Origin: a virus
Virus record (IMG/VR): IMGVR_UViG_3300049893_000921
Span: 1 to 32,580 of that record
Length of the DNA stretch: 32,580 bases
Strand: one strand, 5' to 3'
In this document: piece by piece, positions 1-32,580 of the stretch
Position numbering within the stretch: position 1 is the first letter of the stretch
How the letters are laid out: every line of letters begins with the position of its first letter
Notes under the pieces: model-generated
Databases searched by the model: none
What the model was told of the DNA's origin: nothing
Seen by the model: only the letters and a program-made list of their open reading frames with translations
Position numbers and translations under genes: made by a program

Positions 1-415
1 CTTTGTCACCGGCCAAATACTGCTCACGCAAGGCAATTGAATCTTTCGGGTCGCGTCCCGCGTCTTGCAGATATTTGATACGCGCATCGATAGCTCCAAT
101 AAACTGCTCAGGCGATTCGACGATGTTTGACGCCTTTAAAGCAAAGCTCGCCGCGTCCTTTTTCTGCAAATTGTCCTTAATGCCAATGGATGCCAGGACG
201 TTTTTGGCGGCGTCAGGAACATTCATAACGGCGGTGGTAAAAGCGTTATGGTCTGGCTGCCCAAGCTGAGCACTCTCTCGGTATTTATTAAGCGCCTCCA
301 TGCCGATTTTCTGCCGCTCTTGCGCCGCCTTGTTCTCGTCCATCTGCATTTTCATCGCAGCAAGACCTTGGAGGCCCTGTGCGTTTCTGATGATTTCGCC
401 GACTACTCCAGCCAT
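1..415 (-). CDS. P22 gp16/gp20-like DNA ejection protein, N-terminal part (continues across the window ends)
   Basis: The frame opens with ATG at 415, whose A is shared with the TAA stop of the upstream gene (TAATG). It stays open to position 1, giving 138 complete codons. Joined to 32580 it continues in frame, without a stop, to 31361, so the whole protein would be 544 residues. The N-terminal region is helical and rich in A, Q, K and D (begins MAGVVGEIIRNAQGLQGL). It resembles the ejection (pilot) proteins that P22-type phages carry in the virion and inject with DNA. Position also fits: it follows a gp7-like gene and precedes the tailspike. Assignment to gp16 or gp20 specifically is not possible by eye. 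Confidence 0.75.
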   Translation of the reverse strand, partial: MAGVVGEIIRNAQGLQGLAAMKMQMDENKAAQERQKIGMEALNKYRESAQLGQPDHNAFTTAVMNVPDAAKNVLASIGIKDNLQKKDAASFALKASNIVESPEQFIGAIDARIKYLQDAGRDPKDSIALREQYLAGDK

Positions 416-1098
416 TAGAATAACCCCAGTTTTTTGCCGTATTGATACGATGCGTAGTCTTGCCCCAACCCTGTCAACGCACCTGCCATGTTCATGTAAT
501 TCTGAGCTTTAGCCTGCCCAGCTGCGATGGCATTCTGCCCAGCTTGGGAAGCGAAATTAGCCCCGGCATTAGCGTTGCCGGTGGAGATGTTTGCGCCAAG
601 GTTGGCAAGCCCGTAAAGCTGATTAAATTGGTCGGCGTTGGCGGCCTGGTTAGTGCCGTATTCTTGAAGGTCTTGCGAGTTTTGCCGCTGCAATGCCTGG
701 ATGCCAAGAGTAGGCGCGATCATTGCCAGGTTAGCCTGGGTGCCGCCGCTTCTAAATCCACCAGTTGCCGCAGCATTACGCAAAACCTGATCCTGAGCTT
801 GTGTGTTCAGCGCGATATATTCAGGGCCTTGGAAATAATCACTTAAAAAAGATCCTGCATCGCGGAATTTAAAGGGAACCACCGGGCGCTCTGCAATAGA
901 TTGCAAACCTGGCAGCGCACTAAGCCCAGACATGCGGAATGGGGCGGTGATTTCCAACCCTTTATTGAATTGCTCGCGGCTTAACGCTGTTGATTCCTTT
1001 AGCCCTTTAGTTGTAGCCTTTGCCGCTTTGTTCCCGCCAATAAGTGACGCCCCAGCACCCAACAGGGATGAACCTATAATTGCATCGCCAAGAGCCAT
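415..1098 (-). CDS. P22 gp7-like DNA ejection/transfer protein
   Basis: 227 residues, almost the length of P22 gp7 (about 229). It begins with a glycine/alanine-rich hydrophobic stretch (GSSLLGAGASLIGG), followed by a lysine-rich helix and then a long A/Q/N-rich region, a composition typical of virion proteins ejected with the genome. It starts inside the end of the upstream gene (25-nt overlap) and its stop overlaps the ATG of the next ejection gene by one base, suggesting translational coupling. Function is inferred from order (needle, gp14 position, gp7, gp16/20, tailspike) and composition. No enzymatic motif was seen. Confidence 0.65.
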   Translation of the reverse strand: MALGDAIIGSSLLGAGASLIGGNKAAKATTKGLKESTALSREQFNKGLEITAPFRMSGLSALPGLQSIAERPVVPFKFRDAGSFLSDYFQGPEYIALNTQAQDQVLRNAAATGGFRSGGTQANLAMIAPTLGIQALQRQNSQDLQEYGTNQAANADQFNQLYGLANLGANISTGNANAGANFASQAGQNAIAAGQAKAQNYMNMAGALTGLGQDYASYQYGKKLGLF

Positions 1099-1439
1099 AC
1101 GTCACCGCCTATGTTTTCAAATCCTAGCTTTTTTGCTAGATTTTTGGCCCGTTTAAATTGCGGGCCAATTGTTGTATAAATTCGTTTTATTCCGATATTG
1201 CCAAGGTATTTAATTAGCTCTTTTGCAAGCTGGCGCGACCTAATAGCGGACGCCTTTGGGCTGATTAAATGAACCTCTGCATCAAAACCCAAAGTATACA
1301 CCAGCGCGCACATCCGGTATCCATCTTGCTCAATGCAAAGCATCGGCTTGTCAATATCTTTTATCTGTAGCCCTGTATTTTTAACCATGCCCGCATCTAG
1401 GCAGTGGGCAATGTCTTCATGTGTGGCCTCACGGATCAC
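1074..1439 (-). CDS. GNAT-like small protein in the gp14 position
   Basis: 121 residues beginning at GTG (1439), which overlaps the TGA of the needle gene (GTGA). The N-terminus MIREATHEDI and the later segment SRQLAKELIKYLGNIGIKRI have the helix-strand look of GCN5-type acetyltransferases, as seen in internal virion or assembly proteins of several podoviruses. The region around the usual acetyl-CoA loop (ASAIRSRQLAK) is a degenerate R/Q-x-x-G-x-A-like segment, so catalysis is uncertain. It occupies the place of gene 14 in P22. The fold is an inference from sequence pattern; a purely structural role is possible. Confidence 0.5.
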   Translation of the reverse strand: MIREATHEDIAHCLDAGMVKNTGLQIKDIDKPMLCIEQDGYRMCALVYTLGFDAEVHLISPKASAIRSRQLAKELIKYLGNIGIKRIYTTIGPQFKRAKNLAKKLGFENIGGDVWLLAMQL

Positions 1440-2074
1440 GGAGCTAGCTGTTTGGCTGTTCGGCTGTTAGCAAGCAACAAATTAAGCTGATTAATCGCCA
1501 AATTCAGATCGCTTTTTAATAAGTTAATCTGCGTTTTATGCTCGTTTAGCATGGCCACCCAGGTTGCAGCATCGGCCTGCAAATACGCCAGTCCGGCGGC
1601 GTTAGGATTTAGTGCCGCATTGGCTGCGCTAGCAACGGCATCAGCCACCGCAGCAGCAAGCAAAACGGTTCCGCCTATGGCTGCACTGGCGTAGTTCCCG
1701 GTGCCAACAATATCACCAGTTGTGCCGTGCGTTGTCCTATCAATAACGTGAGCGTCGAAATCCGTTCGGTTGTCGGCTATATCGCTTTCGTTTTGTGTTA
1801 CCCGCAGTGCCAGATCAAGAATGTCTCCCTCTGCGGTAGTTATTCGCAATGTAATGTCAACGATCTGCGCATCAATTACTGTTAGGTGCGCGTCGGTAGC
1901 GTCTGCTCTATCCTCCAGCTCTGAAATTGCGTCTTTGTCGCCTCCAATGTCACGCTTTAATGCCGAATAATCGCGGGCGAATAGCTGCTTAAAACTATTT
2001 GGCAGGCCGCTCATGGCCATTAGCTGCGATATATCCGTGTCACTAATATAATACTGAGACGACTTAGCCGCCAT
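1436..2074 (-). CDS. Tail needle/fibre-like trimeric coiled-coil protein (gp26 position)
   Basis: 212 residues. Residues about 40-110 form a continuous coiled coil with regular I/L heptads (for example VDITLRITTAEGDILDLALR). Next comes a turn motif, DRTTHGTTGDIVGTGNYAS, of the kind found at shaft-knob borders of phage fibres and needles, and then A-rich helices with a second coil near the C-terminus (TQINLLKSDLNLAINQLNLL). In P22 the needle gp26 (233 residues) follows gp10 in exactly this position and plugs the portal channel. Homology with gp26 is inferred from position, length and coil architecture, not from recognisable identity. Confidence 0.6.
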   Translation of the reverse strand: MAAKSSQYYISDTDISQLMAMSGLPNSFKQLFARDYSALKRDIGGDKDAISELEDRADATDAHLTVIDAQIVDITLRITTAEGDILDLALRVTQNESDIADNRTDFDAHVIDRTTHGTTGDIVGTGNYASAAIGGTVLLAAAVADAVASAANAALNPNAAGLAYLQADAATWVAMLNEHKTQINLLKSDLNLAINQLNLLLANSRTAKQLAP

Positions 2075-3458
2075 CGTGAGTTACCTTCAAGCCTGACACG
2101 TTGATTTTTGATTTATTGAGCGAGCGGAATTTAAAGCCGATTTGTTTGCGTACATAACCAACGCGGCGGACTATATAGCGATAGTTGTACATCAAGGCCA
2201 TAGCAATGTATTTAGTCCACTCCGCTCCGTGATAGCTGCCATTTTGTGTTGTGCTGACAAAAAGCGCCGTGTCCTCGCCGTAGCCGCTGACCACGTTTAG
2301 TTCAAGCTCTGAGACGCTGACCGACTCCATAGGAATTAATGCCGTCTGAAATTGCGAGGTCACGGATTCGCCATAGTGCGAGGCCAAAGTGTCATCAAGT
2401 TTTCCAATGGTTGCCACAAGCTTATCCCCAAATATCCATTGGCCTAGATTGGTATCGTAAACACCGTTGCAGGCCCGCCACGCATCCTCACCACTGCGCA
2501 ATTCTGACCATGCGTATTGTGGGCCGAATTTATTGGCAATAAAGACGTTATAAAGTAACGTGTGGTTTGGCAGTTGGATATAAACAAGCTGATCTCGGGC
2601 ACGTGATCTGCCCTCTAAATAAGCTGCGAATAACTCGGATTCGCTGTAGTTGTTGATGATGCGCTCAATGTAATCTGTGGCCACTGTCTCTGCCTGCCCA
2701 GCGCCAAGCAGTTTAAACGTCACCGGCTCGCCTTTTGCCCCTCCCAGCATGTACACCCGACCACCTATCTCAATCCATCCCCCAGCACTGACAATTCCGC
2801 AGTTAACAGCCTTCTGGTTTATCCTGGTGAACGCAAAATTATCATTGGCCTGGTCAATAAAATACTCTGTTGTGTAGCGGTTGATAGCAATCAGTAAATT
2901 GTCCTGGGTGCGGCCAACGGCTTTGGTTTTATCCGGTGATAGCTCAGAAGTGGCGAACTTAAGCGGGCTTATGCTTGTCTCGTCGACAATATCCGTGTGG
3001 TAGAGGTATTCTCCGTCTGTAAAAATATAGTATTGATCAAGCCAAATAACATCAATGGGCGCGCCAAAATCTGGGTCTGTCATCATTGTTAAAGTAGTGC
3101 CGTCGTAGCGGTACGTGATGCCGCTGGCAACGATCATTATCGAGTTAAAACCGTAGGCCATGCGAACACGGCCAGAACCGGCAATATCTCCAATCACAAC
3201 TACGGTTGCACCAACGATTTCAATTAGCTTTCCACCTGACACCCTAAACGACCTCCCCCACCGCTCATTAAACAATGCGCCACGGTCAATGCCATGGCCT
3301 GTGTGCGTTTGGGTTAGTCCATCATGCGAAATTAAATACCCTGGATTGCCCTTAATATCGCGAATCACTGCCAGCATATTGATGGGTATCGCGTCGGCGT
3401 AATCGGCGTTACTCAACACCTGATCGCCGCCGATGATTGGAATGGTTAGCTCACCCAT
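2064..3458 (-). CDS. P22 gp10-like packaged-DNA stabilisation / tail hub protein
   Basis: 464 residues, close to P22 gp10 (472). The N-terminus MGELTIPIIGGDQVLSNADY followed by a beta-rich body with many aromatic and WxxGDxL-type strands (LGQWIFGDKLVATIG) is characteristic of this family, which forms the hexameric ring below the gp4 adaptor and holds the packaged genome. It lies directly after the gp4-like gene plus one small ORF, as expected, and overlaps the needle gene by 11 nt. No ribosome site of good quality precedes the ATG at 3458, which lies inside the upstream ORF, so it is probably translated by coupling. Confidence 0.85.
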   Translation of the reverse strand: MGELTIPIIGGDQVLSNADYADAIPINMLAVIRDIKGNPGYLISHDGLTQTHTGHGIDRGALFNERWGRSFRVSGGKLIEIVGATVVVIGDIAGSGRVRMAYGFNSIMIVASGITYRYDGTTLTMMTDPDFGAPIDVIWLDQYYIFTDGEYLYHTDIVDETSISPLKFATSELSPDKTKAVGRTQDNLLIAINRYTTEYFIDQANDNFAFTRINQKAVNCGIVSAGGWIEIGGRVYMLGGAKGEPVTFKLLGAGQAETVATDYIERIINNYSESELFAAYLEGRSRARDQLVYIQLPNHTLLYNVFIANKFGPQYAWSELRSGEDAWRACNGVYDTNLGQWIFGDKLVATIGKLDDTLASHYGESVTSQFQTALIPMESVSVSELELNVVSGYGEDTALFVSTTQNGSYHGAEWTKYIAMALMYNYRYIVRRVGYVRKQIGFKFRSLNKSKINVSGLKVTHDGG

Positions 3459-3645
3459 TGGTTATACACTCGTTTAATGACTCTATTGCCTCTTCAATCT
3501 TTGTGACACCCCCGCATGCTAAGCACTGCAAATAAATCCCATAATCCTTTTCAATTGAACAAACTACTTCATCGCACCCGCACGAACACATCAGTGTAAA
3601 CCGCTCGGTTTTTGGCTTTCTCTTTAGCTGGATTACATCACCCAT
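3451..3645 (-). CDS. Small zinc-ribbon-like protein
   Basis: 64 residues from the ATG at 3645. Two cysteine clusters, CSCGC and CLACGG, about twenty residues apart, look like a zinc ribbon. The reading frame continues upstream to a TTG at 3663, but the ATG gives an 8-nt overlap with the preceding gp4-like gene and is preferred. It overlaps the gp10-like start as well, so it is wedged between two essential head-tail genes and co-translated with them. Function unknown; small Zn-finger proteins in this position are frequent accessory ORFs. Confidence 0.6.
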   Translation of the reverse strand: MGDVIQLKRKPKTERFTLMCSCGCDEVVCSIEKDYGIYLQCLACGGVTKIEEAIESLNECITNG

Positions 3646-4333
3646 TAGCCGAAGTACCGTCAACGATATTGAAATACATGTACCGCGTTCGTGCGCTACC
3701 CATGTCGCCGGTCATTACCAATTTAATTCTGGTTAGCCCAGTGGTTGAGCCTGCCTGCACCTCAAGGCTGTAAGAATCACCAGTAATGGCATCGCTCAAA
3801 ACGGTTATTCCGGCCTCGGCGGTGTCAACAATGGAGCTAATAACCTCGCCAGATTGCAGGTAATCGCCAAATCCTACTTGATACTTTCCGACGTCGTTTA
3901 TGTTTAGCTCAATAGTTCCAGCAGGCAACAAAACAGGCGTTGGCATGTAGTTGGCTTGGTTAAAGTGCGAGTTCCCACGGCCAATTGGCATCAGGTTTGA
4001 TGGCTGTAGGTAGCGCGGCTGATTGAGCCTAGATATTAGCTGCGACCATTCATAACTTAGCCCAGGAATATTTGACGGCTTGTTGTAGGACGGTGCGAGG
4101 CGCTGGGCAAGCTTTAACTCAATGGCTAGAGTGGCGTACTCAGGCAGACCTGATTCTGTGTTTGGGTCTGGAATATCTTCAAAGTTGTACGGCAGTGGAA
4201 GCTTGGCGCTGTGCATGATGCGTTCAAGCGCAGACAGCCCCAACTCAATATCCTCTGCATCAGTCGCAGAAGTAAGGCCGCTGATCCGTAGCTCGGTAAA
4301 TGCACCGTTTACTAGCTCGATTTTTGTTTTCAC
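3638..4333 (-). CDS. P22 gp4-like head-tail adaptor (tail accessory factor)
   Basis: 231 residues starting at GTG 4333, with a good Shine-Dalgarno (AAGGGG) a few bases upstream. Residues 1-130 resemble gp4 of P22: helical, with the signature around EDIELGLSALERIM and a tyrosine/proline-rich segment (LPEYATLAIELKLAQRLAP). P22 gp4 is only about 166 residues. Here an additional beta-rich C-terminal region of roughly 80-90 residues (from LPAGTIELNINDVG) is present, perhaps a decoration or ring-stabilising domain. Its order directly after coat and before gp10 supports the assignment. Confidence 0.75.
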   Translation of the reverse strand: MKTKIELVNGAFTELRISGLTSATDAEDIELGLSALERIMHSAKLPLPYNFEDIPDPNTESGLPEYATLAIELKLAQRLAPSYNKPSNIPGLSYEWSQLISRLNQPRYLQPSNLMPIGRGNSHFNQANYMPTPVLLPAGTIELNINDVGKYQVGFGDYLQSGEVISSIVDTAEAGITVLSDAITGDSYSLEVQAGSTTGLTRIKLVMTGDMGSARTRYMYFNIVDGTSANG

Positions 4334-4347
4334 AGCGGCCCCTTAAG

Positions 4348-4710
4348 TTATTTTTTCTTGCGGCTTTTGTCGGCCTTATCAACCGGGATGTTCTGAGTTA
4401 AAAACTCAGGTGCGTTGTGCGCTTCATCAAGATCACTAACGAGACCGCCAAGAAGACTAGAGTCTGCAACGTCTCCGATTAGGCTACTAAGACTATGACC
4501 CATGGCAACATCGACCAAATCAATTTGAACCTCTACCGGAATTACCTCTGGCTCTGAAACCTGGAATAACTCCGGGTAGAGTTCTTTCACATCATCAACA
4601 CAACCAGCGGCTTTGTGCGCTTCATAGTCGCCAATCTCGCATGTGATTATCTCACATTTTAGACCGTCAACATCGTGCGTATCGCCAGGCTTATAAACAT
4701 GAATAGACAT
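4348..4710 (-). CDS. Hypothetical virion-region protein between coat and gp4
   Basis: 120 residues from the ATG at 4710 (MSIHVYKPGDTHDVDGLKCE); a TTG at 4722 would add four residues. The N-terminal 50 residues have a compact beta pattern with two cysteines and the sequence IGDYEAHKAAGCVDDVKELYPEL. The middle is acidic and the extreme C-terminus is basic (DKADKSRKKK). Similar small ORFs occur next to coat genes in podoviruses and are presumed head-completion or decoration proteins. I do not recognise a family; the role is inferred only from position. Confidence 0.6.
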   Translation of the reverse strand: MSIHVYKPGDTHDVDGLKCEIITCEIGDYEAHKAAGCVDDVKELYPELFQVSEPEVIPVEVQIDLVDVAMGHSLSSLIGDVADSSLLGGLVSDLDEAHNAPEFLTQNIPVDKADKSRKKK

Positions 4711-4749
4711 AGAAATATCCAAAAAAAGGGGCCGAAGCCCAAGGGGAAA

Positions 4750-6036
4750 TTAGAAGCTAACGAAAGCGCCGTTATCCATTGGGCGGGCGTTGTTCACGCC
4801 GTACCAAACAAACATACGCCAGCGGGCTTGCAGGCTTGCGATGTTTGCATCATAGAGCATGTACATATACAAGTCATCGGTCAAACGCTCACGGGCGGTT
4901 TTCATGCCGCCCCACTCGGCCAATTTTTCAATTGGCATAGTTCCCGCAAATACCTCGATGCTGTCTTTTTGCCAAAAAATGTTAGGCTGATTCGATGCGT
5001 CAGTGTTCAAACGGTTAACAGTCGCCGCATTTAAAATGCGGGTGTTGATGTTTGCATAGGCTTTTTCGAGCGTTGACAAAGCAGGGTCATCAGCTGCGAT
5101 TGGCTTTGGCCATACCTCGATGGAGGTGCCGCTTGGCTTGGACACGATAACAAAGCTCATTGCCTCGTCGGTAACGGTTTTATCGTCACGGCCAACCGCT
5201 TTAACTGTAGTACCACCATTTGCAAAAGTCACCCGGTCTCCAACGTTGTAAGACGCTGAAGCGGCAACAGGGATAGTTGCGGTTCGGTAGTCGGCGTTCA
5301 CAACAGTGTTAGTTGCTGCGGTTACGGTACCAACAGGGATTGGCGAAAATGACTGGTTGCCGGTAACAGTTGTTGCGGGGTCGGCACCACCGGCCAAAGC
5401 CGACAATGAAGAGTTTGCAATTACCGATTCAAAGCCAGCAATCTGTTTGAACAATTGGCCGGTTTGGTAAGTCTTTTCAGGCTGTCCAACCAAGTTAGAG
5501 CGTGAAGCAAGGTCTTTGCTGTACAGCTGTAAATCGCTGTCATTCAGCGCCATGATGCGGCCAGACTTGCGGATTTGGCGCTTGTTCATTGCCGCCTGGG
5601 CGAGGCTGATTGCGTCATAACCTGATGTGGCGTTGGTGCGATAAAAAATAGATCCGGTTAACCTTATTGCATCGGTGATGGCCTTGTTTAACACGCTGGC
5701 GCGCTTTTCTCCGTCAATTACCGCCTGATCGCGAATGTAGCTAATATCGCGCAGGTCGTCAGCGCGCAGGCTTACAAATGCGTTATCGGGAGTACCCAAG
5801 CCTGCAACGTAGCATTCCTGAATCAAGCCAGTCTCAAGGCCGGTCAGGTCAAAACCTGCGATTGACGCGCCTTGTTGGTTAACGCGGCGAAGCACGCTGT
5901 TGGATGAATTTTGCATTTCAGCGGGGTCAGGCTGCATTACTTTCACGTAATCCAACATGCCGCGCTGAGATTCGAATGATTTTGCCGCCTCTTCTAAATA
6001 AGTTGCGACGATTTTGCCTGCACTTAGTGTAGCCAT
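4750..6036 (-). CDS. Major capsid (coat) protein, P22 gp5-like
   Basis: 428 residues, almost exactly the size of P22 gp5 (430). It opens MATLSAGKIVATYLEEAAKS, has the RMFVWYGV segment near the C-terminus, and in the middle a beta-rich insertion (about residues 220-290) with VGDRVTFANGG, corresponding to the I-domain region of P22-type coats. It follows the scaffold gene by 10 nt and has an AGG ribosome site. HK97-fold coat proteins of this type assemble around scaffold and portal to build the procapsid. Confidence rests on length, order and pattern. Confidence 0.9.
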   Translation of the reverse strand: MATLSAGKIVATYLEEAAKSFESQRGMLDYVKVMQPDPAEMQNSSNSVLRRVNQQGASIAGFDLTGLETGLIQECYVAGLGTPDNAFVSLRADDLRDISYIRDQAVIDGEKRASVLNKAITDAIRLTGSIFYRTNATSGYDAISLAQAAMNKRQIRKSGRIMALNDSDLQLYSKDLASRSNLVGQPEKTYQTGQLFKQIAGFESVIANSSLSALAGGADPATTVTGNQSFSPIPVGTVTAATNTVVNADYRTATIPVAASASYNVGDRVTFANGGTTVKAVGRDDKTVTDEAMSFVIVSKPSGTSIEVWPKPIAADDPALSTLEKAYANINTRILNAATVNRLNTDASNQPNIFWQKDSIEVFAGTMPIEKLAEWGGMKTARERLTDDLYMYMLYDANIASLQARWRMFVWYGVNNARPMDNGAFVSF

Positions 6037-6046
6037 AATTTTTTAC

Positions 6047-7048
6047 CTACCATTTGGAAGTATCTATTCCCGCCGCCCTGGCTGCTCGCTTGGCTTCTAG
6101 CATTGCTGTTGGGTCATCTTTAGCTACGGCCTTTTCGTAGGCTTTATAGTGAGACGACGTTACAGGTGCTTTTCCGGTCAGCGGCACATCAGGTGTCGGG
6201 GCTGTTTTGGGTTTATTTACAGGGGCAGAATTGAACTTTTCCCGCAATCCGCCTAGGTAAATTGCTGCTGCAATGCCTGATGGGTCGCGCTTTAGCTCTT
6301 GCTCTAGCCTCTGTTGCGCTGCGCCGTTTGTGCCCAGATGGGTGATAACCTTTTCCGATCCTGCGCCAATGCTGGCAACGAATTTCTTCATCACCGCTTC
6401 ACCTGCACCGGTCATTTGGTCGAGCTTTTCTACAACATTGGCCTCAGCCGCTTTGTATTTCTCAACGGTTATCTTCCCACTAGCAACCAACGCCTCAACG
6501 CGGTCATAGTGTTGATTAAACTGCTCGGCAATTTCGCGCTGTTGCTGCTCGATCTGCTGGGCTTGCTGTGCGCGTGCGCTTTCGGCCTGCATAATCTTGC
6601 GTGCGTTGCGTGCGTCTAGCTCGGCTTTGTAGCGCCCGTAAGTTGCCGGATCGCCCTCGTATTCCCAGGACTCAACAGCTACTTCAAGCTCTAAATCTTG
6701 CGCACTTGTGGCCGCAGGATTCGCCTTTATTTGATCCAATTCGCTTTTTAGGCGCTGAATCTCGACATCTTTCTCGCTAATTTGGCCGCGCAATTTTCGG
6801 CGAGTTTGCGCGATCACAGCAGCTGGCACTAAATCGCTTTGCTTTTTTTCCTCATCTGCGCCGTCTTCTTTGAGCCAATCTTCCTCGGGTTCTTCTGTAT
6901 CATCGCCTTCGGTTTGCTCGGGCGGATCAACGTCTAAATCCTCGCTATGTTCTGCATCAATTTCTTCAGCTTCTGTCTGTTGAGACTTGGCCGCTTCTTC
7001 TGCTGCGTTTTGAGACTTTAGCTCTTCTAATGACTGCACTTCTGACAT
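6047..7048 (-). CDS. Scaffolding protein, P22 gp8-like
   Basis: 333 residues, strongly acidic N-terminal third (EEAEEIDAEHSEDLDVDPPE) followed by a long helical region with QQIEQQQREIAEQF-type coils and a basic C-terminus ending GIDTSKW. P22 gp8 (303 residues) has the same acidic-helical-basic layout, and its C-terminal basic helix-turn-helix binds coat. Its position between portal and coat is canonical, except that a plus-strand moron separates it from portal. ATG 7048 is preceded by a GCGAG ribosome site. Confidence 0.85.
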   Translation of the reverse strand: MSEVQSLEELKSQNAAEEAAKSQQTEAEEIDAEHSEDLDVDPPEQTEGDDTEEPEEDWLKEDGADEEKKQSDLVPAAVIAQTRRKLRGQISEKDVEIQRLKSELDQIKANPAATSAQDLELEVAVESWEYEGDPATYGRYKAELDARNARKIMQAESARAQQAQQIEQQQREIAEQFNQHYDRVEALVASGKITVEKYKAAEANVVEKLDQMTGAGEAVMKKFVASIGAGSEKVITHLGTNGAAQQRLEQELKRDPSGIAAAIYLGGLREKFNSAPVNKPKTAPTPDVPLTGKAPVTSSHYKAYEKAVAKDDPTAMLEAKRAARAAGIDTSKW

Positions 7049-7070
7049 AGTTTTACTCGCTATGAACGAT

Positions 7071-7097
7071 AAACCCGAAAGCCCTTCGGTAGGGTTT
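7071..7097. other. Stem-loop upstream of scaffold gene
   Basis: AAACCC at 7071-7076 and GGGTTT at 7092-7097 flank an inner CCGAA/TTCGG pairing. There is no uridine run on either strand, so it is not a standard intrinsic terminator. It lies just upstream of the scaffold ribosome site on the late transcript and may protect or process that mRNA. Confidence 0.35.
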
Positions 7098-7160
7098 GCG
7101 TGACACCGCCGCCGCGTAATGTAATGTTATAACGTTCTTGATCTTTTCGCAAATAAGTGC

Positions 7161-7188
7161 TTGACAATTTGATTGCCTGGTATATTAT
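7161..7188 (+). promoter_or_regulatory. Strong sigma70-type promoter of the moron
   Basis: A perfect -35 TTGACA at 7161-7166 and a -10 TATTAT at 7183-7188 (5 of 6) are separated by 16 bp. The expected start is about 7195, inside the operator described next. It reads opposite to the late genes, giving the moron expression independent of the lytic late programme. Confidence 0.75.
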
Positions 7189-7214
7189 TCTCGAATAACT
7201 CAGCTAATTCGAGA
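7189..7214 (+). promoter_or_regulatory. Operator: perfect 8-bp inverted repeat at the transcription start
   Basis: TCTCGAAT (7189-7196) and ATTCGAGA (7207-7214) are perfect inverted copies with a 10-bp spacer, covering the predicted transcription start and ending 6 bp before the ATG at 7221. Dimeric Phd/YefM-type proteins bind such palindromes, and the first gene begins with a Phd-like segment, so autorepression is a reasonable inference. Confidence 0.6.
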
Positions 7215-7220
7215 CAAACG

Positions 7221-7958
7221 ATGAAATTCACCGCAACAGAACTAAGCCGCAACCCCAACAAGGTTTTCCGGGCCGCATATGACGCAAAGGGAGAGCCAAT
7301 AACAATCGTTCATGGGCATTACTCAGAAAGGTTTGAGCTTACGTTTAAGCAGCCGGTTTATGCGCCTTTAGATGGCGTTGATACTGACAAACTTGACGCG
7401 GCCTTTAATCGAGAGCTAAAAATTATTAGATCAGACAATCCAGATTTCCAAATAGGGGACAGAGTTACATTCAGCGATGGTGCTTTTAATAAGCAAAAAA
7501 AGCGGGCTGTTGATCTTCTCTTTGAAATGTCTCTAGTGCAGACTGACATACATGGAATTACTCGCCACCCGTGGGACATGCCAGTTGATGAACTTATGCC
7601 TTTAATTAAGCTAATTAATGCGGCTGAGGTAAATAACCAAGTTCAAGTTTGCATACCTGGCGACTTTGACGATAGCGCATTTTTCCAAAAGATTCCTTTG
7701 CAATTTATGCCGAAGCTCTCCGACGAGCAGAAGGATACCATGGTTAAGAAAATGGTTTCTGGCGCTGAATTAAGCGGGATTAAAACCATCTTTATTAGTG
7801 GTTTGCCTGGATATGTAATACTTACCTGTAACCACATTATTAATGGCCCAATGTTTCGGTGGACTAACTATCAAATGATGAACGGCTTTGCAGACACGCT
7901 GGAAGAGTGCGAGGCAAAGGCGCGGGATTACGCGGAGAAGGAAAAAGGCCATGAATAA
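7221..7958 (+). CDS. Moron protein 1: Phd/YefM-like N-terminus fused to an unknown domain
   Basis: 245 residues from ATG 7221; an in-frame ATG at 7173 lies within the promoter and is rejected. Residues 1-45 (MKFTATELSRNPNKVFRAAY, then GEPITIVHGHYSERFELTF) have the pattern of the DNA-binding half of Phd/YefM antitoxins. Residues 50-245 show no family I recognise: a mixed helix/strand region with KSGIKTIFISGLPGYVILTCNH-like core strands (about 185-215) and an acidic/basic C-terminal helix. Its stop overlaps the next ATG. It could be an autoregulated exclusion or toxin-control protein; the function is unknown. Confidence 0.7.
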   Translation: MKFTATELSRNPNKVFRAAYDAKGEPITIVHGHYSERFELTFKQPVYAPLDGVDTDKLDAAFNRELKIIRSDNPDFQIGDRVTFSDGAFNKQKKRAVDLLFEMSLVQTDIHGITRHPWDMPVDELMPLIKLINAAEVNNQVQVCIPGDFDDSAFFQKIPLQFMPKLSDEQKDTMVKKMVSGAELSGIKTIFISGLPGYVILTCNHIINGPMFRWTNYQMMNGFADTLEECEAKARDYAEKEKGHE

Positions 7959-8274
7959 CGAAATCCAACGAAGCAAAGCAGAGATAGAAATTGCAGAAAC
8001 CTGCAACGATAAACCGGCACAGGATTACTCGGAAACATCTTTTGTTTTTGATAAAACAACTGCATCTGACGTAAAAAGCCTAATAGTTAGGAAAGTTTCG
8101 GAGTTCAGGCTTAAACTCCTTGGCGAGCCAAAAAATTTATACATTGGCGGATATTACCTAATGATTCTAAAGCGTGACGGGTGCGTGTCAATTTCAGGAG
8201 CGGAATCAATGACAGCATTTGGATTGAATGTTTTTGTTTTGAATTGCGATAAACACATAGGAGTTGGAATATGA
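7951..8274 (+). CDS. Moron protein 2, unknown
   Basis: 107 residues starting at ATG 7951, which lies inside the end of the preceding gene (8-nt overlap). The sequence has an N-terminal acidic helix and a C-terminal beta-rich half (LYIGGYYLMILKRDGCVSIS, FGLNVFVLNCDKHIGVGI). No transmembrane helix, signal peptide or known motif was found. The stop overlaps the ATG of the third gene (ATGA), so the three form one translationally coupled operon. The product may act with the Phd-like protein, possibly as partner or effector. Confidence 0.6.
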   Translation: MNNEIQRSKAEIEIAETCNDKPAQDYSETSFVFDKTTASDVKSLIVRKVSEFRLKLLGEPKNLYIGGYYLMILKRDGCVSISGAESMTAFGLNVFVLNCDKHIGVGI

Positions 8275-8435
8275 AATCTTACAAAGACCTGCCGAGAGAA
8301 ATGGTTTTGAATGCTCATGCAACGCAAATAAAGATTAAGCCACGAAAATCTCAAGAGCCGTTTTTAACATTCAAAGGGCCAAATTCTTTGAACGATCTTA
8401 ATTCTTTTTGCAACATCCAGTTAAATATTAATTAG
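8271..8435 (+). CDS. Moron protein 3, small basic protein
   Basis: 54 residues, starting at ATG 8271 in the ATGA overlap with gene 2 and ending with TAG at 8433-8435. It is basic in the centre (IKIKPRKSQEPFLTFK). It runs 8 nt into the 3' end of the oppositely oriented portal gene, so the moron fills the gap between portal and scaffold completely. Function unknown. Confidence 0.5.
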   Translation: MKSYKDLPREMVLNAHATQIKIKPRKSQEPFLTFKGPNSLNDLNSFCNIQLNIN

Positions 8436-10467
8436 CCATACCACCATAAGCCTTGTGCACATTATCAATGTGATTGCCAGCAGTTTTAGTGTGCAGATTC
8501 TCCACGTTGGCCTGTATTTTCGCTCCTTCCTGCATGGCTTTCATACGGTTTGTCTTGGCGTTGTACATATCGATTTTTAGCTTCTCTGCGCCGTTCTGGG
8601 CTTTCATTTGCTCGGCCTTGGCAAGCTCTAGGGCTGGGTCGGCTTGTTGGCCTTGTTCGGCCTTAGCCTCTTCCAACGCTGCAATATCCTCTTCTGTTTC
8701 TGCCTCGCGGATTCCCATTAACAGCAATTGCTTATGGCTATACTTGCGAATGTCGCTTGTAGTTTCGCCGTCGGTTAGCTCCAAATACTTGTGCAGCATC
8801 ATCATGTATTCTTTTGTGCCAGGCTGTAGCGATTGCAATAGGTTGCCAATCTCCTGTCGCGACTGCTGGCGCTGACTGCCGAACGATTCACCAATATCAA
8901 CAGCAAGGTCAAAATCAGCCTCGGCCAAATTGTTGATCACCCGCTCTTCCCCGGTCTCCAGGTCATATTCTGTTTCTTGCAGCCATTCTTCGGTGGTCGT
9001 GCCGTCTTTGTTCGTAAGCGTTACTTTGCGCTTAACGCCGTACACCTCGGGTGCCATTCCTAGCCAGATTTCAGCGTCACGGCGCTTGGCGATTTTGGCA
9101 CCATTGCGGAAGATGATTGAGTTCTCGTCCAGCATTGCCCGAACTTGGCTTACCGCGCTACCACTCATTGACACGTCAGCAATGGAGCTTGGCGCACCGC
9201 TTGAGGTTGACTCGCTCAGGCTTTCGTTAATGCCCTGCATTGCAGCGATAAGGGCTGGCGGTAGCTGTGGAGGCGGTAGCGTTCCAACTGGCCCACCAGG
9301 CAAAGGCGTGCCGTCCGCAGCCACCCGGTTGATAGTTCTGTACGGTAACGCCCCGTCAACACCATTTTCCTGGTACTGCCACTCTAATCCATCAACCTGC
9401 TCGGCGTAGAAAATAGGGGTCTCACGCGGCGAACTGGTGGCAATGTCAGCCATGTAGGAATACATGAAGTCGCGCAGTCGTGCGGAATCTTTGGCACCTC
9501 TGGTAATTCCCTCGTAATGCTCAATGCCGTCAACATAAACGCGCTCGCCGTACTGCGGCACCACGGGAATATTTGGCCCCGCAATGTAGCCCTCTTTTAA
9601 AATCTCGGTATCGCTCCAGGTGTATTTCTTGACCTTCCAAGTTTTAATAGTTTTGCGGTCGAAATAGACTTTCCCCTCTTCTGCCAAAGTTGATGCAAAT
9701 TTTTTGGCCTCTGACTTTTCGTAAGCGAAAACCTTGCCTTCTTCGTCTTTGTAGAACTCAACGACTTGGTTAACTTTTTCCCGGTAATAGCTCTCGACTA
9801 TGTAAACGTCATTGCCATTCTTTACCGTAGTGCCGTAGCTTGTGACAGGTGATGGGCCGGTTTTAGATTCGCTTTCTTCGTCATCCTCGTCATCTTCTCC
9901 GGTGATATCTTCACGCAGGTCTTCATAATCCTCGCAGCTGTAGCCGCTAACAATGTGGCACCGTTTGGCGTCGCTCTTATCCTGCATTCGAGCGGATGAA
10001 TCAAAGAACACGCAAGAGTTAAATTCGTGAATAGGGATTCTGTTGATAGTCTGGTTGCGGTCGCCGATCTTGTCCGACTCCCACTCATTAACCAGTCTCC
10101 ATCCGCCAATACCGCATGGAACCTGCTCAAGAGTAGCGTTGTAAAATGCCTCAATGGATGAGTTCTTCCTGGCGTCAGTTCTAAACAGTCGATCCATAAT
10201 GTTCGACAAACTAGGGTCGGTGCCATCTTTGGGAGTAAAGTCCGCTTGAATATCCTGGCTGCTTAGATCGCTTATGATCTTGCGCCCAGCCTTTTTGATC
10301 GTGTCAAACTGCCCCTGGAATTTAAGTGGCAAAGCATTGCGCCACTCGTCTGTGTAGTGGCTGATGTAATAAAAGTGCAGCAGGTCTTGCGCTTCTTGGC
10401 GGGTGTCCTGGTTGTACGCTTTGTCCCGATCAAAATCTTCTTTTAGCTGTGCTAGATCTTTTTTCAT
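8428..10467 (-). CDS. Portal protein, P22 gp1-like
   Basis: 679 residues, near the 725 of P22 gp1. It starts MKKDLAQLKEDFDRDKAYNQ, has the typical RDAEIWLGMAPEVYG segment in the stem/wing region, acidic loops (GEDDEDDEESES, about 205) and a long C-terminal helical region (ALEEAKAEQGQQADPALELA) that would form a barrel. The dodecameric portal is the DNA entry/exit channel, nucleates the procapsid and docks terminase. ATG 10467 overlaps the terminase TGA (ATGA). The C-terminal 8 nt overlap the moron on the other strand. Confidence 0.9.
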   Translation of the reverse strand: MKKDLAQLKEDFDRDKAYNQDTRQEAQDLLHFYYISHYTDEWRNALPLKFQGQFDTIKKAGRKIISDLSSQDIQADFTPKDGTDPSLSNIMDRLFRTDARKNSSIEAFYNATLEQVPCGIGGWRLVNEWESDKIGDRNQTINRIPIHEFNSCVFFDSSARMQDKSDAKRCHIVSGYSCEDYEDLREDITGEDDEDDEESESKTGPSPVTSYGTTVKNGNDVYIVESYYREKVNQVVEFYKDEEGKVFAYEKSEAKKFASTLAEEGKVYFDRKTIKTWKVKKYTWSDTEILKEGYIAGPNIPVVPQYGERVYVDGIEHYEGITRGAKDSARLRDFMYSYMADIATSSPRETPIFYAEQVDGLEWQYQENGVDGALPYRTINRVAADGTPLPGGPVGTLPPPQLPPALIAAMQGINESLSESTSSGAPSSIADVSMSGSAVSQVRAMLDENSIIFRNGAKIAKRRDAEIWLGMAPEVYGVKRKVTLTNKDGTTTEEWLQETEYDLETGEERVINNLAEADFDLAVDIGESFGSQRQQSRQEIGNLLQSLQPGTKEYMMMLHKYLELTDGETTSDIRKYSHKQLLLMGIREAETEEDIAALEEAKAEQGQQADPALELAKAEQMKAQNGAEKLKIDMYNAKTNRMKAMQEGAKIQANVENLHTKTAGNHIDNVHKAYGGMAN

Positions 10468-12143
10468 CGCGTTGGGAATCTCTGGATTGGGCGAGGTGCC
10501 GCCGTTGGCGTTCGTACTCTCATTATATCCGGAATGTCAAGACTCATCATAGTTGAATCGGCCATATTAGGGCTTTTTAGCTTCTTCTCTCGCATTTTGT
10601 CCTTACCCATGATCTTTATTTTTCCGTTCGGGTCTCGGTCACGCGGAATGCGGCACATTTCTGCGCGGAGCAGGTCTAAATCTTCAATGCTTGAACTTAT
10701 GCTAATTAGCTTGTCAGGGTCGGTTAATTCGCCGTGTACAACAGCCCGGTAAGTGGCATAAAAGCGGTCTCGCAACTCCCAATACTTCTGGGCGCGCAGG
10801 TTTGAAAATGTGTCCTTGTTCGGCTTGCTGTTCTGGATCGGAACGCCTTTATTCTCAAACGAATAAACAGCCTCTGGAGCGCGAACACCGCTTGCTCCGT
10901 TGAACATCGACACTTCAATTCGTGTACCAGATAATTGACGGGTAATCTCATTGCGCAGCGTTGCGCCCATGCCGCCGCCGTCCCACACAAAATGATCTGC
11001 CTGCACCTCTCTGGCAATGTCACACGCCCAAAGGGTGGCCGTGTGGAAGTCGCCATCTTTGGTTTGGCGTGCATCGAGAATGACTGATCCTTGGCGGTAG
11101 GTAATTGCCTTGGCGTCGTTGCCTGTGTCGGCGGGGTCGAACGACACCACTTTTGCCCCTGTGGGCTTAAAGCCCAACTTGACATGAGCATCAATAGCAG
11201 CATTGAACCAGTCCTGGCTAATAATCGAGTCTTCGACTTCATCCAAGAAGTCGCCTTCCCATATATGCCGGTACATGGCCGGTGAGCAATTGGCTTTGTC
11301 GTGCTCGCGCTCTGCCTCAAGCCCTGAGAACCGGTACCATGGATTATCGTCGTAATTCATCATGACAATCAGGTGTAGGTCGTCTTCGTAAATCCCTTTG
11401 CTTATCAGCTCATCCAAATAGGGATTAATAAAGCGCTGCGAAAACGGGTCAGCCTGGCTTTTCGGGTTGGCAATGAAAAACATCTGGACGTTTTGGAAGT
11501 GATCTTCTTCATCGTTCGCCGCTTTGATCTGCTCTTCAATTTCAGACGGCGTACCAAACAGCGCCTTGTTCCGGGCCGTGGGGGTGAGCGTCTTAATTGA
11601 ATTGGCGCTCAAGTTGTCGGCTTCCTCAACGCAAAAAATATTGAACCCTGCCGCCGACTTTACACCGCTAGGGTTGCGTGAAAGTCCACGATAACGGACA
11701 CTGCCTCCGCTGTCGCTTAAAATCTTTTTCTCTTGAACGTCAAACCCGCCCATACTCAGTCGCTCTATTTCCTCGGCAAGCAGCGAGTGAACAGAATCTG
11801 AAATAGATGCCTGAAATTCCCGCATACACATTGCCTTGTCTCCGCGATCACGCACCCTGGATAAAACTATATCATGAACACCAACCGACTTTGCAGATCC
11901 TCTACCCCCAATAACAACAACAATTCTTTTTTTGCTGTATAAAACTTTCTCAAGTTTTTCAGCAATGTAAATATTCGGTTTTTCTTCTACCTCAATCCAT
12001 GAATTACCGGAATATTTAACACTGCGAACAAGATCTCCAGGCACAGAAACAATACCGAAAACAGTACTGTATTTTTGGCCAGTGCTTTCGTTTATCTCCT
12101 CTTCGAGCTTTGAAAGCCTGTTTAAATAATTACCTCTAGACAT
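10464..12143 (-). CDS. terL: Terminase large subunit (ATPase and nuclease), P22 gp2/Sf6 gp2-like
   Basis: 559 residues. Walker A GGRGSAKS at residues 79-86, Walker B-like IFCVEEAD at 169-176 with the catalytic glutamate pair, and the RNase-H-like nuclease beginning SFDPADTGND (D336). This is the DNA-packaging motor and headful-cutting nuclease of the PBSX/Sf6 group. It has no clear Shine-Dalgarno: AAAAAATTA precedes ATG 12143. Roughly the first 250-300 bp of the gene are clearly more AT-rich than the rest, suggesting a mosaic junction inside the N-terminal region. It is preceded by a deacetylase gene rather than directly by the small subunit. Confidence 0.93.
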   Translation of the reverse strand: MSRGNYLNRLSKLEEEINESTGQKYSTVFGIVSVPGDLVRSVKYSGNSWIEVEEKPNIYIAEKLEKVLYSKKRIVVVIGGRGSAKSVGVHDIVLSRVRDRGDKAMCMREFQASISDSVHSLLAEEIERLSMGGFDVQEKKILSDSGGSVRYRGLSRNPSGVKSAAGFNIFCVEEADNLSANSIKTLTPTARNKALFGTPSEIEEQIKAANDEEDHFQNVQMFFIANPKSQADPFSQRFINPYLDELISKGIYEDDLHLIVMMNYDDNPWYRFSGLEAEREHDKANCSPAMYRHIWEGDFLDEVEDSIISQDWFNAAIDAHVKLGFKPTGAKVVSFDPADTGNDAKAITYRQGSVILDARQTKDGDFHTATLWACDIAREVQADHFVWDGGGMGATLRNEITRQLSGTRIEVSMFNGASGVRAPEAVYSFENKGVPIQNSKPNKDTFSNLRAQKYWELRDRFYATYRAVVHGELTDPDKLISISSSIEDLDLLRAEMCRIPRDRDPNGKIKIMGKDKMREKKLKSPNMADSTMMSLDIPDIMRVRTPTAAPRPIQRFPTR

Positions 12144-12151
12144 TTAATTTT

Positions 12152-13576
12152 TTAAATAGATATATTTATTCCAGGCGCAGGTGAATATAATTGCTTTGAT
12201 GCTGATGACGCTGAAAATTTAGCCCTTCTTGACCATTCTGGGATAGTAACCACATCTATTAATCCTGCATCTCTTAACTTTTTTACGTAATCAAGAGTTC
12301 GCTGAAATCGATCAAGATTTAATGTTATACCAGTTCCGCCGGAATCAACAATTGCATGAAACATTAAGCTAACCATTCCGCCTCTGTAAACGGCCTCCAT
12401 AATAGAATCTAAAACAGCTTGCTCTGAATTTAAATAAGCCGCATCTATTGTTCTAAGATTTAATCGAGTAACAGGGTAGGTAAATGAATAATCTAGTAGT
12501 CTGTTTGTTGTTGTATCCCCTGGATCTGTTGTTCTGCATGTTTCAGCCCCTATTTCATCAAGAGCCACAATTACATGATCATCGATTTGACCTGTGGGTG
12601 CACAAGTGTGCATTTCTGCTCCAGCCATGTTATTTGCAATTAAAAAATCCTTGGCTTTGTTAACTAAATCTTTAATGTGCTGGGATGTTGAACGACGCCA
12701 TGATAGTCTTGTTCCGTCAGCAGAATATGAGTTTGAGCCATACGAAAATGCTAGTTGTGGCTCATCGGCCCCGTGGTTAGCTATTGCGTGACCTGCTGCG
12801 TGCAATTCTTGTGCTTGCGCAGTTGTCATAAATCCACCAGTATTCAACCTGTCCGTGTGCAGATAAAACGTAGCACTTAAATTCCTGGATGTTAATTCAG
12901 GAAATGCTTTGGTGTAATGACTTGATGTCCCGTCATCAAATGTAAGGCAAACCGTTGGCCTATCCCTATAGTTAGTATAAACACCCTGTACAAAATACGG
13001 CGTACTTGCGATCGCGGTGTTTTGGCTACTGAATGAAATATTAATCGATTTTAAATCAATTTTTAAATCGGTCGGCAAAACTCCTCCTGACGCCGTTGCT
13101 TTATCTGTAAAAAACTCAAGCAAGCTCCATCCATCTCTTAAGAAATTAGTGAGCGACAGATCCCAGTTCCATCGACTTCCACCGGGCGGAGTTTGTTCAT
13201 ACATTCTGACTGTACCGTTCATCCCGCCATAATTAGATGATAAATTTGTTGGCCTGATTGAGTCGGACGGAACCTTTAATAAAATGCCGAATTTATTTGC
13301 GCTCAGTGGCGTGGTCACTCCTGCTGAAATTGAATATTCTGCGGGGACTTGAACGATATTCAAATTCCTAATTGATATAGATCCACCAACAGGAACACCG
13401 ATTGACGCTGTTTGTAATCCAACTTTTGCGCAAAGCGAATTACCTAAAATAGCGTTTTCCGATGTTAGTCCGCCGGATGCGCCACCTCCGTTTGTAATTA
13501 CGTAATTTGATGAATTTCTTGAGAAATTATCAATTTCAATTGGTAACGACTCGGTTATTCTTTTTTTTGTGAACAT
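12152..13576 (-). CDS. NodB-type polysaccharide deacetylase with N-terminal beta domain
   Basis: 474 residues. Residues 1-200 are beta-rich and serine/glycine-rich without a signal peptide, like a virion-anchoring or carbohydrate-binding module. The catalytic part (about 205-440) has the NodB motif TFDDG (212-216), AIANHGADE (about 265-272) where the usual second metal-binding histidine of HxxxH is not visible, and the C-terminal strand SLMFHAIVD. Carbohydrate esterase 4 enzymes remove acetyl groups from peptidoglycan, chitin or exopolysaccharide. Placed between two late genes, it is probably part of the virion or acts on the host surface during entry or lysis. Insertion between terminase subunits is unusual. 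Confidence 0.8.
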   Translation of the reverse strand: MFTKKRITESLPIEIDNFSRNSSNYVITNGGGASGGLTSENAILGNSLCAKVGLQTASIGVPVGGSISIRNLNIVQVPAEYSISAGVTTPLSANKFGILLKVPSDSIRPTNLSSNYGGMNGTVRMYEQTPPGGSRWNWDLSLTNFLRDGWSLLEFFTDKATASGGVLPTDLKIDLKSINISFSSQNTAIASTPYFVQGVYTNYRDRPTVCLTFDDGTSSHYTKAFPELTSRNLSATFYLHTDRLNTGGFMTTAQAQELHAAGHAIANHGADEPQLAFSYGSNSYSADGTRLSWRRSTSQHIKDLVNKAKDFLIANNMAGAEMHTCAPTGQIDDHVIVALDEIGAETCRTTDPGDTTTNRLLDYSFTYPVTRLNLRTIDAAYLNSEQAVLDSIMEAVYRGGMVSLMFHAIVDSGGTGITLNLDRFQRTLDYVKKLRDAGLIDVVTIPEWSRRAKFSASSASKQLYSPAPGINISI

Positions 13577-13586
13577 AAGTCAACCC

Positions 13587-14012
13587 TTAATTAATTGTTA
13601 TTGACGCAACGTGATATTCGCCGTCTGGCATTATTTCCCATTCATACGTCTTTGTAATGCCTAAAAATTCGGTTGTTTCTATATTTCCGTTTGCATCCTC
13701 TGTTGCAGTGTATGGATACCCGTCTATTAAGGCGCTTATTAGATTGCCGGAATCGGAATAAATTGCAGAATCTATTCGTCCTGTTTCCGCAAAAGATTTT
13801 ATAAATTCGGGCGTAGTATCAAAATATTCACAATTTGTCAGAGCAAATATGCCAATGCTAACAGCTTTGTCAAACGGCCCTAAAACGCATTCTCCGCTCA
13901 CAACGGATCGGCTCGCATTATCTATTGTAACATTCGCAAAACCAACAATTCTTACCGTTTGATTTGCAATCAGTGAAATACTTAAAGATGATCCCGCTGC
14001 TATGTCAGTCAT
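13587..14012 (-). CDS. Small beta-rich late protein, unknown
   Basis: 141 residues from ATG 14012. The frame extends to ATG 14027, but GAGG lies between the two and is correctly spaced only for 14012, so the later start is chosen. The protein is beta-rich (SSLSISLIANQTVRIVGFAN) without hydrophobic or catalytic motifs, resembling small Ig-like or tail-decoration proteins. It overlaps the upstream small-terminase candidate by 8 nt and precedes the deacetylase by 10 nt. It may be an adaptor or cement protein for the deacetylase; this is inferred only from adjacency. Confidence 0.55.
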   Translation of the reverse strand: MTDIAAGSSLSISLIANQTVRIVGFANVTIDNASRSVVSGECVLGPFDKAVSIGIFALTNCEYFDTTPEFIKSFAETGRIDSAIYSDSGNLISALIDGYPYTATEDANGNIETTEFLGITKTYEWEIMPDGEYHVASITIN

Positions 14013-14445
14013 TTTTAACCTCGCCATTAATTGATTTTTCTAACGCGTCTAAGCGTGTTTTGATTTCTGTAATTTCCTCGATTGCTAATAATTTGCTGAT
14101 CGAGTCTATAAAAATCTGGCCGACGTCAGGCGGGATTTCTCCTGATGCCATGGCATTATAAACGGCCTCGGCCTTTTGTAGCGCGGATCCAGTCTCATCA
14201 AATCCAGACACCACGACGTTTTCAAATGTCGATTTTGGCACAGGGGCATAGCGTTTTAATAGCTCGCTCAAGTAACTGCCCTGATGCAATCCAGGCTCCA
14301 TTGCTTTGTTTACCAGCTCCCGAACAAAGCCCTTTTCGTCAATTCCTCGCTCTTTTAACGCGTTAAGCATTAGCGTGCGGAATTTTGGGACTGATTTTCG
14401 TTCGCCAGGCGGTTGATTTTCTTTGCTGAAAAGTTTTTTCGACAT
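14005..14445 (-). CDS. Probable terminase small subunit
   Basis: 146 residues: a basic N-terminus (KENQPPGERKSVPKFRTLML) typical of DNA-recognition ends of phage small terminases, a central helical part, and a C-terminal coiled coil (ITEIKTRLDALEKSING) that could support a ring. It lies at the head of the packaging genes, in the same orientation, but is separated from the large subunit by two inserted genes. No direct family match was recognised by eye; the call depends on composition and order. Confidence 0.5.
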   Translation of the reverse strand: MSKKLFSKENQPPGERKSVPKFRTLMLNALKERGIDEKGFVRELVNKAMEPGLHQGSYLSELLKRYAPVPKSTFENVVVSGFDETGSALQKAEAVYNAMASGEIPPDVGQIFIDSISKLLAIEEITEIKTRLDALEKSINGEVKND

Positions 14446-14471
14446 ACCTAATCTATTTTTAGTGTAAAAAG

Positions 14472-14819
14472 TTAATCAAATGTTTTTGTTGTTAATTTTT
14501 TTGCTAACGACCTAACGTATGTACTGCCTAAATTTCCGACTGCACCCCCAACAAACAGACTCGCATAATAAATAACGACGCCTATTTTTGATGGCTCTAC
14601 GTCAAACCAGCTTAACAAAGCCATTAAGCCAACGCTAATTGTCACTGTTATCGACCCACAAATCATCGATTCCTGTAAAATTCTTGACGTTTTAAGCTCT
14701 TTGTCATCACGCAAAACTCGAATTATTGATGCGAAGAACGCAACAACAAAACCACTGATTATATAACTATTCTGCGCTTGTCTGATCGCCTCACTTAATT
14801 TTTCTAAATTGTCGCTCAT
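14472..14819 (-). CDS. Holin, lambda S-like family
   Basis: 115 residues with three hydrophobic segments (about 17-36 YIISGFVVAFFASIIRVL, 50-68 and 80-100 IGVVIYYASLFVGGAVGNLG), followed by a basic C-terminal tail. The pattern of an R-rich loop after TM1 (RVLRDDKELKTSR), then ICGSITVTISVGLM, and a final GG..GNLGSTYVRSLAKK matches lambda-type holins, which open the inner membrane at lysis. It overlaps the upstream ORF stop by 4 nt. No endolysin gene is seen beside it. Confidence 0.7.
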   Translation of the reverse strand: MSDNLEKLSEAIRQAQNSYIISGFVVAFFASIIRVLRDDKELKTSRILQESMICGSITVTISVGLMALLSWFDVEPSKIGVVIYYASLFVGGAVGNLGSTYVRSLAKKLTTKTFD

Positions 14820-15103
14820 TTTTTAATTAATATCTCGCTGATACTTTTGGATTTATCATCGCTGCCTTTTGAGCTACCAAAGTAATAACCTAAAACTTGT
14901 GTAATGGCCGCCGATAAAACACCTAAAATGTAAATAATGATATCTTTTTGGGTATCGTTCATGGCTTTTATCGGATTGCCATTTGTGTCCAATCTATCAC
15001 CACTGGCATAAACAAATACAGCAAACAAAAAGATGGTCGCCCGCTTCCAGATCAATACCTGTTTTTTCTTTGATAAAATCTTTTCCCTTAACCAGCGCAG
15101 CAT
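14816..15103 (-). CDS. Membrane protein, C-terminal half of a 3TM-holin-like gene (frame 2)
   Basis: 95 residues from ATG 15103, with two hydrophobic helices (IFLFAVFVYASG and IIIYILGVLSAAITQVLGYYFGSS). The ending LGYYFGSSKGSDDKSKS is typical of a phage holin-like family. The first 20 residues are basic and atypical, whereas the normal N-terminus of that family (GKDFIKEKTGIDL) is encoded one frame away at 15155-14997. The ORF is therefore probably the 3' part of a frameshifted gene, or is reached by ribosomal frameshifting. A standalone start at 15103, with a weak GGTGG site, cannot be excluded. Confidence 0.55.
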   Translation of the reverse strand: MLRWLREKILSKKKQVLIWKRATIFLFAVFVYASGDRLDTNGNPIKAMNDTQKDIIIYILGVLSAAITQVLGYYFGSSKGSDDKSKSISEILIKK

Positions 15104-15155
15104 TCGCCACCAGTCTAAGACCCGAGCTTATTAAACCGACTAAAAATGGAGCCAT
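14997..15155 (-). pseudogene. N-terminal half of the same 3TM-holin-like gene (frame 1), frameshifted
   Basis: ATG 15155 opens 52 codons: MAPFLVGLISSGLRLVANAA, then GKDFIKEKTGIDLEAGD, after which the frame degenerates into HLFVCCICLCQW and stops at 14997. The first forty residues look like the conserved start of phage holin-like proteins with a TGIDL motif, and the continuation is found in the +1 frame (ATIFLFAVFVYAS). An indel, or a +1/-2 programmed shift between about 15060 and 15030, would restore one roughly 110-residue protein. The run of six A in the GAAAAAAC stretch is one possible indel point, although TGIDLEAGD suggests the shift comes later. Confidence 0.5.
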
Positions 15156-15201
15156 TTTTTTGCTCAAAATTAGTTATACATCGTTTACAAATAGCATATT
15201 T

Positions 15202-15213
15202 ATGACCAGTCAT
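15202..15213. promoter_or_regulatory. Operator-like palindrome
   Basis: ATGAC-CA-GTCAT, perfect 5-bp arms. It lies about 50 bp upstream of the leftward lysis start and could bind a dimeric regulator. Chance occurrence is possible. Confidence 0.3.
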
Positions 15214-15293
15214 CAACTTTTGGTTAAAAACCAACCAAATATAGCCTGCAATGATCGTTTTTCGTCCGTTTTGTCGGTTCTTCAATATTCAAA

Positions 15294-15307
15294 AACAGAA
15301 ATCTGTT
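15294..15307. promoter_or_regulatory. Operator-like palindrome
   Basis: AACAGA-AA-TCTGTT, perfect 6-bp arms, 25 bp upstream of a TATAAT hexamer (15333-15338). The placement is compatible with regulation of rightward transcription toward 15473. Confidence 0.35.
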
Positions 15308-15345
15308 ATAACTCAAAATCCTTTTATTCCTTTATAATCTAATAT

Positions 15346-15385
15346 TTCGCACAAATTCGCTTGCATTCGCACCTATTCGCACCTA
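15346..15385 (+). repeat. Four 10-bp phased TTCGC direct repeats
   Basis: TTCGC starts at 15346, 15356, 15366 and 15376, an exact 10-bp period of about one helical turn. The last two units are identical (TTCGCACCTA). Such phasing places binding sites on one DNA face, as in activator arrays or iterons. It lies about 90 bp upstream of the rightward gene. Confidence 0.6.
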
Positions 15386-15472
15386 TTATGTATTCACCGG
15401 TAAGCAATTCCGCCCCGGCAAACCAAATTTAAACGTCTCCTGCTGGTTGACGTAGATTATGAGGATACGACC

Positions 15473-15886
15473 ATGACTACACAAAATTATCGCAAGCCAT
15501 ATTCTGAAACAAAAATGGCAATACTTAGCCGCGAGGTTTTTACAGAATCGGCCAGGGTAGTTGATATTTTTGGCCAAGGTTGCAATTACCCGACAAAAAA
15601 GGGTGTTGACGGTATTCAAGTTGATTTTGTAGTTGTTCTGGAGCATGAAGGAGAAAAACGACAATTTACGATTGTGTTTCAATCTGAAGAGCGCATAGAT
15701 AACTTAACTGCATATAATGGTTATGAAATGTCTAGCGCGTGCCGATTTGGTTGTGATGCAGATGAAAGCAGGAAAGCACTTAGATTTATGGACGACGAAC
15801 AAAACTGGCTTGATGAGCTGTGCGAAATAGCAGAGAAAGAAGCTAGAAGCTGGCTTGAAGAAAACGCCCCCGAGGAAGAACTCTAA
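15473..15886 (+). CDS. Hypothetical acidic protein
   Basis: 137 residues from ATG 15473, with AGGA 8 bp upstream. The N-terminus has basic residues (NYRKPYSETKMAILSREV), the middle is beta-rich (VDGIQVDFVVVLEHEG, RQFTIVFQ), and the C-terminus is a strongly acidic helix (EIAEKEARSWLEENAPEEEL). No family is recognised. It is the first gene of the rightward unit that continues through the tRNA to 16972, and follows the phased repeats. Confidence 0.6.
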   Translation: MTTQNYRKPYSETKMAILSREVFTESARVVDIFGQGCNYPTKKGVDGIQVDFVVVLEHEGEKRQFTIVFQSEERIDNLTAYNGYEMSSACRFGCDADESRKALRFMDDEQNWLDELCEIAEKEARSWLEENAPEEEL

Positions 15887-15915
15887 CCAACCCACCCCGC
15901 AAAGGGCTTTTATTT

Positions 15916-15989
15916 GCTCCCGTAGCTCAGCCGGATATAGCAACGACCTTCTAAGTCGTGGGCCGCAGGTTCGAGTCCTGCCGGGGCGC
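15916..15989 (+). tRNA. tRNA-Arg (anticodon UCU) with a damaged acceptor stem
   Basis: 74 bases with the anticodon arm ACGACCTTCTAAGTCGT and T arm GCAGG-TTCGAGT-CCTGC that also occur in E. coli argU. It would read AGA/AGG. The D stem has one mismatch (C13-T22). In the acceptor stem pairs 3-7 form (3-70 as U-G), but 1-72 (G-G) and 2-71 (C-C) do not in standard register. A one-base bulge on the 3' side would allow G1-C73 and C2-G72. CCA is not encoded. It may be a functional phage tRNA or a decaying copy of a host gene. Confidence 0.8.
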
Positions 15990-16019
15990 TAATTTTTAAT
16001 AAAAATCGTAGGTGAAAAA

Positions 16020-16457
16020 ATGCCAAGTATTAAAAAATCAGTCATGCTCAACGAGGGAACGCTGAATTACATCAAAGCGCGTGTACGCGACGAATCAGAT
16101 ATTGGCTGGAGCGAGGTTTTAAATGAAGGTTTCAGGGCGCTCAAGTGGCTTTCCAATCAAGCATTGCCAGACCTAACGCCGGAAGAATGGCAATACATCC
16201 TCAACGCGTACAGCGCCTGCATGATGAGCTTCAACCCGCCATATCGCATTGCCAGCGACTTAATGTACAGCGCTGGGGCAGTTAGCATCGAGGAGCTAAC
16301 ACCGGAATATGCTGATCTGGTTAAAAAAATACACGCGATGAGCGAGTTGGAGCAATATGCAATCCAGGATTTTGCAATTAAATTCTTGGCTGGTGGTGAT
16401 AAGTGGAACGGCTGCAAAGATTTTGCAGAAGTTATTGAAAAAATTAAGAGGCTATAA
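16020..16457 (+). CDS. Ribbon-helix-helix-like protein
   Basis: 145 residues from ATG 16020, with AGGTG ribosome site. The N-terminal 45 residues (KKSVMLNEGTLNYIKARVRD, then SEVLNEGFRALKWL) show the strand-helix-helix pattern of Arc/CopG-type DNA-binding domains. The remaining 100 residues are helical (EEWQYILNAYSACMMS, LVKKIHAMSELEQYAIQDFA) and of unknown role, perhaps oligomerisation. It lies 30 bp downstream of the tRNA and upstream of a dyad, so it may regulate its own unit. Confidence 0.6.
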   Translation: MPSIKKSVMLNEGTLNYIKARVRDESDIGWSEVLNEGFRALKWLSNQALPDLTPEEWQYILNAYSACMMSFNPPYRIASDLMYSAGAVSIEELTPEYADLVKKIHAMSELEQYAIQDFAIKFLAGGDKWNGCKDFAEVIEKIKRL

Positions 16458-16501
16458 AACGATGGTTTTTAGAGCAAAAACATCTTAAGAGATATAGTAA
16501 A

Positions 16502-16526
16502 ACGCTTTACGCAGCGCATAAAGTGT
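16502..16526. promoter_or_regulatory. Imperfect dyad, operator candidate
   Basis: ACgCTTTAcGC at 16502-16512 mirrors GCaTAAAGtGT at 16516-16526 with two mismatched pairs. It sits in the 129-bp gap between 16457 and 16587, near AT-rich hexamers (TATTAC, TATACAT), and could control the two-gene unit that ends with the Cro-like protein. Confidence 0.35.
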
Positions 16527-16586
16527 ATTACTATACATCTACTGACTTAGGAAATGGTTCCGAAGCAGAATCCAAGGTGAATCAAA

Positions 16587-16787
16587 ATGACAATTGCAGC
16601 GCAAATCAAAAGCTTCCACGTAGAAAACGAAACTGTAAAAAACTACGATGATTTTACAGCCGAGTGCGAAGAAAAAGCGATTGAAACTGAGCAGGATATG
16701 GATTTAGAAAGCACAACCTACACTTTTGCAGATGGCTCCTGCATTGTTTGGAGCGGATCAAATGTAAGTGCGTATGGATCAAAATGA
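16587..16787 (+). CDS. Small acidic hypothetical protein
   Basis: 66 residues, acidic (DDFTAECEEKAIETEQDMDL) with a C-terminal beta segment (TTYTFADGSCIVWSGSNV). Ribosome site AAGGTG upstream. Its TGA overlaps the ATG of the Cro-like gene (ATGA), implying coupled translation. Family unknown; partners of Cro-like repressors or anti-repressors of this size exist, but nothing identifies it as one. Confidence 0.55.
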   Translation: MTIAAQIKSFHVENETVKNYDDFTAECEEKAIETEQDMDLESTTYTFADGSCIVWSGSNVSAYGSK

Positions 16788-16972
16788 AAACCGAGACGCA
16801 GGCGAAAGCCTGCACTCTTTTAGAGTGGATTGATTTACATTTTGAAGGCAATCAGCGCGCTTTTGCAGCGGCACAGGGCGTACAACCGCCACAGGTTACG
16901 CAGTGGATTCAAAAAGATTTTATTGTGGTTGACGGTCAACTCTACAGCCCACGGCGCGAACTGAAAGCATAA
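16784..16972 (+). CDS. Cro-like DNA-binding protein
   Basis: 62 residues from ATG 16784. The helix-turn-helix is NQRAFAAAQGVQPPQVTQWIQ (helices about 24-43), followed by the short strand pair DFIVVDGQLYSPRREL that is typical of phage Cro proteins. The ATG overlaps the TGA of the upstream small gene. It is the last gene of the rightward unit and converges with SSB. A matching CI-type repressor gene is not visible in the window, which is unusual for a Cro-like protein. Confidence 0.7.
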   Translation: MKTETQAKACTLLEWIDLHFEGNQRAFAAAQGVQPPQVTQWIQKDFIVVDGQLYSPRRELKA

Positions 16973-16989
16973 CAGCGGCGGATTTTTTG

Positions 16990-17012
16990 ATCGAAACATT
17001 TAATTTTTCGAT
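16990..17012. terminator. Weak bidirectional terminator-like hairpin
   Basis: ATCGAAA (16990-16996) pairs with TTTCGAT (17006-17012), with a 9-nt loop, followed by TTT on the plus strand. It lies between the converging Cro-like and SSB genes. The stem is AT-rich, so termination would be weak. Confidence 0.35.
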
Positions 17013-17013
17013 T

Positions 17014-17517
17014 TTAAAAAGGGATGTCGTCGTCAAAACTATCAAATTCTGGTGCTGGCGCTTGATTCCCCGGTGGCCGATTTGTGGCACCAGACGATGG
17101 ATTGACCGAACGGCCAACTGGGCCTGGCGAACCATAATCCCCAGATGAGGATGCACTGCTGGTATCCACATTGCCGCCGCGACCGTCCAACATTTGCATT
17201 TCACTGGCAACAATTTCGGTGGTGAATCGCTCTACGCCCTGCTGATCAGTCCACTTGCGCGTGCGCAGTGAGCCTTCCACGTAAACCTTACTGCCCTTGC
17301 GCAAATACTCGCCCGCAATTTCAGCTAAACGATTAAAAAACACTACCCTGTGCCATTCGGTGCGTTCCTGGGCCTGTCCAGACTGTTTGTCTTTCCAGGC
17401 TTCCGAGGTCGCCACGCTGATGTTGGCAATAGCAGCCCCTGCTGGGGTATAACGCACCTCGGGGTCTTGCCCCAAGTTGCCCACCAAAATTACTTTATTC
17501 ACTCCACGACTTGCCAT
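17014..17517 (-). CDS. ssb: Single-stranded DNA-binding protein
   Basis: 167 residues. OB-fold with the classical SSB sequence [20 protein letters not shown] and [20 protein letters not shown], a G/S/P-rich linker, and the acidic tail [11 protein letters not shown] that docks partner proteins. Protects ssDNA and recruits replication/recombination proteins. Ribosome site GAGGTT upstream; it is last in the leftward early unit, right after the RuvC-like gene. The rightward unit carries a second protein with the same tail. Confidence 0.95.
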
Positions 17518-17532
17518 TTTTAACCTCGATTT

Positions 17533-17994
17533 TTAAATAATTTTGATCTGATCTAAATGCTTATACAAAAAGCCGAAATACGCTGCGCTTCTCGTATCTG
17601 CGTTTGTCCTGCCTTGCCACCCTGTCACTTTTTTAAATTCTGCTATTGATTCCGTCGATTTCCATTTCGACGATGGCGCAGCAAGAATTAACGGGATTTC
17701 AAAGTGCTCACAAAACTGCTCAACAATTATTTGAGCTGTCTGATTCATCCCGACATTGCAACCCATTCTTCCAAGCTGCGCCATGTTTTTTTTGTTTGCT
17801 CGCTGTCTAAAAACTTGACTGAGTTGTAATACGTTCTCACAGACCACGACTGTATTTTTGTTTTCAGATTTTTCTTTTAAAAACGAAAACAGGTGCGGGT
17901 GATTTAATAACAACAAATCCACAAGTTTTGCTTTTTCATAAATCGCTACACCGTGCGCTCGTGAGTCAGGGTCAATACCAATGGTCACATTCAT
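17533..17994 (-). CDS. RuvC-like Holliday junction resolvase
   Basis: 153 residues. Starts MNVTIGIDPDSRAHGVAIYE, with the first catalytic aspartate at D8, then VVVCENV (E53) and NADTRSAAYFGF (D133), the acidic set of RNase-H-fold resolvases. A poxvirus/phage-type RuvC relative would resolve recombination or replication junctions before packaging. Its ribosome site is AGG, ten bases upstream of ATG. It lies 16 bp upstream of SSB, in the same transcript. Confidence 0.75.
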   Translation of the reverse strand: MNVTIGIDPDSRAHGVAIYEKAKLVDLLLLNHPHLFSFLKEKSENKNTVVVCENVLQLSQVFRQRANKKNMAQLGRMGCNVGMNQTAQIIVEQFCEHFEIPLILAAPSSKWKSTESIAEFKKVTGWQGRTNADTRSAAYFGFLYKHLDQIKII

Positions 17995-18018
17995 TCTTAA
18001 AACCTGTTTTTGTTTATT

Positions 18019-18080
18019 ATATAACCGGCTTTGGGCGATAGGCGGTACATATCGTCAAGTCGGAAAATAAACTGTTAGGC
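18019..18080 (+). repeat. Degenerate attC-like site at the left end of the cassette cluster
   Basis: ATATAAC (18019-18025) and GTTAGGC (18074-18080) form the outer cores; inside, CCGGCTT pairs with AAGTCGG and CGATA with TATCG. Spacing between the inner box and the GTTAGGC core is longer than usual. The TTA of GTTAGGC is also the TAA stop of the 18075-18518 gene on the minus strand. Confidence 0.45.
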
Positions 18081-18518
18081 TGGCGTATTAAACGGAACAT
18101 ATTCCGTGTGCGGCGTATATGGGAAAACTACTGGCACCGCACTCTCGTAACTTGTGTAGTGTGAACCGTTTTCGTCTTCAAACACTTTGCCTTGAATATC
18201 GTAAGCCTTACCGTCAAATCTATCACCGCCTTTAAATACATGGCTACATCGCACGTTTTGGAACATGCCATTTGAAACTTCAACCCATTCATTATCGCTA
18301 CCTGAAAGCGGGGCTAACGGCTCAAACATTGCCAGTTTTTCAAACAACCTAATGCAATGCGGGGCAGAAAATCCACTATGCCCTTGGTCACTGAAAACTC
18401 TCAGTAATTCAATCACGCTTTCCTGAATCCATTTATCGGGGTTTTCATCGCATTCTTCCACTGGTTTATACCCTACTGCTAAAAATTCGCGTTTAGCGTG
18501 TTCAATTAAATTGCTCAT
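18075..18518 (-). CDS. Conserved phage hypothetical protein in cassette 1
   Basis: 147 residues from ATG 18518 (AGGA upstream); starts MSNLIEHAKREFLAVGYKPV and contains NPDKWIQESVIELLRVF and HSGFSAPHCIRLFEKL. It looks like a conserved small phage/plasmid protein of unknown function. Its TAA stop is formed by the attC core GTTAGGC at 18074-18080. The cassette end GCCTAAC (18551-18557) is the reverse complement of its beginning TTAGGC, so the unit has the self-complementary ends of an integron cassette, but with the ORF in antisense orientation. Confidence 0.7.
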   Translation of the reverse strand: MSNLIEHAKREFLAVGYKPVEECDENPDKWIQESVIELLRVFSDQGHSGFSAPHCIRLFEKLAMFEPLAPLSGSDNEWVEVSNGMFQNVRCSHVFKGGDRFDGKAYDIQGKVFEDENGSHYTSYESAVPVVFPYTPHTEYVPFNTPA

Positions 18519-18550
18519 GTTAATATCCTGTTTTGTCGTAATTGAGTTAA

Positions 18551-18610
18551 GCCTAACAAGTCGTTCCAAGCGATAGCCCTTACGGGCTACGCATGAACTC
18601 GGCGTTATAC
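18551..18610 (+). repeat. attC-like recombination site A
   Basis: Outer cores GCCTAAC (18551-18557) and GTTATAC (18604-18610). Next to them TAACAAGTCGTTC and GAACTCGGCGTTA are almost the arms of the aadA attC (TAACAATTCGTTC, TTAACTCAGGCGTTA), with two unpaired bases on one side. The centre is a TAGCCC-ttac-GGGCTA hairpin. 60 bp. Confidence 0.85.
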
Positions 18611-18787
18611 GGCATACTTAGCATCAAATGCAGCCGTTCCAATTCGCTTACATTCTTCCACATAACCCCAAACATATTCGGCTATGGATTCTTTTCCGTA
18701 CATATCATCACCGTATTTTAATGTTTCAAAATCCCATCCTTTTTCTATTGCTCGTCTTGCTATCTTAACCATTTCTTTCTGTTCCAT
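18605..18787 (-). CDS. Small hypothetical protein in cassette 2
   Basis: 60 residues from ATG 18787, chosen because AAGGTGA is correctly spaced; in-frame ATG codons at 18796 and nearby fall inside that ribosome site. Helical and acidic (IARRAIEKGWDFETLKYGDD, AEYVWGYVEECKRIG). Its TAA stop is the TTA of the attC core GTTATAC. Cassette start TTATACGGCAT and end ATGCCGTATAA are perfect inverted copies over 11 bp. Function unknown. Confidence 0.65.
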   Translation of the reverse strand: MEQKEMVKIARRAIEKGWDFETLKYGDDMYGKESIAEYVWGYVEECKRIGTAAFDAKYAV

Positions 18788-18815
18788 AATCATCACCTTT
18801 TTGTTAAAAAATGCC

Positions 18816-18946
18816 GTATAACAAGGCGCTCAAGCACCAGTCGCTACGCTCATTGGACAGTCTTTAAGCCGCGCTTATTTGCATTCGCTTCGCTCATTGT
18901 TGCAAAACGCGCAACTTAAATCCTGCCGCTTAGCTTGGCGTTACAT
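18816..18946 (+). repeat. attC-like recombination site B (long form)
   Basis: GTATAAC (18816-18822) and GTTACAT (18940-18946) as outer cores; inner boxes GGCGCTCAAGC and GCTTAGCTTGGC pair. The 131-bp length, with several internal inverted pieces (GCTACGCTCATTG, GCTTCGCTCATTG), is in the range of long attC sites such as the Vibrio cholerae repeats. Confidence 0.8.
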
Positions 18947-18950
18947 TCAC

Positions 18951-19247
18951 TCATCTAGGGAGCGGTATGAACAGACCATCGTATTTTTCATGTACGTCAA
19001 CACCATCGCGCCCTTCAAGCAGGCTGCTCGCTCGTTCGAGTATTGAATCTGTAAGTTGGCCTTTGTTTGCAAAATTAATGCAATCGTTTAGAAGGTCATT
19101 CAATCCATTTTCAAGCTCTTCTATTCGTTCAGCCGCTTGGGTAAGCATGTGCTTCCCACCGTGATCGCCACCTCTAGCATACTGTCCGTTGGTGTACTGC
19201 TTGCCTTGGTAATGCAGTCTTTGTTTTAAAGTTTTTCTGTCTAACAT
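18951..19247 (-). CDS. Hypothetical phage protein in cassette 3
   Basis: 98 residues from ATG 19247 with GAGGA ribosome site. Basic N-terminus with a glycine-rich stretch (QYTNGQYARGGDHGGKHMLT), then an amphipathic coiled helix (AAERIEELENGLNDLLND) and an acidic end. Looks like other small phage early proteins with a C-terminal dimerising helix. It lies between attC B and attC C, whose cores TTACATT and AATGTAA are complementary. No known function. Confidence 0.65.
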   Translation of the reverse strand: MLDRKTLKQRLHYQGKQYTNGQYARGGDHGGKHMLTQAAERIEELENGLNDLLNDCINFANKGQLTDSILERASSLLEGRDGVDVHEKYDGLFIPLPR

Positions 19248-19270
19248 TTCTAAGTCCTCATGTTTTGTAA

Positions 19271-19356
19271 ATGTAACAAGTCGCTGAAAGGCGACGGAAT
19301 TTACATCGTATTTTTAAAGCAGGCTCATACAGCCGCGCTTTAGCTCTGCGTTACAT
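19271..19356 (+). repeat. attC-like recombination site C
   Basis: ATGTAAC (19271-19277) and GTTACAT (19350-19356), with TAACAAGTCGCTGAAAG at one side and CTTTAGCTCTGCGTTA at the other pairing to a stem; 86 bp. Same orientation as A and B. Confidence 0.8.
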
Positions 19357-19384
19357 GCTGCCTGTGAGAGCGCAGCACTTGGCA

Positions 19385-19687
19385 TTAAAGCGATACAGCT
19401 AAAGATTGCTTAAGCAAGTAACCTTCGAGCGCCCATATTTTTTCGCGGGCATTTTGTCGGGCAATCTTGCGGCCAATTTCTAAATCAAAGTTTTCGGGGC
19501 TTGCGGCTGCGCTTTCACCTGTTACGGTAAAACCGTTGCGCAAAGTTAAGCAGCAAACGGTTAAAGTAGTGCCTTCAAAAACGTGGTACTGCTCACCAGC
19601 AATGGTGTTGTCAATGTGCTGCGGGTTTAATCGCGGTGCGTTTAAACCTTTGTCTTGAATTTCATTTTCAATTGCTTGTTCTGACAT
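19385..19687 (-). CDS. N4 gp49 / Sf6 gp66 family protein in cassette 4
   Basis: 100 residues with the near-complete family core: PRLNPQHIDNTIAGEQYHVF, TTLTVCCLTLRNGFTVTGES, then ASPENFDLEIGRKIARQNA and IWALEGYLLKQSL. The family is widespread in phages with no firm function. Ribosome site AGAGG lies ten bases upstream of ATG 19687. Finding a genuine phage family between two attC-like sites argues that the cassettes carry phage genes and are not unrelated integron cargo. Confidence 0.85.
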   Translation of the reverse strand: MSEQAIENEIQDKGLNAPRLNPQHIDNTIAGEQYHVFEGTTLTVCCLTLRNGFTVTGESAAASPENFDLEIGRKIARQNAREKIWALEGYLLKQSLAVSL

Positions 19688-19728
19688 TTTTTAAACCTCT
19701 CACTTGGTTAAATTAAACCTGCTACAAC

Positions 19729-19802
19729 ATGTAACAAGTCGTTGGTACATCGTTCGCTTTGCTCACTGGACGCCGCAAGCGGCGCACAACTCGGCATTAT
19801 AC
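19729..19802 (+). repeat. attC-like recombination site D
   Basis: ATGTAAC (19729-19735) and ATTATAC (19796-19802); the usual G at the crossover is A here. TAACAAGTCGTTGG and CAACTCGGCATTA pair around a GCCGC-aag-GCGGC hairpin. 74 bp. Its TTA is the stop of the 19797-20087 gene. Confidence 0.75.
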
Positions 19803-20087
19803 ACCAGCCTGAATCCAGCCAAGGCTCATTGACTGGCACATTTTAATAAAAAGCTCTTTTTCCGTTCGACCATATTCTTGATCAAATGGGTAAACTGATC
19901 CGTATACAATACCCCTAGCGTGTACGCTTATTTTCCAATCACCATCGCGGCGAATCTGGCAAACATCTCGGAAAGCCGGAGTTTCTTTGTCATCATCATT
20001 GAATCTGTAATCTACAAATCCAGCAGCAACATTCCCATCGCAGATAATGTCAAACAGTTTTTCGTAGTCTTCAGAAAGGTTGTACAT
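19797..20087 (-). CDS. Hypothetical protein in cassette 5 (right end open)
   Basis: 96 residues from ATG 20087 (GAGGA upstream): acidic N-terminus MYNLSEDYEKLFDIICDGN, beta core (WKISVHARGIVYGSVYPF) and a C-terminal helix ending WIQAGV. Stop codon supplied by attC D. No matching attC with the expected GGTGTATAAC core follows on the right, so the cassette has either lost its end or marks the array boundary. Function unknown. Confidence 0.65.
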   Translation of the reverse strand: MYNLSEDYEKLFDIICDGNVAAGFVDYRFNDDDKETPAFRDVCQIRRDGDWKISVHARGIVYGSVYPFDQEYGRTEKELFIKMCQSMSLGWIQAGV

Positions 20088-20119
20088 TCTTAATTCCTCA
20101 TCTCACTAAAGTTAAGTTT

Positions 20120-20257
20120 TTATAACGGCGTTCTAAAAACAAGCGAAATACTAGCTAGAGCAATCGCAATAATGCACAGCGTTATCACTGTTCCGATTAT
20201 TCGCTCCTCTTTTTTTGACATCAAATAATCGTTAAGACTTTTTTCGTACTCGCTCAT
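20120..20257 (-). CDS. Small single-pass membrane protein
   Basis: 45 residues: charged N-terminus MSEYEKSLNDYLMSKKEERI followed by one hydrophobic helix (IGTVITLCIIAIALASISLV) and FRTPL. ATG 20257 lies in a short gap before the NinB-like gene. Its TAA falls in TTATAAC near GGCGTT, which resembles half of an attC core and could be a relic of the missing end of cassette 5. Membrane role unknown. Confidence 0.55.
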   Translation of the reverse strand: MSEYEKSLNDYLMSKKEERIIGTVITLCIIAIALASISLVFRTPL

Positions 20258-20267
20258 AAATTCACCT

Positions 20268-20744
20268 TTATTTTTCGTTTAGCCATTTAGTCCAAATTTT
20301 TAACATTGCGCCCGTAGGTTTGGGAATTGTTATTTTCCAGAACTGAAAAATAAACTCCTCTACTTTTTTCACAAAATCGCAAAATTCTTTTGTTGACAGC
20401 TCTGTCGTGCTCCTGAATATTTCAATACTGCGCCCTTTCGATTCGATCACCTGTTTAATTAAAAACTTTCTTTTAAAAATTTCGTGCAGAACGTCTTTAG
20501 TGTAAGGCATCTCGCTGTCATCGTCGCACTTGATAACAATGCCTCCGTCTTCTAAGTTTTTTTCTATGTGATAGTACACCCACCCCCACAAAAATCTATT
20601 TTGTAATTCAGTTCTTGCGGGTAGACTCTTTTCGATCTTAACGCAAATCGGCCCGCCATCAAATTTTGTTTGTTGTAAAAATTCAACAACAGCCCCTAAT
20701 TGTTTTTCGTTTTCGATAATCCAGAACTCTCCCTGGGTTAACAT
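20268..20744 (-). CDS. ninB: NinB-like recombination protein
   Basis: 158 residues. The pattern RTELQNRFLWGWVYYHIEKN corresponds to the conserved RSLDQNRKLW segment of lambda NinB, and STTELSTKEFCDFVKKVEEF to its STSRMRVSEF region. NinB (Orf) proteins bind single-stranded DNA and help load recombinase/annealing partners. Its start lies within the preceding gene (7-nt overlap) with an AGGAG site. It sits among replication and recombination genes (O, P, RuvC, SSB), as NinB does in lambdoid phages. Confidence 0.7.
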   Translation of the reverse strand: MLTQGEFWIIENEKQLGAVVEFLQQTKFDGGPICVKIEKSLPARTELQNRFLWGWVYYHIEKNLEDGGIVIKCDDDSEMPYTKDVLHEIFKRKFLIKQVIESKGRSIEIFRSTTELSTKEFCDFVKKVEEFIFQFWKITIPKPTGAMLKIWTKWLNEK

Positions 20745-21031
20745 GCTTCGCGCTCCTGCTGTTCTTGAATTAAAACCCTGAATTTTTCGGCTCCTGCCAT
20801 TCCGTAAAAAACGCCAATTTGTTTATCTGGATCGCGGAACGGCATTTTTTGAGGATTAAACTCTTTTAATTCGTCGTCTTTCAGAATCATGTCGTCCTGC
20901 GCAGAAATTGGAGCGTCAAAATAGCCGCGATATTTTTTATTCCCATCTTCATCAAAATAATATTCAACCGCGATTTTTGATTGCTCGTTTGCCGTGCATA
21001 TTCTGTCATATAGATGCTTTTCGTGTTTCAT
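20738..21031 (-). CDS. Hypothetical protein upstream of NinB
   Basis: 97 residues from ATG 21031 (MKHEKHLYDRICTANEQSKI). The frame extends upstream to a TTG at 21115, but that extension overlaps a credible small ORF. Beta-rich with an acidic centre (YYFDEDGNKKYRGYFDAPIS, DDMILKDDELKEFNPQKM). Ribosome site is weak, so translation is probably coupled to the upstream 40-codon ORF. Function unknown. Confidence 0.6.
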   Translation of the reverse strand: MKHEKHLYDRICTANEQSKIAVEYYFDEDGNKKYRGYFDAPISAQDDMILKDDELKEFNPQKMPFRDPDKQIGVFYGMAGAEKFRVLIQEQQEREAC

Positions 21032-21128
21032 TACTAAGATGCACTGTATTCGTTTTTGTATACCACCCTGTAGGGTAGCCTTGGTTGATTTGATTTTGTT
21101 GATCCTGGCGCACAAGCGGGGCCGTCAT
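21006..21128 (-). CDS. Tiny hypothetical ORF
   Basis: 40 residues from ATG 21128, polar and Q/N-rich (VRQDQQNQINQGYPTGWYTK). It starts just after the stop of the 21136-21357 gene and ends within the next one. There is no strong Shine-Dalgarno. It may be a real small gene or a leader; evidence is position and codon continuity only. Confidence 0.35.
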   Translation of the reverse strand: MTAPLVRQDQQNQINQGYPTGWYTKTNTVHLSNETRKASI

Positions 21129-21135
21129 GGCGTAT

Positions 21136-21357
21136 TCATCGTGTTGATTCTCCGGTTCGTGCGCTCAAAAAATCTGCATCGTCGAAATTTTCAGCGTGTC
21201 GCCACTCCTCGCGTGTCAATCCGTTTTTTTCTAAAAACGAATCAAGCTCGGATTGCAGTTGCGCGATTCCTAGATTTTTTTCGTTTCGCTGATTTGCCCA
21301 ATCCCTTGACTCAATTAAGTCCATTTCTTTTTTTGATATAAATTGACTTGTTTTCAT
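21136..21357 (-). CDS. Small hypothetical protein after P
   Basis: 73 residues, charged, largely helical (KKEMDLIESRDWANQRNEKN, AQLQSELDSFLEKNGLTREE). ATG 21357 overlaps the TGA of the P-like gene (ATGA), so translation is coupled to replication gene expression. No known domain. Confidence 0.6.
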   Translation of the reverse strand: MKTSQFISKKEMDLIESRDWANQRNEKNLGIAQLQSELDSFLEKNGLTREEWRHAENFDDADFLSARTGESTR

Positions 21358-21833
21358 TTAAATATCCCCTTTAGTGCTTTGCATTTTTCTAGCGCAAGTT
21401 CGCGGCGCTTTTCGCGTTCTTCTTTCGTCTCGACTGGAGCCGGTAAAAAAGTTTGATACATTTTCTTGTTGGTGTTTAGTTCGCCAGCGCAACGAAGGAA
21501 AATCATCACGTTTGGCTCTAGGTATTCCTTTTCTCCTTCGCTTGCCAATTTAGTCATGTACCTGATAGCTTCGTCGATCTGCTCGCGGGTGAACTTTCCA
21601 ATTTCTTTCGCATAGGCGCGCTTAGTTAGGTTTACCTCTTTCTCGCTCGGCCAAATCAGGTCGAATTTGTTAGGGTAGAGAGCTTTCAGCAAAACGAACA
21701 AGTACCCGGTGCGATCCCTTTCCTCATCGGTGAAGTTAGAAGCGCGTTGCCCGTTGGTAGTCTGTGATTGCGTCCGTGAGGTCTGCCCTGCGGTCGTGAT
21801 AACTTGGTTTATTGTTTCCGTTATTTTTTGCAT
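21354..21833 (-). CDS. Lambda P-like replication protein (helicase loader)
   Basis: 159 residues. The core LFVLLKALYPNKFDLIWPSE, then IGKFTREQIDEAIRYMTKLA and a proline/cysteine-containing segment LEPNVMIFLRCAGELN corresponds to the C-terminal half of lambda P-type loaders (233 residues), which bring host DnaB to the O-ori complex. The N-terminal 35 residues are Q/T-rich. ATG 21833 gives a 98-nt overlap with the O-like gene; a later alternative start after the O stop (TTG) is possible. Confidence 0.65.
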   Translation of the reverse strand: MQKITETINQVITTAGQTSRTQSQTTNGQRASNFTDEERDRTGYLFVLLKALYPNKFDLIWPSEKEVNLTKRAYAKEIGKFTREQIDEAIRYMTKLASEGEKEYLEPNVMIFLRCAGELNTNKKMYQTFLPAPVETKEEREKRRELALEKCKALKGIFK

Positions 21834-22542
21834 TATTTTCAGCCTCTCGTCTTACCCAATTTCGCCATGTTGCCAGCCAGTCCGTCTTAGTCGCATCCTT
21901 TCCAGATTTGGCAACCCAGTAGTCTTTGAAGGTTGCCGCGATGCTGTTGAACTTAGGTTTCAGCTTTTCGTCAATGTTGGCCAGTTCGTCAAAGAATTCT
22001 TGAGATGGTATCCAGTCCGCCGGTAGTCGAGTTGCCCGAGTTTGTTTTTCGGGAATTGGCTGATCAGGTACAACTTTTTCGAATTCATCCGCTTGCGGAA
22101 GAATATCTTTTACTGTCTTCTCTTCTCTTCTCTTCTCTTCTCTAGGTAACGCATCTAGCGTTAGTTTTTCGTTACCTTCAGCGTTACTTTTATCATTGCG
22201 TTTTTTGTGAGCGCTAACCCGCAACGCAGTATTTGCGCGGTTCTTAGCTGATTTACCATTATGGCGAGAAAAGTCCTTGAGAGAAATTTGATCATCAGCT
22301 TCGTGCATCCATCCTGCAAAAATCATAGCGTCACAAAAGTAAGCGTTACCAACTAAACGATTAAGCAACATTTTAGTAACGCTCGGAGCGTTACCTTTTT
22401 CGCTGTGTTGGTCAAACCAAATCCAAACTCTAAGAAGCTTTCCAATTACCGCGTCAGGATCCATATTCAACTTATTAGCGATAACCCATACCTCAGCCTT
22501 GTCAGGCGTGGCTATCTCGAATTTGATCCAATCACCGGCCAT
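21736..22542 (-). CDS. Lambda O-like replication initiator
   Basis: 268 residues. N-terminal winged-helix-like portion (WIKFEIATPDKAEVWVIANK, ...AVIGKLLRVWIWFDQH), a charged linker (REEKRREEK, encoded by a 5-bp repeat), and a C-terminal DnaT/O-like ssDNA-binding segment (FKDYWVAKSGKDATKTDWLA, TWRNWVRREA). Repeats within its coding sequence probably form the origin, as in lambda O. Start ATG 22542 overlaps a 32-codon ORF. It should bind the internal repeats, melt the origin and cooperate with the P-like loader. Confidence 0.7.
   Translation of the reverse strand: MAGDWIKFEIATPDKAEVWVIANKLNMDPDAVIGKLLRVWIWFDQHSEKGNAPSVTKMLLNRLVGNAYFCDAMIFAGWMHEADDQISLKDFSRHNGKSAKNRANTALRVSAHKKRNDKSNAEGNEKLTLDALPREEKRREEKTVKDILPQADEFEKVVPDQPIPEKQTRATRLPADWIPSQEFFDELANIDEKLKPKFNSIAATFKDYWVAKSGKDATKTDWLATWRNWVRREAENNAKNNGNNKPSYHDRRADLTDAITDYQRATRF
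22116..22143 (+). repeat. TCTTC pentanucleotide microsatellite (5 copies plus TCT) in O-like gene
   Basis: Five perfect TCTTC units; on the coding strand they encode the charged linker REEKRREEK. A change in copy number would shift frame and disrupt the initiator, so it is a possible phase-variable or slip-prone point. Confidence 0.8.
22145..22395. repeat. Iteron-like GCGTTAC(C) repeats, probable replication origin
   Basis: GGTAACGC 22145-22152, GCGTTAG 22158-22164, CGTTACC 22170-22176, GCGTTAC 22181-22187, GCGTTACC 22343-22350, GTAACGC 22376-22382 and GCGTTACC 22388-22395, in both orientations, all within the O-like gene. In lambda, O binds repeats in its own gene. Part of the repetition could reflect codon use (VTKML, RVSAH), so the origin role is inferred. 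Confidence 0.5.
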
Positions 22543-22630
22543 TGTTTCCGCCCCAAATCTTTGCTATCTCAATTTGTCCGGCCGGAGTAATTAAGCATTG
22601 GGTAAACTCGTGGCCGTTTTTAATTTTCAT
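22532..22630 (-). CDS. Small ORF coupled to GIY-YIG-like and O-like genes
   Basis: 32 residues (starts MKIKNGHEFTQCLITPAGQI). ATG 22630 overlaps the TGA of the GIY-YIG-like gene (ATGA) and its TGA lies just inside the O-like start. The tight coupling on both sides suggests it is translated; function unknown. Confidence 0.5.
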   Translation of the reverse strand: MKIKNGHEFTQCLITPAGQIEIAKIWGGNNGR

Positions 22631-23250
22631 ATGCTGCCCCTAACGTAGCTAAGAGCCTGTGAATAAAGTCTATGCACTACCCCAACCTGATCCTCTGGAT
22701 GCACTGATATCCCCTCTACAGCATCAATCAAAAGCTCTATAGGGTCTCCACTCAAAAAATACGCAGCTAAAACCGCACAAAAAGTCGAATGGCCGCTATC
22801 TGTTTTTTGGAAAATATCACCACCAATCCAAAGGCTGTCGACAATATAAGACTCCAGCTTTATTGCGCACGAATAAGCCCGAGATACCGCCTCCATCTCA
22901 ATTTCTGCATGAGCAAACTTGGCGGAAACTTCGTAATATCGGCGTGGGTCGCGCTCCATACTTTTATCGAATATTAGCGACTCGGAAAAGGCCACAACAT
23001 CAAAAAATGACACTCCCTTGAACCACTCTCTAGATCCTGTTGATTCACCGGTTGAGCTGCAAAATGAGATCATTTTTAGCTCGTTTTCTTTTGCATTTCC
23101 GTGCTTACTAGAAATCCATTTATTTACTATTTTTTTCTTTGTAAAGTTGCAAACTGTTGACTCGTGAGTCTTTATCCTTTGATCTGGATATGAGGTTCTT
23201 CCGACCTTAATAAGTCCGCCGTCAAACTCAATTACATATACGTGTGACAT
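22627..23250 (-). CDS. GIY-YIG-like (T5orf172/MUG113-type) protein
   Basis: 207 residues from ATG 23250, preferred over GTG 23259 because GGTGA is correctly spaced. The N-terminus SHVYVIEFDGGLIKVGRTSY, then PDQRIKTHE, is the characteristic start of GIY-YIG-type domains found in phages: V-Y-V-I, IKVGRT and arginine spaced as in the catalytic fold. The rest (acidic helices, residues 80-207) has no recognised motif. It may cut or bind nucleic acid, or be a regulatory remnant. It lies directly downstream of the immunity-RNA region. Confidence 0.6.
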   Translation of the reverse strand: MSHVYVIEFDGGLIKVGRTSYPDQRIKTHESTVCNFTKKKIVNKWISSKHGNAKENELKMISFCSSTGESTGSREWFKGVSFFDVVAFSESLIFDKSMERDPRRYYEVSAKFAHAEIEMEAVSRAYSCAIKLESYIVDSLWIGGDIFQKTDSGHSTFCAVLAAYFLSGDPIELLIDAVEGISVHPEDQVGVVHRLYSQALSYVRGSI

Positions 23251-23584
23251 AAATTTCACCCATAAAAAACCGTTTAGGATTGCAGGGTGGCTTTTTTACA
23301 GTACGCACGGGCAAAGCTCCCATACTGTAAAAACCTGCAATCCTAAACGGTCTAGGATTGCTTTGATATTTGCATAATTCCCTCGCCACAAGGGATCGAC
23401 CAAAGCCGCACAAAAATAGTAAATCCATTTGTCGGTTTTGTAAACCATTTTCTTGACGCCAGGAAAATGGTTTGATCAATTTCCCTGGATTAGGAAATTG
23501 ATCAAAATTCCCATGCTCTTTGCGACATTGCAGCTTGATCAAGATGCTTAAAATTGGCTCTGTCAGCCAAAGCCTGGTCTGCAT
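23228..23584 (-). CDS. Ash/Icd-like ORF overlapping the immunity RNA
   Basis: 118 residues from ATG 23584 (an internal ATG at 23428 would give 66). The C-terminal part SLVARELCKYQSNPRPFRIA and VRTVKKPPCNPKRF looks like proteins encoded over C4/CI-type RNA loci (Ash of P4, Icd of P1). The frame overlaps the 44-codon ORF and, at the end, the GIY-YIG gene, so it may be translated poorly or only reflect the RNA sequence. Host cell-division inhibition is known for Icd but is not shown here. Confidence 0.45.
   Translation of the reverse strand: MQTRLWLTEPILSILIKLQCRKEHGNFDQFPNPGKLIKPFSWRQENGLQNRQMDLLFLCGFGRSLVARELCKYQSNPRPFRIAGFYSMGALPVRTVKKPPCNPKRFFMGEIYVTRICN
23269..23361 (-). ncRNA. Candidate P4-CI/P1-C4-like antisense immunity RNA with seqA/seqB/seqC arrangement
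   Basis: On the minus transcript the order is GCAATCCTA (23361-23353), ACCGTTTAGGATTGCAGG (23351-23334) and, after a nested stem, CCTGCAATCCTAAACGGT (23286-23269). The middle copy pairs perfectly with the last (18 bp) and, alternatively, with the first (9 bp, 7-nt loop). The nested stem TACTGTAAAAA/TTTTTACAGTA adds 11 bp. P4 CI RNA carries seqB that pairs with flanking seqA and seqC to stop leader transcription; P1 C4 uses the same principle. Confidence 0.55.
23442..23506. other. Two back-to-back strong hairpins in the leftward leader
   Basis: Hairpin 1: TTTGATCAATTTCC (23471-23484) with GGAAATTGATCAAA (23493-23506), 14-bp perfect, 8-nt loop. Hairpin 2: AAACCATTTTC (23442-23452) with GAAAATGGTTT (23463-23473), 11-bp perfect, 10-nt loop. 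They share three bases at their border, so only one can be complete at a time. They lie just upstream of the immunity-RNA segment on the transcript. Confidence 0.6.
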
Positions 23585-23636
23585 CAACCGCAAAAATGTG
23601 CATCAATTTTTTGATTAATTCAAACAACTTTTTCAT
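23502..23636 (-). CDS. Small hypothetical ORF in leader
   Basis: 44 residues from ATG 23636, with a good GAGGTG ribosome site; begins MKKLFELIKKLMHIFAVDAD and ends AMSQRAWEF. N-terminus is amphipathic and basic, possibly membrane-associating. Its stop falls inside hairpin 1, so ribosomes on it would influence leader folding. May be a leader peptide. Confidence 0.5.
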   Translation of the reverse strand: MKKLFELIKKLMHIFAVDADQALADRANFKHLDQAAMSQRAWEF

Positions 23637-23645
23637 TGTCGCACC

Positions 23646-23834
23646 TCATTTCATAAATGAAATTTTTCGTTGCAAATCCCTGATTTCTTGATTTAGCTCC
23701 TTTACCCTGTTTTGACCAGATTCCAGACTTGAGTTTGTTCTTGCAAAACCTAGTTTGGTTGTGATTGCCCTCCTTTCTTCCATTCGCATTCTTAGCAATT
23801 CCTTGTATTGCAACAAAGCGGGCGCTCTAAGCAT
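23646..23834 (-). CDS. Small coiled-coil protein
   Basis: 62 residues from ATG 23834 (a TTG at 23849 is possible), basic N-terminal half (YKELLRMRMEERRAITTKLG) and a C-terminal coil (SGQNRVKELNQEIRDLQRKI). Overlaps the preceding 85-residue gene by 8 nt with a GCGGGA site. Function unknown; might be a partner of that protein. Confidence 0.5.
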   Translation of the reverse strand: MLRAPALLQYKELLRMRMEERRAITTKLGFARTNSSLESGQNRVKELNQEIRDLQRKISFMK

Positions 23835-24084
23835 CTTTTTTCCCGCCAAATCGCATAATCCTGGCCGCTTCTATTACTTCTTCCAACTCCAGCTTGCACC
23901 CTCTTTTCTGAGCCTCTTCGACCAGCCGTTTTATGTGATTTGGCATTAGAATCTCTTTGAGCGGCAAACCAGCAACACGCCAATGGGCCAGCAAAGATGG
24001 CGTCATTTGCGCGTGGATTGCGGCTTGCGACGAACTCTCGAACGATTCGATCAGGCTCGTTATCATCTGTTTAAAACTTTTCAT
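23827..24084 (-). CDS. First leftward early gene, possible helix-turn-helix regulator
   Basis: 85 residues, ATG 24084 with AGGA upstream and the first gene after the leftward promoter. The segment SSQAAIHAQMTPSLLAHWRV resembles a Q-x-x-x-A/L-x-x-x-x-W helix-turn-helix (residues about 18-37), followed by charged helices. It could be a Cro/CII-type regulator of the divergent promoters or an early host-interaction protein. No CI-type peptidase domain is present. Confidence 0.55.
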   Translation of the reverse strand: MKSFKQMITSLIESFESSSQAAIHAQMTPSLLAHWRVAGLPLKEILMPNHIKRLVEEAQKRGCKLELEEVIEAARIMRFGGKKDA

Positions 24085-24112
24085 GTCTAATCCTGTTGGC
24101 TAGTATTTTTTT

Positions 24113-24141
24113 AGTCTATAGCAATAAATCTAAATTGTCAA
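24113..24141 (-). promoter_or_regulatory. Leftward early promoter
   Basis: On the minus strand TTGACA (24141-24136) and TAGACT (24118-24113) are 17 bp apart, placing the start about 20 bp before ATG 24084. It is back-to-back with the rightward promoter, with about 32 bp between their -35 boxes. Confidence 0.7.
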
Positions 24142-24173
24142 AATTTATTTATCAGAATTTTTGTAAAAATAAT

Positions 24174-24202
24174 TTGACATAGCGGTTAGGCTGGTTTAAT
24201 CT
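24174..24202 (+). promoter_or_regulatory. Rightward early promoter
   Basis: TTGACA at 24174-24179 and TAATCT at 24197-24202, exactly 17 bp apart. The start would be about 24210, 17 bp before ATG 24227 with GAGG ribosome site. Confidence 0.75.
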
Positions 24203-24226
24203 GTTAAAAACAACGAGGGTTATAAA

Positions 24227-24790
24227 ATGAAATTCACAGAAATCAACGAAAACTTTGAAGCGTCGGAAGGCGCTGAATGGGAATTGGTAAATGAATTTTT
24301 GTGCGTAGTAAAAAAAGGGGTTTTAATGGCTAAAAAGCCAGGATCTGTCGCAGAGAGCTGGGCAGACGGAGCTATCGCACAGAGCTGGGTGCGTGGAGCT
24401 ATCGCAGAGAGCTGGGCAGACGGAGCTATCGCACAGAGCATGGCAGACGGAGCTATCGCACTGAGCATGTATTCTGGGGCTATCGCGCGGAGCCGGGTGC
24501 GTGGAGCTATCGCAGAGAGCCGGGCAGACGGAGCTGTCGCAGAGAGCTGGGTGCGTGGAGCTATCGCACAGAGCCGAGTGCCGGGAGCTATCGCACAGAG
24601 CTGGGTGCCGGGAGCTATCGCACAGAGCCGAGTGCCGGGAGCTATCGCACAGAGCCGAGTGCCGGGAGCTATCGCACAGAGCTGGGTGCCGGGAGCTATC
24701 GCACAGAGCCGAGTGCCGGGAGCTATCGCACAGAGCATGGAACCTGGAGCTATCGCCAAGAGCTGGGTGCCGGGAGCTTCAAATGAATAA
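24227..24790 (+). CDS. Nonapeptide-repeat protein, first rightward early gene
   Basis: 187 residues: a 38-residue N-terminal segment (MKFTEINENFEASEGAEWEL, then VVKKGVLMAKKP), sixteen 9-residue repeats of consensus GAIAxSxVx (residues 39-182), and GASNE. Hydrophobic A/I positions at every ninth residue with polar residues between suggest a beta-solenoid. The repeat lacks stop codons in other frames too, but this one has the ribosome site and promoter. It resembles no family I know. The neighbours are recombination genes. A binding, inhibitor or host-takeover role is possible but unproved. Confidence 0.75.
   Translation: MKFTEINENFEASEGAEWELVNEFLCVVKKGVLMAKKPGSVAESWADGAIAQSWVRGAIAESWADGAIAQSMADGAIALSMYSGAIARSRVRGAIAESRADGAVAESWVRGAIAQSRVPGAIAQSWVPGAIAQSRVPGAIAQSRVPGAIAQSWVPGAIAQSRVPGAIAQSMEPGAIAKSWVPGASNE
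24341..24772 (+). repeat. Sixteen tandem 27-bp coding repeats
   Basis: Repeat units begin GGAGCTATCGCACAGAGC; units 9-14 are nearly identical, differing mainly as CCGAGTGCC or TGGGTGCC, while the first eight are more divergent. The length, a multiple of three, keeps the frame after gain or loss of copies. Confidence 0.95.
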
Positions 24791-25127
24791 CAAACAGATA
24801 TTAATATATGAAGCGAATCAACAAATTATTGACGCATGGGAGCGCGTCAACCAAATGCAAAAAGATTTTTTGAAAGGTAAGTTTGTTGTTGGAATTAAAA
24901 TGGAAGATGTTAGGGATATTGTTTTTAGTAGACCGGAAATTGACGAAATTCTGAAGGAATTTATTCAAACAGAAGGATCATCGAAGAAATTTTTTGACGA
25001 AATGAAAAGAGCAGTCAGAATTTTGGCGTTTGATTTCATCCTGGGCAACGAGCATCTGCCCTACGCTATTTTTACAGTAGAAGAACTCGAAGAATTTATA
25101 GAGCAAATTAAAAAAGAGGGGTTTTAA
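24783..25127 (+). CDS. Hypothetical acidic/helical protein
   Basis: 114 residues from ATG 24783 (MNNKQILIYEANQQIIDAWE), overlapping the repeat-gene end by 8 nt. Its frame is open upstream through the repeats (as ELSHRAECR-type repeats) because the 27-bp unit has no stop in that frame, but no ribosome site is seen there. Helical with a charged C-terminus (VEELEEFIEQIKKEGF). Function unknown. Confidence 0.6.
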   Translation: MNNKQILIYEANQQIIDAWERVNQMQKDFLKGKFVVGIKMEDVRDIVFSRPEIDEILKEFIQTEGSSKKFFDEMKRAVRILAFDFILGNEHLPYAIFTVEELEEFIEQIKKEGF

Positions 25128-25130
25128 ATC

Positions 25131-25331
25131 GTGAGCCTTGCTGAAATTTATCCAGAGCGCCACAAGCCATACATTGACACCGGCATTGTGCGCGTAATCG
25201 AATCACCTTTGAAAATAACCGCTTTCGTTCGCAATGCTGGCGTTTTGGGTGTTGGACACGGTAAAACCAAAGACGAAGCACTTAAATCAGCCTGGCATGA
25301 CGCAGGCAAATTCGATGGAGCACATAAATGA
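25131..25331 (+). CDS. Small hypothetical protein (GTG start)
   Basis: 66 residues from GTG 25131 after an AAGAGGGG site. Contains GIVRVIESPLKITAFVRNAG and VGHGKTKDEALKSAWHDAGK. A compact beta-helix protein of unknown family. Stop overlaps the next ATG (ATGA). Confidence 0.55.
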   Translation: MSLAEIYPERHKPYIDTGIVRVIESPLKITAFVRNAGVLGVGHGKTKDEALKSAWHDAGKFDGAHK

Positions 25332-25558
25332 ACGAACTTAAAACAGTTGATAGCGAGCCAGTCAGCGAATTTGCATTCGAAATTGCAAGCGATGCGTCAA
25401 ATTACGATATTAACGAATTCATCAAAGGCCAGGACGATTGCAAGAATGGAATTATCCACGAAAGCGGAAAAAGCGAAAGTTACAACGCTGGTTACTCGGC
25501 GCAATATCAAATAGAACAGATTTTATCAAATAGAACAGATTTTAGGGGCATAGCATGA
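25328..25558 (+). CDS. Small hypothetical protein with RMF-like segment
   Basis: 76 residues. The piece FIKGQDDCKNGIIHESGKSE, then YNAGYSAQYQIEQ, resembles small phage proteins with a G-x-x-D/C...G-x-x-A pattern like ribosome-modulation-factor relatives. The last eight to ten residues were altered by a 19-bp tandem duplication (25507-25544). Stop overlaps the exonuclease ATG (ATGA). Confidence 0.55.
   Translation: MNELKTVDSEPVSEFAFEIASDASNYDINEFIKGQDDCKNGIIHESGKSESYNAGYSAQYQIEQILSNRTDFRGIA
25507..25544 (+). repeat. Perfect 19-bp tandem duplication
   Basis: TCAAATAGAACAGATTTTA occurs twice without a spacer. Since 19 is not a multiple of three, the second copy is read in another frame (SNRTDF). 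Without it the gene would end ILGA and stop at TAG just before the next ATG. Confidence 0.95.
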
Positions 25559-26235
25559 ACGTATTTATTGACATTGAAACAATCCCGCAGCAACCAGAAG
25601 CAGAAACAAGGGCTGAAATTGAAAAAACAATCGAAGCTCCAGGGCAGATAAGCAAGCCTGAGACTATCGCAGAATGGCACTCTGGCGTAGGAAAATACGC
25701 AGGCGTAAAGCTTGCTGCTATCGACGAGCAATATCGAAAAACCGCACTTGATGGAGCTAAAGGTGAAATTTGCAGTGTTTCATTTTCCGTTGAAGGCGAA
25801 GCAATATTTACCGTAGATCGTCGCGAAGGCGATGAATTAAATCTGCTAACTGTAATGTTTGCCTATATGCGCAAACAGCTTGGAGGGCGACTGCCATTTT
25901 TTATTGGCCACAATATTGGCGGATTCGATTTAAAGTTTTTATTTCATCGCTGCGTGATAAATCGCGTTAATCCAGAAATTGATCTTTACCAATGGGGTCG
26001 CCACGGCAATCACTATTTCGACACCATGCAAGCGTGGGCTGGTTACGGACAACGAATATCGCAAGACAATCTGTGTGCCGCCCTAGGCATTAAAGGCAAG
26101 CCGTCAGACATTTGCGGGGCCAATGTTTGGGATCACTACAAGGCCGGTAATATTGCGCGAATTGCTGAATATAATGCTGATGATGTAGCGACAGTAATTG
26201 AGATTTACAAACGATTAACCTTCGCAAGCAACTAA
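25555..26235 (+). CDS. 3'-5' exonuclease, DnaQ-fold (PolB-exonuclease-like)
   Basis: 226 residues. Exo I FIDIET (D6, E8), Exo II GHNIGGFDLKFL (D125) and Exo III EYNADDVATV (D209/D210) are all present, as in the predicted exonucleases related to family-B polymerase proofreading domains. It would degrade or trim single-stranded 3' ends in the recombination pathway with the ATPase and SSB-like proteins that follow. ATG overlaps the previous TGA. No polymerase domain is fused. Confidence 0.85.
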   Translation: MNVFIDIETIPQQPEAETRAEIEKTIEAPGQISKPETIAEWHSGVGKYAGVKLAAIDEQYRKTALDGAKGEICSVSFSVEGEAIFTVDRREGDELNLLTVMFAYMRKQLGGRLPFFIGHNIGGFDLKFLFHRCVINRVNPEIDLYQWGRHGNHYFDTMQAWAGYGQRISQDNLCAALGIKGKPSDICGANVWDHYKAGNIARIAEYNADDVATVIEIYKRLTFASN

Positions 26236-26266
26236 CAACAACATACAACTGTATACGGTGATATAA

Positions 26267-26932
26267 ATGGGCATACCAGTAATGATAATGGGAGAATCAG
26301 GAACGGGGAAAACCTGTTCTTTGCGCGATTTTAATCCTGATGAGGTTTTATTAATTCAAGCGGTTAATAAACCTCTTCCGTTTAAAAACAAATTTAAGCC
26401 GTGGGATAGTGTTGCTAAAAAAGGCTCAATATTTGTCACGGATAAGTCTAATAAGATTTGCAAGATTATTGCTTCAGCTCCATCTTACGGAAAAAAGATA
26501 ATTGTCATTGATGACTACCAGTACACAATGGCCAACGAGTTTATGCGCCGCGTATTGGACAAAGAAACAGGCAACGCTGCTTTTGCAAAGTTCAACGAGA
26601 TAGCGCGATGGGCGTGGGATATTGTAATGGCTGCACAATCAGCACCAGCAGATATTCGGGTTTATTTTTTGACTCATTGCGTCACTAACGATATGGGCGA
26701 AACAAGAACCAAAACAATCGGTAAAATGCTTGATGAGAAAATTACACTAGAGGGTTTATTTACCATCGTAATGCGCTCAATGAAGACGCAAGATGGATAT
26801 AAATTCTCAACACAGAATAGCGGTACAGATACCGTTAAAACCCCTATGGGTTTGTTTGACAGCGATCTCATAGATAACAACCTTGCGGACATTGACCGCG
26901 CAATTACTCAATATTACGAAATTGGAGCATAA
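26267..26932 (+). CDS. RecA/AAA-like ATPase (Sak4-type candidate)
   Basis: 221 residues. Walker A GESGTGKT at 9-16, Walker B-like IIVIDDYQ at about 78-85, and a YFLTHC-type strand later, the organisation of short phage RecA-core ATPases such as Sak4 annealases. Directly followed by an SSB-like protein and preceded by an exonuclease, a typical ssDNA-annealing recombination module. A generic AAA (AAA_24) ATPase is the alternative. Gap to the exonuclease is about 31 bp. Confidence 0.75.
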   Translation: MGIPVMIMGESGTGKTCSLRDFNPDEVLLIQAVNKPLPFKNKFKPWDSVAKKGSIFVTDKSNKICKIIASAPSYGKKIIVIDDYQYTMANEFMRRVLDKETGNAAFAKFNEIARWAWDIVMAAQSAPADIRVYFLTHCVTNDMGETRTKTIGKMLDEKITLEGLFTIVMRSMKTQDGYKFSTQNSGTDTVKTPMGLFDSDLIDNNLADIDRAITQYYEIGA

Positions 26933-26934
26933 AT

Positions 26935-27525
26935 ATGTATACGTTATCCTACAATCAAGAGTCGGCTGAAAAAGCAGGCGGTAATGAATATATTAGCGAA
27001 GGCGGGCCTTACGTTATCCGCATTGAATCCGCTGTTTACAAGAAAGCCAAAACCGGAACAAAAGGAATTGAATTTTCAGTCGTAACGAAAGAGGGGCTGA
27101 AATCGAATTACATTACCGTGTATTACGAAAAAGCCAATGGTGAGAAAATCAAAAGCGGTGAAGGTGTGCTCAGTGCAATGATGGGGATCATGGGCTTAAA
27201 AGGCTTAACCTCGATCAAAAAAGGCGAGGATGAACACTGCCCAGAGTTGGAAGGAAAAACCATGGGGCTTTTTCTTCAAAAAGTATTGAAGCTGAAGACC
27301 GACAGAAGCGAAACCTACGGCTTTGATATTCGCGTACCGTTTCACCCAAAAACAAAGCAAACATTAAAAGAGATTTTAGCTAATGCGCCCGCTACTGTGA
27401 TCGACAATTTCACAGCGTCATACAAAGACAAGGACGACAGAAAGCGCGTTACACAACAAAGCGGAGACGCCCCAGATTACGAATCAATACCAATCGGATC
27501 ATACGACGACGACATCCCTTTTTAA
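26935..27525 (+). CDS. ssDNA-binding-type protein (DUF669-like) with SSB C-terminal tail
   Basis: 196 residues with an OB-like beta core (GGPYVIRIESAVYKKAKTGT, IEFSVVTKEG) and an extended acidic tail ending GSYDDDIPF, the docking peptide of bacterial SSB. Such proteins accompany Sak4-like ATPases in phages. It lies 2 bp after the ATPase gene. The genome also has a canonical SSB at 17014 with a DDDIPF end, so two proteins may compete for the same host partners. Confidence 0.75.
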   Translation: MYTLSYNQESAEKAGGNEYISEGGPYVIRIESAVYKKAKTGTKGIEFSVVTKEGLKSNYITVYYEKANGEKIKSGEGVLSAMMGIMGLKGLTSIKKGEDEHCPELEGKTMGLFLQKVLKLKTDRSETYGFDIRVPFHPKTKQTLKEILANAPATVIDNFTASYKDKDDRKRVTQQSGDAPDYESIPIGSYDDDIPF

Positions 27526-27535
27526 TTGCTGCCAC

Positions 27536-27566
27536 TGTCGATGCTCTAAATAACGGGGCATCGACA
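27536..27566. other. Stem-loop after the ssDNA-binding gene
   Basis: TGTCGATGC (27536-27544) and GCATCGACA (27558-27566), perfect 9-bp arms with a 13-nt loop. There is no following T-run on either strand, so it may be a processing or attenuating hairpin between 27525 and the next start. Confidence 0.5.
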
Positions 27567-27622
27567 AAATAAAACAATCAAAGCGGTTTTTTAAGATTGC
27601 CGTTTAATCAAAGGATAAGAAA

Positions 27623-28693
27623 ATGTCAGACCAAGAACTGTTACCAAAGCAAATGACCGTAGCCGCATACGATCCATTTCGTGCGCAGCTCGCGGAATTA
27701 AAAGACGCAAACAACAAGGCCGTGTTTGATTATCGCGACCCGAAAGGAAATAAAGAGGCGCGCAGCCATATTTACAAATTACGCCAAACTAAAGCTGCGG
27801 TTGATAAGGTGCGCAAGGCAGAGAAAGAAGAAAGCCTTAATTATGGCAGACTTATTGACGCTCAAGCAAAGGAAATTATCGGCGAAATCGAATCAATGAT
27901 TGCCGTTCACGAGACGCCGATTTTGCAAATAGAGAAAGAGGAAGAAAACCGAGTCAAAGCGCATCGTGACGCAATAGCAAAGATCGAATCGTTTTTAAAT
28001 GCCCCAAGCCTTGGTGATACAACCGGACAAATTAAAATCAATCGTGATGCGTTTGTGGCGCTTGAACCGGATGAGAAGTTTGAAGAGTTTACAGCGGAAG
28101 CGATGCGCACTTACAAATCCGTTTTAGAGCGATTTGATTTTGAGTTTGACAAAACATTAAAGCGCGAACGAGAACAAGCCGAACTCGAAGCCCTGCGAAA
28201 AGCTCAAGCCGAACGCGAGCAGAAAGAGCGCGAAGAAAAACTATTGCGCGAAGCGGCAGCTAAAGCTGAGGCCGATAAGCTCGCTGCAATCCAAGCCGAA
28301 AAAGACAAGGCTGAACGTGAACGATTGGCGGCTGAAAGGGCAAGGCTTGAAGATGAATTAAAACATAAAGCAGAACTTGAAAGACTTGAGCGAGAAAAGA
28401 TTGCTGAGCAAGAGCGACAAAAAGCAGAAGCTGCACGACTTAAACAAGAAAAACTCGAAGCTGAACAGCGCGCTGAAAATGCAGCAAAGGCTGAGCGCGA
28501 TAAAATCCAGCGAGAACAGGAAGCGCGTGACGCTGAAATTGCACAACGCGAAGCCGACACAAAACACCGAGGCGCAATTAATCGAGAGGCGGCATCTTGT
28601 TTAGTTCAGTGTGGTCTGTCTGAGGATCAAGCAAAAAATGTTGTAACCGCAATAGTTAAAGGATTAATCAGCAACGTTAAAATAGTTTATTAA
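27623..28693 (+). CDS. Long coiled-coil recombination-region protein
   Basis: 356 residues. N-terminal part (to about 180) is mixed helix with DPKGNKEARSHIYKLRQTKA; residues about 180-325 form a long charged coiled coil (EREQKEREEKLLREAAAKAE); C-terminal CLVQCGLSEDQAKNVVTAIV is a compact helical end. Such proteins occur beside exonuclease/Sak4/SSB cassettes in many phages. AAGGATAAG ribosome site. Role unknown; perhaps a recombination mediator or scaffold. Confidence 0.65.
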   Translation: MSDQELLPKQMTVAAYDPFRAQLAELKDANNKAVFDYRDPKGNKEARSHIYKLRQTKAAVDKVRKAEKEESLNYGRLIDAQAKEIIGEIESMIAVHETPILQIEKEEENRVKAHRDAIAKIESFLNAPSLGDTTGQIKINRDAFVALEPDEKFEEFTAEAMRTYKSVLERFDFEFDKTLKREREQAELEALRKAQAEREQKEREEKLLREAAAKAEADKLAAIQAEKDKAERERLAAERARLEDELKHKAELERLEREKIAEQERQKAEAARLKQEKLEAEQRAENAAKAERDKIQREQEARDAEIAQREADTKHRGAINREAASCLVQCGLSEDQAKNVVTAIVKGLISNVKIVY

Positions 28694-28776
28694 AGATCAG
28701 CTTAATTTAAGGTTAAATAAAAATTAATGAATACTTACAAAATAAAATGCAAACAACTACGATAGGAAACTGAATT

Positions 28777-28944
28777 ATGAGCAAACTGGCTGACTTTGAG
28801 CGAGATATAGCAGATGTTTTAAATAAACACGGTATTGATGCGCAAGCAAAAACGCCGGACTACATTTTGGCTGCGTATGTAACAACATGTATAGCCGCAC
28901 TGAAAAGCGCAAAGGTTGCGCAGGCTGAACACGAAAAAGCATAA
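28777..28944 (+). CDS. Small conserved phage protein at attC F
   Basis: 55 residues from ATG 28777 (AGGAAACTGAATT before it); MSKLADFERDIADVLNKHGI and LAAYVTTCIAALKSAKV. Looks like a common small phage family. Its TAA stop lies in GCATAAC, the outer core of a minus-orientation attC, the same arrangement as in the leftward cluster. The expected second attC on its other side is not visible. Confidence 0.65.
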   Translation: MSKLADFERDIADVLNKHGIDAQAKTPDYILAAYVTTCIAALKSAKVAQAEHEKA

Positions 28945-28991
28945 CGCTGAGATTTGCAGTGCGAAGCATCTGCAAGATTGACTTGTTACAT
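28939..28991 (-). repeat. attC-like recombination site F (minus orientation)
   Basis: On the minus strand ATGTAAC (28991-28985), then AAGTCAATCTTGCAG, ATGCTTCGCA, CTGCAAATCTCAGC and GTTATGC (28945-28939): cores and paired arms of an attC, 53 bp. The flanking ORFs are on the plus strand, so they again lie antisense to the site. Confidence 0.8.
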
Positions 28992-29031
28992 TTACTTTAA
29001 TTTATTTTACTAAACAAAAGAGGTAATTAAT

Positions 29032-29220
29032 ATGTTTGGATTAATTGGAAGCCTTGCAAAAGCGACCTTAGGATTGGTGGTAGAAACACCTATTGCCTTA
29101 GCTGCTGACGTTGTAACTATGGGTGGTGCGCTTACAGATAAAAGTGAGCCATATACTGCGACCGCACTTAAAAAAGTTGCGAAGAATGTGAGTGATGCTA
29201 CTGACCCTGACAAAGATTGA
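29032..29220 (+). CDS. Small phage protein between attC F and G
   Basis: 62 residues (MFGLIGSLAKATLGLVVETP, then ADVVTMGGALTDKSEPYTAT): a hydrophobic N-terminus followed by a charged tail, like a widespread short phage protein found near early genes. AAGAGG ribosome site. It forms a cassette of about 290 bp whose minus-strand start TTACATT is complementary to the AATGTAA of site F. Confidence 0.65.
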   Translation: MFGLIGSLAKATLGLVVETPIALAADVVTMGGALTDKSEPYTATALKKVAKNVSDATDPDKD

Positions 29221-29224
29221 GTGA

Positions 29225-29284
29225 ATGTAACGACTAGCTAAACCGTTTTACAGTGGGTACGGCAAGTATAATATATCGTTAATT
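29225..29284 (-). repeat. Degenerate attC-like site G at the operon end
   Basis: Minus strand: outer AATTAAC (29284-29278) and GTTACAT (29231-29225), with weaker inner pairing. It spans the gap between the convergent 29220 and 29283 genes; a CCGTTTTACAG stretch lies inside. Weak by arms, supported by its GTTACATT core matching site F. Confidence 0.4.
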
Positions 29285-31364
29285 AAACCTTAAGAACTTC
29301 AACGCTCAGAGTGCCAGACGCCAAATTAATAGCTCCTGACGTTGCGTTTGTTGCGGTCACTGTCACAGTGTCTACTGCGCTTACGTAAGCCGATAAAATA
29401 ATTCCTTGCAGCGCAATATTCATGTAGGCCGATACTTTATTTTGCGAAGTTAGCGCGAACGGTACGGTAACCGTTGTTGTTGATGTATCTCCAGCCGCTA
29501 TGTTTGGCCAATCGAATGTTTTTGAGCCAGTTAATACATTGGTATCTTGAACATCATTTCTCAGCACCAGAGATGTGCTAGTTGTGCTGATGTTTGAAGT
29601 TGAGTTAGAGGTAGAGCCGATTGAGGAAGAAACACCATAAAGAATACCGTTTGCCGCATCTTCAAAGCGCGTGCCGATTACGTGCGCATTTGCAGAGGTG
29701 TCCAAATAGATATGCGCCAAAGCATCGCCTGCGAGGGTTCCGCCTTCGTTGTTGCTGCGCATAGTCTTCGGCCCGAAGAAGTTGCTATCTCCTCCTGAAG
29801 CGCAGTAAATGCCGTTTCGTTGCGCGCCCTCGATCAATTCAGGGAATATGTAAACTCTGCGAGCGCTCGATGTAACACTAACGCCGTGGTCACCCTCTTT
29901 AATTGATCCGCCATTAAGATAAACACCCTCGACACCGTTGCCGGATATATCAACAACGTTGAAAGTATCGTCAGATAGAAAGTCAGGATTATTAACATAA
30001 ACAGATCGAACCGCACCAGCAGCGCCATCTATAGATAAAGCCGTACCAATAACCCCTGATGCGTCAGAATTTGTAGTTGGGCTGTTGATGATTACGTTTT
30101 TCAGAGTTGCGCCAGTCGACGCGATGTTTAAGAATTTTTGACCGTAGTCCTCTCCTCGCGGATTTTGAAGCATTAGCTCTCCGTGGGTGATATAAACCCC
30201 TCGCCCTGCGCCGCCATATTCGTGTGCGAATACCGGATCGATGTATTCGTTGTGAGCCATTCCTATTGGTGTATCGCCATATTCGCTATAGCTGTACCAA
30301 AGAGGAGAGCGGCGATAATTGCTTGATATCATGCCCTCATGCCGATGCAAATAACCGCCATCATGGTGCATGTTATCGCGAAAATTAGCCACGATTAGGT
30401 CTTTTGTTTTCGTGTACCCTGTCTGCCGTAAAACAAGCCCTTTATTTGTAACTGCCGTGGCTGTGCTGTACCCGCCAACAAGACCAAAACCCTCAAGGAC
30501 TACCCCGAAGCAATTTAAAAATGTTAGCGCGTCAATGTTTGTGCCCGTGCAATACCACCCGCATTGCTGATTATTTTTGCAGACAATTTTAACGGGAGTG
30601 GATGCGCCATTAATTGAAAGCGCGGACACGAATTTATAGTTACCGTAAAACTCACCAGTCGCACCAGATGATGCTAAATAATTCAAGAACTTTTGAATTG
30701 CTGTCGTGTTATCAGTTCCGGCATAGGTAGAAGTATTATAATCAGCTACAGCTTCAAACCATGTAAGATTTACAGGTGTATTAATATATCGTTTAAAATG
30801 CTTATTAGATGAATTCCATATTGAGTTAGTTTTAATAACTCCTCCATCGTCTATATTTGAACCGGATCTAACAATAAATTCACCTTGAGTGCCAGTATTT
30901 GTGACAAAAACCCTGTCACCTATATTAAATTCCGATGGATCAAGCGCAAGCAAAGACGAATAATCTGCCACAGTTTGGAATTTAATTTTTTTACCAATTT
31001 CAGTGTCTTGATCCGCATTATAAGCGTCAATCTCTATGAACTTTTCAATATATCCGTTACTTTTAGGCGTATAATATTTCTGCACACCTAAAGAATTCAT
31101 TATTTGTACGCAGTAAGGAACCAAAACATTAATCTGTGCAGGCTGACCGCTGTACATGATCTGGCCACCCGGTCCAATATCAAGTGGCTGTGCAATTGCA
31201 AGATCGGATAAGCCCTGTCGCGCCAAATAAATTTGAATGCGATCACCAGGAACAGTAGCGGGGCTACCATCTGGAACACCGAACCACACCTTGCCGCCAG
31301 CCAGCGCTTTAAACTGTGCTGGATCGGTTACGTTGATTATGCCTAATTCTGCGCTGTAGCTCAT
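29283..31364 (-). CDS. Tailspike with P22-like head-binding domain and beta-helix
   Basis: 693 residues (P22 gp9 is 666). Residues about 1-115 match the head-binding domain pattern (VTDPAQFKALAGGKVWFGVP, PGDRIQIYLARQG, GGQIMYSGQPAQINVLV). After a linker comes a right-handed beta-helix starting near GTDNTTAIQKFLNYLASSGA. Residues after about 560 form a beta-rich C-terminus. Trimers bind and often cleave the host O-antigen. ATG 31364 overlaps the ejection-gene TGA (ATGA). The segment around 30600-31050 is more AT-rich than the flanking ends, consistent with module swapping. Confidence 0.9.
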   Translation of the reverse strand: MSYSAELGIINVTDPAQFKALAGGKVWFGVPDGSPATVPGDRIQIYLARQGLSDLAIAQPLDIGPGGQIMYSGQPAQINVLVPYCVQIMNSLGVQKYYTPKSNGYIEKFIEIDAYNADQDTEIGKKIKFQTVADYSSLLALDPSEFNIGDRVFVTNTGTQGEFIVRSGSNIDDGGVIKTNSIWNSSNKHFKRYINTPVNLTWFEAVADYNTSTYAGTDNTTAIQKFLNYLASSGATGEFYGNYKFVSALSINGASTPVKIVCKNNQQCGWYCTGTNIDALTFLNCFGVVLEGFGLVGGYSTATAVTNKGLVLRQTGYTKTKDLIVANFRDNMHHDGGYLHRHEGMISSNYRRSPLWYSYSEYGDTPIGMAHNEYIDPVFAHEYGGAGRGVYITHGELMLQNPRGEDYGQKFLNIASTGATLKNVIINSPTTNSDASGVIGTALSIDGAAGAVRSVYVNNPDFLSDDTFNVVDISGNGVEGVYLNGGSIKEGDHGVSVTSSARRVYIFPELIEGAQRNGIYCASGGDSNFFGPKTMRSNNEGGTLAGDALAHIYLDTSANAHVIGTRFEDAANGILYGVSSSIGSTSNSTSNISTTSTSLVLRNDVQDTNVLTGSKTFDWPNIAAGDTSTTTVTVPFALTSQNKVSAYMNIALQGIILSAYVSAVDTVTVTATNATSGAINLASGTLSVEVLKV

Positions 31365-32580
31365 TGTTCGGCCCCTTGTTGGGTCTCTAAATCTTGTAGG
31401 TAATTGTAAATGATAGCGGCGTCTTCGGCGGTTGAATTCTTTGCTAGAACGCTAAGTTGAGCGGCGATTGAATTAGTCGATAGTTTGGAATTGATTCCTT
31501 TGGCGATAATCGACACGAAGCGCGGATTGGTCATTAGATAACGAGAAGCCCCGTAATTTAAACCTATTGCGCTCAAGGCTAACAGGGCAGGTATGGGATT
31601 TAGAGTTGCTATGGATGTGGCCAATGCCGTTCCTGCGCCAATTCTTGCACCTGCCTGAGTTGTTCCAGATGAGTTCGCCCCCTGAGCGGATGCTTGCTTG
31701 TACGCTCCAGCAGCACGAGCTATAGAGTTTAAATCTTTGGCGTATTTGTTAGTTTTCTCGGTGCCGCTAAATAATATTTTTTTCGCTGGGCCAAGCTTTT
31801 CCCAGTCCGTAGCAAACTTATTGATAGAGAAAACATCCCCCATTGCCAACTCGCCTTCTGCGATTTGTTGTCCTGGTGATGCGCGGCCAAGCCTTGACAC
31901 AACATTGGCAGATACTACGTCCCACTCTTCCGGCTTTAGACTGCGCTTGATTGAATTTAGGCGTTTTAGGCCTTCGCCGCCTTTGGCTATGGATCGGAAT
32001 ACTTCGTCAGGGTTTGCTTTCTTTGCTATTGCTTCAAGATAGTCATCAATTCGCTCATGCCCGGCCTTTGTGTATGAGTTAGCACGATTGAAAGCCTGCG
32101 CCGCGTCTTGCCCACTGTTGGCCGCCAGAACCCTAATATCTTCGCTCAGGGCACCATATACGCGCTTAACCTCACCTCGCGGTATATCAGCAACCAAACT
32201 AGGATTTGACAGCATAGAGCCAAGCTGTGAGCGCAATTTTCGCACTTCGTCATATTGCAGCGTCGCGCCTTCATCTAGGGCCTGTTTTATTTGTGCGAGC
32301 TTTGGATTGTCAAGAATTGAACCAAACCTGCCGCCCTGGACAATTCCGTCTAGAGCTTGCTTGGTGTTATTTAAGTCCACCGGGCCTTGTGGAGCTATTA
32401 GTTGATCAGCCTTGCCCCATAGGGCTGCCTGTCCGTCCTTCCACCGATCAATAAATCCGCCTTTCCCGGTAATGCCCTTTTGCACAACCAGCCCGGCGTC
32501 TTCTGCCCCGCGAACGTCGCTAATTGATCCTGCGATTCGCTTAAGCTTTGCCTGCATCGCGGTGCCGATTGACTCGCGAG
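31361..32580 (-). CDS. P22 gp16/gp20-like DNA ejection protein, C-terminal part (continues across the window ends)
   Basis: The open frame reaches 32580 without a start needed: the codons upstream of the ATG at 32557 (ARESIGTA) continue in frame into position 1, joining the part that begins at 415. This portion has long charged helices (about KLRSQLGSMLSNPSLVADIP), several AxxA/Gly-rich stretches and a hydrophobic segment (GAGTALATSIATLNPIPALL, then SAIGLNYGASRYLM) that could help membrane passage during ejection. Stop overlaps the tailspike ATG. Confidence 0.75.
   Translation of the reverse strand, partial: RESIGTAMQAKLKRIAGSISDVRGAEDAGLVVQKGITGKGGFIDRWKDGQAALWGKADQLIAPQGPVDLNNTKQALDGIVQGGRFGSILDNPKLAQIKQALDEGATLQYDEVRKLRSQLGSMLSNPSLVADIPRGEVKRVYGALSEDIRVLAANSGQDAAQAFNRANSYTKAGHERIDDYLEAIAKKANPDEVFRSIAKGGEGLKRLNSIKRSLKPEEWDVVSANVVSRLGRASPGQQIAEGELAMGDVFSINKFATDWEKLGPAKKILFSGTEKTNKYAKDLNSIARAAGAYKQASAQGANSSGTTQAGARIGAGTALATSIATLNPIPALLALSAIGLNYGASRYLMTNPRFVSIIAKGINSKLSTNSIAAQLSVLAKNSTAEDAAIIYNYLQDLETQQGAEQ

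Follow-up and report, generated by a model that had tools for sequence, protein, structure and literature searches.

Evidence for integron-type gene cassettes in reversed orientation in both early operons of a phage genome with no recognised integron integrase gene

Bacterial integrons have mostly been described as banks of genes that serve bacteria. The window analysed here, which is the whole 32,580-bp IMG/VR virus record IMGVR_UViG_3300049893_000921, raises the question of whether cassettes of the integron type can also be built into phage operons, and why their ORFs would lie antisense to the attC sites. The large terminase of this virus shares 92-95% identity with a few metagenomic relatives and ~47% with that of Pseudomonas phage AH02. 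Two early operons diverge near 24.1-24.2 kb. The minus operon extends down to a putative SSB gene (17014-17517; this name and that of the RuvC-like gene mentioned below were read from the sequences), and the plus operon extends to a 62-aa ORF ending at 29220, which is followed by a convergent tail-spike gene (29283-31364). We found no match to the intI profile TIGR02249 in the window or in the phage relatives searched, and the window, having no such intI gene, thus holds no complete integron. A tRNA-Arg gene with the anticodon TCT is found at 15915-15989, and a tRNA was the single Rfam find in the window at gathering thresholds. Within 24227-25127, a tandem repeat with a unit of 26-27 bp (16 copies, 24336-24778) can be read through in several frames of either strand (GAIAQSWVP-type, ELSHRAGCR-type and, on the minus strand, CAIAPGTRL-type). 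A pure TCTTC repeat (5.6 copies, 22116-22143) within the ORF at 21736-22542 is a possible slippage site.

To avoid circularity, we trained a covariance model of attC (named R2) only on bacterial sites beside integron integrases. TIGR02249 integrase genes were located in gammaproteobacterial genomes, and the sites of their flanking arrays were chained by matching cassette ends. R2 was built from 30 of these sites, with the orientation fixed by the integrase, and has 81% of its cells paired with strong covariation. A model with an automatic structure (R1) was dropped for its few pairs. An initial regex-and-fold search was too loose and was superseded by the cassette-end chains beside IntI genes, and then by the covariance model. 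The matching-end test is symmetric and yields chains on both strands; it cannot give the orientation of an attC site, which therefore rests on the covariance model. In the bacterial arrays, R2 gave >110 matches at E values up to 0.5, nearly all oriented away from intI. In a 380-kb joint search with 41 matches elsewhere, the relatives and the phage loci without arrays gave zero matches at E values up to 0.5. Phage P12002L, named in PMC9892861, had no match with R2. With the filters off, the only significant matches in the window are three sites, named B, F and D. Two narrow attC patterns retrieved only already-known contigs, and the free-energy z-scores of single sites were uninformative for F.

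Site F (28939-28991) lies in the plus operon, and R2 matches its minus strand alone, with 30.5 bits and an E value of 1.7e-5 for the window (filters off). Its R'' box is ATGTAAC (28991-28985) and its R' box is GTTATGC (28945-28939), with the crossover between 28945 and 28944. Compared with the degenerate consensus RYYYAAC..GTTRRRY, each box has one mismatch, while the AAC and GTT are exact, and an imperfect L''/L' inverted repeat is present. The folded strand forms a hairpin with a single bulged base, the strand asymmetry of attC bottom strands. Near-copies of F exist in two other phages: at 704-756 of contig L017, from a sister phage, and at 611-663 of contig L109, from the unrelated phage G009. 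Both copies have neighbours other than those of F. The L017 copy sits in the minus-operon array of that phage beside a different ORF, and L017 was the sole find in a scan for the exact DNA of F. The stem of the L109 copy differs from F by compensatory changes (CAG/CTG to CGG/CCG and TGC/GCA to CAC/GTG). The sequence-only reading had called F a good attC on the minus strand, and both the R2 score and the near-copies in L017 and L109 agree.

Between two G↓TT crossovers (the arrow marks the crossover point), a 286-bp unit (28945-29230) comprises attC F, a leader and the 62-aa ORF. The sequence AATGTAAC at 29224-29231 is identical to R'' of F (GTTACATT on the plus strand) at 8/8 positions, as had been anticipated for the cassette start at G. 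With one attC, one ORF and an R'' that matches the cassette start, this F-G unit has the make-up of a gene cassette. As also predicted, the small ORF between F and G (29032-29220) lies on the plus strand, antisense to attC; a sense ORF is typical of gene cassettes, although not absolute. It has an AGAGG ribosome-binding site and belongs to phrog_33676 (7.8e-15). Homologues of the 62-aa protein with up to 77% identity are found in unrelated phages without attC, indicating that the cassette carries a phage gene. Site G was rejected as a full attC: it has no match to the covariance model, and the 5' arm is absent. What is retained on the minus strand is a 3' arm (L'-R', 29225-29247). G also agrees over 24 bp with site C of the minus operon, at the 3' end of that site. 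Scored with a position weight matrix of phage attC 3' arms, the G arm (29228-29247, minus strand) reaches 16.1 bits, rank 5 of the window positions, and the same arm of F reaches 15.4. G, described earlier as a degenerate attC, thus keeps an arm that scores like those of true sites, but is a half-site rather than a complete degenerate attC. The plus operon accordingly contains one complete attC and one half-site, while a CALIN (a cluster of attC sites lacking integrase) takes at least two attC.

Upstream of the cassette, a 55-aa ORF on the plus strand (28777-28944), with homologues in actinophages, ends with its TAA (28942-28944) exactly at the G↓TT crossover, so the proposed placement of this stop in the attC core was correct. 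There is no attC upstream of this ORF, and the simplest reading is thus that the cassette went in at the stop of a native gene. On this reading the 55-aa ORF is probably that operon gene, with its TAA as the insertion point. The junction without the F cassette would read ..GCATAA↓CGACTAGC on the plus strand. An empty F site was absent from the sequences compared, because no close relative among them spans the plus operon.

The minus operon holds a longer array of sites, all on the plus strand. Site A (18019-18080) is of attC-like build, ends in ..CTG↓TTAGGC and is conserved in L017, serving as a conserved backbone anchor. Site B (18551-18610) scores 43.3 bits on the plus strand and 6.8 on the minus strand, and site D (19271-19356) scores 27.0 bits. 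Site C (18816-18946) is long, with canonical 5' and 3' arms, the best 3'-arm score in the window and matching cassette ends. Site E (19729-19802) has the core ATT instead of GTT and a weak R2 score (8.8 bits), and was recognised by its core, its 5' arm and its matching ends. With two sites above threshold, two more recognised by their arms and no intI, the array at 18019-19802 is a CALIN. All the ORFs between these attC sites lie on the minus strand, antisense to attC. They encode a Tad3-type inhibitor of type I Thoeris (18075-18518) and proteins of 63 aa (18605-18796), 98 aa (18951-19247), 100 aa (19385-19687; Phage_gp49_66 family, PF13876, 4.3e-32) and 96 aa (19797-20087). The stop TAA lies in the core for the Tad3-type, 63-aa and 96-aa ORFs. 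The Tad3-type protein matches PF25185 (1.4e-38) with 131.7 bits against a curated cut-off of 27, and its activity is predicted from this family. A search of 369 gammaproteobacterial genomes gave no Tad3 match, but the control matched nowhere either, and this negative therefore carries little weight. Methyltransferases are found among the cargo of other phage arrays. Judging by families, the cassette cargo of phages would include anti-defence genes. At the other end of the minus array, the stop of a 45-aa backbone gene carries TATAACGGCGTT (20117-20135), which resembles an attC of which only the outer ends are left. Nothing similar is present at this position in L017.

Comparison with L017 shows how such arrays change. 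The two phages share 97% (96.6%) identity over 17191-18077 and 93% over 20135-20590 of the window, with nothing shared between. Between the shared flanks, L017 has other attC sites and other ORFs, and the similarity breaks off at 18077, exactly where site A has its G↓TT crossover. This is a whole-array replacement on a constant backbone. The sequence-only reading had named two points that would count against it: failure of F in attC models, or homologous phages with the same genes and neither attC-like sequences nor cassette turnover. As far as the sequences reach, the outcome favours that reading: F is recognised by R2 and the minus-operon array has turned over completely in L017. The homologues of the 62-aa protein elsewhere do lack attC.

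The main rival to mobilisation by an integron integrase is that integron-derived sites are now shuffled without any integrase, through phage-encoded single-strand annealing or through general homologous recombination, acting on attC-like repeats. Annealing proteins are encoded by the array-bearing phages G010 and G015, and G010 also encodes an exonuclease. Some cassettes and attC-leader modules recur at 80-97% DNA identity in phages whose backbones differ. The shared stretches of attC plus leader measure 75-185 bp, and some of them are joined to unlike ORFs, which homologous recombination explains equally well. However, the breaks coincide with the G↓TT core, as at 18077 in the comparison with L017, and the cassette ends match as in IntI products. 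Moreover, many attC sites of one array are too diverged to anneal, yet their pairing is kept, as between F and its L109 counterpart. We therefore regard shuffling without an integrase as unlikely, although a serious competitor. Site E with its leader is one of the shared modules, with 88-94% DNA identity to the attC plus leader in L030, L107 and L133. The related segments (L030 4757-4864, L107 16720-16824, L133 10222-10328 and window 19698-19802) are ~90% identical, and the same attC and leader precede different ORFs in at least two phages (the window and L030). Leaders and attC may travel separately from the coding part.

The reversed orientation is not peculiar to the window. Under strict criteria, the longest ORF between neighbouring attC sites is antisense in 30/32 phage cassettes, whereas it is sense in 64 of the 70 bacterial ones (Fisher p = 1.4e-17, with cassettes within one array not independent). 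Counted per locus, which is for that reason the more telling view, antisense ORFs are the majority in 13/13 phage loci counted and sense ORFs in 16/17 bacterial loci. A looser count gives 32/36 antisense ORFs for phages and 12/85 for bacteria. The phage sample amounts to about a dozen phages. In a matched control, one DNA pattern, applied to both collections, retrieved nothing but sense units in the seven model-confirmed bacterial loci and antisense arrays in viral contigs. Depositor annotations concur: in MW202573 the CDSs are on the plus strand and attC on the minus strand, and in Pseudoalteromonas phage H101 the CDSs are on the minus strand and attC on the plus strand. The contigs examined carry phage genes, namely terminases (phrog_2, phrog_9, phrog_15), portals, tape measures, and annealing proteins or replicative helicases. 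One exception is actinophage TJE1, whose cassettes are sense. The bacterial integrons L078 and L088 contain several antisense cassettes as a minority, which might be phage-derived. The antisense arrangement first noticed in the two operons of the window is thus seen again in some dozen further phages, whereas bacterial integrons do not follow it, and chance, already doubted from the repeat within the window, is rejected by the E values, the near-copies of F and the matched bacterial control.

This excess might instead be a founder effect, in which a few related phages exchange one reversed stock and no rule exists. Some exchange is evident: a 53-aa cassette protein is 96% identical at the amino acid level in G012 and G015, and G009 and G011 have genes in common. 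On the other hand, the phages carry terminases of different families (the three named above), and H101 and MW202573, also antisense, had no DNA resembling that of the other phage loci with which they were compared. A founder effect therefore seems improbable to us as the source of the bias.

Stop codons are also placed differently in the two groups. Among sites with a TTA core, this TTA serves an antisense ORF (at least 40 aa) as its TAA stop at 36 of 58 phage sites vs 8 of 92 bacterial sites, whereas sense ORFs ending at R'' are found at 55/108 bacterial sites and 6/65 phage sites. Most of the phage ORF stops listed share a single position within the core. On the operon strand, the core G↓TTA reads TAA↓C, so that an insertion there spares the upstream gene. 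The position in the operon is less uniform. The proposal that insertions sit at operon ends is borne out by F, by G009, in which a homologous recombination operon with relatives of the window genes at 25328, 26267, 26935 and 27623 has, on its distal side, an array that includes the F-type attC, and by G011, in which each of two opposed operons has one array, the second before convergent genes. It does not extend to the minus array of the window, which is near but not at the operon end, with two more operon genes, the RuvC-like and SSB genes, beyond it. The arrays of G011 (contig L111, 3666-5614 and 9804-10160) lie in opposite operons and are both antisense, like those of the window. That the hairpins are RNA or transcription elements (weak terminators or processing sites) merely resembling attC is very improbable: they are located between operon genes and form in mRNA, and PMC9892861 describes attC sites as presumed weak terminators, but a terminator needs no R''/R' boxes, matching ends, model-recognised strand asymmetry or whole-array replacement.

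The sequences therefore show bacterial-type attC sites with matching cassette ends, antisense ORFs and crossover stops in most antisense units, together with array replacement between sister phages and cassette and attC modules that unrelated phages have in common. We consider it likely that F-G is an integron-type cassette in an integrase-less phage that has a second, longer array, and that a host integrase acting in trans, with selection, produced a reversed cassette pool. Since the window encodes no integrase, we infer mobilisation by a host integron integrase. The integrase would join the bottom strand of attC to a G↓TT core that reads TAA↓C on the coding strand of the operon, and the cassette would enter right after the stop, leaving the gene intact. 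As this target faces against transcription, the phage operon would read a cassette only if its ORF runs antisense to attC, and selection would lock the phage pool in the reversed orientation. Without Pc, entry at a stop codon would allow only reversed cassettes to be expressed. Alternatively, the antisense bias may be linked to the strand exposed by transcription. It is known that IntI recombines the bottom strand of attC, that single-stranded DNA, including that of phage infection, favours its folding, and that in the usual case this preference for the bottom strand allows cassettes to be expressed from Pc (PMC8946536). In IntI1 assays, 5 of the 6 phage attC sites tested recombined, including the two chosen from PH101 (the same phage as H101), and the failure was in another phage (PMC9892861). 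IntI1 thus recombines attI1 with attC sites from virulent phages, and a methyltransferase cargo has been suggested to serve in anti-restriction (PMC9892861).

More tentatively, and with nearly as much to be said for it as against it, phages may share an antisense-locked pool of their own, from which host integrases, acting in trans, place small genes, those for counter-defence among them, exactly behind the stops of early operons and exchange them. Such a system would resemble an integron but lack attI, promoter and integrase. These observations suggest that phages plug in and swap genes, one of them anti-defence, at the ends of other genes. If this is true, the accessory ends of early operons are remodelled by phages gene by gene with the neighbours unharmed, bacterial integrons have a link to the phages' part in the arms race over defence, and the orientation logic of the phage system is the reverse of the bacterial one. 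The orientation rule would also provide a simple finder for accessory and anti-defence genes of phages, namely short ORFs ending at a reversed attC core. A testable claim arises as well, that host integrases act on infecting phage DNA.

In the literature searched, a selection that missed many journals and preprints, we did not find this reversed layout with its stop anchor described. The closest known systems are the phage CALINs (Qi et al. 2023, PMC9892861), which are likewise attC arrays in phage genomes without intI. The text of Qi et al. gives same-direction cassettes as typical and mentions neither antisense ORFs, the crossover stop, sister-phage turnover nor a Tad3 cassette, while their phage PH101 (H101) is antisense by the depositor annotation. 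Chromosomal integron arrays of bacteria are similar in attC structure, core sites, matching ends and compact single-ORF units, but their cassettes are in the sense orientation (64/70) beside intI, whereas the phage cassettes are reversed and lie in operons of phages that lack intI. In bacterial genomes, cassettes can also be placed by IntI at sites of a non-classical kind, named attG (Loot et al. 2024, as cited in PMC12901181). Like the attC x attG insertion described in that citation, the phage cassettes would represent insertion outside an integron at a non-classical site. As cited there, attC x attG recombination is known for bacterial genomes, and the phage case would differ from it in being repeated at stop codons and in a fixed, reversed orientation.
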